The position numbers were made by a program, and so were the translations under genes. DNA of 64,000 nt, taken from NCBI GenBank assembly GCA_029570205.1, contig JAKQSI010000088.1:1-64000 (forward strand), written 5' to 3'. Shown in pieces: positions 1 through 64,000 of the stretch (position 1 is its first letter; the number at the start of each line of letters is the position of its first letter). Under the pieces are notes generated by a model. That model saw only the letters and a program-made list of their open reading frames with translations, was not told the DNA's origin and searched no databases. This DNA is from Candidatus Omnitrophota bacterium (GTDB lineage: Bacteria > Hinthialibacterota > Hinthialibacteria > Hinthialibacterales > JAKPRU01).

Positions 1-529
1 TCACCGAACCGCGCGGATCAACGAGATATCGGGCCGGTATAGTGTAATGCGCAATGAGTTTTATTTGCCCTCGGAGGACGATATTCGATTCCAGAGCAAG
101 AGTAATCGCCAGGGACGGTCCACGGAGGAGGTTCCGCCCGACCTGCGCAAGAAGGTCCTGGATTTGCTGGTCCGGGGACAGGAGTCGGCCTACCAGGTTT
201 ATGATGGAATGATTAAGGCTGACATTTCCCGCGAACTGGCGCGGATCAATCTGCCCCTGTCGCTATATACCGAGTGGTATTGGCAGATTGATCTTCATAA
301 CCTGTTTCATTTCCTGAAGCTGCGTCTCGATTGGCACGCACAGAAAGAGATCCGCCAGTACGCCGAGGAAATGTCCAAGATTGCCAATGCGGTGGCTCCC
401 ATGGCATACACCGCATTTGAGGAGTACATGCTTTATGCCGTGCAACTGAGCCGCTCGCAGGTGACTCGGCTTCGTGAAGCGCTTGCCAATCACCCGGAGC
501 TATTGAAAGAACTGGAGCAGGAATTGTAG
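1..529 (+). CDS. thyX: Flavin-dependent thymidylate synthase ThyX (5' end outside the window)
   Basis: Converts dUMP to dTMP using FAD, NADPH and methylenetetrahydrofolate. The open frame runs in from the left edge. The first residues read HRTARINEISGRYSV, which matches the ThyX signature RHRxxSxNExSxRY, so the in-frame ATG at 47 is internal and not the start. The C-terminal stretch WYWQIDLHNLFHFLKLRL with the following HAQ is also typical of ThyX (family knowledge). About 175 residues are visible of a usual 220-300. Two thymidylate-kinase-like genes lie 7 kb downstream, beyond an accessory island, which suggests that a thymidylate gene group was split by insertion. Identification is confident; the missing N-terminus is only a window effect. 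Confidence 0.93.
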   Translation, partial: HRTARINEISGRYSVMRNEFYLPSEDDIRFQSKSNRQGRSTEEVPPDLRKKVLDLLVRGQESAYQVYDGMIKADISRELARINLPLSLYTEWYWQIDLHNLFHFLKLRLDWHAQKEIRQYAEEMSKIANAVAPMAYTAFEEYMLYAVQLSRSQVTRLREALANHPELLKELEQEL

Positions 530-591
530 CCCGCCTGTCATTTCCCCCTTCCCAGTAGGACAGGTGTCCCCGGCTGTAACCGCTGGCCTCC

Positions 592-621
592 CGTCATTCC
601 GGCACAAGCCGGAATCCAGTG
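592..621. repeat. Short palindromic dispersed repeat, copy 1
   Basis: The segment CATTCCGGCACAAGCCGGAA is an inverted repeat followed by TCCAG. Two close relatives in opposite orientation lie at 49880-49906 and 49925-49953. It sits in the 195-bp gap between thyX and the protease gene. Repeats of this kind are common between genes in many bacteria; no function is shown here. Confidence 0.75.
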
Positions 622-724
622 TCAATGTTCGCCCGTTTTGTCGGGATGTTTCCACCGGCGAAATTCCTCGCATTTGACAAGGCACTCTCGACGGTGGTGG
701 GGATTGAAAGGGAGTGAAGGGAGA

Positions 725-1618
725 TTATTTCCTGTAAAACCGTTTAATTGCCTCCTGGGCACCCTTGGGATCGGCGGTGAACCAGACATAATCCGATCGC
801 ATTGCATCTTGTGCATCAATAGCAAATGCCAGATTATCTGAACCCAGAATAAATGTATTTACCCCAATCCAATGATATGAACCTTTTGCTTCGACAAGAA
901 GCGGCCCACCACTGTTTCCAGGATTGATGGCCGCATCTGTTTGGTATATGCGGTATTTCTTACCCGGCTCCGGATTGCGAACAGCGCTGACTTTCCCGAA
1001 AGTGTGGGTATTCTTCAGGCCGTGTGGCGCTCCCACCGCGACAACATCAGCCCCCTCGGATATGGATAATTCCTTGCCAGAAGGCAATATCACATAATCG
1101 ACCTGTTCTTGAAGTCCTCTTGCACCAACTTCTAACAAGGCAATATCCAATTCCCCATCTTGCTCAGCGAAACGCAATACGGAGGCTGTTTTTCCACTGG
1201 CGAACTCAACTACAAGATCATACGCAAGAATATCCGGCTCAGACATATCGTCGCTGACGGCCAATTCCGCCAAGCCTAGACAATGACTATTGGTGATCAA
1301 AACGATCCTGTCATCCTTTACCGAAATAACTCCTGCACTTCCCGTCCAAGAGTTTGTATCGTTAGACATGACATCCTTTTCTGTCCACTCACTTATCAGC
1401 ATATGTGATGCGATCTTGAGATCCGCAAGCGAGAGACCGCGGGATGCGCTGACGGAACCGGAAAAAGGAGTGTCAAGAGAGCCTTCGTCCGCTTGCCGCA
1501 GGAATATGAACATTGCGGAAACGGCTACAAGGAGTAGAACAATCACGATAATTGAGCGAACGCGAAGAGTCTTGGCGACCTCTTCCGGTTTGAGGTTGCC
1601 TTCGGATTGGATGTCCAT
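725..1618 (-). CDS. Membrane-anchored trypsin-like (HtrA-type) serine protease
   Basis: 297 aa. A single hydrophobic segment at about residues 21-41 follows a basic stretch (KTLRVR), which predicts a cytoplasmic N-terminus and a periplasmic protease domain. The catalytic triad is readable: His112 in ITNSHC, Asp158 in GELDIALLEV, Ser236 in NPGNSGGPLL. ITNSHC departs from the more common TNxHV form but keeps the His. There is no PDZ domain, unlike DegP or DegS. It is the third gene of a tight operon: its ATG lies one base after the stop of the 612-aa gene. Together with the upstream GTPase this suggests a GTPase-controlled protease, which is inference. Catalytic family is confident, role unknown. 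Confidence 0.85.
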   Translation of the reverse strand: MDIQSEGNLKPEEVAKTLRVRSIIVIVLLLVAVSAMFIFLRQADEGSLDTPFSGSVSASRGLSLADLKIASHMLISEWTEKDVMSNDTNSWTGSAGVISVKDDRIVLITNSHCLGLAELAVSDDMSEPDILAYDLVVEFASGKTASVLRFAEQDGELDIALLEVGARGLQEQVDYVILPSGKELSISEGADVVAVGAPHGLKNTHTFGKVSAVRNPEPGKKYRIYQTDAAINPGNSGGPLLVEAKGSYHWIGVNTFILGSDNLAFAIDAQDAMRSDYVWFTADPKGAQEAIKRFYRK

Positions 1619-1619
1619 C

Positions 1620-3458
1620 TTAGAGTTCCTCCAATAATGAGAGATATTGCCTCAAATGGATTTCAATTCTCTCCTGGATATTCATATCCAGGCATTGATC
1701 TGCGTTCGCATGGCAATTCAATGCCCATTTTGAAATCTCTGCGGGTGGTTCAATCGATTCGGGCAGATCTCGAATGACTTTGGCAGCAGCGATTTCATCA
1801 TCAAGGATACCGAGTAATTCCTGATCTGCCACCGCGTCCAGCGGATAGAATAGATACAATAATCCACTCATCGCCAATTCCCGCACTTTTCGGTCCTGAT
1901 TGGTAATTGCCAGACTGAGAAAATATCGAAAAGCCTGTTCAGCCATATTGGGATTCGCATCATTTTGGCGCATCCAATTCCAATGCCGAGCATGAACCCG
2001 GCTGGTCCGGCCTACCGCCATCCGAAACATTTCGCGAAGGACGTGCAGATTCCTGACTGTAATCTGAATCACCGCTTTGGAAAGATCGAGCCATGTCTGA
2101 ATTCCCTTTCGGCGAAACTCGGCGACATATTCTCCCGCAGACTTATTCTCGTCCAATGCAAGTAGACCACCGAACATCTCACCAAGCATTGTTTTCTTTT
2201 TTTTTAATTCCGGTGTCTCGGGATCCCTGAATTCTTGAAGTCTCTTGACGACGGAAATCCCGATTGTCTCGAGTTCCTTCACCACGCAATCGAGATACTC
2301 TGTGTCGCCGATTTTGACCAGCAATTCCTCTCCAAGACGCGGGGAAACTTCGGTGACGAAGATTTGGTGAGGAATCAGATGTTCCTCTTTCTCTCTCTCG
2401 TCGGCCCCATTTGATTTTGAAAACAGATGACCAAGCATCTCATATTCGGAATGGCCCCGGGAAATCCCTTCTTGCTGTAAGGAAAGGCATCGAGTAAATG
2501 TATGGGAGAGAATATCCGTCCCGTCTTCTTTGATCGAAGGACACTTCTTTTGCATTCCGCAAACTCTGGCCTTTATGTCTGACAAATAGTGATTGAGGAA
2601 GGGAAACCATTCCTCGACGTTCCTTGTCAGGAGCACGTGAAAGGGGCCGTCACCCAATTCCAGACATTGGGTGACTTGTTGCAGAGCATGAGTTATCGAG
2701 TCGGTTTTATTGGATCGCCATTCGACAGGGCAGGACGGTATCGCCAATATGCCTGCGATGACATCTCTCGGTGCAAGAACAGAAATACTCCGGACAGGAT
2801 ATTCTATATAGATCACCTCCACGACATCGCTTTCGAGAAGAAAACGAAGCCAGCGAGGAACCTTGCCGTGGAGAAGTTCCTCACCTTCGTGCTGAGCAAG
2901 ATTGCACATCAGGGGCTTGTTTTCCATCACGGTGATAATCTGGTGGTCGACGTCGTAACTCGTCCGCAGATGAAAAGGCTTTTTCAGATGGGTTTCAAAA
3001 AGGGCATATTTCCTATCATCAACGGACTGAATTTTCTCCTTAATTTCAACCGTGAAAGATGGTGGCTGTTTCTGTGCAACAGGCTTGAGTCTGATGAATT
3101 CCGCCTTGTCCAGATCAGAGGGAAGGTTGTACGACAGCAAATGTTGGACCGCATCCCTCCATCCGGTGTCCAGAAGAACCAGGTGAAGCCATGTGTTCTT
3201 CATGTCGGTATAGATTCTTTCGGGATCTAAGGCATATTGCTGAGATCTGAACTTGTCACATGCGCGCAGGAATTCCTGTAAAGGCAAAGCGGCCTGCGGG
3301 GCAATATGGACAAGATCCTGCAACCCGGTATAAAGAACATCGGAAACGTCTTCCTCTTTTCGGGTTGGATGCGGCAAGATGCGGTCGATCAGATGAAAAT
3401 AGCGATTAAACACGTCGTCCAAGCCTGGAAGGCCCATTGCTTCTTCGAAATCCGTCAT
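1620..3458 (-). CDS. Unknown protein, middle gene of the GTPase-protease operon
   Basis: 612 aa from the ATG at 3458, which overlaps the GTPase stop as ATGA; an earlier ATG at 3488 is possible but less likely. I do not recognise a family. There is no signal peptide, clear membrane segment or P-loop. The N-terminal half mixes helix and strand (for example VVEVIYIEYPVRSISVLAP). The C-terminal third looks helical and repeat-like (RKVRELAMSGLLYLF resembles a HEAT-type helix pair), which could suit an adaptor or sensor scaffold. It is co-translated with a dynamin-like GTPase before it and a membrane protease after it. Its codon use looks AT-richer by eye than that of the chromosomal genes around it. 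Confidence 0.8.
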   Translation of the reverse strand: MTDFEEAMGLPGLDDVFNRYFHLIDRILPHPTRKEEDVSDVLYTGLQDLVHIAPQAALPLQEFLRACDKFRSQQYALDPERIYTDMKNTWLHLVLLDTGWRDAVQHLLSYNLPSDLDKAEFIRLKPVAQKQPPSFTVEIKEKIQSVDDRKYALFETHLKKPFHLRTSYDVDHQIITVMENKPLMCNLAQHEGEELLHGKVPRWLRFLLESDVVEVIYIEYPVRSISVLAPRDVIAGILAIPSCPVEWRSNKTDSITHALQQVTQCLELGDGPFHVLLTRNVEEWFPFLNHYLSDIKARVCGMQKKCPSIKEDGTDILSHTFTRCLSLQQEGISRGHSEYEMLGHLFSKSNGADEREKEEHLIPHQIFVTEVSPRLGEELLVKIGDTEYLDCVVKELETIGISVVKRLQEFRDPETPELKKKKTMLGEMFGGLLALDENKSAGEYVAEFRRKGIQTWLDLSKAVIQITVRNLHVLREMFRMAVGRTSRVHARHWNWMRQNDANPNMAEQAFRYFLSLAITNQDRKVRELAMSGLLYLFYPLDAVADQELLGILDDEIAAAKVIRDLPESIEPPAEISKWALNCHANADQCLDMNIQERIEIHLRQYLSLLEEL

Positions 3459-5482
3459 GTTCTCATACTCCGAGCAATATCCGCGCATTCCCGATCAATG
3501 GTCTTGAGATCGGTGTCCACATCTTTGATCAAATCCGCCATTTCGTCCAGCATACCAGTGCTTGAATCCACCACTTTTTGAAGCCCATCGCGCAAATCCT
3601 CCAGCAAGTCATGATGAAAATCTTGAATTCTACTCTCAATCCCCGGCATGATCCGCCCTCGAATATCGGCGCGGCGGTTTGTTTTTCTGGCCTTCTCCTT
3701 AACCTGCAGACAGGTCTTTTCCATAGCGTTCTTGAACTGATTCCAGAATAGCGTCGTAACCGTCAAGCCCCAGACGACAAGAAAGATCAAAAAGAACGGC
3801 CAAATAACGTTCTTGATTTTATCTCCAACAAAGGGAATCCAGGTGAGTGCCTTAAGTAAGAAGCCCCCTAAAGGCACGGCAAGAACCAAACCTATGAACA
3901 TCGGAAAATTCGTTATCATCAATTGTTTCATTCCAGATATGAGCGCAGATGTGATATTTTTGGTGAGATCCGTAACTCCTTGCGGCGGATTAAAAGGCTT
4001 CATATCACCGGGCTTGCACAAGCCCTCCAGGAGATCATCGCAAAGATCACGGACTTTCTCGTTGATTCTTTTCTTTCCGTGATCATCCAGGGGTGTTTCG
4101 TCCTCGAAATACCGCTCAAGATGTCGAATCAGGGTTTTGTCCATTTGCCGTTTCAGTTTGCTTTGCATCTGATCCGAAATTTGTTGTTGGAGTTCCTTTG
4201 AAACAGCCTCTTGAATATTTGAAAACTCGGCGGTTAACTTGCCGTTAACGGGAATCGCACTGATGCTGTCACTGATGATCTGATCCAATCGGTCGATGAT
4301 CCGTTCGTATTCGGAGACGACCTTGTCCTTCAGTTGCTCTATGTCTTCATTTAGTTGTTCCTCATAAGCTTCTTTCGGACGCATCGTGTCCATGACGCGC
4401 AGAAGCTGGGGTTTCAATGCTCCGAATTTCTGAGTGAGTTTACAGCATTCGTTGAGGACACCTTCACGTCGACGGCGCTCAAGGCAGGATTCCTCGGTCT
4501 TGCCGGAACGGAGTATATTTGACTTTGCGCTGACGTAGCTCGACATAGACCGCCGTAGATTGTCGATATTCCATTGCGGGGTGCTGTAATGTTTCGCGGA
4601 TTCGGGAACTTCCTGGGAAAGGTGATAGTTCCGCGCCGAAACAAAAATGGTTCTGTTTTCGTCCACGGCATCCGCCAAAGTCGGCAGATATTCTTTGAGA
4701 TCCTTTTGCGCTTTCTCGCGCGCCAAGGCTTCATCGGAAATGTTGCGGAAAGATTCGGCCTCTTGCCAGAGGTCCCAGAACGTGATGACCGGAATAACGG
4801 GTCTGGCGGTTTGGCGTAGAAATGGGTTGATGACATTCGCGGTGCGGCTGTTGATTGCGTCGGCTTTGACACAGACAATCAGCAGCATGAATTCCTTGAC
4901 CCATTGCTGAAGAGATTGCTCGTCCTTCCAGTAAGGCCCTCCCAAACCGGGAGTATCCAGAAGCTGAATATTCTTGACCGCCATATCTCCAAAAACTTCG
5001 CCGGCAAGGTCACTTGCAGAAAGCACCAAGCGAAAAAAATGCAAGTCCTGGATGGCGCTCTCCCGCTTCCCGGATACCTTCGCCTGGTATTCCTCTTCGC
5101 TGAGGGGTCTTTCATCTCCGTTGAAAGACACTTCGTAGAAGTCGTTTGCCCGCCCGCCCTCTTTGAACTGAATCAACGTGCATTTCGACGTGACAATGCT
5201 TTCGCCGGTCGGCAGGAGATCCTTCGCCTTGGGCGGGAATAGCATGGCGTTCAGCAGGCTGGACTTGCCATGGGAATAGTGGCCGATCACTCCGACATAA
5301 ATCGGACTTTCGATCGATTCCTTTGCCCGGTCTGCGGCGTGACCGACATCATACTGAAAATCCTTGAATTGGTTCTCAAGGTCTTGAAAATGCTTGGTGT
5401 TTTTGAACTTGGCAAGGTGTTCTTCGATTCGGAATTCGCTCAGCCTGTCCAAAATACTCTTCAGTGAGTTGTGGATCTTCAT
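3455..5482 (-). CDS. Dynamin-like GTPase with two membrane segments
   Basis: 675 aa from the ATG at 5482, chosen because GGAG lies just upstream; an ATG at 5497 is also in frame. G motifs: G1 GHYSHGKS at about residues 67-74, G2 Thr in the LLPTGESIVTS region, G3 DTPGLGG at 176, a G4-position TFWD at 234 in place of TKxD, and a possible G5 in IFVSAR near 280. A long charged helical region (about 330-500) is followed by two hydrophobic segments at about 525-548 and 560-580, then another helical tail. This layout resembles bacterial dynamin-like proteins that remodel membranes (family knowledge). It is the first gene of a three-gene operon with an unknown protein and a periplasm-facing protease. 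Role inferred: membrane remodelling or sensing. Confidence 0.85.
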   Translation of the reverse strand: MKIHNSLKSILDRLSEFRIEEHLAKFKNTKHFQDLENQFKDFQYDVGHAADRAKESIESPIYVGVIGHYSHGKSSLLNAMLFPPKAKDLLPTGESIVTSKCTLIQFKEGGRANDFYEVSFNGDERPLSEEEYQAKVSGKRESAIQDLHFFRLVLSASDLAGEVFGDMAVKNIQLLDTPGLGGPYWKDEQSLQQWVKEFMLLIVCVKADAINSRTANVINPFLRQTARPVIPVITFWDLWQEAESFRNISDEALAREKAQKDLKEYLPTLADAVDENRTIFVSARNYHLSQEVPESAKHYSTPQWNIDNLRRSMSSYVSAKSNILRSGKTEESCLERRRREGVLNECCKLTQKFGALKPQLLRVMDTMRPKEAYEEQLNEDIEQLKDKVVSEYERIIDRLDQIISDSISAIPVNGKLTAEFSNIQEAVSKELQQQISDQMQSKLKRQMDKTLIRHLERYFEDETPLDDHGKKRINEKVRDLCDDLLEGLCKPGDMKPFNPPQGVTDLTKNITSALISGMKQLMITNFPMFIGLVLAVPLGGFLLKALTWIPFVGDKIKNVIWPFFLIFLVVWGLTVTTLFWNQFKNAMEKTCLQVKEKARKTNRRADIRGRIMPGIESRIQDFHHDLLEDLRDGLQKVVDSSTGMLDEMADLIKDVDTDLKTIDRECADIARSMRT

Positions 5483-5527
5483 ATAGTCTCCGCTCATAAC
5501 TGTTCACCCCATGTATCGTGAAAATGA

Positions 5528-5550
5528 ATTGATATTTCTCAATTATCAAT
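5528..5550 (-). promoter_or_regulatory. Inverted repeat before the GTPase operon, possible operator
   Basis: ATTGATA and TATCAAT are perfect 7-bp arms separated by 9 bases, about 46 bases before the GTPase start. On the minus strand the left arm contains TTGATA, which could serve as a -35 element. The block is AT-rich compared with its surroundings. It is a plausible promoter or operator, based on position and symmetry only. Confidence 0.35.
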
Positions 5551-6771
5551 GATGCTGTCATGGAATCTGCCAATCTGAATACATTCCAGGACGTATAGCG
5601 GCGTTGTCCCGTTGACAGTTGAAACTTGAGGAGAGGGGTGGCGGTTCCCCCCGCCCGAAGGATAACAGCCCGTGGCAAAAGCCATGATTTCCCCGGCTAC
5701 GGCATAATTTATTTTGTAGATGTTCTGCGTTTGTGGAGGACTGTTATCGGAGGAGATGGGTGGTCGTTGCACCGCGCGAGAGACAACGACCAGAAGCCGG
5801 AGATCTCTCCGGTACCAAATCGCCAAATAATAGTTAAATAATCCATTCGCCCAGCCCCGCGGTGTCCCAAATCCGTATCGCTTTCGCATCACCAAATGAT
5901 ATCCCTTATCCGCAACCACTTCCTCGACGACCGCTCGATCCTCCGGGATCACCGCCTCCAACCGATCCACCGCTTCCTGTACCGTCGTCAGCACACTCTG
6001 CGAATCCCCCACATCCCCCCGATGAATCGTCGCCGCCACCACCGCTCCACTACTCAAGTCCACCCCGTGTTCCGCCTTGTAACCGAAATGCGTACGCCCA
6101 TCCTTCATCTTCGTCACCGCCGCATCCGGATCATTCGGGTTGTACCAGTCGTCGTTCGACGTCGTCTTCTTCCGCTTCCGGTCAAACTCCGCTACCTGCT
6201 CCCGCGTCGGCGTCTCCACACCCGACGCCTTCATTAACCGTTCCAAAAACTCCGTGTAACTCTCTCCCGTGTCCCGACGCACTATCGACCGCATCGCCGC
6301 GTTCGCTTCCAATGTCGTCGCATCCACGCCCAATGTCTTCCCCTCGATCAATCCCTCCTTCTCCAAAATCCCCACAACATATCCGAACACCTCCTGGTGG
6401 GTTTCCAGATCGATCAACCGTCTCGTCCGCGAAATCGTCGAGTGGTCCGGCGGCTCTTTCCCAATCGGAATCCCCAAAAACGACCGCAACGACAGCGAAT
6501 CCTTGCACCGCCACGCAATCCCTCGCTCCGAGTCCACCCCTTCAAAGTACCCGATCAGCAAGGTCCGAAAGTAAATCCCCGGCGCCAATCCCGGACGCCC
6601 CTGTTTCTCCGCATAAAATCGCCGGCATTTCTCCTGACACATCGCGTCAAATTTATGCCGCGCCAGGACCCGATTCAACCGCTCGTAAAACGGATGCCCC
6701 GGCGACTGCGGCATCTCGTTCCAGCACACGTACAATTCTTCCGCTACTTTCTCCTCACGCTGGCCCAACAT
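5539..6771 (-). pseudogene. Truncated DDE transposase (IS1182/IS5-like)
   Basis: The N-terminal part (about 5897-6771) is a clear transposase with a DUF772-type N-terminal domain: GRPGLAPGIYFRTLLIGYF, DHSTISRTRRLI, then the first catalytic Asp in LGVDATTLEANAA and the second in VVADKGYH. Homology stops right after DKGYH. The frame stays open for about 120 more residues of unrelated sequence, so the last catalytic Glu is missing and the enzyme should be inactive. No clear terminal inverted repeats were found. It borders the GTPase operon on its promoter side, suggesting that the island arrived or was reshaped through transposition. Confidence 0.8.
5560..5895. other. Non-coding stretch with hairpins between operon and transposase fragment
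   Basis: This segment replaces the 3' part of the transposase gene. It carries a perfect 8-bp inverted repeat GGTCGTTG/CAACGACC at 5762-5791 and a 7-bp one CCGGAGA/TCTCCGG at 5797-5812. The open frame through it does not look like protein of any family I know. It could be the end of a second mobile element or the source of a small RNA; neither is shown. Confidence 0.4.
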
Positions 6772-6867
6772 CGCGCTGTCCGGCCCTCTCTTTCAGAGAG
6801 TTGATTCTTTATCTTACTCCTATTCAACGTGTCCATAAATCCCTCCCAGACTTTCACCACAGGCTGT

Positions 6868-7196
6868 TAACGTACGCAACCGGGGCAAATCGGAGCGCTG
6901 CTGCGCCGAGAAGGGCTGTACTTCTCCCAACTGGTCCACTGGCGGAAACAATCCCGGGAGGGGGCGTATCGGGCGTTGCGGGATGACCATCGGGGCCGGA
7001 AACGGAAACGCAATCCGTTGGAAGAGGAGAACGAACGGTTGCGTACCCAGGTGGCCTGCCCGGAACGGTGTGCGCACCAGGCGGAAACGATCATCGAACG
7101 GTCCGGATCAACCCTCCGAACCACGCAAGTTTCACACACAAAAAACTCACTAATTTCCAAATGGAACAGTCTGATTGCACTTGGCACGTTCCGATG
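6868..7196 (+). pseudogene. Remnant of IS3-type transposase orfA, copy 1
   Basis: In the frame starting about 6868 the translation includes LLRREGLYFSQLVHWRK, GRKRKRNPLEEENERL and AETIIE. This is the pattern of the IS3/IS2 helix-turn-helix orfA protein with its leucine-zipper-like region. No start is left, an in-frame stop lies just upstream, and orfB is absent. After AETIIE the reading continues as RSGSTLRT and a tail of about 90 bases that is also present at the second copy (61146-61318, minus strand). The shared break point suggests that both copies derive from one internally deleted element. Confidence 0.7.
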
Positions 7197-7330
7197 AAAT
7201 GTTCGTCAAGGGATTGCTTTTGTTGTGCGTCGGTGTAATACTGATAGGAAACCGTAAGGGGTTGAAGTTTTTTCCTTTAGCTCTTTTGGATCGAATCAAG
7301 TCCGCATCCTGATTCGGGGACAGGAAAAGT

Positions 7331-7352
7331 GCATCGAACGATCATTCGATGC
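7331..7352 (+). promoter_or_regulatory. Perfect hairpin ahead of the kinase-like gene pair
   Basis: GCATCGAA and TTCGATGC form perfect 8-bp arms around a 6-base loop, ending 21 bases before the start at 7374. No T-run follows, so a terminator is unlikely. An operator or a structured leader is possible. Evidence is symmetry and position only. Confidence 0.4.
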
Positions 7353-7373
7353 GGATGATGGAGAATCGAAGAA

Positions 7374-8036
7374 ATGAAAGGGAAACTTGTTGCAGTAGAA
7401 GGATTGGACGGTTCCGGAAAGTCCACGCAGGTGTATTTGCTGAGACGGTGGCTCGAATTGGAGGGTGTCAAGGTCTTTTTCACCGAGTGGAACTCTTCGG
7501 ACCTTGTTAAAAGCGCCACCAAGAGGGGGAAGAATCAGAATCTGCTCACTCCGACGACATTTTGCCTGATTCATTGCACGGATTTCGCCGATCGGTGGGA
7601 ACGTCAGGTCCTTCCTCTTCTCAAGGCCGGATATATCGTCTTGTGCGACCGGTATAAGTTTACGGCCTTTGCACGCGACTCGACACGTGGTTGCGACCGG
7701 GAATGGGTTCGTTCCCTTTACAATTTTGCCACTGTTCCCGATATCACTCTCTTCTTCAAGGCCCCTCTTCAGGTCGCCTTGGACCGCATCCTTTCCGGGC
7801 GGCCTGTTCTGAAATATCACGAAGCAGGAATGGACATGGGGTTTTCCAAGGATCCTTATGAGTGTTTCTCGATTTTCCAGGGGAAAATCAATGATGAATA
7901 TGACAAGATGACCGACGAATTCGGTTTCGTGGTAATCGATGCGACACAATCGATCGAGGTGATGCAACAGGAGGTTCGCAGGATAGTGGCGGAACGCATC
8001 GACTTGGCATCTTATCGGCTGCGAGGAAAAAAGTGA
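7374..8036 (+). CDS. Thymidylate kinase-like protein, first of a tandem pair
   Basis: 220 aa, the usual size for thymidylate kinase, which phosphorylates dTMP to dTDP with ATP. The Walker A motif GLDGSGKST (Lys16) is intact and the DR(Y/x) signature appears as LCDRYKFTAFARD. The start is supported by GGAG upstream. The gene overlaps the next one, a homologue with an altered Walker A. With thyX at the left edge of the window, a role in dTTP supply is reasonable. Such pairs are usually annotated as thymidylate kinase-like; another nucleoside monophosphate as substrate cannot be excluded. Confidence 0.8.
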   Translation: MKGKLVAVEGLDGSGKSTQVYLLRRWLELEGVKVFFTEWNSSDLVKSATKRGKNQNLLTPTTFCLIHCTDFADRWERQVLPLLKAGYIVLCDRYKFTAFARDSTRGCDREWVRSLYNFATVPDITLFFKAPLQVALDRILSGRPVLKYHEAGMDMGFSKDPYECFSIFQGKINDEYDKMTDEFGFVVIDATQSIEVMQQEVRRIVAERIDLASYRLRGKK

Positions 8037-8746
8037 TGACGACCTCTCCCCACAAACCCAAATCCTGGTACGGCAAAGGGATTCCCTGTGTCAATCTGGA
8101 CGAGTTGCAGGGAAGCCTGATCGTGATTGAGGGGGCAGACGGTTCCGGGCGAAGCTCCCAGATCGCCATGCTGAACGACTGGCTGGAGGGGCACGGACGC
8201 GCCACGGTCAGTATGGGATTGCGTCGGTCCAACCTCATCAGTCCCGAACTTGATAAGGCCAAGCAGGGGAATGTGATGGGACGCATCACCATGAATCTGT
8301 TTTACACGACCGATTTCATGGACCAACTGGAGAACCGAATCATTCCCGCTTTGCGCGCCGGATTCATCGTTCTGGCGGATCGTTACATCTATACTCTGCT
8401 CGCGCGGGCCTATGTGCGCGGAATCGAACGCAAGTGGATTGAGGACCTTCTGCTAGGTGTGGCGCTTGTCCCGGATGCGGTTTTCTATCTGAAAGTCAGT
8501 CCCAAGAATCTCATCGAACGCAATTTTGAGAAACACAGTACCCTGGATTACTGGGAATCCGGGATGGATATCGGCATCTCGCAGGATATGTTCGACAGCT
8601 TCGTCAAGTATCAACGGCGTGTCCAGACCGAATTTTCGGGGCTTCAGGAAAGGTTTGGGTTTGAAGTAATCAATGGGAATCGCTCCCCCCGGGCTGTGCA
8701 GCTGGAATTGCAGGCCAAGCTCGCTCGTATACTGGGAGTAGGATAG
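8036..8746 (+). CDS. Thymidylate kinase-like protein with altered P-loop
   Basis: 236 aa from the ATG at 8036, whose A is the last base of the preceding stop; a GTG at 8033 would give one more residue. Paralogue of the upstream gene: VIEGADGSGRSS replaces the P-loop Lys with Arg39, while LADRYIYTLLARAYVRG keeps the DRY-type motif. The N-terminus has about 27 extra residues. Loss of the Walker A Lys normally weakens phosphoryl transfer (family knowledge), so this subunit may be regulatory or form a heterodimer with its neighbour. That is inference. Confidence 0.78.
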   Translation: MTTSPHKPKSWYGKGIPCVNLDELQGSLIVIEGADGSGRSSQIAMLNDWLEGHGRATVSMGLRRSNLISPELDKAKQGNVMGRITMNLFYTTDFMDQLENRIIPALRAGFIVLADRYIYTLLARAYVRGIERKWIEDLLLGVALVPDAVFYLKVSPKNLIERNFEKHSTLDYWESGMDIGISQDMFDSFVKYQRRVQTEFSGLQERFGFEVINGNRSPRAVQLELQAKLARILGVG

Positions 8747-8827
8747 CACGGATTTGCTATTCTCGTTTGTTGCCTGCAATGTGCTTTCTCAGCGAGAAGG
8801 CAGGGGAAAAAGGCATAGGAAGACACC

Positions 8828-9172
8828 ATGGTATCGAAATCCGCATCCCGCAAACCTCGTCAACAGAAAGTACCCTCGAAAATTACAAAAGAACAACGTG
8901 AAGAGTTGCTTTTGGAGTTGCGCCGCCTGCGGTCTCTTTTTCAGGAAATTGTTGATTTTTACTCTGTCCGGGGGTCCGCAATGATCCAACGCCTGGTGGA
9001 GAATGTGGAGGCAATGGGTTTGGAGGACTCCGACCTTGAACTGACATCGGAACAGTATGACCAGGTTATCTCCAGCATCCGAAGACTGGATGTCAAGCCG
9101 AAGAAGGGCCGCCGGAAGGACCTCAAGAGTATTGAAAATCTGGTAGCGGAAATTGAGGATATTCTCACCTGA
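8828..9172 (+). CDS. Small conserved-looking protein of unknown function
   Basis: 114 aa with AGGAAG upstream of the ATG. A basic N-terminus (SKSASRKPRQQK) is followed by a charged helical body. No membrane segment or known motif. It sits between the kinase pair and the ROK kinase, in the same direction and 18 bases before the latter, so it is probably in that transcript. The basic tail could bind nucleic acid; nothing more can be said. Confidence 0.65.
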   Translation: MVSKSASRKPRQQKVPSKITKEQREELLLELRRLRSLFQEIVDFYSVRGSAMIQRLVENVEAMGLEDSDLELTSEQYDQVISSIRRLDVKPKKGRRKDLKSIENLVAEIEDILT

Positions 9173-9190
9173 CAAAGAAAGGAATCTCCG

Positions 9191-10180
9191 TTGAACGTCA
9201 ATCGTCAGGATCGCCCGGTTCTGGGCATTGATTTAGGTGGAACAAAGATTCTCGCTGCGGTAGTCGATCCGGACGGAAAGGTCTTATCCAGAAGCAAACG
9301 AAAGACAAAATCAGAAAAGGGTCCCGCCGATGTATTGGACCGGATGGCGGCCTGTGCCCGGGAGGCGGTTGAAGAGGCCGGTCTCCAAATGAGTGATATT
9401 GCATCGGCCGGTGTGGGCGCACCGGGGCCGCTTGATCCGATTCGTGGCATCATTATCGACACCCCGAACCTGAAATTTGTCGATGTTCATCTCAAAGATG
9501 AACTGGAATCCCGGATTTCGGTTCCCGTATTTGTGGATAATGATGTGAATGTCGGCACATACGGGGAACTCGTCTACGGTGCGGCAAGAGGGGTGCAGGA
9601 TGTGATCGGGCTTTTTGTGGGAACCGGCCTCGGCGGTGGGGTGATCATCAACGGGAGGCTGCACCATGGGTTCAGTCTGAACGGCGGCGAATTGGGACAC
9701 ATGATTCTGGATCCGGACGGCCCGGTCTGCGGATGCGGGAACCGAGGGTGTCTGGAAGCTTTTTCAAGCCGCACGGCCATTCAGCGTGAAATTGAGTTTG
9801 CAATTCGGGCCGGGAAATCGTCGATTATTCATGAATTGGTAAAAGGGGATATGAGCCAAATCACAAGCAGCGTACTGAAGAAAGCCTTCGAGGCGAACGA
9901 TCCGGTTGTTGAAAAAGTCCTCAAGACCGCTTGCGAATACCTGGGCATTGCCGTGGGAAGCCTGCTGAACATTCTCAGTCCGGAGGTTGTGGTTCTGGGC
10001 GGTGGGGTTGTAGAGGCCTTGCCGGAACTTTTTGTGAAGCAGGTTCGAAAGAAAGCGTTTAAGATTGCTTTTCCGATCTGCTGCAAAAATGTCCGCGTTG
10101 TGGCCTCCGAGTTGGGGGATGATGCGGTTATTCTGGGAGCAGCCGCGCTCGGAAGAGAGCGATTAGCGGAAGCGAATTGA
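9191..10180 (+). CDS. ROK-family sugar kinase (glucokinase-like)
   Basis: 329 aa from a TTG start preceded by AAAGGAAT. The ATP-binding motif IDLGGTK, the catalytic region PVFVDNDVN, the ROK signature GGELGHM and the zinc-binding CGCGNRGCLEAF are all visible. ROK enzymes of this layout are mostly glucokinases, but N-acetylmannosamine and other hexose kinases share it. There is no N-terminal helix-turn-helix, so it is an enzyme and not a repressor. Follows the small unknown gene in one run. Confidence 0.88.
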   Translation: MNVNRQDRPVLGIDLGGTKILAAVVDPDGKVLSRSKRKTKSEKGPADVLDRMAACAREAVEEAGLQMSDIASAGVGAPGPLDPIRGIIIDTPNLKFVDVHLKDELESRISVPVFVDNDVNVGTYGELVYGAARGVQDVIGLFVGTGLGGGVIINGRLHHGFSLNGGELGHMILDPDGPVCGCGNRGCLEAFSSRTAIQREIEFAIRAGKSSIIHELVKGDMSQITSSVLKKAFEANDPVVEKVLKTACEYLGIAVGSLLNILSPEVVVLGGGVVEALPELFVKQVRKKAFKIAFPICCKNVRVVASELGDDAVILGAAALGRERLAEAN

Positions 10181-10197
10181 CCGCCGCCCGGTTTTCC

Positions 10198-10779
10198 TTA
10201 CGGACCGAATCGGATCACATCCCCGTTGCTGGTTGTGCCGTTGCTTGCATCGTACAGGAAAAACACATCCTGAGGCTGGCTTTTTGCGCCGGCATCTGCC
10301 TGCAAATCCATGTCCGGTCCGCAAGAAATCAGAGCGTACTGATAGGCATTCTGTTTCCCATGTAAAAAAACATGTGGCGAGTTGTTTAGTTTCTTGGTCA
10401 TATAGCCTGCGTAAGCTTCAGGCCATCCATCCGATTCGTAGCAATAGTTCATGGGATCGCCGTCAGGGGCCTTTATGTACTCTGTTGCAAAGGGATCGGG
10501 CCAGCGGCCCTGGCTGATATAGGAGACCGGTGAAGTCAACGGATAGAACCTTCTGGGCTCGGAGAGGTTTCCCGCGCGGCTGATGTATCGCCCATTATCC
10601 AGACGATAGGTTTCCAAAGCGTTCGCCAGCGCGCTGAAATCGCCCTGCACACGTGCGATCTTGGCCCGCGTTCGCGCATTCATGAAGTTGGGAACGGCAA
10701 TTGCCGCCAGAATCCCGATAATTGCCACGACGATCAACAGTTCGATCAGAGTGAATCCCCGGATGGCGTCTCTTCGCAT
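10198..10779 (-). CDS. Type II secretion / type IV pilus-like pseudopilin
   Basis: 193 aa. Prepilin leader MRRDAIRG then FTLIELLIVVAIIGILAAIA, cut by prepilin peptidase between Gly and Phe with Glu5 of the mature form. The following NARTRAKIARVQGDFSALA and the YRLDNGRY stretch are the GspG-like pattern common in uncultivated diderm phyla. The strong site AAGGAGAAG precedes the ATG. No other secretion gene lies nearby, so it is an isolated pseudopilin. It converges with the ROK kinase gene and diverges from fhs. Confidence 0.88.
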   Translation of the reverse strand: MRRDAIRGFTLIELLIVVAIIGILAAIAVPNFMNARTRAKIARVQGDFSALANALETYRLDNGRYISRAGNLSEPRRFYPLTSPVSYISQGRWPDPFATEYIKAPDGDPMNYCYESDGWPEAYAGYMTKKLNNSPHVFLHGKQNAYQYALISCGPDMDLQADAGAKSQPQDVFFLYDASNGTTSNGDVIRFGP

Positions 10780-10831
10780 GATTTCTTCTCCTTAAATCAA
10801 TCTTGTCTACAAACCCGGACTTCGACATTAT

Positions 10832-10859
10832 ATTGTAGCACGAATTCGGGCTGACGGAA
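10832..10859 (-). promoter_or_regulatory. Possible promoter of the pseudopilin gene
   Basis: On the minus strand TTCCGT and TACAAT are 16 bases apart, with TATAAT overlapping the latter. The start codon lies about 53 bases downstream. The -35 match is weak. Confidence 0.3.
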
Positions 10860-10939
10860 GCCGACTATACCAAACAAGTCAATACAGATATAGGTTGTGT
10901 CCCCCGCGCGGCGGATCGGAACGTGCTTCGAAACCGCCA

Positions 10940-10968
10940 TTCAATCCGTTGAAAGCAGCCACTATAAT
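10940..10968 (+). promoter_or_regulatory. Possible promoter of fhs
   Basis: A perfect TATAAT at 10963-10968 is preceded by TTCAAT with a 17-base spacer. The fhs start is 43 bases after the -10. No riboswitch-like structure was seen in this short leader. Confidence 0.45.
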
Positions 10969-11010
10969 TTCGTCTAATGTTTGAGATCGCCAGGAAGAAG
11001 GAGTGGGAAT

Positions 11011-12681
11011 ATGCGGAGCGATATCGAAATTGCACAGGCGACACGGTTAAAGCCGATAACTGAGGTTGCGAAGTCCATCGGGTTGACCGAAGAAGACATC
11101 GATCTTTACGGGAAATACAAGGCGAAAATACACCTGGATGTGCCGGATCGCCTGGTTGATTCGCCAAACGGACGCCTGATTCTTGTGACGGCGATGACAG
11201 CGACGTCCGCTGGGGAAGGGAAAACTGTCACGTCCATCGGGTTGGCTCAGGCGTTCGGCAAGATGGGGAAACGTCATTGTCTGTGCCTTCGGGAGCCTTC
11301 TCTCGGTCCGACTTTTGGTATCAAGGGTGGGGCGGCGGGTGGCGGGTATTCCCAGGTACTCCCGATGGATGAGATCAACCTGCATTTCACGGGCGATTTC
11401 CATGCTGTCACCACAGCGCACAACCTTCTCGCCTCGATCATCGACAACCACATCCTGAAAGGGAATGAACTGGAGATTGACATTGGGCGGGTGGAGTGGC
11501 CCCGCACTATCGACCTGGCGGATCGAACGCTTCGGGACATTGTGATCGGCCTGGGAGGGCGGGCAAATGGAATCCCTCGTCAGACGGGTTTTGTTATTAC
11601 GGCGGCCTCTGAAATCATGGCCATCCTGGCCCTGTGTGACAACATGGAGGATCTCCGGCGCCGGTTGGGGAATATCACGGTGGCTTACACAAGCGAGGGG
11701 AGGCGAGTCCGGGCCGAGGAATTGAAAGTGGTCGGTTCCATGCTCGTTTTATTGAAAGAAGCCATCAAGCCGAACTTGGTCCAGACCGTGGAGAATACAC
11801 CGGCCATTGTGCATTGCGGACCGTTCGGCAACATCGCGCACGGCTGCAACAGTGTGATTGCGACACGGATGGGACTGAAGTTGGGGGATTATTGCATTAC
11901 CGAGGCAGGGTTCGCGTCGGATTTGGGGGCGGAGAAGTTTTTCGACATCAAATGCCGAGCCGCCGGGCTGAAACCGGACGCTGTTGTCATTGTCGCTTCC
12001 GTTCGCGCTCTGAAACTCCACGGCGGAACGGCGGTGGCCGAGATGAACACCGAGAATGTGGAGGCCATGCTGAAAGGGTGCTGCAATCTCCAGGCGCATA
12101 TTGAAAACATCCGCAAGTTCAAAGTGCCTTCCGTGGTGGCGATCAACCGTTTCCCGCGCGATACGGACAACGAAATCAAGGCGCTGAAGGCATTCTGTGA
12201 GGACCTTGGAGCGAAAGCGGTCGTCTCGGAGGTGTGGGCGTGCGGGGGAGAAGGCGGGATCGAAATGGCGCAGGCCGTCATCGAACAGATGGAACAGCAT
12301 TCCGCGCAATTCGAACCGATCTATCCTCTGGATGTTCCGGTGAAGCAGAAAATCGAAACTGTCGCGCGCGAGATTTACCGCGCGGAGGGTGTGGATTACG
12401 CTGCGAAAGCGGAGAAGAGCATCCGGGAAATCACCGCCCAGGGACTCGACGGTCTTCCGGTCTGTATGGCTAAAACACAGTTATCCCTGACCGATGATAA
12501 GACCCGACTGGGTGCGCCGACCGACTGGCGGCTTCAAGTGCAGGATGTGCAAATTCGAAGCGGTTCCGAATTCCTGGTCGTCCTGACCGGCGATATGATG
12601 TTGATGCCGGGACTGCCGAAGGTTCCGGCTGCGGAAAAAATTGACCTGTTCCCTGACGGCAAAATCGTCGGGCTGTTCTGA
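11011..12681 (+). CDS. fhs: Formate--tetrahydrofolate ligase
   Basis: 556 aa, the family's usual length. Makes 10-formyl-THF from formate, THF and ATP in one-carbon metabolism. The N-terminal SDIEIAQATRLKPI, the ATP loop TATSAGEGKTV, and LREPSLGPTFGIKGGAAGGG are diagnostic. The C-terminus PGLPKVPAAEKIDL is also typical. Start at the ATG with GAAGAAGGAG eight bases upstream; a TTG at 10981 is in frame but lacks such a site. Stands alone and is convergent with the oxidoreductase gene. Confidence 0.96.
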   Translation: MRSDIEIAQATRLKPITEVAKSIGLTEEDIDLYGKYKAKIHLDVPDRLVDSPNGRLILVTAMTATSAGEGKTVTSIGLAQAFGKMGKRHCLCLREPSLGPTFGIKGGAAGGGYSQVLPMDEINLHFTGDFHAVTTAHNLLASIIDNHILKGNELEIDIGRVEWPRTIDLADRTLRDIVIGLGGRANGIPRQTGFVITAASEIMAILALCDNMEDLRRRLGNITVAYTSEGRRVRAEELKVVGSMLVLLKEAIKPNLVQTVENTPAIVHCGPFGNIAHGCNSVIATRMGLKLGDYCITEAGFASDLGAEKFFDIKCRAAGLKPDAVVIVASVRALKLHGGTAVAEMNTENVEAMLKGCCNLQAHIENIRKFKVPSVVAINRFPRDTDNEIKALKAFCEDLGAKAVVSEVWACGGEGGIEMAQAVIEQMEQHSAQFEPIYPLDVPVKQKIETVAREIYRAEGVDYAAKAEKSIREITAQGLDGLPVCMAKTQLSLTDDKTRLGAPTDWRLQVQDVQIRSGSEFLVVLTGDMMLMPGLPKVPAAEKIDLFPDGKIVGLF

Positions 12682-12747
12682 TACGATGGGTCTCGAATGA
12701 GACTATGGCTGGTCTACCAGGTTCACAATGTTCAATTCCCGGATCTG

Positions 12748-13788
12748 TCAGCCTTCCCCGTCCACTTTCACAACCCTGTTTTCTCTGGCGGAGATGTGGA
12801 TAGCCTCCATGATCGCCATCACCCGGCGTGCGTACTCCGGTGTCACCATCAGCGTATCCTCTTTGCCTTCGAGTACCCGAATCAGGTTCTGATAAAATAA
12901 AATCCCTTCCGGGCGAATGGCATCGGGAACCGGATGGGTGGATTCCTCGATGGTGCGTACACGCGCAGACTTGGCGACAGTTCGCTTTACAACTGCCGGT
13001 CCCTTGTCGCTCTCTAAAAGGATCGATCCTTCTTCTCCCAGGACATACCAGCGCGGAAGCCCGTGCGGCGAAATCCGACAGTTCTCGACCTTCGCATTCA
13101 ATCCGTCCCGATAGATGAGACTGGCGAAATAGGCCGTTTCGACCTCCGTTGACCATACGGCGGTCTTGGTCTCGGCATACAGGCTTGCGATTGCTCCCGG
13201 CGCCAGAAGCAGAATCTGATCGACATCGTGCGGTACACAATCATAGATTACCCCACCGCCGTAAGCCTTTTCCTGACGCCAAGTGGGTCGAAACTCCTGA
13301 GCAGGATAATTGAATGTCGAATCGAAACGGATACGTCTTGACTCGATTCCTAAGATCTTTCCGACGATGCCATCTTTCAGCAATTGTTGAATGCGTTGAA
13401 ATCCCGGCTCCCACCGGCGATTCTGAAACATGGTGACCATTCGCCCGGCGTTTTGCGCGGCGTCCAGAATCCGGTCGGTTCCCGCCAAGTCCAGCGCCAT
13501 GGGTTTGTCGATCAACAGGTCTTTTCCGGCGGCAATGGCTTTCAGAGCGATGGCCTCATGGCTTGCCGTAGGCGTAGTGATAATGACCAGGTTAATGGTT
13601 TTATCCGCCAGAAATTCGTCTAAATCGCTGTATGTCCGGATGCCGGGGATGCGCTGTTCCGCCAGTTGCCGTCTTTCGGGTGTGACATCGCATCCGGCGA
13701 CCACCTGGAAGCCTGTGGTGGCCTCAATACACGGCACATGAATATCCAGACCGCTTTTTCCTAAACCGACTATACCGATTCCGATCAC
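12748..13788 (-). CDS. Gfo/Idh/MocA-family NAD(P)-dependent oxidoreductase
   Basis: 346 aa from a GTG at 13788 that overlaps the transporter stop as GTGA, with GGGAGG upstream. The N-terminal Rossmann motif is IGIVGLGKSG, followed by the family's EKP-like motif as LLIDKPMALD and a C-terminal substrate domain beginning near RRWEPGFQ. Such enzymes oxidise sugars, inositols or related polyols. It is translationally coupled to an organophosphate-type transporter, so the two probably handle one imported compound; the substrate is unknown. Confidence 0.87.
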   Translation of the reverse strand: MIGIGIVGLGKSGLDIHVPCIEATTGFQVVAGCDVTPERRQLAEQRIPGIRTYSDLDEFLADKTINLVIITTPTASHEAIALKAIAAGKDLLIDKPMALDLAGTDRILDAAQNAGRMVTMFQNRRWEPGFQRIQQLLKDGIVGKILGIESRRIRFDSTFNYPAQEFRPTWRQEKAYGGGVIYDCVPHDVDQILLLAPGAIASLYAETKTAVWSTEVETAYFASLIYRDGLNAKVENCRISPHGLPRWYVLGEEGSILLESDKGPAVVKRTVAKSARVRTIEESTHPVPDAIRPEGILFYQNLIRVLEGKEDTLMVTPEYARRVMAIMEAIHISARENRVVKVDGEG

Positions 13789-15110
13789 GAGGACCTCCCG
13801 GCGGAACGATTTTTCCACCATGCTTGAAGAATCAAGAGCAGAAGCAGCAGAGTTGTTGTCGCGCTCATGTAAACGCAAATGATTTTAAATGGCTCATAGC
13901 TTCCGTAATAGCGATAAATCCTTCCGATGACCTGCTCCTGGACAATCGGGCCGATGCTGCCGATTCCGTCAATCACTCCCACCGCGGAAAGTGCATCACG
14001 CGGTCCGGCGGTGGCGACTGCGCCCGCACCGTTCAGAATGGTGTCCGGGCCGTACAACATGAAGCCGACCAACCCATACAGACAAGCCAGCGTGAACGGC
14101 CCGATGTACCCATACTGAATCACCAGGATGTATGCAATGGTCATCCCGGCGGTCATGATTGCGCAGAGCAAACGCCAGTTACCCTTGAAAACCTTGTCCA
14201 GCGCCCAACCCGACAGAATCACGCCCGCAAATCCGGCCAGATCGAATACCGAGGAGTAATAGGCTGCAATATCTCCTTCCACTTGAAAACTGCTTTGCGA
14301 GAGAAAATACGGCAGCCAGGAATCCAGCGCGTAGCGCAGAAACTTCAATGTGAAATAAGTAATGCCCATCAGCACGACCACGGGATTGGTCAGAACTCGA
14401 AAGAACCCCAGAAAAGCCCCGGCTCGGGCCTCGGCTTCCGCAGCCTCTTCGGATTTTACCTCCTCGTCCTGGGTGACAATCGGTGGAAGCCCCACATCTT
14501 CGGGACGGTTGCGGTGGAAGAAATAGAACAGAAGCCAGATGACTGCCATTCCCAGAGAACATGCCCAGAACGAGTACCGCCATCCTGCGTACGTCAGCAT
14601 AAACCCGGCTATGAATTTCACGCCGACATTCCCTGCCAGGTAGTTCGTGGACCAGACACCCATATACAAACCACGCTCTTCCTTGCGAAGCCAGTGCGCT
14701 ATTCCGCCCACATTGCCGGGCCATCCGCTGGCCTGGGCCAGCCCGTTCAGGATCATGAATCCGATAAACGTTGCGTAGGAATTTGCGAATCCGAAAACAA
14801 CATTGCATCCGAGTGATATCGCCATGCCGGTTAAAAGCAGCAACCGAGGTCCCATTTTCCGTCCCAGGATTCCATTCAGAAATTGCCCCACCATGTAGGC
14901 AATCAGAAAGGCGGTCCAGATATTTGCCAGATCCAGCGCATCCAGCGAGAACTCATCTCCGATGCTCTTCTTGCAGATGGAGAATGCTTTTCGGCAGAGG
15001 TAATAACCGGCATAACTGAAATATGTGGCGGTTAGAATCTTCCATCGCCACCGGATTTGTTCCGCGTTGAGAGGAGGTATCTTGCATGAGACTTGCTCTG
15101 TGTCATTCAT
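13785..15110 (-). CDS. MFS transporter, organophosphate:phosphate antiporter type
   Basis: 441 aa from the ATG at 15110 (AGGA upstream); an extended start at 15212 has no good site. About 12 hydrophobic segments. The pattern YAGYYLCRKAFS near the N-terminus, WGPGNVGG-like ASGWPGNVGGIAHWL, and RGLYMGVWSTNYLAGN match the GlpT/UhpT/UhpC group, which exchange sugar phosphates or glycerol-3-phosphate for phosphate. Coupled to a Gfo/Idh/MocA oxidoreductase. UhpC-like sensing is an alternative, but no two-component partners are nearby. Confidence 0.85.
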   Translation of the reverse strand: MNDTEQVSCKIPPLNAEQIRWRWKILTATYFSYAGYYLCRKAFSICKKSIGDEFSLDALDLANIWTAFLIAYMVGQFLNGILGRKMGPRLLLLTGMAISLGCNVVFGFANSYATFIGFMILNGLAQASGWPGNVGGIAHWLRKEERGLYMGVWSTNYLAGNVGVKFIAGFMLTYAGWRYSFWACSLGMAVIWLLFYFFHRNRPEDVGLPPIVTQDEEVKSEEAAEAEARAGAFLGFFRVLTNPVVVLMGITYFTLKFLRYALDSWLPYFLSQSSFQVEGDIAAYYSSVFDLAGFAGVILSGWALDKVFKGNWRLLCAIMTAGMTIAYILVIQYGYIGPFTLACLYGLVGFMLYGPDTILNGAGAVATAGPRDALSAVGVIDGIGSIGPIVQEQVIGRIYRYYGSYEPFKIICVYMSATTTLLLLLLILQAWWKNRSAGRSS

Positions 15111-15425
15111 GGATTTTGTCCTATTGTCCGGTAACTGAAATGTTTTTACAAAGATCCTCACACATTCCATATTCCCTCTGCCCCCCGCTGTTTGGGCTGG
15201 AGAGACAGGCAACAGATGTTCGGGGAGATGGGTAACACATTTTTTATCCCGGCAACAGGGAATCCGGTTTCTTTCCTGTCGGGAGAATCCGAGTATACTG
15301 GTGATTGTCCTCCCCCCGGCCCCCTTTTCGAGTACGGAGAGGGGGAGGCGGACGGAATAGTGGACGAGGTGGACAAGGGGTGAGGAAGCGATTAGAGCAG
15401 ACTAAGGACCCTGGATACAGCGACA
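15111..15425. other. Divergent intergenic region with a GC-rich palindrome
   Basis: 315 bp between the transporter gene and ispA. It should carry promoters for both sides. TATACT at about 15294 could be a -10 for ispA, without a good -35. Near 15310-15347, CCTCCCC and GGGGAGG arms flank a CCCCTTTTCGAG core. No convincing gene. Confidence 0.4.
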
Positions 15426-16382
15426 ATGGATTCCAATTCCCTGTTTAACCTTCAGGATTATCTCAATCGCCGGAAGGGATTAGTGGATGGGCATCTGTTC
15501 GGCTATGTGCCGCCGTGTGAGGGGCCGGCCTCGACGTTATTTGAGGCGATGCGCTATACCCTCGAGGCGGGCGGGAAACGTCTTCGCCCGATCTGTGTGC
15601 TTGCGGGAGCGGATTTTGTGATGGGACTGGAGCCGCCGGAGATCGAGCGGGGGGATTGGGCAGGCAGCCGCGATCCCGGCTTGGCAGATGCGCTGCTGCG
15701 TGCCGCCTGCGCCGTGGAGATGATTCATACGTATTCGCTGATCCACGATGACCTTCCCTGCATGGATGATGACGACCTTCGGCGCGGGCTGGCAACGTGT
15801 CACAAGGTGTACGGCGAGGCCATGGCCCTGCTTGCGGGGGATGCCCTGTTGACCCATGCGTTTTTCACCATCGGGCAGATCGGCGATCCTTTCAAGGAGC
15901 GGGCGCTGGATGTCGTTCGCGAGCTGGCCGACGGCAGCGGGGCGGAAGGGATGGTGGCGGGGCAGGCGGTAGACCTGATCTCCGAACGGATGGGCGGCGG
16001 GACGGAAAGCCACCTGGAGTTTATTCATCGCCGGAAAACGGCTGCGCTGTTTCGGGCATCGCTCACCGTTGGGGGCATTCTCGCCGGCGGCAACGCGCAT
16101 GACCTTGAGACCCTTCGATCCGTTGGTGAAACTGTCGGTTTGATCTTCCAGGTAACGGATGATATCCTGGATGTGGAAGGGACGGAGGAAGAACTGGGGA
16201 AGACAACGGGCCGGGATGCGGAGTTGGGGAAATTGACCTATCCGGGGCTGCTTGGACTGGAAACGGCTCGTCGGCGATCTTCCGAATTACTTTCGAAAGC
16301 CGAAGATATCCTCCAAGCCTGCGGTCCACGAGGAATCCCCCTGAGTGTTCTGGCCGGCAAAATCACCCAGCGGCGGAATTGA
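15426..16382 (+). CDS. ispA: Polyprenyl diphosphate synthase (farnesyl/geranylgeranyl type)
   Basis: 318 aa. Condenses isopentenyl diphosphate with allylic diphosphates. First Asp-rich motif DDLPCMDDDDLRRG, with the insert typical of bacterial farnesyl/geranylgeranyl synthases; second motif DDILDVEG. GGKRLRP near residue 51 binds the diphosphate. A short insertion around residues 75-90 (EIERGDWAGSR) is unusual. dxs follows after 30 bases, giving an isoprenoid precursor operon. Product chain length cannot be read safely. Confidence 0.92.
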   Translation: MDSNSLFNLQDYLNRRKGLVDGHLFGYVPPCEGPASTLFEAMRYTLEAGGKRLRPICVLAGADFVMGLEPPEIERGDWAGSRDPGLADALLRAACAVEMIHTYSLIHDDLPCMDDDDLRRGLATCHKVYGEAMALLAGDALLTHAFFTIGQIGDPFKERALDVVRELADGSGAEGMVAGQAVDLISERMGGGTESHLEFIHRRKTAALFRASLTVGGILAGGNAHDLETLRSVGETVGLIFQVTDDILDVEGTEEELGKTTGRDAELGKLTYPGLLGLETARRRSSELLSKAEDILQACGPRGIPLSVLAGKITQRRN

Positions 16383-16412
16383 CGCGGGTTTTGGATTCCA
16401 TAGAGCGTACCC

Positions 16413-18353
16413 ATGCAACCTATTGCCGAACGCACAAAATCTCCGGAGGAAATTACGCCACTCAAGGGACAAGACCTGCTTGCCACCATCAATTCACCCA
16501 CGGATCTCAAGGCGCTTCCGGTTGAGCAGCTGCCGGACCTGGCGGAAGCCATTCGAGAGTTCCTGATTGATTCCGTGTCGAAAACGGGCGGGCATCTCGC
16601 CCCCAATCTGGGGACGGTGGAATTGACCATCGCACTGCATCGGGTGTTCAACAGCCCGGAAGACAAGATTGTCTGGGATGTCGGCGCACAGGCATACCCC
16701 CACAAGATCCTCACCGGACGTCGGGAGCAATTCCACACGCTTCGTAAGTTTCATGGAATCAGCGGATTCCCGCGCCGCTGTGAGAGTCCGCACGACCATT
16801 TCGGGACGGGGCATTCCAGTACTTCCATTTCCGTGGCGCTGGGCATGGCTCTGGCGCGGGATTTGAAGGGCGAGACATACAATGTTATGGCGGTGATTGG
16901 CGATGGGGGGCTGACCGGCGGAGTTGCGCTGGAGGGACTGAACCACGCGGGAAGACTGGACACGAATTTCCTGGTGATTCTGAACGATAATGCAATGGCG
17001 ATCTCGCCCAACTTGGGCGGCTGGGCAAGATACCTGAACCGGATTATCACCGGCCAGGTTTACAACCGTTTCAGCGAAGAATTGGAAAAAATCCTTCTTC
17101 GGATACCCTCCATTGGCGAACGGGTGCAGAAAGGGGCTCTGAAACTCGCGGAGGTCTGCAAGGGTCTGATAATTCCCGGATTGCTGTTTGAGGAGCTGGG
17201 ATTCCGCTATTTCGGGCCGATTGACGGCCACGATTTGAAAGTTCTTATTGACACGTTTGAGAATGTTCGTCAGCTGAAAGGCCCGATCCTGGTGCATGTC
17301 CTGACGGAGAAAGGACGCGGGTACAAACCGGCGGAGAGAGACCCGACGACCTATCATGGCCTGTCGGCATTCGACCGAGTGACCGGACAGATTATCAAGC
17401 GGCCCGGCTGGACCTACACCTCGGTGTTCGGCAAGACGGTTTGCCGGATGGCGGAGAAGAATCCGGATGTCACGGCGATTACCGCCGCGATGGCCTCGGG
17501 CACGGGACTGATCGAGTTTTCCGAGCGGTTCCCGGAACGGTTTTTTGATGTGGCTATTGCGGAGCAACATGCGGTGGACCTGGCCGCCGGTCTCGCAGTA
17601 AACGGGAAACGTCCCGTTGTAGCGATTTATTCCACGTTTCTCCAGAGGGCGTTCGACCAGATTTACCATGATGTGTGCATCGAGAATCTGCCCGTTATTT
17701 TCGCCATGGACCGCGCCGGAGTTGTCGGGGCAGATGGAGCCACACATCAGGGACTGTATGATATCGCCTTTCTGCGCAGTATGCCGAACATGGCGCTTTG
17801 CGCTCCATCGAACGAACGGGAGCTGGTGCAGATGCTGTGGACAGGTTTGGCGCACAATGGCCCGTTTGCGGTGCGCTATCCGAGAAGTTTCGGGACGGGT
17901 GTACCGTGGAATGTGGATGAATCGCCGCTGCCGATCGGGAAAGCGGATGTCTTGCATAAAGGAACCCGGCTGGCGATCCTTGCGCTGGGTACGATGGTGG
18001 AGTTTGCACGGGAGACCGCCGCGCTCCTGGCCTCCAGCGGATTGGATCCTACGGTAGTCAACATGCGGTTTGTCAAACCTCTGGATCGGGACCTGCTGAA
18101 CCAGTTGGCGCAGACCCACACGCATGTTGTGACCTATGAAGATCATGTACTGGATGGAGGATTCGGTGGGGCGGTCTGCGAGGCGCTTGAGGATGAGGGG
18201 TTGCACGACATTTCGGTGATGCGCCTCGGACTCCCGGACCGTGTGATCGAACACGGCACGCGCGAGGAAATTTTCGGCGAGTACGGGCTTCTTCCAAGCC
18301 AGGTTGCGCCCCGGATCAGTCGGTTTGTGCTGAATGCAAGATTCGCGTACTGA
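16413..18353 (+). CDS. dxs: 1-deoxy-D-xylulose-5-phosphate synthase
   Basis: 646 aa. First enzyme of the MEP pathway: pyruvate plus glyceraldehyde-3-phosphate, using thiamine diphosphate. The ThDP region GDGGLTGGVALEGLNHAG with the later NDNAMAI, the catalytic His context GGHLAPNLG and TGHSSTSIS, and the transketolase centre DRAGVVGADGATHQG are clear. The C-terminal domain is complete. Paired with ispA in one run. Confidence 0.96.
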   Translation: MQPIAERTKSPEEITPLKGQDLLATINSPTDLKALPVEQLPDLAEAIREFLIDSVSKTGGHLAPNLGTVELTIALHRVFNSPEDKIVWDVGAQAYPHKILTGRREQFHTLRKFHGISGFPRRCESPHDHFGTGHSSTSISVALGMALARDLKGETYNVMAVIGDGGLTGGVALEGLNHAGRLDTNFLVILNDNAMAISPNLGGWARYLNRIITGQVYNRFSEELEKILLRIPSIGERVQKGALKLAEVCKGLIIPGLLFEELGFRYFGPIDGHDLKVLIDTFENVRQLKGPILVHVLTEKGRGYKPAERDPTTYHGLSAFDRVTGQIIKRPGWTYTSVFGKTVCRMAEKNPDVTAITAAMASGTGLIEFSERFPERFFDVAIAEQHAVDLAAGLAVNGKRPVVAIYSTFLQRAFDQIYHDVCIENLPVIFAMDRAGVVGADGATHQGLYDIAFLRSMPNMALCAPSNERELVQMLWTGLAHNGPFAVRYPRSFGTGVPWNVDESPLPIGKADVLHKGTRLAILALGTMVEFARETAALLASSGLDPTVVNMRFVKPLDRDLLNQLAQTHTHVVTYEDHVLDGGFGGAVCEALEDEGLHDISVMRLGLPDRVIEHGTREEIFGEYGLLPSQVAPRISRFVLNARFAY

Positions 18354-18497
18354 GTCAATTAAGCATTAAGAATTAAAATTAAACATTAAGATAATTAAAG
18401 AACTATTGTAAACAGGCTGCTTCTCTTTCCTTGGAGGGGGGCAGGAAGGAATCCTGCCAATTTGATATGTGATCTCCATGAGAATCGGACGGTGTAC
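18354..18497 (+). other. AT-rich leader before the secreted protein gene
   Basis: After dxs the sequence becomes strikingly AT-rich at 18360-18415, with repeated TTAAGAATTAAA-like words, then returns to normal. It probably holds the promoter of the next gene; I cannot fix the -35 and -10. Confidence 0.3.
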
Positions 18498-19574
18498 ATG
18501 CACAACATTCCCACACTGAAATCCGTACTTTACTTCACAACTATCCTCTATTTCTTCACCGGAACATTCCATATCTCAGCAGAAGATACAATGCCGGACG
18601 ATATGAAACGTATCCAGGGCCTTCTGGTGGAGCGGAACTGGCATTCCCCGCGAACGATGATGATGGGGGATGATAATACGCTGGTAATCCATCCGGTAGA
18701 GAAACGGCCGGAATCCGATTTGTACTCATATTACAAAGATTCTCTGTTGCAGGCCCCTGACAGGCTTCTCAGTCAACCACCGATCCGTATTTTCGAACGG
18801 AGACTTGCCGGGATTACGCTTGTTCGTTCGATGCGTGACATCGGATCGGGACCGGACTCGGTTCGGCATTCCCGAACGGTGATTCATTGCCCCGAGAGGG
18901 CTTGCGCGGTGTTCGATGAAGCCATTCCCTCGGCAAGCGGCGCGTACCTGTCGGGTCCTGTATGGCACTTCAAGACGGATGCGGAAAAGATCCGGAATGC
19001 GACCGGGACTACTGTTGGAATTAAAGTAGCGGATTTCGCCATGTTTACGGTGGGGCGCGAGGACCTTATGCAACCTGAAGTGTTCCGGGAAACCGATCCG
19101 GGGGCGAAAGAGGCGAAATCGCGCGTGTTTTTTATGAACGTACAGGATATGGGTTCGGGAGGGTCGTATCAAAGTGCCTGTGTTTTTCTGCCGGTTCAGC
19201 GGGCAGGGAACTTTGAGGCAGAACCGTTACGAATGGAAAATCGACTGACCGGATTGGCTTTTCTGGATGGTGAGAACGCCCTGTTCTTCGGTTCCGGGCA
19301 TGAGGGAGAGGAAACGGAGTATGGTCCGTTTCGTATGGATGCGGCTTGTTTCTTCGCGGGGACTGTCAGGCAGACCGTGTATATCCATTTTGTGCAGGCG
19401 AAGACGATCAGTGTGCTTTCCGATACCATGGTGCGTGAGGTGCGCCTGGATGGAAGTGTGTTGCCGCTGGACAGATGGAAGCTCCACAACGGGCGTGTGG
19501 AGATTTCCTGGGAATTGCCTCGGTCCGGGGTGTTGGCGATTGTCACAGTTCCACCGTTCGTGCCGGGGAAATAG
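18498..19574 (+). CDS. Secreted protein of unknown function
   Basis: 358 aa from the ATG at 18498, which gives a signal peptide (hydrophobic SVLYFTTILYFFTGTFHISA). An earlier start at 18462 adds a charged leader. The mature part alternates strands and turns, with a C-terminal beta-rich section (VREVRLDGSVLPLDRW) similar in style to carbohydrate-active periplasmic enzymes. No catalytic motif recognised. Converges closely with uvrB (21-base gap). Confidence 0.75.
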   Translation: MHNIPTLKSVLYFTTILYFFTGTFHISAEDTMPDDMKRIQGLLVERNWHSPRTMMMGDDNTLVIHPVEKRPESDLYSYYKDSLLQAPDRLLSQPPIRIFERRLAGITLVRSMRDIGSGPDSVRHSRTVIHCPERACAVFDEAIPSASGAYLSGPVWHFKTDAEKIRNATGTTVGIKVADFAMFTVGREDLMQPEVFRETDPGAKEAKSRVFFMNVQDMGSGGSYQSACVFLPVQRAGNFEAEPLRMENRLTGLAFLDGENALFFGSGHEGEETEYGPFRMDAACFFAGTVRQTVYIHFVQAKTISVLSDTMVREVRLDGSVLPLDRWKLHNGRVEISWELPRSGVLAIVTVPPFVPGK

Positions 19575-19595
19575 CCTCGTTGGGGAGAAATCTGC

Positions 19596-21722
19596 TTATT
19601 TTCTTCTCCTTCGTTCCTTTCTCCCCTTTTCGCGAATCTGTTCCACTTTCTCCATGGCTTCGAAACCGGGGCCGAACGAGCCGGTTTGCTCCAACTCGAT
19701 AATCTTGTCCCGGTAGATGGCGGCCCTTTCAAACTCGAGATTTTTAGCGGCATCCACCATCCGTCGTTTCAGTTCGGCTACCGCATCTTTTACGCTCTTG
19801 CCTTTCAGTTCGACGGCATCACCGATCCGGAACAGCAACTCGGATGTCTCGCGTTTTTTAGCGGAGCGCGTTTCCAGCATGGAGCGGATTTCTTTCCGAA
19901 TGCTCTGGGGAACGATGCCGTGCTGTTCGTTGAACTCCAGCTGGAGATTGCGACGGCGGTTCATTTCCGCGATGGCCCGTTTCATGGAGCCGGTCGGCTC
20001 ATCGGCGTACATGATGACCTCGCCGGCTACATTCCGCGCCGCACGTCCGCAGGTCTGGATCAGCGACCGCTCATCCCGCAGAAATCCCTCTTTATCGGCA
20101 TCCAGAATCGCCACTAATGAAACCTCCGGCAGGTCCAATCCCTCCCGCAGTAAATTTACACCCACGACTACATCGAATTCACCGGACCGAAGCCCCTCCA
20201 GAATCTCTACGCGCTCAATCGTATCGACCTGGAAGTGCAGGTAATGGACCTTGATTCCGAGATCGGAAAGATAATTCGCCAGGTCCTCCGCCATGCGCTT
20301 CGTAAGTGTTATGACTAATGTTCGCTCACCCCGTCCGACGCGTTCCTGAATGCGTCCGATGAGATCGTCTACCTGGTTGGTTGCAGGACGAACCGTTACC
20401 ATCGGATCGACCAGACCTGTAGGACGGATGATCTGCTCGACAATCTGCCCGCTGCATTGCAGTTCCAGATCCCCCGGTGTGGCGGAAGTAAAGATGGCCT
20501 GATGGATGGAGTTCCAGAACTCCTCGAAGTTCAGGGGGCGGTTGTCTAACGCGGAGGGCAATCGAAACCCGTACTCCACCAGTGTTTCTTTGCGGCTTCG
20601 GTCGCCGCCGGACATTCCGCGAACCTGCGGTAACATGATGTGCGATTCATCAACGATCATCAGGTAGTCATCCGGGAAATAGTCGATCAGGGTGTGTGGC
20701 GGCTCGCCGGGCGCGCGGCCGTCGAGATGCCGGGAATAGTTCTCGATTCCATGACACATGCCCATCTCCTGAAGGCATTCCAGGTCATACAGTGTCCGCT
20801 GTTCCAGGCGTTGCGCCTCCAATAGTTTTCCCTGCTGTTTCAATTCCATCAGCCGCTCGCGCAATTCCACGCGGATCGTTTCAATGGCCCGCATCAGCCG
20901 TTCCGGCGCGGTGACATAGTGCCGTGCGGGATAAATCGTGATTCGACTGTGTTCGCCCATTACCTCGCCGGTTACCGGATGGATCTCGAGAATCCGCTCG
21001 ACGTCATCCCCCCAGAGTTCCACCCGGTAGGGATGCTCTCCATATCCGGGGAAAATTTCGACGACATCGCCACGCACCCGGAAAGTCCCACGGTGGAAAT
21101 CTACATCGTTTCGGTTGTACTGAAGGTCCACGAGTTTCCGCAGCATTTTTTGACGCGGCGTGGTCTGGCCGGTCGCGATGGGCAGAATCATTTCCTGGTA
21201 ATCTTCCGGTGATCCCAAGCCGTAAATACTCGACACGGAGGCTACGATGATCGTGTCGCGACGTTCCATGAGATTGGTGGTGGCCTCAAGGCGAAGACGC
21301 TCGATTTCATCGTTAATTGTGATTTCCTTTTCGATGTAGGTATCTGTCTTGGGCAAATAGGCCTCCGGTTGGTAAAAATCATAATAAGAAACAAAATATC
21401 CGACGGCGTTTTCGGGGAAGAATTCGCGAAACTCGCTGTACAGTTGCGCCGCCAGGACCTTGTTGTGCGAGATGACCAGGGTGGGGCGGTTGATCCGGGC
21501 GATGACATTCGCCATGGTGAAGGTTTTGCCGCTGCCGGTGACGCCGACCAGGGTCTGGAACTTGTGACGCTGCTCCAGCCCTGCCACCAGCTGTTCGATG
21601 GCTTTGGGCTGGTCTCCTTTCGGTTCGAAATCGGCGACCAGTTTGAAAGGGATATCGCGCGGCCCGGCCGATTTTTGTCGTTCCGCGCTTTCCACAAGGC
21701 TTATCCTTTTGTCGTCTCTCAT
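19596..21722 (-). CDS. uvrB: Excinuclease ABC subunit B
   Basis: 708 aa from the ATG at 21722, with GGGGAGAAG upstream; the frame stays open to 21905. Damage-verification helicase of nucleotide excision repair. Walker [14 protein letters not shown], the beta-hairpin [19 protein letters not shown], the helicase motif DESH, and a C-terminal UVR domain ([16 protein letters not shown]) that contacts UvrC. About 30 residues longer than usual because of the N-terminus. uvrA and uvrC are not in the window. Confidence 0.96.
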
Positions 21723-21864
21723 GTCATTCTTCTCCCCCATCATTATGCGGCAGTCTTTCCGATAGGCAAACGGTCTCCTCATCCGCCCCTTCCTACCCCG
21801 CGGGAAAGGTCTCCGGTATTCTGGCATGTAAGCCATGGCTCGAGATCCAATTCCATCACTCCAA

Positions 21865-21885
21865 CCCTCTCCCGGAGGGAGAGGG
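21865..21885. repeat. Palindrome CCCTCTCCC/GGGAGAGGG
   Basis: Perfect 9-bp arms around GGA in the gap between uvrB and lolC. Related but imperfect forms occur at 39259-39277 and 53055-53070. Confidence 0.6.
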
Positions 21886-21922
21886 AGAAGAAAGCGCGCT
21901 TTCAAAAGCCGGAAGAACGCTC

Positions 21923-23305
21923 ATGCGATTCGAATGGTTTATTGCCAAACGTTATTTGAAACCCGAAGGTCGGGTGACATTTGTTTTCATCATTGCGATG
22001 CTTTCGATGGCGGGTGTGGCGCTGGGAGTGGCCTCGTTGATTGTGGTTCTTTCCGTGATGAACGGATTCGGCAAGGACCTTCGGGAGAAAATTCTGAGCG
22101 GGCGATCCAACCTGGTGTATACCGCCTATCAGGGATCTCTGCCGGATTCGCCGCACCTTCCGGCAGTATTCTCGGAAGATCCGAATGTTGTGGCAGCGGC
22201 GCCGCTGATTGAGAGTTTTGCGCTGGCTCAAGTGGAGAAACAGTCCTCTTATGGGGGTGTTCTGGTTCGTGGAATTGATCCGGCTTATGAGAGTTCCGTA
22301 TCGGATCTCGATCGGAAGTTGCTTGTGGGCAGTCTGGACCGATTGCGGCGGGCGCGTCCATCCCCGGATTCGGCAACGGAAATGATTCCGATTATCGAGG
22401 TTGCCGAACCGCAGTTGCCGGGGATTGTTGTGGGGAAGGAGATGGCCAAGTATTACTTCGGGATTTATCCCCCGCGCCGGGCATCCAAGAGCGAAGAAGC
22501 CGAAGCGATGCGGGAGGCGATCGGGCAAACCATCACACTCACCGCACCGCCCAGCGGTAAGGACAGGCCCCAGGGTGCGATGCCCCGCGTGCGTACATTT
22601 GAGGTGGTTGGTGTTTTCTCAACGGGACATTATGAATTCGATCTGAATTGGGTCTATATCTCGATCCGGGAAGCACAGTATTTGTATGACCTTGTGGGGC
22701 GTGTGGGGGCGTATTCCATGGCTCTCAAGGATTTCTCCGAGCGGGCGACGGAAGAGACGGCGGAACGAATCATTCGCCTTGTGGAACGCTATAACAAAGG
22801 GCAACCGAGAGAGAACCGTCTGGATGGCTTTCCGGTGACGTGGATGACGATGAACAAGGAGTTTTTTGAAGCGCTGGTGTATGAGAAGCGGGTGATGAGC
22901 TATATCCTTCGGATCATCATTCTGGTGGCGACATTCAATATACTCACGACGCTTTTCATGGTGGGGATGGTTAAGACGCGGGATATCGGCCTGTTGCGCG
23001 CCGTCGGGGCCAGGCATTCGAGTGTCCTGCGGATTTTTTTGCTTTTGGGACTCTTGATCGGTGCGATTGGGGTGTTTTCGGGGTTGGGGTTGGGGCTGGC
23101 CGTGTGCGAATTCATTCGACGTGTGGGGATCGAGATGCCTGGTGACGGTCAGGTTTATTATTTGCAGTATCTGCCCGTACGGGTGGAATGGGGCGACGTG
23201 TTTGGAGTGATCGGTTATACGTTTGTGGTGAGCCTGGTAGCGAGCCTGTTCCCGGCATCCTGGGCGGCGCGACAGCAGCCGGTTGACTCTCTGCGATACG
23301 AGTAG
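21923..23305 (+). CDS. lolC: Lipoprotein-releasing ABC permease
   Basis: 460 aa. Four membrane segments: one near the N-terminus (FIIAMLSMAGVALGVASLIV), then a large periplasmic domain, then three at the C-terminus. RYLKPEGR and VVLSVMNGF are typical of the LolC/LolE N-terminus. Only one permease gene is present, so a homodimeric LolF-like arrangement with LolD is likely. The ATPase gene follows after 12 bases. Moves lipoproteins from the inner membrane to a carrier. Confidence 0.9.
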   Translation: MRFEWFIAKRYLKPEGRVTFVFIIAMLSMAGVALGVASLIVVLSVMNGFGKDLREKILSGRSNLVYTAYQGSLPDSPHLPAVFSEDPNVVAAAPLIESFALAQVEKQSSYGGVLVRGIDPAYESSVSDLDRKLLVGSLDRLRRARPSPDSATEMIPIIEVAEPQLPGIVVGKEMAKYYFGIYPPRRASKSEEAEAMREAIGQTITLTAPPSGKDRPQGAMPRVRTFEVVGVFSTGHYEFDLNWVYISIREAQYLYDLVGRVGAYSMALKDFSERATEETAERIIRLVERYNKGQPRENRLDGFPVTWMTMNKEFFEALVYEKRVMSYILRIIILVATFNILTTLFMVGMVKTRDIGLLRAVGARHSSVLRIFLLLGLLIGAIGVFSGLGLGLAVCEFIRRVGIEMPGDGQVYYLQYLPVRVEWGDVFGVIGYTFVVSLVASLFPASWAARQQPVDSLRYE

Positions 23306-23317
23306 GCCCGGACATAA

Positions 23318-24055
23318 ATGATGGAATCCCAAGAATCCATGAATGAGATTTTTTCCAATGATCCTGCTCCGATCCTGGAAGCCCGTTCACTTCGAAAGAC
23401 GTATCGAAGTGGCGATACGGACCTGCATGTGCTGACCGGAGTGGATTTGAGGGTCCAGGCCGGTGAATTTGTTTCCATCATTGGGGCATCCGGTAGCGGC
23501 AAAAGCACGTTGCTGCATTTGCTCGGCGTGATCGATCGTCCGTCCGAGGGAGAGGTCAGGATTCGGGGTGTGGACACGGCTGCCCTCAAGAATCACCAGG
23601 CCGACACGCTTCGGAACCGCACCCTGGGTTTTGTTTTCCAGTTTCATTATCTCCTTCCGGAGTTTACGGCGCTGGAGAATGTTCTCCTGCCGAGCCTGAT
23701 GGCAGGAGAGTTTCACTCGAAAGCACAACGGCGGGCTTGGGACCTTTTGGTTCAGGTAGGGGTTTCGGAACGGGCGCGTCACCGTCCGGCCCAGCTCTCC
23801 GGCGGTGAGCGTCAGCGGGTGGCGGTGGCCCGTGCGCTGGTCAATCGCCCCGATATTCTCTTGATGGATGAACCGACCGGAAACCTGGATGCGCGGAACG
23901 GGGAAGAGTTGATGAAACTGGTGGATTCTTTTCGGGGGGAATACGGGCTTACGATCATCATGGTGACCCACAACCTCGACCTGGCCCGGCAATCCGACCG
24001 TATCCTGGAACTTGCCGAGGGACGTCTCTCCCCGTATACGCGGTCAATGTTGTGA
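23318..24055 (+). CDS. lolD: Lipoprotein-releasing ABC ATPase
   Basis: 245 aa. Walker A GASGSGKST, Q-loop in FVFQFHYLLPEFTALENV, signature LSGGERQRVAVARAL, Walker B ILLMDEPTGNLD, H-loop VTHN. The FHYLLPEFTA stretch is typical of LolD. Directly follows the permease. Alternative start at 23339 (MNEIF). Powers lipoprotein release. Confidence 0.93.
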   Translation: MMESQESMNEIFSNDPAPILEARSLRKTYRSGDTDLHVLTGVDLRVQAGEFVSIIGASGSGKSTLLHLLGVIDRPSEGEVRIRGVDTAALKNHQADTLRNRTLGFVFQFHYLLPEFTALENVLLPSLMAGEFHSKAQRRAWDLLVQVGVSERARHRPAQLSGGERQRVAVARALVNRPDILLMDEPTGNLDARNGEELMKLVDSFRGEYGLTIIMVTHNLDLARQSDRILELAEGRLSPYTRSML

Positions 24056-24107
24056 GCATTCGTTCTGTGCGTTAGACTAGGTTTTGCCTGTTGAGGAATC
24101 AGGAACC

Positions 24108-25037
24108 ATGCGAAAGTTGAGTAGAATGAAAATGAAGGTTTATATCGACGGTTGCTTATACGACGAAAGCGAAGCCAAGATATCGGTGTTCGACCACGGG
24201 CTGCTGTATGGCGATGGAGTTTTCGAGGGTATGCGCATTTATGGCGGGCGCCTGTTTCGACCGGAGTTGCATATTGCCCGGCTGCAGCAGGGCGCGAAAG
24301 TTATCCAGTTGGATGTGCCGTGGACAGCGGATGAGATGATCGATGTGATTTGCCGGGTAGCCTGCGAGAACGGATTCACGGACAAGGACGCTTATTGTCG
24401 TGTGGTGGTGACTCGCGGCAAAGGCAACCTGGGTCTTGATCCGAGCGCGTGCCCCAAACCCAGCCTGATTGCCATTGTCGGCACAATCAAGCTGTATCCT
24501 GAAGAAGATTATCAGAACGGCCTGGCGGTTATGACGACGGCGATCCGCCGCAACTCCCCCGAATCTTGCCCACCGCAGATCAAGTCCCTGAACTACCTGA
24601 ATAACATTCTGGCGAAACTGGAAGCCAATCGCTACGGCGCAAAAGAGGCTATTTTCCTTAACCACCTGGGGTATGTTGCGGAGGCGACGGCGGACAATGT
24701 TTTCATTGTGAAAAATGGGAGGGTTCTAACCCCGCCGGTACTCGCGGGGGCATTGCCCGGAATCACCCGACATTCGGTGCTTGAGCTAGCCGCCGGCTTG
24801 GAGATTCCCACAGAAGAACGTAATATGTTATTGATAGATTTATATGGGGCGGATGAGTGCTTTCTGACCGGAACGGCGGCCAAGGTGGTTCCGGTGACCC
24901 GAGTGGATGGGCGAACCATCGGAACGGGCCGGCCCGGTCGGATTACTCGGACCCTGGTGTCGGCGTTTACGAAGCTCACGCAGGAAACCGGAATCCCGGT
25001 GGCGGAACGGAATGCCGCCGCCCTGTCCGGCCGGTGA
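24108..25037 (+). CDS. ilvE: Branched-chain amino acid aminotransferase
   Basis: 309 aa from the ATG at 24108 (AGGAACC upstream). Fold-type IV PLP enzyme: VFDHGLLYGDGVFEGMRIYGG region, PLP Lys in SLNYLNNILAKLEA, and GCFLTGTA-like ECFLTGTAAKVVPV near the end. Makes Leu, Ile and Val from keto acids with glutamate. No other branched-chain gene lies nearby; D-amino acid aminotransferase is a less likely reading. mcsA begins 16 bases later. Confidence 0.88.
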   Translation: MRKLSRMKMKVYIDGCLYDESEAKISVFDHGLLYGDGVFEGMRIYGGRLFRPELHIARLQQGAKVIQLDVPWTADEMIDVICRVACENGFTDKDAYCRVVVTRGKGNLGLDPSACPKPSLIAIVGTIKLYPEEDYQNGLAVMTTAIRRNSPESCPPQIKSLNYLNNILAKLEANRYGAKEAIFLNHLGYVAEATADNVFIVKNGRVLTPPVLAGALPGITRHSVLELAAGLEIPTEERNMLLIDLYGADECFLTGTAAKVVPVTRVDGRTIGTGRPGRITRTLVSAFTKLTQETGIPVAERNAAALSGR

Positions 25038-25053
25038 GAACGAGATTTATACG

Positions 25054-25563
25054 ATGATCTGCGAAATTTGCAAGAAAAACCAGGCGAAAATTCATGTGAC
25101 CCAGATCAAGGAGGACAAGAAGATCTCCATCCATTTGTGCCAGGAATGTGCCCATGAAAAGGGGGTTGCCGGGCCCGCGATCAATACCCATTTCTCCGTG
25201 GCGGATCTTTTGACCGGACTGCTGAAGGGGTATGAGGAACAGGCCGAGGAGCAGGATTTGCAACGCACTTGCCTGGAATGCGGACTGACCTATAACTCGT
25301 TCAAGGAGAGCGGGCGTTTCGGCTGCGGCGAATGCTATAATACCTTTCAGCAGGAGATCGAACCTCTTCTCCAGAAGATTCAGAAGCAGACTCGGCATGT
25401 CGGGAAAATACCGAGACGATGCGGAGAGGAAATCCTTCTGGAGCGGAACATTGCGGACCTGCGGAAACGGCTGCAAGACGCGGTGAACAACGAGAATTTC
25501 GAGGAAGCCGCACGACTGCGGGATAAGATCCGTGATATGGAAAAGGGGGACTGTCCCCATTGA
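25054..25563 (+). CDS. mcsA: McsA, zinc-binding activator of the arginine kinase
   Basis: 169 aa. Two zinc-type Cys pairs at the start (CEICKKN, CQECAHE) and two more (CLECG, CGECYNTF), then a C-terminal UVR motif (LQDAVNNENFEEAARLRDKI). This is the McsA layout. In Bacillus, McsA activates McsB and links it to ClpC (established). Next gene is mcsB, then clpC. ctsR, usually first in such operons, is absent. Confidence 0.92.
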   Translation: MICEICKKNQAKIHVTQIKEDKKISIHLCQECAHEKGVAGPAINTHFSVADLLTGLLKGYEEQAEEQDLQRTCLECGLTYNSFKESGRFGCGECYNTFQQEIEPLLQKIQKQTRHVGKIPRRCGEEILLERNIADLRKRLQDAVNNENFEEAARLRDKIRDMEKGDCPH

Positions 25564-25677
25564 GGGTGACCGGAAACGAGAACCCGTTTCTGCACCGAAT
25601 TCATGGAGATCCGCAGCGCCCCCGGACACCTTCCCGGATCGGTATACTCTGTCGTCAACGAAGGTCAACAGTTAGAG

Positions 25678-26769
25678 ATGAACCAGGAAATACCTGAATG
25701 TTTGTTACGGCCATGCGGTTGGCTCGTGCCTCCGGGCCAACACTCGGATCTTGTGGTGTCCAGTCGGGTCCGGCTTGCCCGCAATATCACCGGAATGCCG
25801 TTTTCCCACTGGGCCAGTTCCTCCGACCTGAGCCGGATCGCGGAGACCTCTCTTCGGGCGATCCAGGACTGCTCCTCAATGAACGGGGCAACCGTCCTTT
25901 CTGTGGAACCGCTCGATTCGCTGGACCGGAAATACCTGGTGGAACGATATCTTATCAGCCGGGAACTCGCCGAGAGCGGGATGGAACGATATGCCGTGGT
26001 GGGCCGCAACGAGATGGTCAGTGTTATGGTCAATGAGGAAGACCATCTCCGCTTGCAGGTATTGACATCGGGCCTGAGCCTGCGCGAAGCCTGGCAGAGA
26101 GTGAATGCGCTCGATGATGAGATGGAAGAGCGCATCTATTATGCCTTTTCACCGGTTTACGGTTACCTGACTGCCTGCCCCACCAATGTCGGCACCGGAA
26201 TCCGCTGTTCGGTGATGGTCCACCTTCCGGCCCTGGTGATGACGCAGCGGATCAAGAAAGTATTGTCTGCGGTGACACAAATGGGTCTGACGGTGCGCGG
26301 GATTGCGGGGGAAGGGAGCGAGATTGCCGGAAACCTGTTTCAGATTTCCAATCAATGGACCCTGGGCGCATCCGAAGAAGAGACCATCGAGAAACTGGAG
26401 AACATCATCCGGCAGATCGTCGATAATGAACGCAAAACACAGCAGGATCTCTGGGTGGAAAGCCGGACAGCCCTGGAGGACAAAGTGTGGCGGGCGTTCG
26501 GCCTTCTGTCTCATGCGCGCGTACTCAATTCCCGTGAGGCGCTGGAATTGATCTCTCAGCTGCGAATGGGGCTTGATCTCGGCTTGATAAAGGGCATTCC
26601 TTATACGGCTATTAATGATGTGATCATCCAGAGCCGCCCCGCCCATTTGCAGAAGCGTGCGGGGAAGAAGCTGATCGCGACGGAGCGTGACGCCATCCGG
26701 GCCACATTTCTGCGCGATTGGATTCGTCGGTATACGGAGAAGGAAATCAACAGGATTCATGAATCCTGA
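25678..26769 (+). CDS. mcsB: McsB protein-arginine kinase
   Basis: 363 aa from the ATG at 25678, matching the usual McsB length; an upstream ATG at 25603 is possible. Guanido-kinase fold: [12 protein letters not shown] near the start, [20 protein letters not shown], and [16 protein letters not shown]. Phosphorylates arginine residues and so marks proteins for ClpC-ClpP (established in Firmicutes). Lies between mcsA and clpC. Confidence 0.94.
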
Positions 26770-26804
26770 ATCTCAAGACTATTGTTTGCGGGACGGATGT
26801 CATT

Positions 26805-29252
26805 ATGATGTTTGATCGGCTTACCGAACGTGCGCGACTCGTCATGAAGAAGGCCAAGGAAGAGGCGGCCTCCATCGGCAGCAGCCACGCGGCCACGGAG
26901 CACATCCTTCTTGGACTGATCTCCGAAGGGGAAGGTGTGGCGGCGACCGCCATGCGGAACATGGGTCTCAACCTGGAGGCTCTCCGAGGTGAGATACTCA
27001 AGCGAATCCCCCGTGAAGGAACCGGCGGCTTGGACAGCACGATCCCCCTCTCGCCGAGCGGCAAACGGGCAATCGAATTTGCGTACCAGGAAGCACAGGC
27101 TTTCGGCGTGAACTTCATCGGTACGGAACATCTTCTGCTCGGTATTATCCGGGAGAACGAAGGATTGGCCGCGCGTATCCTGGCGGAACACAATGTGGAT
27201 TTGATCAAGGCCCGCAGTGAGATTCTTCGTCTGATGGGCGGGGTTCCGCAGGAAGTGGTTGCCGCCGGAAAAGGCAAAAGCAAAACCCCCGCGCTGGATG
27301 CGTTCGGAACCGACCTGACTGAATTGGCCCGGCTCGGCAAACTGGACCCGGTTATCGGTCGGCAGGATGAGATCGAACGGGTGATCCAGATTCTGTGCAG
27401 GCGAACCAAAAATAACCCGGTTCTGATCGGCGAGGCCGGTGTGGGAAAAACCGCGATCGCGGAAGGACTGGCCCAACAGATTGAGCAACGGGTCGTCCCG
27501 GATCTCCTCCTGGGCCGACGGTTGATTACGCTTGACTTGGGCGGGCTGGTAGCCGGAACGAAGTATCGCGGGCAGTTCGAGGAACGTCTGAAAGCGGTTC
27601 TGGAAGAGATCCGGCGGTCCGGCAATATCATTTTGTTCGTTGATGAATTGCACACGCTGGTCGGCGCCGGGGCAGCGGAGGGGTCCATGGATGCCTCCAA
27701 TATGCTGAAACCCGCGCTTGCACGGGGTGAGCTTCAGTGCATCGGCGCGACCACGCTGGATGAATATCGGAAGTACATTGAAAAGGATAAAGCCCTCGAA
27801 CGGCGTTTCCAGACCGTGATGGTCGATCCGCCCACGGTTGAGCAAACGATCCGAATTCTGGAGGGACTGCGAGACAAGTACGAAGCGCATCATCGGGTGA
27901 AGATTACCGATCCGGCCCTCCGAGCCGCTTCGGAACTCTCAGCCCGTTACGTCACGGACCGCTACCTGCCGGACAAGGCTATCGACCTGGTCGATGAAGC
28001 AGGGGCCCGAGCGCGTCTCCAGGCCACAACACGTCCACGGGAATTGCGTGAAATCGACGAAGAAATCGATCGTGTCGTCAAAGAAATCGAAGCCTCAACC
28101 GTGGCCGAGGAATTCGAGAAATGCCTGGATCTGAAACGAAAGCGGGAGATGCTGCGGGAACGGGAAGCCCAAATCACGCGTGAGTGGGAAACCTCTCGTA
28201 ACCAGGCCGGTATCGCCACCGTGGATGAAGAAGATATCGCATATATTGTCTCTAAGTGGACCGGCATTCCGATGGTCCGAATCGAGGAGGCGGAATCCGA
28301 ACGACTGCTTCGAATGGAAGAAGAAATGCGCAAAAAGGTTGTATCGCAGGAGCAGGCGATTCGGACGGTGGCCACGGCGATTCGCCGGTCGCGAGCCGGG
28401 CTGGCCGACCAGCAGCGTCCGATCGGCTCCTTCCTGTTTCTGGGACCCACGGGAACCGGCAAGACACACATGGCGAAAATCCTGGCCGAATTCCTCTTCG
28501 GCAGCCAGGATGCGCTGGTTACCGTGGATATGTCGGAATACATGGAGAAATTCGCCGCCTCCCGCCTGGTCGGTGCGCCGCCGGGATACATCGGTCACGA
28601 TGAAGGCGGGCAGTTGACGGAGAAAGTCCGGCGCAAGCCGTATTGTGTGGTTTGTTTGGATGAAATCGAAAAAGCCCATCCCGATGTCTACAATATGCTT
28701 CTCCAGGTGCTCGAAGAGGGACGCCTGACCGATTCCACGGGGTACAGGGTGGATTTCCGGCATACCGTGCTTATTATGACGTCCAACATCGGCTCCCACG
28801 AAATCACGAACAAGGCCTCGCTGGGATTCAGCACGGACGATGAACAGGTTTCTTACGAGAGCATGAAAGATAAGGTCATGTCGGAACTGAAAAAGACCTT
28901 CCGGCCGGAGTTCCTGAACCGGGTGGATGAGGTCGTGGTGTTTCATTCCCTGACTCGGGAAGATATTGCCCGGATCCTGGATATCGAGCTGAAACAGGTC
29001 CAGGAGCGTCTCTCCGCATACCACGTGCATTTACAAATCACGCCGGAAGTCAAAGAATATCTGATCGATCAAGGTTTCGATCCGACATACGGCGCTCGCC
29101 CTCTGAAACGGACGATACAGAAACGCCTGGAGGATCCTCTTGCGGAGGAAATCCTGAAGGGCCGATTCCGGGGAGGGGCGGAGGTGATCGTAGAGGTCGG
29201 CAAGGACGGACCGGAGTTTCGCGAAGCTTCGGTGGAGGAGGTGCAAGTCTGA
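26805..29252 (+). CDS. clpC: ClpC-type AAA+ unfoldase
   Basis: 815 aa. N-domain with two Clp-N repeats ([20 protein letters not shown]), NBD1 with [15 protein letters not shown], a short M-domain with a UVR-like helix pair ([15 protein letters not shown]), NBD2 with [12 protein letters not shown]. That length and M-domain define ClpC, not ClpB. Feeds arginine-phosphorylated proteins to ClpP, whose gene is not here. Two ATGs at 26805 and 26808. Confidence 0.95.
29234..29251 (+). promoter_or_regulatory. Strong ribosome site that points to a CTG start for bamA
   Basis: GGAGGAGGT at 29234-29242 is followed, six bases on, by CTG at 29249 in the bamA frame, overlapping the clpC stop as CTGA. No ATG, GTG or TTG lies at that distance. 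Confidence 0.5.
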
Positions 29253-31645
29253 ACCGCCGGATTTATACTCTCATAGTTTTTGTGCTGGTCTTTTCATTTC
29301 CTTGTTCAGGGAGGACGGAACTGATCACAGAGATTGTGATCGAGGGAACCGTTCATGTGGACCCCGCCGAGATTGCCGGTGTGATCCAGACGCGCGCCGG
29401 TCAGGATTACAAGGCCGGTCTTCAGGCGCTTCTTCGGGAAGATGTTCGCAAGATCATGGAGCTTGGCAAGTTCGCCGATGTGAATGTGGAGGCGGAATCG
29501 GTCGAGGGCGGGATTCGCCTGATTTACAATGTCTGGGAGAAACCGATCCTGGTGGGAGTCCGCTTTGAGGGGAACAAGGAAATCAGCAGCAAGAAACTAC
29601 AGACGGAGCTCGGATGGAAAGAGGACGTGTCGGTTTTCATGGATAAAGACCGACTGGAATCCTATCGAACCAAACTCCTCTCTTTTTATGAACAGAAAGC
29701 CTTTCCACGCACCACGATTCAGGCCGAATTGGAAGAACAGGAGACGCCTTTTGAGACGGTTGCCGTCTTTCGCATTCAGGAAGGCAGGAAACTGCCTTTG
29801 ATTCGCCTTTCCATCGAAGGAAACCAGGAATACTCCGACCGACAGATCCGAAGGCGAATGGAAACCAAACCATCCTGGTTTTTCCTGCGACGGGATTACA
29901 CGGAATCGATTATGAAACGGGACTTGGAAGTGATTCAGTACCTGTACCTGGATCGTGGGTATCTGGATGTCCAGGTTACCCAGGAAGGTCCGGTGGAAGA
30001 AAAAGACGGGCTGGCGGTCACCGTGCGAATCAACGAAGGTCCCCGTTACCGATTCGGGAAAGCCGGCGTCGAAGGGAACGAGATTTTCACCTCTGAGGAA
30101 ATCCTCGGTCAGATTACTTTAAAAAACGGAGATTTCTATTCGGAAGGAACTATACGCCAGGATCTTCTCAAGATTCTGAACCTTTACCGAAACCAGGGTT
30201 ACTACAATACCCGCATTCAAAAGACCCTTCAGAAACGAGAAGGAGAACCCGTCGCGGATGTGGCGATCAACATCGGAGAGGCGGATCGTCTGCACTTGGG
30301 AGAGATTCAGATCCAGGGCGTGACAGTCATGGAGGACGGTTCGGTCGTCGAACTGAAGAAAGACGAGTTTATCACGAAAGACTATGTCATCAGGCGGGAG
30401 ATCGATCTTAAGCCTGGGGATGTTCTGGACTGGAGCAAGGTCATGGAGGCTGACCGCAAGTTGGTCAACCTTCGGTTTTTCAAAGCCCGCGAGTTTCCTG
30501 TTCCCAACCAGATGAACCTTCAACCGGGATTTTCGGAACCGCTGATTCGTCCGGACGATCCCACTGTGGCGGATCTCATTCTTCAGTTGGAGGAAATTCA
30601 GACGGGAAGTATCATGTTCGGGGGCAGCTACAATACGACATTCGGCCCCGGCGCCTTTGTGGAATTTCGCAAGCGGAACTTGTTCGGGCGGGGACAGGAG
30701 TTTTATAGCACGGTGGAGTTCGGCGGAATACGAGACCGTTTTGTGGTGGGATTCAATGAACCGTACCTGCTCGGATCGGAATACGCGTTAAATACGGAGT
30801 TTTACTATTACGATATTGATTCATACGGGGGACGTGAATTCGAGGAAGAACGGTTTGGGAACCAGACAACGTTTTCTCATCCTCTGTTCGACTACAGCCG
30901 ATATTATTTCGGATTTCAGGTCGAACAGTCTGACATGAGTGTCTTTGACGAACGACTGACCGAGGTGGTCCAGGCTCCAGATATTTACGATTCCGACGAG
31001 AACGTTACAACCAGTCTCTTGCTTGGCCTGTCCAGAGATACGAGGGATTTCACGGCGAATCCGACCAGCGGAACGTTCAACCAGGTTTCTCTTGAGCTGG
31101 CCGGGCTTGCCGACAATGAGTTTGCAAAGCTGATCGGAGAAACCAACTATTACCATACATTGACAGGGAAGTTGGTTTTGATGCTTTCCGGGGAAGTGCG
31201 TCTGGCCGAACCGTTCGGGTCGACGGATTATTTGCCGTTGCAGGAAAGATTCTGGATCGGCGGCGCAAACACGGTACGTGGATTTGAAGAAGGAACGCTG
31301 ACGGAACGGGATACGGTTGTCCGTCGTCGGTTTTACCCGCCCTACGGGATTTATGAGTACTCGAAGGAGGTTTGGCTGGGCAGCGAAGCCGCCTTGATCG
31401 GCAGAGCCGAACTTCGATACCCGTTCTTTGATATGTTGCAAGGGGTGTTTTTCCTGGATTCCGGCGCGGGATACACGGAGGTTGGCGATATCGACCTGGG
31501 CGAGCTGCGGTTCAGCACGGGCGTGGGGATCCGCGTCAATTTACCCATCGGCGCGATGGTCCGCCTCGATTACGCCATTCCCATCAGCAAAGAAGACGAT
31601 GATGAAGAGGAAAATCTCCACTTCAGTTTTGGCCAGTCCTTCTAG
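29249..31645 (+). CDS. bamA: BamA outer-membrane assembly protein (Omp85)
   Basis: 798 aa if it starts at CTG 29249; the GTG at 29282 would cut the signal peptide ([16 protein letters not shown]) in half. POTRA domains fill about residues 25-420 (for example ITEIVIEGTVHVDP and VGVRFEGNKEISS), then a 16-strand beta-barrel with the RFWIGGANTVRGFEEGTL motif, close to the family's VRGF, and a terminal Phe. Core of the machine that inserts outer-membrane proteins. First gene of the envelope cluster. Confidence 0.93.
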   Translation: MNRRIYTLIVFVLVFSFPCSGRTELITEIVIEGTVHVDPAEIAGVIQTRAGQDYKAGLQALLREDVRKIMELGKFADVNVEAESVEGGIRLIYNVWEKPILVGVRFEGNKEISSKKLQTELGWKEDVSVFMDKDRLESYRTKLLSFYEQKAFPRTTIQAELEEQETPFETVAVFRIQEGRKLPLIRLSIEGNQEYSDRQIRRRMETKPSWFFLRRDYTESIMKRDLEVIQYLYLDRGYLDVQVTQEGPVEEKDGLAVTVRINEGPRYRFGKAGVEGNEIFTSEEILGQITLKNGDFYSEGTIRQDLLKILNLYRNQGYYNTRIQKTLQKREGEPVADVAINIGEADRLHLGEIQIQGVTVMEDGSVVELKKDEFITKDYVIRREIDLKPGDVLDWSKVMEADRKLVNLRFFKAREFPVPNQMNLQPGFSEPLIRPDDPTVADLILQLEEIQTGSIMFGGSYNTTFGPGAFVEFRKRNLFGRGQEFYSTVEFGGIRDRFVVGFNEPYLLGSEYALNTEFYYYDIDSYGGREFEEERFGNQTTFSHPLFDYSRYYFGFQVEQSDMSVFDERLTEVVQAPDIYDSDENVTTSLLLGLSRDTRDFTANPTSGTFNQVSLELAGLADNEFAKLIGETNYYHTLTGKLVLMLSGEVRLAEPFGSTDYLPLQERFWIGGANTVRGFEEGTLTERDTVVRRRFYPPYGIYEYSKEVWLGSEAALIGRAELRYPFFDMLQGVFFLDSGAGYTEVGDIDLGELRFSTGVGIRVNLPIGAMVRLDYAIPISKEDDDEEENLHFSFGQSF

Positions 31646-31742
31646 TGAGCCAAGTGGACTTTTCCCATCCTGTAAACCTGGAGTCGGATTTCGTATCTCT
31701 GGGGCAGAACATCGAAATAGAAGATTTTGGAGGACTGAAACA

Positions 31743-32324
31743 ATGAAAGTAACCGGTATATGGGCATTAGGAATCATTGGAGCGCTGGCGCTCGGGAGTA
31801 TTGTGCTTTCTTCGGATGTTACAGCGCAGACCAGCGGACCGAAGTTGGGATTTGTCGATGTGGAACGGGTTTTGGAAGAAGCAGAAGTGTTTAAAGCAAA
31901 AGCAGCGGAACTGCGCGCTGCACGTGAGGATTCTCAGAAAAGCCTGGATGAAATGACCGCGCCGTTGCTTAAGGAATATGAGGATCTCCAGGCGCAAAGA
32001 TCGTTGATGAAACCGGAGGAATACACCAAAAAACTCAACGACCTGGAAAAGAGAAAGGCGGAAGTGAAAGGAATCCAGCGGGAAAGACAGGTCCAGCTGA
32101 ATTCAAGATTGAAGCAAACCCTGGACCCGCTTCGTGAGAAATTGCAGGCCGTTGTGGAGGAGATCGCAAAACAAGAAGGCTATGATTTCATTTTCAAACG
32201 GGCGGACCTGGCTTACAGCGCAGCTCAGTACGACATTACCGACAAGGTGATCAACAAACTCAACGCGATGGCGCCGGAGAAAAAAGAGACGGAGAAAAAG
32301 GAAACAGAGAAAAAGGGGAGGTAG
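31743..32324 (+). CDS. skp: OmpH/Skp-like periplasmic chaperone
   Basis: 193 aa. Signal peptide (IWALGIIGALALGSIVLSS), then LGFVDVERVLEE as in the Skp N-terminus, a long coiled coil (about residues 50-145), and a C-terminal strand part. The tail is a Lys/Glu run (KETEKKETEKK). Holds unfolded outer-membrane proteins on the way to BamA. Position between bamA and lpxD is the classic one. Confidence 0.88.
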   Translation: MKVTGIWALGIIGALALGSIVLSSDVTAQTSGPKLGFVDVERVLEEAEVFKAKAAELRAAREDSQKSLDEMTAPLLKEYEDLQAQRSLMKPEEYTKKLNDLEKRKAEVKGIQRERQVQLNSRLKQTLDPLREKLQAVVEEIAKQEGYDFIFKRADLAYSAAQYDITDKVINKLNAMAPEKKETEKKETEKKGR

Positions 32325-32336
32325 AGCAGGAATTCG

Positions 32337-33344
32337 ATGCGTTCGATCTCGTTGCGACAACTGGGTGAACTGCTCGGAGCCGATGTGGTCGGCAATGCCG
32401 ATATCCAGATTCATGGAATCAGCGGCATTGACGAGGCGGAGGCGGGGGATATTTCCTTTGTCGCCAACCCCAAGTATGTTGCCCGAATCCGGGTTTGCAG
32501 GGCCTCTGCGCTGATTGTCGGTCGGGACCTTGTTACCGATTTCCGTCCGCTGTTGGTTACGGATGATCCATATCTGGCATTTACCCGGGCGCTCAAACTC
32601 CTTCTCGGCGAAACCCCGGTGCGGGACGGCGGCGTTCACGAGCGGGCCATTGTCGCCCCGACCGTCCGTTTGGGGCAGGGAGTCAGTATCATGGCCAATG
32701 CGGTCATTGAGGACAATGTGGTGATCGGTGACCGGTCCAGTATCTATCCGGGGACGTTTATTGGAGAGGGTACTCGGATCGGACAGGACGCGGTTCTGTA
32801 TCCCAACGTGACGATCTGTGCGAACACGGTCATCGGCAATAGCGTGATTATTCATGGGGGAACAAGCCTGATTTCCAGGCAGGCGTCCGACCCGGGGCAT
32901 TCAACGCGGATTATCCTGGGAGATGATGTGGAGCTTGGAGCCAATGTGACTGTGGCCGGTGGGGGAAACCGCGACACGGTGATCTCGCGAGGCACCAAGA
33001 TCGACAACCTGGTTGGAATCCGGGCCGGCGCCCATCTGGGAGAGAATTGCATTATTGTTGCCCAAGTGACTATTGGCGAAGGTGTCACCCTGGAGGAACA
33101 TGTGACGTTGGCGGGGCAGGTGGTTGTCGCTCCGGGTGTTACGATCGGCGCATATTCGACGGTCGGTGCGAAAAGCTACGTGGAAGAAAACCTGGCGGGC
33201 GGGCAGGCCTATTCCGGGAGTCCGGCGCAGCCTCACGGTCTGGAACGGCGGCTTCATGTCTATTTGCGCCGTGTTCCCGATTTACAGAAACGAATTTCCG
33301 ATCTGGAGAAACAAGTCCAGCATCAAGACAAGGAGAAATCATAA
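32337..33344 (+). CDS. lpxD: LpxD-like acyltransferase, divergent active site
   Basis: 335 aa. LpxD normally adds the N-linked 3-hydroxyacyl chain to UDP-3-O-acylglucosamine. The N-terminal LpxD domain (LRQLGELLGADVVGNAD), left-handed beta-helix hexapeptides and a C-terminal coiled helix (LQKRISDLEKQVQ) are all present. However, the usual QIAHNVVIG (catalytic His239 in E. coli) reads GIRAGAHLG, so Ala230 sits at the His position, and the GSDGFGY motif is replaced by HGGTSLIS. Position and the IDN motif before this site still support LpxD ancestry. Activity is uncertain. Confidence 0.85.
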   Translation: MRSISLRQLGELLGADVVGNADIQIHGISGIDEAEAGDISFVANPKYVARIRVCRASALIVGRDLVTDFRPLLVTDDPYLAFTRALKLLLGETPVRDGGVHERAIVAPTVRLGQGVSIMANAVIEDNVVIGDRSSIYPGTFIGEGTRIGQDAVLYPNVTICANTVIGNSVIIHGGTSLISRQASDPGHSTRIILGDDVELGANVTVAGGGNRDTVISRGTKIDNLVGIRAGAHLGENCIIVAQVTIGEGVTLEEHVTLAGQVVVAPGVTIGAYSTVGAKSYVEENLAGGQAYSGSPAQPHGLERRLHVYLRRVPDLQKRISDLEKQVQHQDKEKS

Positions 33345-33354
33345 TTTTACGAAA

Positions 33355-34665
33355 ATGAATTCCACAGGGGATATGCAGAAAACGGTCGCCAGTCGAGCCT
33401 CCCTGAGAGGGGTGGGTTTACACACCGGCGAGGAAACCACGATCACCGTCGGCCCGAACGAGCCGGACGGCGGGATTGTGTTTGTTCGCAAAGACCTTCC
33501 CGGTGAGCCGCGAATCAAGGTCAGCGCGGAGAACGCCTCGATGGAAGACAGCCTTTACCTGACGGCGCTCGGCCGGGGTGAAGAACAGATTCTGACGGTT
33601 GAGCACGTGCTTGCAGCGTGCAGCGGCCTGGGTATCGACAATCTCATTATCGAACTGACCTCGAAAGAACCTCCTATTGCCGATGGAAGCGCGTTGCCGT
33701 TTGTGGAGATGATCCGCGAGGCGGGGATTGTCACACTGGATCGTCCCCGGTCCTATCTGGAAATCGATCAACCGATCTGGCTGTTCGAAAACGGCCTGGA
33801 ACTCGCCGTGATTCCTTCGCACCGATTCGAAATTACGTACAAGATCGACTACGATCATCCGGCGGTGGGTATCCGCTCGACCTCTTTTTGGATCACCGAA
33901 GAGATCTTCACGGAGAAGATCGCTCCAGCCAGAACCTTCGGATTTCTGAAGGATATTCAGACCCTGCGCCAGGACGGCAAGATCAAAGGGGGCAGTTTGG
34001 ACTGTGCCATCGTGATTGGTGAAGAGGGGTTTCTGAATAAGAACCTGCGTTTTGATGATGAGATTGTGCGGCATAAGGTGCTGGATGTGCTGGGGGATTT
34101 CACGTTGTTGGGCCGCCCGATCAAGGCGCATGTTGTTGCAGTTCGTTCGGGCCATGCGTTCAACGTCCGATTTGTCCGCAAGATCCTGGAAACAATCCGA
34201 GAACGCGAACAACAGGCGAAGAAATCGTTTGAGCCGCCGCTCGATATCAATCGCATTCGGGAAATTCTTCCGCATCGGTATCCGTTCCTGTTGATCGATC
34301 GTGTTCTGGATCTGGATTACAAGAACAATCGAGTTGTTGCGATCAAGAATGTCACGGCCAATGAGCCGTTTTTCCAAGGGCATTTCCCAAACCGCCCCAT
34401 CATGCCGGGTGTTCTGATTATCGAAGCCATGGCGCAGGCGGGCGGTGTTTTGCTTCTTTCCCTGGAGCAAAACGCGGGCAAGCAGGTGTATTTGTCGGCG
34501 ATCAATGAGGCGAAAATCCGGCGGCCGGTTGTTCCGGGAGACCAACTGGTGATCGAAACGCAGATTATGAAGATCAAAGGACGCTCCGGACGGGTCGAAA
34601 GTCGTGTCACTGTGGATGGACAGCGAGCGGCGGAGGCGACCCTGTTGTTCACCATGGTAGACTGA
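33355..34665 (+). CDS. lpxC-fabZ: Bifunctional LpxC deacetylase - FabZ dehydratase fusion
   Basis: 436 aa. Residues about 1-280 are LpxC, the zinc enzyme committing UDP-3-O-acyl-GlcNAc to lipid A: TVEHVLAA (Glu/His), RHKVLDVLGD (His and Asp ligands), SGHAFN. Residues about 290-436 are FabZ, dehydrating 3-hydroxyacyl-ACP: LPHRYPFLLIDR (His) and GHFPNRPIMPGVLIIEAMAQ (Glu). Such fusions are known in Bacteroidetes and other non-proteobacterial phyla. Start at 33355; an ATG at 33373 is also possible. Confidence 0.95.
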   Translation: MNSTGDMQKTVASRASLRGVGLHTGEETTITVGPNEPDGGIVFVRKDLPGEPRIKVSAENASMEDSLYLTALGRGEEQILTVEHVLAACSGLGIDNLIIELTSKEPPIADGSALPFVEMIREAGIVTLDRPRSYLEIDQPIWLFENGLELAVIPSHRFEITYKIDYDHPAVGIRSTSFWITEEIFTEKIAPARTFGFLKDIQTLRQDGKIKGGSLDCAIVIGEEGFLNKNLRFDDEIVRHKVLDVLGDFTLLGRPIKAHVVAVRSGHAFNVRFVRKILETIREREQQAKKSFEPPLDINRIREILPHRYPFLLIDRVLDLDYKNNRVVAIKNVTANEPFFQGHFPNRPIMPGVLIIEAMAQAGGVLLLSLEQNAGKQVYLSAINEAKIRRPVVPGDQLVIETQIMKIKGRSGRVESRVTVDGQRAAEATLLFTMVD

Positions 34666-34703
34666 ACGAGGCCGGTTTGTTTGAGGAGCGATGAAATAGA
34701 ATT

Positions 34704-35486
34704 ATGCCAGAGACTCTTACGATTGCCAGCACGGCGATTATTCACCCGAGAGCGCAGATCGGCGACGATGTGCAAATCGGTCCCTACAGTGTTGTCGGTG
34801 AAGATGTCCGAATCGGGCGTGGCACCGAGATCGGCCCTCATGTGATTCTGGACGGATGGACCACCATCGGGGAGTATTGTCGCATTTTTACCGGAGCTGT
34901 CATCGGAAGCGAACCGCAGGACCTTAAATACAAAGGCGGTGTCTCCTTTGTTCGCATTGGAGACCACACCACCATTCGGGAATACTCTACGGTCAACCGG
35001 GGTACCAGTGAGGGGGAAGAAACCCGTGTCGGCCAGGGATGCCTGTTGATGGCCTACAGTCACGTGGCACATAATTGTATCCTGGAAGATAGTGTGATTA
35101 TGGCCAGTTTCGCCGCGCTGGCCGGTCATATTCGAGTCGAATCCAACGCGATTATCGGAGGTCTGGTGGCGATTCATCAGTTCTGCCAGGTGGGGCGATA
35201 TGCAATTGTCGGCGGGGCTTCCGCAGTCCGACAGGATGTGCTGCCCTTTACGAGAGTAGCGGGGAACCCCTGCAAGCCGTATGGGATCAATGTGGTGGGG
35301 CTTCGCCGACACGGATTTTCGGAAGAGCGGATGAAACGTCTCAAACGGATTTACCGAATCCTGTATCGGTCCCATCTCTCCGAAGGAGAAGCCTTGGACC
35401 GTCTGCACGAAGAGATGGGCGACGATGCGGACGCTCAACATATCATCGAATTTGTTAAACGCACGGAACGGGGGATCTGCCGATGA
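34704..35486 (+). CDS. lpxA: UDP-N-acetylglucosamine acyltransferase
   Basis: 260 aa, standard length. First step of lipid A synthesis: O-acylation of UDP-GlcNAc. Hexapeptide beta-helix, GSEPQDLKYKGG signature, catalytic His in SHVAHNC, and the C-terminal helical domain (VVGLRRHGFSEERMKRLK). The next gene overlaps it as ATGA. lpxB, which often follows, is absent. Confidence 0.95.
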   Translation: MPETLTIASTAIIHPRAQIGDDVQIGPYSVVGEDVRIGRGTEIGPHVILDGWTTIGEYCRIFTGAVIGSEPQDLKYKGGVSFVRIGDHTTIREYSTVNRGTSEGEETRVGQGCLLMAYSHVAHNCILEDSVIMASFAALAGHIRVESNAIIGGLVAIHQFCQVGRYAIVGGASAVRQDVLPFTRVAGNPCKPYGINVVGLRRHGFSEERMKRLKRIYRILYRSHLSEGEALDRLHEEMGDDADAQHIIEFVKRTERGICR

Positions 35487-37267
35487 AGAATCCCGGATTG
35501 GGTACCCATGGCATCACATTATACGCTTGCGCGGCGAATTGTTGCTCGATTTGTGCAGCCATCACGCGAATCCTGTCGATTCTGGTCTTTGCCGCCGGGA
35601 TTACGACGGTCAGCGCGGATACGGGTTTTCTCGATCTGCGCTACCCGGACGCCGAAGCGGATCGCATGATCTATTTCCCGTACGAGAATGCCTATGGCGG
35701 GGTTGCTCTGACCTGCGGAGATTTTGACGGGAACGGAACGGACGAGATCGTCATGGGATCTCCGTTTATGGAAAAAGAACGGGGGCGTGTAGATATTCTC
35801 CACAACGCCGCTGCGCCGGTTGCCGGAACGACGGATGTTGTTGATTTGGCCGATCCTCCCGCAACGGCGGCGATCACTACCCTGATCGGTAGTCAACGAG
35901 GCGATTGGATGGGGACCAGTGTAGCCGTGGGGGATTTCAACGCGGACGGAAGAGATGATCTGGCGGTTGGTGCGCCGAATGTGAACCGGTTAGCCGGAGC
36001 CGTCTATCTTTTTCTGGGTGGGAATCCGTGTCTCGAACCCGGACGATTTGATGTCTCTGGGGCGGATATTGTATTTCACGGGGCCGGGGAGTGCGATGGA
36101 GCCGGGCCGGAACTGGCGTTCGGCGACCTGAACGGCGACGGGATGGATGACTTGGTGATTTCCGCGCCGTACACGAATAAACAAGAGTCCATGGCCTTCG
36201 CCGACCGGGCCTACATCCTGTATGGTTCGCCGCTTCGCGCGACAGGGCAGGTGATTCAACTGGGAACCGACTGCGATGTGCTGCTGAAACATGTTTATGC
36301 AGACTACCGGAGTTCCGTCAACAGCAACAGCTATTTCATCGCCGACGTTCTGGGAGACGGCATTCCGGATTTGATTATCGGTTGCCAGTACGGCTTGGGC
36401 CGATACGGTCATGTCTATGTGGTGCGAGGCGCGCCCCGCCCGAAGGGATCGGTGGTGATGGTTCATGAAGAGGCCGATCTTGTAATCAAGGACAACCACA
36501 AAACGGATATGCTCGGCGCGTCCGTCCGAGCGGGAGATATCGACGGAGACGGAGATAACGATCTTCTGATCGGCTCTCCGAACGGCTATTCTTCTGCGTA
36601 CGGAAAACTATCTTTATTGCTGTTCGACGGGAAGCCTGATCCCGCGCAGCAGACGGTTATCCGTATGGGGCAGCCGACATCCCTTTACCTCGAAGTCAAC
36701 TATTACGGGATTTATAAGTCGGAGAGTCTCGGCCAGGGATTGACACTGGCCGATTTCAATGCGGACGGAATACAGGATATTGCGGTGGGCGCTTTCTATG
36801 GGCGTCCGCGGGGAACCGACAAGTCATTCGGCCTGGTATACGTGCTGCCCGGTCGTCCCAATTGGCCGGAAGGGACCATTTGTATCGGCGATGTGCCGGA
36901 GATTCTAATTATGAACGGGGCGACCAAGCAAGAGGAATTCGGGATGGTCCTGGCGACGGGCAATTTCGGAGGCGGTGCGCCTTCCCTGCTGGTATCGTCC
37001 CGCCTCGGAGACGGCCGGTTCGGGTACGGGGCCAAGAATGCCGGGCAAGTCTACCAGTTTTCGCGGGTTTTGTTTGATCGTCTTGCGCCTTTGAATCCCA
37101 AGATCACTCCCAAAATTGTTGAGGAACTCTACCGGATTTCCGGGAACTGGATGAAACCGAAAACCGGTTATCAGATCCAATCCGGCTCCGTCGATTCGGA
37201 ACGGATCGGTCCCCGCGAGATTTTGAATCTGTACAAACGATCGAGAAAAATGGAGCCTTCCCAGTAG
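35483..37267 (+). CDS. Secreted seven-bladed FG-GAP (integrin-like) propeller protein
   Basis: 594 aa. Signal peptide with an odd Cys-rich start (CAANCCSICAA) before ILSILVFAAGITTVSA. Seven repeats with calcium-binding DxDxDG loops: DFDGNGTDE, DFNADGRDD, DLNGDGMDD, DVLGDGIPD, DIDGDGDND, DFNADGIQD and a weakened NFGGGAPS, so a complete seven-blade propeller. Overlaps the lpxA stop by four bases, so it is co-translated with the lipid A genes. Likely a surface or periplasmic binding protein; no enzyme motif. Confidence 0.87.
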   Translation: MKNPGLGTHGITLYACAANCCSICAAITRILSILVFAAGITTVSADTGFLDLRYPDAEADRMIYFPYENAYGGVALTCGDFDGNGTDEIVMGSPFMEKERGRVDILHNAAAPVAGTTDVVDLADPPATAAITTLIGSQRGDWMGTSVAVGDFNADGRDDLAVGAPNVNRLAGAVYLFLGGNPCLEPGRFDVSGADIVFHGAGECDGAGPELAFGDLNGDGMDDLVISAPYTNKQESMAFADRAYILYGSPLRATGQVIQLGTDCDVLLKHVYADYRSSVNSNSYFIADVLGDGIPDLIIGCQYGLGRYGHVYVVRGAPRPKGSVVMVHEEADLVIKDNHKTDMLGASVRAGDIDGDGDNDLLIGSPNGYSSAYGKLSLLLFDGKPDPAQQTVIRMGQPTSLYLEVNYYGIYKSESLGQGLTLADFNADGIQDIAVGAFYGRPRGTDKSFGLVYVLPGRPNWPEGTICIGDVPEILIMNGATKQEEFGMVLATGNFGGGAPSLLVSSRLGDGRFGYGAKNAGQVYQFSRVLFDRLAPLNPKITPKIVEELYRISGNWMKPKTGYQIQSGSVDSERIGPREILNLYKRSRKMEPSQ

Positions 37268-37322
37268 TCGTTTCAAAAAAACGAACCGGGTAGATCCTTT
37301 TTTTGACGATTCTCTCAGCAGA

Positions 37323-39128
37323 ATGCCCAACCCTGACGGTTTGAACTCTTCCAGCCATTTTCGTGCTTTACTGGCGTACCTGGCTCCACACACGCACCGC
37401 ATCGTGCTCGGCTTTGTCTTCATCGTGGCCGGTCAGGTGATCGCGGTGCAGATACCCCGGCTGGTGCGCCGGGCCATTGATGCGCTGGAGCCGGCCGTCG
37501 GGAATCCCGACGCAGTCGGCGGCGTTTCGCCGGTTGTTGCGACCGCTTTCTGGGGAATTATTCTACTGGCCATCGGTTCCGCGATCACGCTGTTTTTCTC
37601 GCGATATCTTGTGATTACCGTATCGCGCCTGGCGGAAGAGCAGCTGCGGAACGATCTGTATACGCATCTTCAGTTGCTCACGCCAAGCTACTACAACTCC
37701 ATCTCTACCGGCGATTTGATGACCCGCGCGGGCAGCGACATCGAACAGGTTCGGATGCTCCTCGGCCCGGGAATCATGTACCCGTTGCAGTTCGGCATTC
37801 TGGCGATTCTGGCCATTGCGCACATGCTGTACAGCGACTGGCTTCTGACGACAGCGGTTCTTGTACCTATGCTTGGCCTGTCCGTCTGGGTCAATATCTA
37901 TACCCGACGTCTTCACAACCTGTTCATGGCGTCGCAGGAAATCTACGCTGCCATGTCGGCTCATGTTCAGGAGAATCTGTCCGGTATTCGCGTGGTGAAG
38001 GCATATTGCCAGGAGGCGGCCGAAACGGCTCGTTTTGAGGAAATCAACAAACAGTACCTGGACAAGAATTTTGAAATGATTCGTCTGCGGGGACGACTCT
38101 GGCCGATCATGCGTTACATTAACGGATTGGGGTTTGCCATGATTCTCTTCCTGGGAGGCCGAATGGTCACGGTGAATCGCCTGACCCTCGGCGGACTGGC
38201 GGAGTTTATCCAATACTTTACGATGCTGTTTTGGCCGATTGTCGGTTTCGGATGGGTATTGAACGTCATCTACCGTGGAACCGCCTCCTGGGCGCGAATC
38301 CGCGAGATTCTCTGCGCCGTTCCGGAGATTCTACCCGTACCCGTTACCGTTCCTGAACCGAAAATCCGCGGCGAAATCACGATTCACAATCTGACCTTCC
38401 GCTATCGAGAGGATACTCCGCCGGTTCTTCGCGATATTTCCATTTCCATTCCTGCCGGTTCGACGTTAGCGATTGTCGGTCCCACGGGGGTCGGAAAATC
38501 CACGCTCGTTCACCTTCTTCTTCACCTGTATCCTGTACCTCCCGGCTCGATCTTTATTGACGGGATGGACATCCGGGATATTCCTCTGGAAGTATTGCGC
38601 AGGAATATCGCTTTCGTGTCACAGGAAGTCTTTCTCTTCAGCCAATCACTAAAAGAGAACATCCTTTTCGGAGAGGAATCGGGAGGACCGGATGCCGACA
38701 AACGAACGCGTTCCGCCGCGCGGAAGGCGGGCCTTGAACGCGATGTCGGCCAATTCCCGCAGGGGTTTGAGACTCTGCTCGGTGAACGGGGGCTGACCTT
38801 GTCGGGAGGCCAACGGCAGCGGACCGGAATCGCCCGCGCGCTGGTCCGGCATTGTCCCATTCTGATTTTGGACGACGCGCTGTCGAGTGTCGATGCCGAA
38901 ACGGAGGAACAGATTCTTCGCGGCATACGCGAGGATATCCGGCAACGCACAACGATTCTTATTTCCCATCGTATTTCGACAGTTCGGAACGCGGATCATA
39001 TTGTTGTGCTTGGCGATGGAATGATTATCGAGGAGGGGACTCACCAGGATTTGGTTGAGCGGGGCGGACTTTATGCGTCTATTTTCCGGCGCCAGCAGTT
39101 GGAGGAAAGCCTGGGTATTCGGTCCTGA
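37323..39128 (+). CDS. ABC exporter half-transporter (MsbA-like position)
   Basis: 601 aa: six membrane segments (residues about 25-300) and an ATPase domain. Walker A GPTGVGKST, Q-loop SQEVFLFSQSLKENI, signature LSGGQRQRTGIARAL, Walker B ILILDDALSSVD, H-loop LISHRIST. The residue after Walker B is Asp instead of Glu, as in the degenerate half of heterodimeric exporters such as BmrC or TM287 (family knowledge). No partner gene is adjacent. Its place after lpxA suggests lipid export, but MsbA proper should have Glu. Confidence 0.85.
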   Translation: MPNPDGLNSSSHFRALLAYLAPHTHRIVLGFVFIVAGQVIAVQIPRLVRRAIDALEPAVGNPDAVGGVSPVVATAFWGIILLAIGSAITLFFSRYLVITVSRLAEEQLRNDLYTHLQLLTPSYYNSISTGDLMTRAGSDIEQVRMLLGPGIMYPLQFGILAILAIAHMLYSDWLLTTAVLVPMLGLSVWVNIYTRRLHNLFMASQEIYAAMSAHVQENLSGIRVVKAYCQEAAETARFEEINKQYLDKNFEMIRLRGRLWPIMRYINGLGFAMILFLGGRMVTVNRLTLGGLAEFIQYFTMLFWPIVGFGWVLNVIYRGTASWARIREILCAVPEILPVPVTVPEPKIRGEITIHNLTFRYREDTPPVLRDISISIPAGSTLAIVGPTGVGKSTLVHLLLHLYPVPPGSIFIDGMDIRDIPLEVLRRNIAFVSQEVFLFSQSLKENILFGEESGGPDADKRTRSAARKAGLERDVGQFPQGFETLLGERGLTLSGGQRQRTGIARALVRHCPILILDDALSSVDAETEEQILRGIREDIRQRTTILISHRISTVRNADHIVVLGDGMIIEEGTHQDLVERGGLYASIFRRQQLEESLGIRS

Positions 39129-39184
39129 ACAGGTAACGGATTATAGCGATACGAAGCGATATCCGCTGATTTGGCTACTGTATC

Positions 39185-39201
39185 ACAGGCCGGAAGCCTG
39201 T
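39185..39201. repeat. Short inverted repeat ACAGGC/GCCTGT
   Basis: Perfect 6-bp arms around CGGAA, in the 195-bp gap between the convergent ABC exporter and tgt genes. No T-run, so a weak terminator candidate at most. Confidence 0.4.
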
Positions 39202-39258
39202 CCCGCCCTGTTTACCAAGAAAGAATACCTTGTTGCGCAAGAGAGAACATCTTTTCTC

Positions 39259-39277
39259 CCTCTCGCGCCGGGAGAGG
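39259..39277. repeat. Palindrome CCTCTC/GAGAGG
   Basis: Imperfect relative of the 21865 palindrome, in the same gap; the surrounding TTTTCTCCCTCTCGCGCCGG fits a common intergenic repeat type. Confidence 0.5.
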
Positions 39278-39323
39278 CTTGGCATGAGGGGTTGCCGTAT
39301 GGAACCCGCTCGACTACATCACG

Positions 39324-40448
39324 CTATCGCTGACTCTGCAACAGCGAGGATCGACCCGCGCCCGACAGAAATGTCTCGTGGAATTGTGTTAGATTGCCGC
39401 ACGAGATAGCTATTCGAACCGCCTGCATGAATTCCTGATAAAAAGTTACATTATGAATTGTGGCCAATCGAGAGGCGAGAATCTCGCCTGCAAGGAATAG
39501 ATGCCGGAGGTACGCTAAGGAGAATTGCCGGCAGCAGCTGCAATGACATTCGGTATCCGGCGGGCCTTGTTCATATTTGTATTGAGCCTGCTTGAATGAC
39601 ACTCTACCGGACCAGGTCAGACAATGTCCGTTCCGCGCCAGACGTGTCGGAACTACACAATCGAACAGATCGACGCCTCTCTCGATACAGGTTAAAAAAT
39701 CTTCCGGTGTCCCGACCCCCATCAGGTACCGGGGGCGATCCTCCGGCAGATGCAAAACAGATACATCCAGCATTGCCAGGGTTTGCGCCTTCTCCTCCCC
39801 GACACACAGACCGCCGATTCCATAACCCGGCGAACCGAATCCGCTTAATATCCGTGCGCTTTCCGCGCGAAGATCGGGATTCATCCCACCCTGTACAATC
39901 GGAAACAGTGCTTGGTCTTCGCGTTCTTTCGCCCTGATACATCGCTCCGCCCATCGATTCGTTAATTCCATGGATTGCCGCATATCCTGATCGGGCAGAT
40001 CGTGCGGCGGGCATTCATCCAGGCACATAATGATATCCGCGCCGAGCCGTTCCTGTAAACGAATCGCCGATTCGGGTGTAAAACGATGTATAGAACCGTC
40101 AATGTGAGAACGAAAAGTAACTCCGTCCGGATCGATTGACCGCAGCGGCGCAAGACTAAACACCTGAAATCCCCCGCTGTCGGTTACAATGGGGCCGTCC
40201 CACGCCATGAAACGGTGCAGGCCGCCACATTTCTCTACAACGTCTGCGCCGGGACGAAGATAGAGATGATAGGCATTTGCCAGGATTACCCGGCTTCCGG
40301 TCTCGCGGATTTCTGCGGGAGTTAATGCTTTTACGGTTGCATTCGTTCCCACCGGCATGAATGCAGGTGTATCGACTACCCCATGAGGTGTGTGAAATCT
40401 TCCGGTCCGCGCCCGGCTGTCTTTGGCGGTAATATCGTATTCAAACAT
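39324..40448 (-). CDS. tgt: tRNA-guanine transglycosylase
   Basis: 374 aa. Exchanges the wobble guanine of GUN anticodons for preQ1 in queuosine synthesis. Catalytic region VTDSGGFQVFSL, nucleophile in GVDLFDCVVPTRLARNG, zinc ligands CHCSCC with a later His in TIHN. Full length. queA is not in the window. Confidence 0.96.
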   Translation of the reverse strand: MFEYDITAKDSRARTGRFHTPHGVVDTPAFMPVGTNATVKALTPAEIRETGSRVILANAYHLYLRPGADVVEKCGGLHRFMAWDGPIVTDSGGFQVFSLAPLRSIDPDGVTFRSHIDGSIHRFTPESAIRLQERLGADIIMCLDECPPHDLPDQDMRQSMELTNRWAERCIRAKEREDQALFPIVQGGMNPDLRAESARILSGFGSPGYGIGGLCVGEEKAQTLAMLDVSVLHLPEDRPRYLMGVGTPEDFLTCIERGVDLFDCVVPTRLARNGHCLTWSGRVSFKQAQYKYEQGPPDTECHCSCCRQFSLAYLRHLFLAGEILASRLATIHNVTFYQEFMQAVRIAISCGNLTQFHETFLSGAGRSSLLQSQR

Positions 40449-40462
40449 GGTTATCCATCTTA

Positions 40463-42238
40463 TTACTCGCTATTGGAATGCGCGATCTTATCCAGGTGCG
40501 CAAGCAATTCATCGGCGCTGTGATAGCCAACCAGGCTGGCCTCGGGTAGATATTCGCCGGACCGGCTATAAAACAGCAGCACAGGCAGCCCGGGGATATT
40601 GTATTTGTTCTGCAATTGCCCTCTCTCCGGTGTTTCCCTGGTAAAGTCCAGCCTGACGGTTACAAATTCCTGAAGGCGCGCTGTAACACGCGGATCGCGG
40701 AAAGTAGTCCTGTCTAATTCGATGCAGGCGGCGCACCATTCCGCCCAGACATCGACCAGGACGGGTTTCTGCGCAGCCCGTGCCCTGTCCAGGCCGGTCT
40801 GCTCATCGGCGAGCCAGTCGATGAGGCTTGCGGGTGGTGTTGTAAATGCGCCGACGCTGAGATAAAGACCGAACACGGCGAGGACAATCCCGAAATGCTT
40901 GAGCACTCGACGGATCCCGGAAAGGCCATGAAACGAACGGTGAATCGTTCCGAACGGAAGGGAAAGCACGATCATGACGCATCCCATAATCAATCCGGTC
41001 GGTAAAGGTTTCAGGAGTTTACCGAGGGCAGGGAAGGCAGATTTGCCGAAGTAAAGCGCCATGGCGAGCAGAATAATTCCGAAAATAGTTTTGATATGTT
41101 CCATCCACGCGCCGGAGCGGGGCATGTAGGAAATCGCGGCGGAAAAGGTTCCGAGAAAAATAAATAACGTACCGATTCCGAGGGCATACGTGAAGAGCAG
41201 CCAAAATCCGAGAAACAGGTTGCCCGACGAGGCGACATAAATCAGGACGGTTCCGAGAACAGGACCGGTACACGGCGAGGCGATCACTCCGGCGACCAGC
41301 CCCATACCGAAGGCGCCGCCGTATCCGCGCCCGGCGAGAGAAGCGAGTCGGGCCTGTACGGCGGATGGGACCCGGATTTCAAACAGGCCGAGCATGGAAA
41401 ATCCGAATCCCGCCAGGACCAGCATGACTACACCGACTACAATCGGATTGGCCATAAACGACCCGAATACCGCCCCGGTTCCTGCCGCCAGGAGGCCCAA
41501 TGCGGAGAACATCACGCCGATTCCAAGGACATACGTGACCGACAGGGTGAAGGCTCTCCATCGCGGGACATCCTTCGTGCCGAAAATCGTAATCGTAATC
41601 GGAATCAACGGGTACACGCACGGTGTAAAACAGGTACCGACACCGCCGAGAAAGATTACCAGAAACGTGTAGAACAGTCCTTTTGAGAAAAGGTCAGGTC
41701 TCCGGTCGGAAGCCTGCTCGATGGGAATAAATCCCGCCGGGTTTGTCCCGGGCTGTACGCCGCCGACACGGATGGAGAGATCGAGGGTTCGCTTCGCGGG
41801 GAAAAAACAGAGTTCCGGCGAACAGCCGCGATGTCGAACGGTAAAGCGGACAGGGATGCCTTCCTGTAATACCGGCCCGGTAACGGTGAAGGGGACGCGG
41901 ATGTCTACAACCCCCTCATATATTGGTACTTCTTTTTCTTCATATTTGTCGTATTTCAATTTCGGTTCCGGGTAAATTGGATCGGAGAAGGTGATCCCCG
42001 GGACCGGCTCGGATCGGACCGAGACGGAATCGCGGTAGACATAATGATGTTCGGCTATCGTTAATATAAGCCGTATTTCGCCCCGGTCTCCGGGTTCAAA
42101 TACCGTTACCGGCGCGCTTGCCGACCAGATAAAGGCTTCTTCCGGTGTGAGACTCCGGGCGGGAGCAAAATCGGCCGTGCCAACACAGCCGCCGATCAGG
42201 AGGAAAACAAGCAAGTAGCGGGTGGACGGCCGGATCAT
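40463..42238 (-). CDS. dsbD: Thiol:disulfide interchange protein DsbD
   Basis: 591 aa. Carries reducing power from the cytoplasm to the periplasm. Signal peptide (YLLVFLLIGGCVG), N-terminal domain with the Cys pair GCSPELC, a central eight-segment membrane domain with CFTPCVYPLIPI and ASPCTGPVLGT, and a C-terminal thioredoxin domain with WAEWCAAC. All six expected cysteines are present. Start overlaps the recN stop by four bases, so it is co-translated with recN. Confidence 0.93.
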   Translation of the reverse strand: MIRPSTRYLLVFLLIGGCVGTADFAPARSLTPEEAFIWSASAPVTVFEPGDRGEIRLILTIAEHHYVYRDSVSVRSEPVPGITFSDPIYPEPKLKYDKYEEKEVPIYEGVVDIRVPFTVTGPVLQEGIPVRFTVRHRGCSPELCFFPAKRTLDLSIRVGGVQPGTNPAGFIPIEQASDRRPDLFSKGLFYTFLVIFLGGVGTCFTPCVYPLIPITITIFGTKDVPRWRAFTLSVTYVLGIGVMFSALGLLAAGTGAVFGSFMANPIVVGVVMLVLAGFGFSMLGLFEIRVPSAVQARLASLAGRGYGGAFGMGLVAGVIASPCTGPVLGTVLIYVASSGNLFLGFWLLFTYALGIGTLFIFLGTFSAAISYMPRSGAWMEHIKTIFGIILLAMALYFGKSAFPALGKLLKPLPTGLIMGCVMIVLSLPFGTIHRSFHGLSGIRRVLKHFGIVLAVFGLYLSVGAFTTPPASLIDWLADEQTGLDRARAAQKPVLVDVWAEWCAACIELDRTTFRDPRVTARLQEFVTVRLDFTRETPERGQLQNKYNIPGLPVLLFYSRSGEYLPEASLVGYHSADELLAHLDKIAHSNSE

Positions 42239-43968
42239 TTTCTCTTCCTGTCCTTTCTGAATCCGTTCAGCATTTCGCGGGCATACGAGCGGGATGCCTC
42301 CTCACCGCCGAGCATCCGCACGAGCTCCTCTTCGCGGTCTTTCCCGGTCAGGGTTTCGATGTGTGTTCTGGCCGTGTTTCCGGTAGCGGTTTTTACAACA
42401 CGGAGATTGGTTTCCGCACGCGCGGCGATTTGCGGCAGATGCGTAATACAGATTACTTGTTTTTCGTTCGAGAGATCCTGTAGCCGTTGGGCGATCACGT
42501 CGGCGGTTTTTCCGCCGATGCCGAGGTCGATTTCATCGAAAATCATGGTCGGGACAAGGTGCGCTTTGCCCAAAATGTACTTGATTGCGAGCATGATTCG
42601 CGAGATTTCGCCGCCGGAGGCGATCTCCCGCAGCGGACGGAAAGGACGGTTGGGAATTGTAGACAGAAGAAACTCGATCTCGTCTGCGCCACCGGGGCCC
42701 GGGCGAACGGGGCCGAACTCGCCCGCCGGGATACCCTCGGGATCGCGTGTGGGTTCGACAGATACGACAAACTGCGCCCCTTTCATTCCGAGATGCGAAA
42801 GTTCTGCCGCAACGGCGGCGGATAATTGTTCACCGACGCGGCGTCGTTCTTTCAGTAGAGTTTCCGTCGCCCGGCCGAGCTGTTGTTCGACTTCGCTGAG
42901 TTCTTTTCTTAGTTGTTCGACTTCCTCATCACGATTCTCGATCTGCCCGAGTTCGGTCTTGGCCGACTCCAGGTATTGAAGTAAATCGGCCACGCTGTTT
43001 CCATATTTTGCCTTCAGGTCCTGAATGAGTCGTTTCCGTTCGTTTCGTTCTTCCAGCCGTTGCGGATCGAACTCGATGGTATGGGAATAATTACGGATTT
43101 CGCCGGCCAGTTCCTCTAACTCACTGATGGGGGCGATCCACGATTCATAGACACTCTTGAGGCCTTCATCCAGGAGGCTCATCTCCTGAACCACCCGGTG
43201 AAGCCGGCCCAGCTCATCCAGAACCGACGGCCGGTCGTCGTCTCCCTCATACAGGTGGCGGTAGACGCGATGGGCCTGTTCCGCGAGTTGTTCCGCATGT
43301 TGCATGATCCGGAGTTCGCGGTCGAGCTCTTCCTCTTCGCCGATCTGCAATTTCGCCGCTTCCAGTTCGTGAATCTGGTAACGCAAAATATCCTCGCGGC
43401 GTTGGCGCTCACGCTCGTCTCCTTCCAGAGAGACCAGGCGCTCCCGGCCATGCTGCCGACGCACGTACAGATCGTTATAGCGGGAAACGAGTTGCGGATC
43501 GACACCGTATCGGTCCACCACGGCCCGGTATGTGGCGCGACGCAGCAGAGACTGATGTTCATGCTGTCCGTGCAGATCGACCAGGACCGTTCCGAGTTCT
43601 TTCAGCACGCGAACCAGAGCAGGGCGGTTATTGATAAACATGCGGCTGCGGCCGTCGGCGGATACGCTTCGGCTGAGCAGCAGCGTTCCCTCCTCGCGGT
43701 CGATTCCCGCGAGATCCAGGATGGAATCAATGGAATCCTTTTCGGGGGCATGGCTGTCGTATTCAAAGCGGGCCTCCACCACGGCCTCGCCGCCCTCTCC
43801 GGTTACCAGGTCGGCAGCGGCACGATCTCCCAGCAGCAGGCCGAGCGCCGCCAGCACAATCGACTTCCCGGCTCCTGTTTCGCCGGTCAAGACATTTAAC
43901 CCGGGCGAGAACTCGATCTCCGCCCGGTCGATCAACACAAAATTTCGAATGGAGAGATACCGCAGCAC
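42235..43968 (-). CDS. recN: DNA repair protein RecN
   Basis: 577 aa from a GTG at 43968 with AAGGTGG upstream; the open frame extends to 44010. SMC-like ATPase of double-strand break repair: N-terminal LSIRNFVLIDRAEIEF and Walker A TGETGAGKSI, coiled-coil arms in the middle, signature SGGEISRIMLAIK, Walker B IFDEIDLGIGG. Normal length. Coupled to dsbD, which is an unusual pairing. Confidence 0.94.
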   Translation of the reverse strand: MLRYLSIRNFVLIDRAEIEFSPGLNVLTGETGAGKSIVLAALGLLLGDRAAADLVTGEGGEAVVEARFEYDSHAPEKDSIDSILDLAGIDREEGTLLLSRSVSADGRSRMFINNRPALVRVLKELGTVLVDLHGQHEHQSLLRRATYRAVVDRYGVDPQLVSRYNDLYVRRQHGRERLVSLEGDERERQRREDILRYQIHELEAAKLQIGEEEELDRELRIMQHAEQLAEQAHRVYRHLYEGDDDRPSVLDELGRLHRVVQEMSLLDEGLKSVYESWIAPISELEELAGEIRNYSHTIEFDPQRLEERNERKRLIQDLKAKYGNSVADLLQYLESAKTELGQIENRDEEVEQLRKELSEVEQQLGRATETLLKERRRVGEQLSAAVAAELSHLGMKGAQFVVSVEPTRDPEGIPAGEFGPVRPGPGGADEIEFLLSTIPNRPFRPLREIASGGEISRIMLAIKYILGKAHLVPTMIFDEIDLGIGGKTADVIAQRLQDLSNEKQVICITHLPQIAARAETNLRVVKTATGNTARTHIETLTGKDREEELVRMLGGEEASRSYAREMLNGFRKDRKRK

Positions 43969-44080
43969 TGACAGCCACCTTGGATATTCCGGTCCGCAAA
44001 TGCGTAACACGATCTTATCTTACCCACAGAGCTCTTTCCAAGGAACTGTCCGGCACGGCCCTTGTCTCCACAACAACGGA

Positions 44081-44113
44081 AAAGGCGCAAGAGAAATTGT
44101 CCCTTGCGCCTTT
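44081..44113 (-). terminator. Rho-independent terminator of the beta-helix gene
   Basis: Perfect 11-bp arms AAAGGCGCAAG and CTTGCGCCTTT around an 11-base loop. Read on the minus strand it lies 40 bases after the stop at 44153 and ends in CCTTTTCC, so it should stop transcription before recN. Confidence 0.7.
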
Positions 44114-44152
44114 GTTCTCCTGTCTACCGGCTCGCAGGCCGACCGGCTTACA

Positions 44153-47100
44153 TCATTCCAGTTTCACCCAATCGATCTCGAAGTTTACATTTTTGGTAAT
44201 AGTCGGATCGACCCTCAAAAACGTAAGTACCTCTGCCTCCAGGGCCTCCGGAGTGAACGGCGCGGTGACGATATTGAACTCACCTGGAGTCAGCACATAG
44301 TTGCCCAGACGCTGGAATCCGCCCGCGCCGACCGAGAACTGGCATTGCGTTGGAGCGTCCACCTTAATGCGAACGGTAATGGCCGAGATCGATTCTCTCG
44401 GCAGGTTCGACAGGAAGCCCAGGCGCATAAACGGGTCGGTAGTTTTCGCCTGCCCCTTCAGCACACCGTCTGCCACGACGGCATTGTTGATACTCGTGAG
44501 GGCCCAACCCTCAAAGTTCCCGTCTTCATCGAAGTTCCACTCTGTCTCTCGCGGGATATTCTCCATACTGTACAACCCAATCCGGTCGATTTCGAATATC
44601 GCGTTTTGTGTAGTTGCCGGATCGATTCGTACAAAGGTGAGTTCATCGGCGGCGAGAGCCTGCGCGTTCAGCGGGGCAATCACCACATTGACCCCGTTGG
44701 GAAACAGCGCAAAATCGCCAAGAGGATCAAACCCGTTTGCGCCGATAAAGATCTGGCAGCGGGTGGCTCTGTCTACCCGAATACGAACCACGACGGCTTC
44801 AATATCCTGACGCGGCACACTTGTCGCGAAATTGAGCCGCACGAACGGGTCTTTGGTGGTTGCCTCTCCGGTCAGGACACCATTTTCCACCGTGGCATCG
44901 GTAATGTTTGTGGCCACCCAGCCTTCAAAGTTGCCGCTCTCACTGAAGTTCCACTCCAGCCCTCGCGGCGTTCCCGTGGGCGTTACCGTCGGCGTTACCG
45001 TCGGTGTAGAGGTCGCTTCCACTTCTGTAGTCGGAGTGGCGGTCGGTGTCGGGATGATCTCCACGGTTGGTGTCGGGACGATTGTCGGAGGAACCGGTGT
45101 CGCGGTCGCAACCGGTGTATCGGTCGGCCGTGGAGTCGGGGACAACACTTCGCCGAACCACGGCACCTCATTGGACGCGACGGGTTCGGTTATAGTCTCG
45201 GCGGTTTCCGCTTTCACGGTGACATAATATGTTCCGTAGCCGGAAACCAGTAACGCCGATTGTCTCGCCCCGCCGCCTTGAATCCAATCCCCGCCGGTTT
45301 GGATACCGTCCTTATATACATTCAAGATAAACCGTCGGGGGTTCTCCGCACAAACCCAAGTGATGCGCAACAGGGCTGTCGAATCTCCGAGACCTCGGCT
45401 GATGGATGCCTGGACCGCAGAGGGCGGCGGTACGGGTGTGCTGGTGGGCGTCACGGTTGGTGTCGGTGTAACCGTGGGTGTCGGTGTATCTGTGGGCGTA
45501 TCGCTGGCGGTTGGTGTGACGGTGGCTGTCGGTGTATCCGTGCCGGTCGGGGTCACTGTGGGCGTATCGGTCGGCAGTGGCGTATTTGTGGGCGTATCGG
45601 TCGGCAGCGGCGTATTTGTGGGCGTATCGGTGGGCAGCGGCGTATTTGTCGCTGTCGGAGTCGGAGTGGGTGCATCCAAAACCCCGACAACCAGAGTCCC
45701 CACAGACGAACCGCCATGCCCGTCCGTTACCGTAAATGTAATTGTTGGGTACTCTTTCCCGCCAAATTCGCTGCTGCCTTGCGAATAACCCGGGGTCCAG
45801 GTCAGCATCGGTCCGATATAGGAGGGCGGATTGATTACCGCAACGCCGTTCGTGCCATATACCGCACCCTCCGGAAGATCTGCGGCTGTCACGGTTACAG
45901 GATCCGCATCTACATCATTAACACTCACATAATACAGGAACAAGCGCCCTTCCGTCGCCGTCACATTCGCGCTCTCCACAGTCGGCGGATCATTGACGGA
46001 ATAGACGGTAATGCTGACGTTAGCGGAGTTGGAGTCGAGTTCCGTATCGTTTACCTTAAATGTGAAGATGTCGCTTCCATACGAGTTCAGGCTAGGGGTA
46101 TAGGTCAGGTTGGGTGCAGTCCCCGACAGCGTGCCCTGGGTTGGCTGTGTCAGGACCGTATAAGTCAGCGGTTTGCCACTTGGATTAGTGGCCGTAAGAA
46201 CAATGGCTATCGCGACATCTTCGTTGGTCCTAACTGATTGGCCGTACGCAACAGGCGGCAGGGTTGTCCATGGGTCAAAATCCACGTTATTGCTGACCGC
46301 ATCACCAGTCCCTAGCGGATTGGAAGTGTGAGTCGGCCCCAGGGAAGATCCCCACCAGTTGTTTTCGGCGGAAAGAAGTGTAGCCGAGGCGTTAAAAACG
46401 CCATACTCAGTATTCCCTGTTATGATATTGTCGTTCACTATCCAAGACGTGATATTACCCCCCACAGAAATGTCGATATCGATGCCGATGGGGCTGCCGG
46501 AAATCTTGTTATTCGTCAATGTGAGGTTACTGAGTTGTTCCTTCAACCTAAGGCCAGCGATTTTGTTCTGGTCAAAGGTGTTGCCTGTCAATGTGTTATG
46601 GTCCCCATAATCCTCGCGAAAGCCATACTGGGTGTTCGACTTTGCTATATTGTTTGTGAACGTGTTGAAGAGACACCCTGGAGGCTCGCCTGTGTCGGGC
46701 CCTTTAACCAGGTGAAAACCGTATTTGCCGTTGCTGTTTGCCTGGTTGTCTGTTAAATTGTTGTGGCTGGCGGTTTCCATCTTGAAACCATAGCTTGTAT
46801 TCGAACTGGCATCGTTATTCGTAAAGGTGTTGTAGTCCGAGTGGAAAATCTCAAACCCCTGACGCGTGTTGTTCGTAACGGTATTGTTTGTGAAGGTGTT
46901 ATGGTTACTGCCTGAACCGAGCCAGACGCCATCGAAGCTCTCTTTCAGGATGTTATTGGACACATTACAGTTCGCTATGCCAGCATTGATAAAGATTCCC
47001 GCTTTTCCGTCGTTACTGGCGCCAGTCAATGTGAATCCCGATATGCTGACCCCGTTTGCGCTGACTGTGAAGACGGATTGGCTTGGATCGGCTGCGGTCA

Positions 47101-48742
47101 CAATGGTATTATCGCTGCCCGCGCCTTGAAGAATGAGAAGCTTATTGATATTCACATTCTCCGTGTACGTCCCCGCTGCGACAAGAATCGTGTCTCCTGA
47201 TGCGGCCGCATTAACCGCAGCCTGAATGCTCTCGTTCGTGTACCACGTCATTGGCGAGGTTCCGGGAGTCGCTCCCAGCCAGGGGGAATAGTCCACGTTA
47301 TTACTAACCTTATCTCCTGTTCCCGTCGGATTGCTTGTGTCATGACGCGGCCCGGTTGAGGATCCCCACCAGTTGTTTTCGGCAACAACAAGTCTATCCG
47401 AGGCGCTAAGAACGCCATAGGCGTTCGCGTGGAACTTGTTCCCGGTGATCACTGTACCCGAGGGATTCGTGTGATACAGGGCGGCACAATCCTTGTTACT
47501 GTCTTTGCCTGCAGTCGTCCAGCCGGTAACATCGTTGCCGGTTATCTCATTGTTGTCACAGTCAACATTGACATAAATACCATACCCCACCCAGAAATTG
47601 GTTCCCACGCGGGACAGGATATTGTTTTCTATCACGTTGCTATCACAGCCGTCGCTTAGGTCTTGAAGGTATATTCCGAGGTAGATTCCGCATTGCATTT
47701 TGTCTACAGTTGGATCGGTAACATCATAGGTGTCACTGGAAATCTCAATCGTGTTGCTCGATACCGTGTTCTCGTTCGAGTTATGGGAAAGAAGGATCCC
47801 ATGCTTCATGTTACCGGTCAGGTGGTTCTCTTGAACTATGCAACGTTCGCAACCATCTAAGCCACTTAGATCGCCCATAATATAAATACCATTAAAACAG
47901 TCTTCGACAGAATTGCCGCTAACCGTTATATTATCCGAATTATAAACCAGTATCCCGCATCCGTCCCAGTCAGTACAGCGAGTATGACCCCGTATGGTAT
48001 TACCGCTGATGTTTCCACTTACTGATGTAATATCAATTCCATTCAATGCGCCATCCAATTGTGTGACTTCATTATCGCTGATCGTAACCTGGAGGGTTGC
48101 GCCGGACCCGTTCGCGGCAATCCCGTCGCGGGTATAATCCTTCACCGTATTGCCATCAATAGTTAAATTGGAGTTTCCCTGAACGCGGACGCCAAATGAC
48201 TCACATTCCTTCGTTATATCGAACCCCTCTATCGTGCATGAAAACAGACCGGCGTGTTCGCTTTCGCTGGAAACGTTTCCGAAAAAGGCGCCTGCGAAGA
48301 AGCTGGTGTCGGCGATCTTAGTTCGATTATAGGCGTCGATTGTGAATCCTTCGATGCGGACATCAATTGTGCCAGTTGTGGCGGTCGCGGCCACAATATA
48401 ATCCCATGCTGTACCCAATGGAGTGACCTTGCCGGTACGTCCGTTCGGGGCTTGTATGACTGGTGTTGATCCTTCCACGGCTTTCAAAGTCAGCGACTTT
48501 TCTATCAGGATTTGTTCAATATATGTCCCCGTTGCGACAAGAATCGTGTCTCCTGATTCGGCCGCATTAACCGCAGCCTGGATCGTGCCGTAGTTGCCAG
48601 GAACATTTATTGTGCTAGCGCTCACCGCGGTAGGCGCTGGCAGAAACACAAACAGGCCGATCAATAAGGTCAATGCCCGACGGCAATTCTTGTGGTGAAC
48701 AGATTCTTGTGACAGGACTGAGCAGTTCATTGTGTCTTTCAT
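44153..48742 (-). CDS. Giant secreted double beta-helix protein with Thr/Pro linker
   Basis: 1529 aa. Signal peptide ([19 protein letters not shown]). Two right-handed beta-helix modules, each opening with a copy of [21 protein letters not shown] (about residues 50 and 510) and running in NosD-like repeats (NTFTNN, NTITGN). Then two cadherin-like domains (about 880-1080, VNDPPTVE), a low-complexity [13 protein letters not shown] linker (about 1085-1150), a fibronectin-like piece, a second Thr-rich linker and two tandem repeats of about 120 residues at the end (EWNFxExGNFEGW). Likely binds or degrades a polysaccharide; no catalytic residues identified. Terminator follows. Confidence 0.9.
45558..45647 (-). 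repeat. 30-bp tandem repeat, three units, within the linker
   Basis: Three near-identical 30-base units (45558-45587, 45588-45617, 45618-45647) encode [10 protein letters not shown] three times. The units differ by one or two bases. Such arrays vary in copy number by slippage and can be hard to assemble. Confidence 0.85.
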
Positions 48743-49126
48743 CCTTCCATCTTGGGTTTACCCGTTATGGTATTCGACAACTATTATGTACCAGAATCAA
48801 GCGTTTTTCAATTAAAAAACAAGAAAAAATAGCGATCCTTAAAAACCCGCATAAACGCTTTGAATGCCGATTACCCGCAGAAGATTCCCAGGAAAGCGCG
48901 TTTGGGGGCTGCCTGATACTTGTGAAGAATCTGAAGACACAACTGCCTGATCCGCAAAGACTTGGAACGCCCTAAACCTGATTCTCATTATGAGAACCGA
49001 TACCCGGCGGATGCTCCGTGCTGTTTTTGCCTGGGAATAAACCGAATAAGACAGGGGAAAACACATGGGAATATATGCCTTTGTTCCTGGGAATAATCCT
49101 GGGACTATCTTGCGCATTCCCAGGAC
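48743..49126. other. Upstream region of the beta-helix gene with iterated motif
   Basis: 384 bp without a gene, holding the likely promoter of the beta-helix gene on the minus strand. AT-rich from about 48780 to 48845. CCTGGGA occurs at 49030, 49086 and 49098, and its complement TCCCAGG at 48885 and 49118. Iteration suggests regulator binding sites. Confidence 0.45.
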
Positions 49127-49771
49127 CTACTTTGAACTTGCGCGGGATGCGAGACTATTCGACAAAGAATGATTGAACATGGAAAGTTTTTTTCGGATGC
49201 AAGACCGCGCGTTCATGACGCTTTTGACGGACAAACCGAGTTCGTTCGCGATGGCAACAAGGGGCAAGCCTTTTTCCAGATCATCGCGGATTTGTTTTTC
49301 TCGAGGGGTGAGGATGTCGAGTTCATGGTTGGCGTGATTGGCGCGAAAATGTCTGGCGATCAGCCCGGCGGTGAGGTTGTCCATGAAGTACTCATCCCGC
49401 CGAACGGCGTACAACGATTCCAGGATGATGTTCGAAGGGGAGTCTTTGACGATGAACGCCATCGCCCCTGCACGAAAAGATTCGGCCACAAGGTCATAGA
49501 CCAGTTGTCCTGTCATGACGACGACCTTGGTGATAGGAGAATCGTTGCGGATTTCGCGGGTCAGGTCGATTCCGGAAAGATCAGGCAGAACCAGGCTGAC
49601 TGCGGCCAGTTGTGGTTTGGCACGGCGGATCAGATCAAGGCCATCGCTTGCCATACACGCAGACCCGATAACTTCAAATCCCCGATCTTTCTCGAGAACG
49701 GATTTCAGGCCTTCCACAAAGACAGACTGCTCATCAATAATAACTATGGTTGTCTTTTCGGACATTGCCAT
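49127..49771 (-). CDS. LuxR/NarL-type response regulator with altered receiver
   Basis: 214 aa from the ATG at 49771 (AAGGGGGCAG upstream). Receiver domain: acidic pair in IIDEQ, switch Thr in VVMTG, Lys109 in FIVKD. The expected phosphoacceptor Asp is Ser59 (AAVSLVLPDLSG), so ordinary phosphorylation is unlikely. C-terminal helix-turn-helix begins LTPREKQIRDDLEKGLP. No histidine kinase is nearby. It lies just upstream of the beta-helix gene and may control it, which is inference. Confidence 0.88.
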   Translation of the reverse strand: MAMSEKTTIVIIDEQSVFVEGLKSVLEKDRGFEVIGSACMASDGLDLIRRAKPQLAAVSLVLPDLSGIDLTREIRNDSPITKVVVMTGQLVYDLVAESFRAGAMAFIVKDSPSNIILESLYAVRRDEYFMDNLTAGLIARHFRANHANHELDILTPREKQIRDDLEKGLPLVAIANELGLSVKSVMNARSCIRKKLSMFNHSLSNSLASRASSK

Positions 49772-49879
49772 CTGCCCCCTTGGGTCAAATAAAGTAGAAA
49801 GAACAGCATTCAGGTTAATTTGGATCAATCGAGACGATTCGTCAAGTGGGTAGGTCAGGCGTCTTTGGCTGTGATTGCC

Positions 49880-49953
49880 CTGGATTCCGGCTTTCGTCGG
49901 AATGACAGGACACTGGGCTATGGCCTGGATTCCGGCTTTCGCCGGAATGACGG
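49880..49953. repeat. Short palindromic dispersed repeat, copies 2 and 3
   Basis: CTGGATTCCGGCTTTCGTCG at 49880 and CTGGATTCCGGCTTTCGCCG at 49925, each followed by GAATGAC, in tandem. Reverse-complement relatives of the copy at 592-621. Confidence 0.8.
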
Positions 49954-50051
49954 TTCCCGGAGTTTTCCTTGTTAATTACGGGATCGTTTAGCTTAATGCC
50001 ATTGCCACCTGACCTCGCCCGATCGTCGGGGGAGGGATTGGCTTGTTCTGC

Positions 50052-50074
50052 TTCCCCCCGAACTTCGGGGGGAA
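50052..50074. repeat. Perfect 11-bp palindrome after the pdxA-like gene
   Basis: TTCCCCCCGAA and TTCGGGGGGAA flank a single C, 25 bases beyond the stop of the pdxA-like gene. It could end transcription as a stable hairpin, but no T-run follows on either strand. Confidence 0.5.
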
Positions 50075-50098
50075 AACAAAAGGGGGGTTGAGTTTATT

Positions 50099-51172
50099 TC
50101 ACTTATCTCGCCCTTGTCTTTCGGCCAACAGGCGTGCTATCTCGATCGCATCCAGCAACGACCGCTCTGAGGCTTTCCCCGTGCCCACCAGGTCGAACGC
50201 CGTCCCGTGCGCTACGGAGGTCCGTATAATCGGTAATCCAAGGGTCACATTGACCCCCGCCACCTCTCCCCATTCCTGTAAATCGGAACTGTAACGAAAA
50301 CAGTGCATTTTGAACGCGATATGCCCCTGATCGTGATACATCGCTACAATCCCCTCATATCGTCCGCCAAGCATTTGCGGGAACAGGCTGTCCGGCGGGA
50401 ACGGCCCGGAAACCTGAATCCCGGCTCGTTGCGCTTCCTGTACGGCAGGTTCGATTTCCTCGATTTCCTCGCGTCCGAAAAGGCCCGACTCGCCCGCGTG
50501 GGGGTTATAGGATGCCACAGCAATCCGGGGCGGTTTGCCGTCGATACGCGCCAGAGCATTATTCGTAAGCCTGATCACGTCGAACACTCGCTGCCTCTTG
50601 ACCATCCCGCATGTTTCACGCAGCGCGACATGATTGGTCACGTGCGCAACACGGAACTTGCCCGATATCAGCATCAGAGCGGTGGATTTCGCCCCGGTCA
50701 GACGGGTGAAAATTTCCGTATGTCCAGCGTATTCCCCATGCCCGGCTTTGTGAAGGCTTTCTTTGCAAATCGGTGCGGTAACCACGGCATCGCACTGTCC
50801 GGCAAGGGCCACCTCGATGGCTGTAGTGATACATCGAAAGGCAATTTCGCCGGTGACCGCCTGGGCAATTCCGGGTTCCCAGTGACCGACTTCCAACCCG
50901 TCCGGTTCCAAAACCGGAATCTCATTGCCGGCGGGCAGGAACATCTCCTCCGGGGTCGCGACGGACCGGAATCTCACCCGCCTTCCCATTTTCTCTGCGG
51001 TTGAGGAAAGCGCATCGACCAACCCGATCACGCCATACCGGGAGAATCGATCCAACTCTTTGCCGGTTAAAGCCTTACAGATGATCTCCGGGCCGATCCC
51101 GGCCGGATCGCCCATGGTAATCAACAACCGGGAGACAGATTGTCCGATATTCCGACTGTATGAATGGGTCAT
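50099..51172 (-). CDS. pdxA: PdxA-family 4-phospho-hydroxy acid dehydrogenase
   Basis: 357 aa from the ATG at 51172. PdxA oxidises 4-phospho-hydroxy-L-threonine in vitamin B6 synthesis. ITMGDPAGIGPEI at the start, AGHTEIFTRLTGA with a metal His, NPHAGESGLFG and MYHDQGHIAFK are visible. HDQGH, instead of HDQGL, is closer to the PdxA2 branch that oxidises 4-phosphoerythronate or threonate (family knowledge), but no DUF1537 kinase lies nearby. So the family is sure and the substrate is open. Confidence 0.87.
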   Translation of the reverse strand: MTHSYSRNIGQSVSRLLITMGDPAGIGPEIICKALTGKELDRFSRYGVIGLVDALSSTAEKMGRRVRFRSVATPEEMFLPAGNEIPVLEPDGLEVGHWEPGIAQAVTGEIAFRCITTAIEVALAGQCDAVVTAPICKESLHKAGHGEYAGHTEIFTRLTGAKSTALMLISGKFRVAHVTNHVALRETCGMVKRQRVFDVIRLTNNALARIDGKPPRIAVASYNPHAGESGLFGREEIEEIEPAVQEAQRAGIQVSGPFPPDSLFPQMLGGRYEGIVAMYHDQGHIAFKMHCFRYSSDLQEWGEVAGVNVTLGLPIIRTSVAHGTAFDLVGTGKASERSLLDAIEIARLLAERQGRDK

Positions 51173-51269
51173 TTTACTCAACTCTCTCAAGATTTGATTC
51201 CAACTTGCCGATTATCAAAGGATAGAAAATGGAGTTTGCTCTTCAGCCTCGGAAAGGAATCCCAATACC

Positions 51270-52553
51270 ATGGTCTCACCTCTGAATCTCCAGCTCAATA
51301 CCGCCGCAGGCGGCCTCTCCAGTTTATTCAACGGGTATCTTCTGGGAAATCGCATCGGCAATAAAGAAGAAGAACCACAGGGAAATCGTCTCAACCTGCT
51401 GGGCAGATCGTCAACAACGGGCAGCTCGCAGGGTCTCACAGGTCTTCTTCAGCGATATGCCGAACTGACCGCAAATAAGAACTCTATCAAGAACATTCAA
51501 GAAGACGACAAGGAAGATAAGAACGAAGAAGAAAAGGAAGATACTGTTGAACTGAGTGACTTTGCCAAACAGGCGGTCGAACAGGCGGTGGAACAGGCGG
51601 AAGGCGGTCAGCCGGTCAATGGTACAACCGAGCAGGTGTTTGTCAGCGAGGACGGCCGGTATGAGGCCAGTGTCGATCTGCGGCTGAATGGAGACGGTTC
51701 TTTTGACCTGGATATTTCCGTCGGAATGGCCCAATCCAAAAGCGCGGGAATCGGATCTCCGCAAACCGGTGGGAACGGGGAAGTTGCCGGATCAGGCGCT
51801 GTGTATTCGAGTTCCGCCGGCAATATGATGAGCCGGACTACGCTCGAGTACGAACGCATAATTGCCCGGGATGATTGGCAGGCGGAGGTTTATTACTCTT
51901 CTGTCCAACAGGCGGCTGTGGGGATCAGTCAGAGTTATGGTGAGGAAATGGGCAACCAAGTCATGCAAGTGGGGGCACAGATTTCCAAAGAGTTTCAGAT
52001 GAATATCTCGGTATCCGGTGAGGATTTGGACAGTTTTCTGTCGCAGGTGGAGCAGATTGCCTCTTCCGAAGAGGATTCCGGCGATTTAGGCGGATTCTTG
52101 ACCGCGGTGAGCAATGTGCTTACCGCATCGCCTGAAAACATGACTGAGTTCTTCGGCGCGACAAATGCCCTCATCAACAAGGTCGGCGAGCAGATTTCCG
52201 GCGCGCTTGACGATTTCTTCACCAGTATCGGCGAGACCTTCGGTTCACAACTGGAGGAAATGGGCTTGGGAGCGGAGTTCCTGGATGGATTGAAAGAGGA
52301 ATCCCAGAGCGGATTGACCAAGTTCCTGGACGTGACCAATTCCTTCTTCCAGAACATTCTTGGCGTGAATTCCCTGGAGGACATTCAGGCCAATTCCGAC
52401 ACGCAGCTGCTCCAGGAGTCGCTGGAAATGCAACAGGAAGCCATGGAAGAAGAGGCCGAGCAGACTGAGGAGGAATCGGAAGCCGGAGCGTCGAATGGGA
52501 TGGACTTCTTTGGTTTTGCCGGGATTCCAAAAGGCATGGACCTGTTTGCCTGA
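51270..52553 (+). CDS. Acidic protein of unknown function
   Basis: 427 aa. No signal peptide. Gly/Asn-rich start, an acidic stretch (about residues 75-95), a central beta-like section, and a helical second half ending in a Glu-rich run (QQEAMEEEAEQTEEESE). DTVELSDFAKQAVEQ resembles flagellar or hook-associated protein starts, too weak to name. Convergent with the DUF1844 gene. Confidence 0.7.
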   Translation: MVSPLNLQLNTAAGGLSSLFNGYLLGNRIGNKEEEPQGNRLNLLGRSSTTGSSQGLTGLLQRYAELTANKNSIKNIQEDDKEDKNEEEKEDTVELSDFAKQAVEQAVEQAEGGQPVNGTTEQVFVSEDGRYEASVDLRLNGDGSFDLDISVGMAQSKSAGIGSPQTGGNGEVAGSGAVYSSSAGNMMSRTTLEYERIIARDDWQAEVYYSSVQQAAVGISQSYGEEMGNQVMQVGAQISKEFQMNISVSGEDLDSFLSQVEQIASSEEDSGDLGGFLTAVSNVLTASPENMTEFFGATNALINKVGEQISGALDDFFTSIGETFGSQLEEMGLGAEFLDGLKEESQSGLTKFLDVTNSFFQNILGVNSLEDIQANSDTQLLQESLEMQQEAMEEEAEQTEEESEAGASNGMDFFGFAGIPKGMDLFA

Positions 52554-52596
52554 GCCAATTGCCTGAAATGGCAGGACAGGCCTCCGTTCCGGTCAG

Positions 52597-52616
52597 CGCC
52601 AATCGGCGCGTTTTAT
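52597..52616 (+). terminator. Possible terminator of the acidic protein gene
   Basis: GCGCC and GGCGC arms around AATC, followed by GTTTTA, 44 bases after the stop at 52553. The stem is short, and it overlaps the end of the convergent DUF1844 gene. Confidence 0.4.
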
Positions 52617-52948
52617 GGGAGAATAATTCTTCCGGGTTTATCTTCTTTTTTCTTTTTCTCCTCGGAAGGGGGCGATGTGGGACTTTCTTTTGCTTTGGCG
52701 AGGAAACCCATTCGCAGTTCGTGAAGAACCCGTTCCAGCATGTCGTCCTCGTCCGATGTCAGATTGCCTTTCGTTTTCTGCTGGATCATGGTCAACAGAG
52801 AAATGGTATGGCGGACGGATTCCAGGTCCGTTTCATACTTATTGGTGACTGGATTGGGGACATGTCCCAAGCCGACCAGGGCCGAAGTGGACATCATAAA
52901 AACAAAATCCTGAAAGGTCACTTCCCTCGGTGCGGATTGTTCGTTCAT
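52613..52948 (-). CDS. DUF1844 family protein
   Basis: 111 aa. The core TFQDFVFMMSTSALVGLG, the later NPVTNKYETDLE and the TISLLTMIQQKTKGNLT stretch are the DUF1844 pattern, a small helical family of unknown role common in Deltaproteobacteria, Planctomycetes and candidate phyla. The tail is charged (PPSEEKKKKEDKPG). Confidence 0.85.
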   Translation of the reverse strand: MNEQSAPREVTFQDFVFMMSTSALVGLGHVPNPVTNKYETDLESVRHTISLLTMIQQKTKGNLTSDEDDMLERVLHELRMGFLAKAKESPTSPPSEEKKKKEDKPGRIILP

Positions 52949-53054
52949 TGGATTTCACCTCTCGCGTGATGTTTGCATAGATTTTCCATGCGGAAGCGGT
53001 GCGGCTCAAGAGGAATGGCAGGGAAGGGGACGCGGCGCCCTCACCCCGACCCTA

Positions 53055-53070
53055 TTCTCCGGCGGGAGAA
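53055..53070. repeat. Palindrome TTCTCC/GGAGAA
   Basis: Six-bp arms around GGCG, preceded by CCCTCACCCCGACCCTA, the same intergenic repeat style as at 21865 and 39259. Lies just after the glycosidase stop. Confidence 0.5.
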
Positions 53071-53079
53071 GAGGACGGA

Positions 53080-55584
53080 CTACGCTATTTTCAGATGCAA
53101 CACGGTCTCTTTTGCCCAAGGCAGGGCGTAGCGTTTGTGTCCTGGAGGAGCGGGGGATGGCAACGGAGACAAATCTACCTGCTCACCCGCAGGGAGGATC
53201 AACTCGGCCGCGCAGTGTTCCGGCACTTGAATGCGGAGAGAGCGGCTGCCCTGCGGTCCTTCCGATTCGAAGCGAATCGGTCCCTGGACGGTATGCGCAA
53301 CAAGGCTCACGTGCTCCAAGTCACCCAGCTGTGGACGAATTTCGCAACGGGAAAATCCGGGCGCCAACGGTTTGATCCCCGCAATCGCCATGAAAAAGAG
53401 GTAAAGGGGAACGACCGGGCAGTGACTCCACTCCGAGGCGGTGGAGTCCGGTATGACCTCCCAGTCCTCCTGTAAGGTGTTGTTGAGACGCACCGAATCC
53501 AACGTAGCCCACCGCTCGCGGAGGTCGTTCAGAATGACATCGATTCGTCCTGCTTTTGCCAGCGCCCACAGACGCCAGCAGGCATTCGCCGGATACGAGA
53601 ATCCCATTTCCGGCGGGCATTCCACCAGCATCCGCAGTGCGGCCTCTGTGTTATTGCCCGGACATTGATCGAAAAGGATAGATGTTGCGAGAGAGCGGTC
53701 GCAGAAACGATCCTGTTTTTCCTCTGACCGCCACGGCAGATTGACACAAAACAGACCTCGTTCAGGGCGCCAGAAATGTTTTATGGCGGCGTCCAATAGA
53801 TTCCGGGCAAGCGACTGGGAATCGCGAGCCAGGCCGGGATTTCCGAAAGCCGCGCAAAGCGGCGCGAAAGCGTTCTCCAGCATCGCCGAGGCGTACAGAT
53901 TGAAGGCGCATTTCTTATGGCGTGTTTGCTGATAGGCGATATGATCCATCCACACACACGGTGTCCCGATATCCTCTACCGGCAGAAGTCCGTCCGAGCG
54001 TCGAATACTTTGCAAGTACTCAACAAACTGCACAAGAGCCGCAAACGGTTTCTCCAGGGAAGATAAATCTCCCGAATACATGTAATGATGAAAGCAGTCA
54101 AATACAAAGCCGATACCATGATCCAAAATCGGTCCCCACTTAGAGAGGTAAAGTTGGCGCTGCATTACGCGGCAGAGACGGTCGTAAGCAGGCCAGCAAT
54201 CCAGAAAGTAACCTTCATGTGTTATGCCCCGGCTATAGGTATTGATATATCGCGCCGGGAGACGGGTTTCGCCGAACGCGAAATAAATCGCATGAGCCTG
54301 ATGAGCGACATCGCCGCTGTATTGCTGCCGTTCCCGTGCCATGCCGTCCACAAGGGTTTCCTGCGCGGAGTTATGCAAGGTATTGATCGAGGCATTCAGA
54401 AGGCGCTGCAAGTCCGAATCGGAACAGGACACCTGCGGTGAATTCGGCCAGGGAAACACCCGACGTCGGACGCCGACCCGCTCTACCCGGACCTCCCCGA
54501 CTGCGCCGTGAATATGTAATTGCAGCCATCGTAACGATTCATAGTCGAACGGCTCGAATGTATTTTCTCCATCTTTACATAGGAACCGAGACCAGGATTC
54601 CCAATGTGTATTCAGAAGCGCCGGACCCCCAATCTCGTGCGCCTCGTGTACCAATAGTTCCACAACAGTTCCAGCGGGCGCATGAATTGTGAAATAAGGC
54701 CAGCCGACAATTTGTTCGGCGAATTCATAAGTCAGCGCGGCGCCACGGGTTCCGTCCAGGATAACACGCCATTTCCCCGGCTCGATTTCGTCTGCGCACA
54801 GTGAGCCGGCTACGCGAAACGCATTTGGCGTCCGGCATTCGAAATACTCCCGTGGAGGACGATCCCAGGCAATCCATAGCGACTCGGCAAGACATTTAAC
54901 CGGTATCAATTCCTCATTCAGTAGAGGAATGCTGCGCGGCGAGAGATCGCAGCGGTTCCGGTCGCCGATGATGTCCATCATGTAGTCATCATAAGTGGAA
55001 CAGAGAACGGGCATATCGGCGGGACAGTTGTGCTCCATAGCAGGCAGCCAGTCCGTCTCGGGGGAAAATCCGGGGGCCGCCCAACCGTACGGATACAAGC
55101 GCGCGTCAAATTCTTCTTGTAACGCTCGCAGATACCAGCGCGTGTAATGCCCCGGCTGCCAGGAGCGGGCAATATGGGCCTGCCAGGATGAATCGGAGAG
55201 GAGAGATTCTTTTTCGCCGATAGCGTTTTCAATATCCAGTCGGAACAGGAATCCCGGTTTGCCGAGCGGCCATGTACCCTCCCCGTGCCCATAGAAGAGT
55301 ACCTCGCAGCCGATGACATTCTTGCCCGGATGAAGGAGAGATGTCAAATCCAGAGGATCGGCTTCCAGGTGTTGCGGGTCCGCCGGTGCGGGTCCCCACT
55401 GGACCCGCTGCCCGTTGACAAACAGGCGGTAACGGCTGTCTGCAACAATCCAACCGGTCGCCGCTTTCGGAGCAGCGGAGAGGTCCAGCTCGCGACGAAA
55501 CAGAACAAAGGTGTTTTGAAGACAACGCCCGGACGGATACCAGATCCACCGAGCCGGGGACAGATCGAGAGTCTTTGATGTCAT
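53080..55584 (-). CDS. Alpha-L-rhamnosidase-like glycoside hydrolase (GH78-type)
   Basis: 834 aa from the ATG at 55584 with GGAGAAC upstream. N-terminal beta-sandwich (about 1-330; RWIWYPSGR, YRLFVNGQRVQWGP), then an (alpha/alpha)6 barrel with GMARERQQYSGDVAHQ, equivalent to the GH78 segment CPQRxERxGWTGD with its acidic catalytic residues, and a C-terminal beta domain (EIRPQLGDLEHV). No signal peptide, so probably cytoplasmic. Shares direction with the URO-D-type gene 109 bases upstream; the palindromic repeat lies between them. Confidence 0.82.
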   Translation of the reverse strand: MTSKTLDLSPARWIWYPSGRCLQNTFVLFRRELDLSAAPKAATGWIVADSRYRLFVNGQRVQWGPAPADPQHLEADPLDLTSLLHPGKNVIGCEVLFYGHGEGTWPLGKPGFLFRLDIENAIGEKESLLSDSSWQAHIARSWQPGHYTRWYLRALQEEFDARLYPYGWAAPGFSPETDWLPAMEHNCPADMPVLCSTYDDYMMDIIGDRNRCDLSPRSIPLLNEELIPVKCLAESLWIAWDRPPREYFECRTPNAFRVAGSLCADEIEPGKWRVILDGTRGAALTYEFAEQIVGWPYFTIHAPAGTVVELLVHEAHEIGGPALLNTHWESWSRFLCKDGENTFEPFDYESLRWLQLHIHGAVGEVRVERVGVRRRVFPWPNSPQVSCSDSDLQRLLNASINTLHNSAQETLVDGMARERQQYSGDVAHQAHAIYFAFGETRLPARYINTYSRGITHEGYFLDCWPAYDRLCRVMQRQLYLSKWGPILDHGIGFVFDCFHHYMYSGDLSSLEKPFAALVQFVEYLQSIRRSDGLLPVEDIGTPCVWMDHIAYQQTRHKKCAFNLYASAMLENAFAPLCAAFGNPGLARDSQSLARNLLDAAIKHFWRPERGLFCVNLPWRSEEKQDRFCDRSLATSILFDQCPGNNTEAALRMLVECPPEMGFSYPANACWRLWALAKAGRIDVILNDLRERWATLDSVRLNNTLQEDWEVIPDSTASEWSHCPVVPLYLFFMAIAGIKPLAPGFSRCEIRPQLGDLEHVSLVAHTVQGPIRFESEGPQGSRSLRIQVPEHCAAELILPAGEQVDLSPLPSPAPPGHKRYALPWAKETVLHLKIA

Positions 55585-55624
55585 AATGTTCTCCATGGAG
55601 TAGTTAGTGGGGGCAGGTTGGTAA

Positions 55625-55652
55625 GTAGGGGCACGTTGCAACGTGCCTCTAC
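55625..55652. repeat. Palindrome around CACGTTGCAACGTG
   Basis: Arms GTAGGGGCACGTTG and CAACGTGCCTCTAC pair with a single mismatch. It lies between the URO-D-type and glycosidase genes. The same word occurs as a common intergenic repeat in many bacteria (general knowledge). Confidence 0.6.
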
Positions 55653-55693
55653 AGGGAGGGTTAATCGAGATGGAACACCTCTCTAAGTGGAAT

Positions 55694-56752
55694 TCAATAG
55701 GTTCCATATTGCAGAACCACCTTGATTACGTGTTTGTACTGCTCGAAACTTACATCGTCCGGGACGGAGTGGTCCGAGTGGTAGATATATCCCCCGCCTT
55801 TCATGGCAAAGGGGATCTTTGTTTTGATTTCCTGCTCAATCACGGATGGATCGGGATTAGACATTGCGCGGGCGTCGATTCCGCCCATGAAGCATAGTGT
55901 TTCTCCGTAGTCTTTCTTTAACTGAATCAAATCCATCCCGGCCTTCGACTCCAGCGGCTGCAGGCCGTCGAATCCTGCTTCGATCAGTTGGGGAACCAGT
56001 TCGCTTACTCGTCCGCAGCTGTGCAGAAGAACCGGCAATCCTGCGGCGTGGAAAAAATCGCAGATCCGTTTGTGCAGCGGAAGCAGAAGGCTGCGATAGG
56101 TTTGTGGAGAGAACAGGGAGGCATTGCGGTATCCCATATCGTCATACAAGAAAGCGCCGTCGAACTTGAATCCGCCTGCCATCATTTCCTCCGCGCAGGC
56201 GATATTCAGGTCGATCCCGACCTCGAACATATCGAACACCCATTTGGGATCGTCCAGCATAGCCATCAGCAGATTCACGGAGCCGACAATTCCCTGGGTC
56301 CGGTCGTATCCGATCGGAGCGCTGTAGGCGCACCATCGTCCGGCCTCGTGTTCTTTACGATTCCGGGTTAAATCGTTCTCCCAATCGATCCGATCTCTTG
56401 CCATGGCCATGCGAGGCCGGTGTTCCTCCCAGTCCTCCCGAGAGGTAATGGTGAAACCGATCATTTGCGGCGTGGAGGTAGCATGTTTCCAGTTTCGAAG
56501 CAGGGCGCCGTTCTTATTGCGTTGGACAATATATTCGTCTGTTTCCTCGACGGTTTCCTCCGGGAGTCGGAAAGTAGTGTCCGCGCCGAAGCCTGCCATT
56601 TCATAGTGAAAGTATTCCTCCGGTTCGACATTTTCCGGAAGCCCTTCTTTGTGCCAGCGGACAACCGTGGTTTCCCAGGGTGCGTCCTGGATGGCGACAC
56701 GATCCGGTTCGCGATGTTGCAGGGTCAGACCGATCCGTTCCCGTGAATTCAT
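55694..56752 (-). CDS. Uroporphyrinogen decarboxylase (URO-D) family protein
   Basis: 352 aa. REPDRVAIQD at the start, FLYDDMGYRNASLFSP, the zinc-type His/Cys LLHSCGRVSELV, and GGIDARAM are the pattern of the URO-D superfamily branch that includes MtaA/CmuA methyltransferases. Heme synthesis is unlikely because the N-terminal Arg signature of HemE is missing and the neighbour is a glycosidase. URO-D-like genes beside glycosidases are frequent in Lentisphaerae, Planctomycetes and related groups. Substrate unknown. Confidence 0.83.
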   Translation of the reverse strand: MNSRERIGLTLQHREPDRVAIQDAPWETTVVRWHKEGLPENVEPEEYFHYEMAGFGADTTFRLPEETVEETDEYIVQRNKNGALLRNWKHATSTPQMIGFTITSREDWEEHRPRMAMARDRIDWENDLTRNRKEHEAGRWCAYSAPIGYDRTQGIVGSVNLLMAMLDDPKWVFDMFEVGIDLNIACAEEMMAGGFKFDGAFLYDDMGYRNASLFSPQTYRSLLLPLHKRICDFFHAAGLPVLLHSCGRVSELVPQLIEAGFDGLQPLESKAGMDLIQLKKDYGETLCFMGGIDARAMSNPDPSVIEQEIKTKIPFAMKGGGYIYHSDHSVPDDVSFEQYKHVIKVVLQYGTY

Positions 56753-56892
56753 CCTGTGCTCCTGTTACAACGATTGTGCCCCCCCGACGACAAAAACCTG
56801 ATTATAGGTCGTGAAGGGATTGCATTCCAGGACAACACAGGGAACAAGAGAAGCGTAGATGGGAAAGACGACTTGGCGAAATCCTCGCAGAA

Positions 56893-59800
56893 TCAGTTTT
56901 CATACCGCAGGCTTTGCCTGTCCCAGAACCAGGAGGGGTCCTGAACGGCATGAACGGTGATATCATCGATGGCCAGGGTAGCCGCGTCCTTTACCAGGCC
57001 GGGAACCGCGCCGGGGAGATACCGATTCTGCAGAAGCAGGACGGGGTTGACCCCAGCCGGAACGCGAAAGTCGCCGGTTACCGAAACCTTGACCCAGTCG
57101 CCGTTGCGAGGAAGGTTGTCGTTGCTCATGTAGGTCACCGCTGTGTGCAGGCCGTTTGTCATCGCGATGGCAAAGTATCCTTGTCCGTTTTTCACGGCCT
57201 TAACGTAACACTGCGCGGTGATGGTATGTGGAAATGCAATGCCGGGGAGCGGAAGCGGTCCCGCCAGGACTCGCACATATCCGAGAGGATCGGTCAAGTT
57301 CAGGATCATTGACTGTGCCCGCCCACCGGCAAACAGATCATGGTTGTACAGCAGAGTGAGATAGGCCTCGCCGCCGCTCGTATTTGTGGGGTCGATCTGT
57401 ACCATGTCTCCCAATCCCAGCAGGGTGGACTCAAAGGTTCCGTCGAACGGCCCCGTGTTGATTTCGGTCTTACCCAGAGCGCGATCCATTTTCCGTACGC
57501 TCCGGCAGACACGGATGTTGTCGATGTAGACATACGCGGTTCCACGCGCGTAGGTTCTGGCCGAAATCTGGATTACTCCCTGCAGGAGATCCGTGGGGCT
57601 GTCATAAGTACTCGAGACAAGCTGATATTGCCCGCCGCCTTGAATCTCGTCGGCGGTAATTGTATTGATGGAAAGGTTGGAACTGTCGGCAAACAATCCG
57701 ATCGAAATATCGGGCAGATCGCGGGGTTCAACAGGATTCTCGGCCGCGAAGTACCCCTGAATCGTAACCGTACCCTGGCCGGTCTCGATATACGGTGTCA
57801 TCAGGAGGACATTCTTTCCGGGAGCGACCGTGACCAGCAATCCGTGACCATCCGTGGCCGACGGATCCAGGGATACAGGAATATCGCCCAAACGAGCCGC
57901 TCCGCCACCGCTCAAGCCGACCATCCAGGACGTCGATCCGAGCGCCAGCGCGGAAAAATCGTAGTCTTCCTCCGCATCGCCGCCGATCGGCGGAATGCAG
58001 GAGGATACATAAATCACGGCTCCATCCCGGTCTTTCCAATTGTTCATTCGATAGGCTCGGAGGCTGACGGGAACCGGGTCTTTCACCAGTCCCCCGGGAA
58101 ATGTGCTGAAGAAATAGGTTTGACCACGCGCCACATTCGCGGCTTCCAGCCCCCGACCGATTGTAAACGTTGCAGAAAATGGAATATCCGCGGCATACAC
58201 GCCTTTCGGGAGCATCTGGTTGTACATCGAATACGGCGTAATGAAACAATAATCCTCCAATAAGGGCGCGGGATCTTTTATGAAGGGATCGATCATAAAT
58301 GTAGATGTTTTTACAACCACTTCATCGCTCGCGGAGAATACCCCATCAGTAGCCCTGAAAATAATGGAGCCTTCCGCCGGGGTTGCGGCCGCACGGACGG
58401 AGACCACATTCTGATCGTTAATGGTGAGATCACGAACCGCTCCCTTTATTTCATAAGTCCAATTCACTCCCGCCTGACCGGAATCCCGATCCACAACATA
58501 GTCATCCAGATCGAGCGCGGCGGTCAGGTCTTCGCCGACGATCAGTCGCAGGTCGGGTATATTGCGAATCTCCGGGGCCAGCAGCAATGCCACCCAAACG
58601 GGTGTATTGGTTTGCGGTTCGGTTCCGGTATCCGTTGTCAAATTGGAGAGGCGAATGGTAACAAGGTGTTCGCCCTTCTGGAAAAGGCTGGTGACATTTT
58701 CCGCCGGTCGGACGGGATTGGCGGCGCTGAATGTAACGGTTGCGTTTGCGACGGTTCCGTCCGGTCTTTGTACGTCCAACGCAAGCGTATCATTAATCGA
58801 CAGGGGGCCGCTGCCGTTCTCCGTAGAGGAAAGAACCACGCGAACCGTTCCCTGTTTCGGTTCCACCGGAATGTATACCCGGTTCGTATTGGTGTAGTAG
58901 ATCCCTGTTCGGCCCGGAGTGATACCGGGAGCGAGCTGATTCACCGGCAGCGGTGTAGGGGTATTCGTCGGCGTATTGGACGGTCGTGGGGTCGGTGTCC
59001 AGGTCGCTGTCGGTGTGGGAGTTCGTGTCGAGGTCGGGGTTTGTGTCGGAGTCTGGGAGAGATCGCGAAGCGTTACTTCCCGAATCCGGTGGTTTAGAGA
59101 ATCCACAACCAGAAAACTATCCTGGCTGTACAGTACCAGTCCGACCGGATTATTGAGCCAAGCCAGGAGCGCCGGTCCGCCATCGCCGAAATAGCCGTTT
59201 TTACCGATTCCGGCAATGGTTTCAATGATTCCGTCCTGGTCCACGCGGCGGATGCGGTGGTTTTTGTAATCACTGATGAGGATATTTCCGCGATCATCGA
59301 TCAACACATCCTGCGGATAGGTCATCTTGGCTTGTGTTGCCGGTCCGCCATCTCCCGAAAATCCGTTTTGTTGACCGATTCCGGCGATGGTTGTAATGAT
59401 TCCATTTGTGTCGACTTTGCGGACGACACTATTGAATTGGTCCACGATATAGATGTTGCCCAGGCGGTCCAGATCGATGCCGGACGGGTAAAGAAGCAAT
59501 GCTTCGGTGGCCGGTCCCCCGTCTCCCGCGTAGCCGAACTCAGTACCTCCGACACCGGCGATGGTCCGCACCATGCCGGAGGTATCCACAACGCGGATGC
59601 GGAAATTGGAACTGTCTACCACGTACACATTTCCGGTTGCATCCACCGTGAGGTCGGCGGGCATTTTGAACAAAGCTTCCGTGGCGGGGACAACCTCGCC
59701 ACCGACACCCGCGAAGCGACCGATACCCGCAAAGGTGGTGATAATGCCGTTTCGGTCAACTTTTCGGATGCAGTGATTATCGGTATCCGCGATGAGAATG

Positions 59801-60210
59801 GAGCCGTCTGCCAGCGCGGCGACGCCTTTCGGTTTGTTGAGCGAGGCATCGGTCGCGGGTCCGCCGTCACCGGAAAACGAGGGGAGTCCGTTGCCCGCGA
59901 AGGTACTCACAATACCCCTGCGGTCGATCCGGCGAATACGGTTGTTGTCGCGATCTGTAATAAAAATATTCCCGTCGGGATCAACAGCGGCGTTCCAGGG
60001 GGTGTTGAAACGGGCCTCGACTGCCGGGGAGCCATCCCCTGCGAATCCGGCGACGCCCGAACCGGCGAAATTCAATATAGAATAAGAATTGGGCGCCTGG
60101 CCGGAGGCAACATGGGCCGCCCAGAGAAGGAAAAGAATTGTGAGGAATGCGATGATGACAGAGTGTATCCGCGAACGGGGCTGACATTGGGGGTGGGCGG
60201 CGGCGTACAT
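56893..60210 (-). CDS. Secreted six-bladed NHL propeller protein with Thr/Pro linker
   Basis: 1105 aa from the ATG at 60210 (AGGAG upstream). Signal peptide (IIAFLTILFLLWAAHVASG). Six NHL blades of about 55 residues with the phrase FSGDGGPAT and DxxNHRIRRVD, a complete propeller (about 45-395). Then a TPTPTATWTPTPRPSNTPT linker, a beta domain, a cadherin-like domain (about 600-660), and a C-terminal domain with carbohydrate-binding style strands. Shares its linker type with the beta-helix protein at 44153. Probably exported to the surface; the ligand is unknown. Confidence 0.88.
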   Translation of the reverse strand: MYAAAHPQCQPRSRIHSVIIAFLTILFLLWAAHVASGQAPNSYSILNFAGSGVAGFAGDGSPAVEARFNTPWNAAVDPDGNIFITDRDNNRIRRIDRRGIVSTFAGNGLPSFSGDGGPATDASLNKPKGVAALADGSILIADTDNHCIRKVDRNGIITTFAGIGRFAGVGGEVVPATEALFKMPADLTVDATGNVYVVDSSNFRIRVVDTSGMVRTIAGVGGTEFGYAGDGGPATEALLLYPSGIDLDRLGNIYIVDQFNSVVRKVDTNGIITTIAGIGQQNGFSGDGGPATQAKMTYPQDVLIDDRGNILISDYKNHRIRRVDQDGIIETIAGIGKNGYFGDGGPALLAWLNNPVGLVLYSQDSFLVVDSLNHRIREVTLRDLSQTPTQTPTSTRTPTPTATWTPTPRPSNTPTNTPTPLPVNQLAPGITPGRTGIYYTNTNRVYIPVEPKQGTVRVVLSSTENGSGPLSINDTLALDVQRPDGTVANATVTFSAANPVRPAENVTSLFQKGEHLVTIRLSNLTTDTGTEPQTNTPVWVALLLAPEIRNIPDLRLIVGEDLTAALDLDDYVVDRDSGQAGVNWTYEIKGAVRDLTINDQNVVSVRAAATPAEGSIIFRATDGVFSASDEVVVKTSTFMIDPFIKDPAPLLEDYCFITPYSMYNQMLPKGVYAADIPFSATFTIGRGLEAANVARGQTYFFSTFPGGLVKDPVPVSLRAYRMNNWKDRDGAVIYVSSCIPPIGGDAEEDYDFSALALGSTSWMVGLSGGGAARLGDIPVSLDPSATDGHGLLVTVAPGKNVLLMTPYIETGQGTVTIQGYFAAENPVEPRDLPDISIGLFADSSNLSINTITADEIQGGGQYQLVSSTYDSPTDLLQGVIQISARTYARGTAYVYIDNIRVCRSVRKMDRALGKTEINTGPFDGTFESTLLGLGDMVQIDPTNTSGGEAYLTLLYNHDLFAGGRAQSMILNLTDPLGYVRVLAGPLPLPGIAFPHTITAQCYVKAVKNGQGYFAIAMTNGLHTAVTYMSNDNLPRNGDWVKVSVTGDFRVPAGVNPVLLLQNRYLPGAVPGLVKDAATLAIDDITVHAVQDPSWFWDRQSLRYEN

Positions 60211-60475
60211 GCGCGTGTCTCCTGCACAGGATTTCACCCCGTCCCTGGGCGGCGGGAGCCACCCCACCGGCCATTGCCGCGCCCCGATATAGCGGCCTCA
60301 AAGAGCAGTCCAATACAAAACAAGTATGCGGCGTCCCACATACTTTCTACGATTATCGTCCGGATCTCAAGGACCTTTAGGTTTCGAGAAAGCCAAAAAA
60401 CGGCAGGAACGGTTCTTGTTGTCGGCCATGGCCTGGGTATTCCTTTTAGATTGGACGACTTAGAATACCCTCACC

Positions 60476-61087
60476 ATGGGAATCGAACCTCACAACGTGG
60501 AAGATCACCTGACGGAATATCTGATTCGGCTTGCCGGTGTGGCCGAGTGTCGCGATCCCGATGTTCCGGTCCATCTGCGTCGGATCAGCTTGTGCAGCCG
60601 GATCATGACCCGGCATATCGGCTGGATGGAACACCAGGTTACGATGATCGGGTACGCCGCTCTGGCGCATGACATCGGCAAGATCGCCGTGCCGGAAGCG
60701 GTTCTGCTCAAGCCGGGGCCGCTGACACCGGAGGAATACGAGATCTCGAAACGGCATACCACTGTCGGCGCGGAGATCCTGGGGGATTCGGATGTCCCGT
60801 TGGTTCGCATGGCGGCGCGGATTGCGTTGAGTCATCATGAACGGTGGGATGGAGCGGGATACCCATCGGGGCTTCAGGGCGAAAAAATCCCCCTGGAAGC
60901 GCGGATTGTCTCGGTGATTGATGTGTTCGACGCCCTGGTTGGGAGTCGATGCTACAAGGAACCTATCCGCATCGACCGAAGTATTCAGATCCTTCGCGAG
61001 AATTCCGGGATGCATTTTGATCCGGCCATCGTCGGCTTCTTCGTCGAATGCCTGGACGAAATTCTGCATGTTTACCGGACGGGGTGA
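60476..61087 (+). CDS. Stand-alone HD-GYP domain protein
   Basis: 203 aa. Probable cyclic di-GMP phosphodiesterase. AHDIGKIAVPEAVLLKPG, the His in KRHTTVGAEIL, then SHHERWDGAGYPSGLQGEKI with the GYP motif, and ARIVSVIDVFDAL. All metal-binding residues are present. It lacks the receiver domain usual in RpfG-type proteins. Divergent from the NHL protein gene. Confidence 0.9.
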   Translation: MGIEPHNVEDHLTEYLIRLAGVAECRDPDVPVHLRRISLCSRIMTRHIGWMEHQVTMIGYAALAHDIGKIAVPEAVLLKPGPLTPEEYEISKRHTTVGAEILGDSDVPLVRMAARIALSHHERWDGAGYPSGLQGEKIPLEARIVSVIDVFDALVGSRCYKEPIRIDRSIQILRENSGMHFDPAIVGFFVECLDEILHVYRTG

Positions 61088-61145
61088 GGCGATTGGCGAT
61101 TGTGGGCAGATTGCAGAACTCCTTACGCGTATGTATACCCCCAGG

Positions 61146-61318
61146 AATGTGTCAAGTACAATGAGACAGCTCCGTTTGGAAATCAGTGAGTTTTGCTTGT
61201 GTTCAACTTCTCCGGTCCGGAGGGTTGATCCAGACCGTTCAATGGACGTTTCCACCCGGTGCAGACGCGATTTCAGGCAGGTCACCCGGCTGCGCAAGCG
61301 TGTCAGATAAACAATCCG
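61146..61318 (-). pseudogene. Remnant of IS3-type orfA, copy 2
   Basis: Minus-strand reading gives LTRLRSRVTCLKSRLHRVET then SIERSGSTLRTGEVEHKQ, matching the other copy (6868-7196), which reads RLRTQVACPERCAHQAET then IIERSGSTLRT. The match continues without gaps for about 90 bases after that point, to the GACAC/GGCAC end. Shorter than copy 1, since the N-terminal part is missing. Confidence 0.65.
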
Positions 61319-61325
61319 GCCTTGT

Positions 61326-62648
61326 TTACCATGTGGCCCTGGCCAAACGCTCGTTGATGCGTGCCGATTCTCTTTTCAAAATCTCGCGCAATTGATCTTT
61401 GGTTAATGATGAACCGCCCTTCTCCTGGACCGGTAGCAGTACGTTACGCATTACACTTTCCAGGTAACGATATTCCGGGACACAGGGACGCGCCACCGCC
61501 CACTCATACTCTTCCACAAAGGTTCGCAGGTGCGGATGCTTTTTGAGATAGGCATCGAACCGCTCCCCTGTGCGGATGGAGTTGCGGATCGGCAGATGCT
61601 GGATTTCCTCTACCGTGTCGAAGTAGACCTCTTCGGTCATCAGGTACTCGATTATTTTCCAGGCGGCATCCTGCCGGCTCTTGTCGGACTCGGCAGAGAT
61701 ACAGAATCCGTATGCGGCATCGCTGTGGCCGTATGTATTGACATGAATCCGTCCCGCGGGAACCGGAGCCACCTCGTAGTTCAGATGACTATACATCCCA
61801 TAAGTTCCATCCGGTGTGCTCATTTTCATGCCGGTATCGCCACGCTCGAAATCCGCGTGCGGCGGGGAGAACGCCAGCAGACGACGGTACAGGTCCAGGG
61901 ATTCGACACCCAGGTCGCTGTCGAGCAGCACACGCTTATTTTGCATATCTATAAAAGGTAATCCCATGCCGATCACTTGTAACGGATATTGAAAAGAGCA
62001 CTGTTGATAGCCGAAACGGTCGAGTGTTCCGTCGCCGTTTGTATCGCGTGTCATTTGCTGGGCGAAGGAAAGTGTTTCCTCCCATGTTGCCGGCAGCCGT
62101 TCGAGTCCGGCGGCACGGAACAAGTCCCTGTTACAGAATAAGCCGTAAGTATCCGCGATCAGGGGAATCCCCCAGAGTTTCCCGCGATATGTCCCGGTGT
62201 CCAGCGCTTTGCCGTAACGACTGCGGTGGAAATCATCGCGCTTGAGAGCAGTCGAGGAATCCAGGTACTCATCCAGGGGAATAATCAATCCGGCATCCGC
62301 GGCGTGCGCCCAGCCGGTCGAGCGACCATAGTAGATATCCGCCGGCCCGCCCTCCGTGTACCAGAAGGGAACTTCCTCAAGATGTTTGACCTCATACTCC
62401 CAATCCAGATCCCCATTCAGGAACTGCATTGTGACGTGAATATCGTCACGGGAAGTATTGAATTGCTCGACTGTTCGCTCGACGGATTCTCCGAGCGGCA
62501 CTTCATGGCGCAACGAAACGGCTGTCTGTTTTCGCGCCGTCACACCGCCGGAACGCGCGCAGGAGGAACCGACCAGGCCCGCGGCGCTCACGGCGGCCAG
62601 ACTCAGAAACGCCCTTCTCGACTGTACCCTTTCTTGCTTACCGGTCAT
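61326..62648 (-). CDS. Extracellular solute-binding protein (sugar ABC type)
   Basis: 440 aa. Begins with a twin-arginine-like RRAFLSLAAVSAAG leader and a Cys at residue 30 (VGSSCA), a weak lipobox. Body is a family-1 (MalE-like) binding protein: SVERTVEQFNTSR, IPLIADTYGLFCNRDLFRAAG, ATWEETLSFAQQM, and the hinge region AAWKIIEYLM. Follows the second binding protein by 51 bases. No permease or ATPase gene is present, so it must pair with a distant transporter. Confidence 0.85.
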   Translation of the reverse strand: MTGKQERVQSRRAFLSLAAVSAAGLVGSSCARSGGVTARKQTAVSLRHEVPLGESVERTVEQFNTSRDDIHVTMQFLNGDLDWEYEVKHLEEVPFWYTEGGPADIYYGRSTGWAHAADAGLIIPLDEYLDSSTALKRDDFHRSRYGKALDTGTYRGKLWGIPLIADTYGLFCNRDLFRAAGLERLPATWEETLSFAQQMTRDTNGDGTLDRFGYQQCSFQYPLQVIGMGLPFIDMQNKRVLLDSDLGVESLDLYRRLLAFSPPHADFERGDTGMKMSTPDGTYGMYSHLNYEVAPVPAGRIHVNTYGHSDAAYGFCISAESDKSRQDAAWKIIEYLMTEEVYFDTVEEIQHLPIRNSIRTGERFDAYLKKHPHLRTFVEEYEWAVARPCVPEYRYLESVMRNVLLPVQEKGGSSLTKDQLREILKRESARINERLARATW

Positions 62649-62699
62649 CTCTCTATCTTTTCTCCTTTCGAAATTGATCGTTTGGACGAATTTGAACGG

Positions 62700-63626
62700 T
62701 CATGGCTGATAGAACTGCTGTGCATTCTCTTTAGTAATGACAGGCGTATCCAGGGAGATGTTTTTCTCGACTGTTTCGCTGTTGAGGATTTTTGCCGCGA
62801 TCTGCACGGCTTCCCTGCCGCAGTTCGGATAATAGAAGGTCGCGGTCAGGATGCCATCCAGGACCATTTTCGCACCGCCGTCCGGTCCCGGCAGACCATC
62901 CACGCCGATGAACAGAATGTCTTTCTCCCGTCCGACATTTTTCGCCGCCAGGTAGGCTCCCATGGCCATGGGGTCGTTGTGTGCATAGACCAGGTCAATA
63001 TCCTCATTTGCCTGAAGGACGGAGGGGAACTGCTGATTGGCCTCATCGCGCAACCAGCGAGCCTCAAATTCGGCGATGATTTTTATGTCAGGATACCGCG
63101 CAAGGACCTCACGCATGGGGAGACTGCGATCAATTGCGGGAGGCGACCCCGCGAGGCCCTTGATTTCGACAATGTTCCCTTTCCCCTGGAGAACTTCCGC
63201 GATGAATTCGCCCGCTTTGCGACCGATTTCTTTGTTGTCTCCACCCACAAAACAAGTGTAGGAATCGCCTACAATTGCCCGGTCAATGACCACCACCGGA
63301 ATGCCGGAGTTATAGACCTCTCGGACCGCCGGGGTCAGCGGAGCAGCCTCATTGGGAGAGACCATCAGCAAGTCGATTTTCTGGGTCAGGAAACTACGGA
63401 TCTGGGAGACCTGTTCATCGTTATCCTGGTGCGCATCGGCATAGATGATTTTCAAGTCGGGGTGGTTAGCGGCTTCTTTCTGCACGGCGGCATTCATCGC
63501 CTGACGCCAGGGTTCCGCAAGATTGCATTGAGAGAATCCCACGAGGTATTTATATTCTTCTTTCGCGCCGCAGGAGGCGAGCAGAAAACAGAGCGACAGC
63601 GCTCCAAGAATCCGCAATCGATTCAT
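62700..63626 (-). CDS. RbsB-like periplasmic sugar-binding lipoprotein
   Basis: 308 aa. Lipoprotein signal LSLCFLLASCGA (lipobox LASC). Two-lobe type 1 binding protein: VGFSQCNLAEPWRQAMN, DAHQDNDEQVSQIRSFL, VVVIDRAIVGD, and YAHNDPMAMGAYLAAK. Similar to ribose- and galactose-type binding proteins. Upstream of the other binding protein and likely co-transcribed. No permease in the window. Confidence 0.9.
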   Translation of the reverse strand: MNRLRILGALSLCFLLASCGAKEEYKYLVGFSQCNLAEPWRQAMNAAVQKEAANHPDLKIIYADAHQDNDEQVSQIRSFLTQKIDLLMVSPNEAAPLTPAVREVYNSGIPVVVIDRAIVGDSYTCFVGGDNKEIGRKAGEFIAEVLQGKGNIVEIKGLAGSPPAIDRSLPMREVLARYPDIKIIAEFEARWLRDEANQQFPSVLQANEDIDLVYAHNDPMAMGAYLAAKNVGREKDILFIGVDGLPGPDGGAKMVLDGILTATFYYPNCGREAVQIAAKILNSETVEKNISLDTPVITKENAQQFYQP

Positions 63627-63770
63627 TTTTGTGCTCCTGACTGAGAGAAATATCGCATTGTATCCTCAGATGAGCGGGGCTTGAAAGGGGATGGGATGGG
63701 ACGGATAGAACAAATGAAACCCACAGAGAGTCCGAAGAAAGAAAATCTTGTTTTATGGGGGAGATGCTTT

Positions 63771-64000
63771 TCAGTGCATTGTGGAGGAGGAAGAATCTTT
63801 TTCGTTTTCGAGGAAGAATTCCTCCAGTTCCTTTTCCTCTTCCTCGCCGATCTCATCCGGCGACTCTTCATCTTCCAAGGCTTCGTTCAGAAAATCATCC
63901 AGCATTTCCTGTTGCTTTTCGACGATTTCGTTATAGATTTCCGCGGCTCCGTCAATCAAGAGTGCGGGGTCCTCTTTCGGAGACATTTCCGAAATCTGGC
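63771..64000 (-). CDS. C-terminal end of an acidic protein (runs off the window)
   Basis: The frame is open to the right edge; the ATG at 63986 may be internal, since QISE precedes it. Visible end: about 76 residues, very acidic (LEDEESPDEIGEEEEKELEE) with a helical part (IYNEIVEKQQEMLDDFLNE). No family recognised. Binding-protein genes follow on the same strand. Confidence 0.5.
   Translation of the reverse strand, partial: QISEMSPKEDPALLIDGAAEIYNEIVEKQQEMLDDFLNEALEDEESPDEIGEEEEKELEEFFLENEKDSSSSTMH

Follow-up and report, generated by a model that had tools for sequence, protein, structure and literature searches.

The window analyzed here is a stretch of 64,000 nucleotides whose position 1 is the end of contig C48, in a genome assembled in 131 contigs. 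Our analyses revealed three consecutive minus-strand genes in it, encoding a dynamin-like GTPase of 680 aa (5497–3455), an orphan protein of 612 aa (3458–1620) and an HtrA/Trypsin_2-type serine protease of 297 aa (1618–725). The GTPase gene and the middle gene overlap by four bases, ATGA, with the TGA of the former at 3457–3455 and the ATG of the latter at 3458–3456, and a gap of one base separates the middle gene from the protease gene. These coordinates and junction letters agree with the arrangement described in the initial annotation, and the overlap and the one-base gap imply translational coupling of the trio. The three frames are far longer than chance would produce; for the 612-codon frame the chance probability is ~1.7e-13. 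The block is also AT-richer than its surroundings, as had been judged by eye, with 47.7–48.9% GC compared to 50–57% in the neighboring genes; overall GC is similar among the three genes, whereas their GC3 differs (0.47–0.58). Elsewhere in the window lie genes for two probably exported proteins, a very large beta-helix/NosD/Ig protein of 1529 aa (44153–48742) and an NHL-repeat protein of 1124 aa (56893–60267).

The GTPase matches the Pfam family Dynamin_N (PF00350) with an E value of 3.5e-12 and 47.1 bits (cut-off 27). Its G1 (GHYSHGKS, residues 72–79), G3 (DTPG, 181) and G5-like (SAR, 287) motifs are intact, and a candidate G4 motif, TFWD (239), keeps the aspartate but is missing the usual lysine. 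Two hydrophobic segments in the C-terminal third, at ~530–585, are predicted to form a transmembrane (TM) hairpin followed by a helical tail, in agreement with the dynamin-like GTPase with two membrane segments proposed at the outset. A single-sequence structural model reached a mean pLDDT of 39, with the hairpin alone near 60–70 and all other parts too poor to use, and the placement of the hairpin would resemble that in mitofusin/Fzo-type dynamins. A Shine-Dalgarno-like GGGGTGA lies upstream of the gene. The GTPase also gave a long but weak match (6e-18) to the PADLOC profile for LeoA. However, 9/10 generic, unrelated dynamins match the same profile, at 1e-6 to 3e-25 and one of them much better, so the match means only "bacterial dynamin", and the Eleos (LeoA) label was rejected as non-specific.

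The middle protein matched no recognized domain. Searches with the whole sequence or with the sequence cut in three found no significant Pfam match, and PADLOC, NCBIfam, PHROGs and PDB sequences likewise contained no significant match, consistent with its initial description as a protein without recognized domains. A longer in-frame open reading frame begins at 3488 inside the GTPase gene and would encode 622 aa at most, but the 612-aa form is likely because its start sits in the ATGA overlap. The protein is acidic (net charge −23) and looks soluble and cytosolic, with a peak 19-residue hydropathy of 1.51, no clear TM segment and no signal peptide, P-loop or HExxH motif. With neither a P-loop nor a Dynamin_N match in this neighbor, the operon contains no second dynamin. 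A single-sequence model of very low confidence (mean pLDDT 36) suggests that the C-terminal part may be helix-rich.

The protease matches Trypsin_2 (Pfam; E value 2.5e-18), retains an intact catalytic triad (H112, D158, S236) and has a single N-terminal TM anchor at residues ~22–40. It is closest to the HtrA/DegS-type envelope stress proteases, yet falls far below the HtrA family cut-offs, and no PDZ domain was matched, with only 61 residues following the catalytic serine. The protease domain is predicted to be periplasmic, with modest support from the positive-inside rule. Thus, the trypsin-like protease recognized initially was confirmed, and its periplasm-facing orientation stands as a prediction.

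The trio lies within a lineage-specific segment, 620–7193, at both sides of which matches to the two congeneric genomes used for flank comparison, G001 and G002, break off. On the left, the window contains the 3′ part of thyX (47–529), overlapping the end of contig C46, where thyX continues and along which the thyX-side synteny runs on; the match on this side ends at 620 in G001 and at 577 in G002. On the right, alignments with the tmk pairs of the two congeners, at 97% and 86%, extend rightwards from 7193/7194 and go no further left. In both congeners thyX and the tmk pair occupy separate, unrelated loci on different contigs, the G002 contigs being short. Specifically, thyX of G001 adjoins a glucosamine-6-phosphate isomerase-like gene and a purQ-like gene, and upstream of its tmk, in our own reading of the open frames, lie a LacI-type regulator and obg- and rplU-like genes; the sequence upstream of tmk in G002 is unrelated. 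The stretches examined in seven relatives likewise showed no thyX next to the tmk pair. Judged from these alignments, the segment is a rearrangement junction that joins two loci separate in the relatives, and the initial view of a thymidylate gene group split by the block therefore finds no support.

Besides the trio, the segment contains two transposase remnants, nothing else of note and, over its 6.6 kb, no defence genes. The first remnant is a C-terminally truncated IS1182-type transposase (5539–6771, minus strand), in which the family match ends at residue 291. The second resembles the N-terminal part of an IS3-type transposase (6850–7125, plus strand; E value 0.0063). The transposase borders noted initially therefore hold for the truncated element, whereas the IS3 remnant is a weak match. 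Several other features flank the trio. A dispersed palindromic repeat, CATTCCGGCACAAGCCGGAATCCAG, at 576–621 recurs on contig C46 and in both congeners, close to thyX in G001 and upstream of tmk in G002. At 694–710 the sequence GTGGTGGGGATTGAAAG, present as a single copy in the window, is like the 3′ end of some CRISPR repeats. The region 7374–8746 holds two adjacent, overlapping dTMP-kinase genes that are ~34% identical, a pair conserved across much of the phylum.

The same genome carries a decayed relative of the GTPase gene on a second contig, C8 (L008, 8780–9040). This relic of ~260 bp covers the first 86 codons, is 70–75% identical to the GTPase N terminus and carries a stop and a frameshift; the upstream GGGGTGAAC, the start region and the start codon of the GTPase gene are also conserved in it. 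It stands alone, with neither the middle gene nor the protease gene, and was not found in G001 or G002. The sequence after it reads to us like an IS66-type transposase remnant, with no family match. Across 57 codons compared between the GTPase gene and the relic, 27 of ~33 synonymous sites have changed (82%, saturated) compared to 21 of ~138 nonsynonymous sites (15%), indicating ancient divergence under strong purifying selection. This pattern supports a functional GTPase family with an accessory, gain-and-loss history. The trio, seen in one genome, is a real and intact operon that is probably functional.

Relatives of the trio proved scarce. Among 386 genomes, the best relatives of the GTPase were generic dynamins matching part of the G domain, mostly with 20–40% identity over part of the protein, and further phylum samples of 5 and 296 genomes yielded only weak matches, again to generic dynamins. 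A plasmid search with the GTPase returned two generic dynamins, and a phage search returned none. The middle protein had no credible relative in the 386 genomes, where tblastn gave only noise, or in 72,556 plasmids; the best-looking tblastn candidate, an open frame in L014, was unrelated. Exact short peptide patterns of the middle protein and the GTPase, a search that reaches close relatives only, were absent from 84,980 species genomes. The neighborhoods of 86 dynamin genes taken from these genome samples, read over up to ~19 kb and in some cases shortened by contig ends, contained no trypsin-like protease (0/86, by the motif G[ND]SGGP and by phmmer with the protease) and no phmmer match to the middle protein, and no trypsin was annotated in the Gordonia and Nostoc dynamin neighborhoods. 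By our own estimate about one trypsin-like protease would be expected in the 86 neighborhoods by chance at typical density, and the result thus gives no sign of a general association between dynamins and trypsins. On the mobilizable Gordonia plasmid pG135 (L030, 5863–10972), genes for a dynamin, another GTPase and an Hsp70 protein stand in a row. The initial annotation had named the absence of the three genes together elsewhere as a ground for refuting it, and in this limited sampling no second occurrence was found. This absence shows rarity, not lack of function, and the trio looks like an unusual, lineage-specific gene combination that includes one protein matching no known family.

We tentatively favor the reading of the trio as an accessory membrane-surveillance operon that would respond to envelope stress or phage damage. 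The GTPase would work as a solo bacterial dynamin that is anchored in the inner membrane through the hairpin between its helical segments, with the 612-aa protein as its cytosolic partner or adaptor in place of the usual second dynamin. On the periplasmic face, the PDZ-less HtrA-like protease would be under the control of GTPase complex assembly, exerted through the membrane segments. Envelope damage by phage, antimicrobial or stress would trigger GTP-driven clustering, by which the membrane may be stabilized or reshaped and the protease concentrated or activated; the protease would then clear damaged proteins or cleave a target. The three-protein partnership, the trigger, the activation step and the outcome are all inferred. 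The initial annotation had the middle protein relaying a signal from the GTPase to the protease. The pairing of a membrane GTPase with an envelope protease fits the predicted anatomy, but a cytosolic middle protein could not reach a periplasmic protease directly. Because topology prediction puts the protease domain in the periplasm but leaves the middle protein and the GTPase domain in the cytosol, any relay would need to cross by way of either the GTPase hairpin or the protease TM segment, which modifies the initial model.

Features of the DNA itself that are consistent with the surveillance reading are the ATGA and one-base spacing, the intact motifs, the TM segments and the constrained GTPase N terminus. 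By analogy, it also draws on the protection of membranes and against phage by DynA, the need of most bacterial dynamins for a partner and the likeness of the protease to HtrA/DegS. Counting against it are the 0/86 dynamin-trypsin neighborhoods, the absence of adjacent defence genes and the modest support for the protease orientation, and with no second occurrence of the trio co-evolution is not demonstrable. The operon linkage might also be a recent assembly beside the transposons. A bolder reading, an as yet undescribed membrane-conflict system in which a solo anchored dynamin and a new family of cytosolic adaptors signal across the inner membrane to an HtrA-like protease in the periplasm, seems to us rather improbable. 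If the three proteins cooperate, dynamin membrane remodeling would be linked to proteolysis across the membrane, in a set that includes a 612-aa protein without a match in family libraries; for now the trio is a single occurrence with clear signs of function.

Close behind the surveillance reading, as a possible though less probable account, we place a GTPase-centered conflict system following the logic of DO-GTPase-GAP1-effector systems, in which a switch, an adaptor and a protease effector would bring about dormancy or death of the infected cell. The gene order of GTPase, large partner and effector parallels those systems, in which trypsin is among the effectors and GAP1 is likewise encoded downstream of the GTPase (PMC7159879), and the accessory, lineage-specific location and a fast-evolving middle protein would fit. 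However, the GTPase is a dynamin rather than a double-GTPase, GAP1, GASH, FNIII and EAD domains were not detected, a periplasmic active site is less obvious for a suicide effector, and no defence genes are nearby. More doubtful is a LeoABC-like module for envelope maintenance or vesiculation, in which the dynamin would remodel the membrane or promote vesicle release, the protease would handle quality control, and neither would take part in conflict. The HtrA type of the protease and the promotion of vesicle release by LeoABC dynamins (PMC4159319) speak for it, but the LeoA profile match is non-specific, the second dynamin is missing and LeoABC as described includes no protease.

Two further explanations arise from where the trio lies, in a junction segment that also holds a pair of transposase remnants and seems to stem from rearrangement. 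Transposon-driven rearrangement could have joined genes that are co-transcribed but share no function, and both the failure to find the trio elsewhere and the C8 relic, which is accompanied by neither of the other genes, agree with such a chance assembly. We consider it unlikely, as an ATGA overlap and a one-base gap between intact same-strand genes would be improbable for a recent random join and the overall GC is alike in the three genes, though their GC3 varies. Very unlikely in our estimate is a contig misjoin that would make the trio foreign to the thyX or tmk neighborhood. The draft state of the genome, the IS sequences at the junction and the start of the window at a contig end would permit such an error, but the operon is internally contiguous, the thyX and tmk flanks match the congeners at 86–97%, and the genome carries a relative of the GTPase on a different contig.

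Comparison with described systems places the trio among several partial likenesses. Similar to the nuclease-trypsin pairs, which combine an MBL-fold nuclease as proenzyme with a protease fused to a defence enzyme (PMC12799240), it has a trypsin-like protease in a compact operon, but neither a proenzyme nuclease nor such a fusion is seen here. With the DO-GTPase-GAP1 systems, which combine a GTPase, a large uncharacterized partner and a variable effector, the trio shares only the logic of a GTPase, a large downstream partner and a protease-type effector; dynamin takes the place of the double-GTPase, and the characteristic domains had no Pfam match. The protease shares with DegS/HtrA the N-terminal TM anchor, the HtrA-type catalytic domain and the triad, and differs from them in having no PDZ sensor domain. 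Neither the middle protein nor the protease matched LeoBC in PADLOC, so the operon includes no LeoBC gene. Most bacterial dynamins act in pairs and need a partner encoded alongside (PMC6104087), and the Bacillus subtilis dynamin DynA shields membranes from damage and delays lysis by phage (PMC8844932). Like DynA, BDLP, Cj-DLP1/2 and LeoA, the GTPase has a Dynamin_N domain with G1 and G3 motifs, and it may share their long helical part and membrane attachment; unlike them, it is a single, very divergent dynamin whose partner genes encode an orphan protein and a protease.
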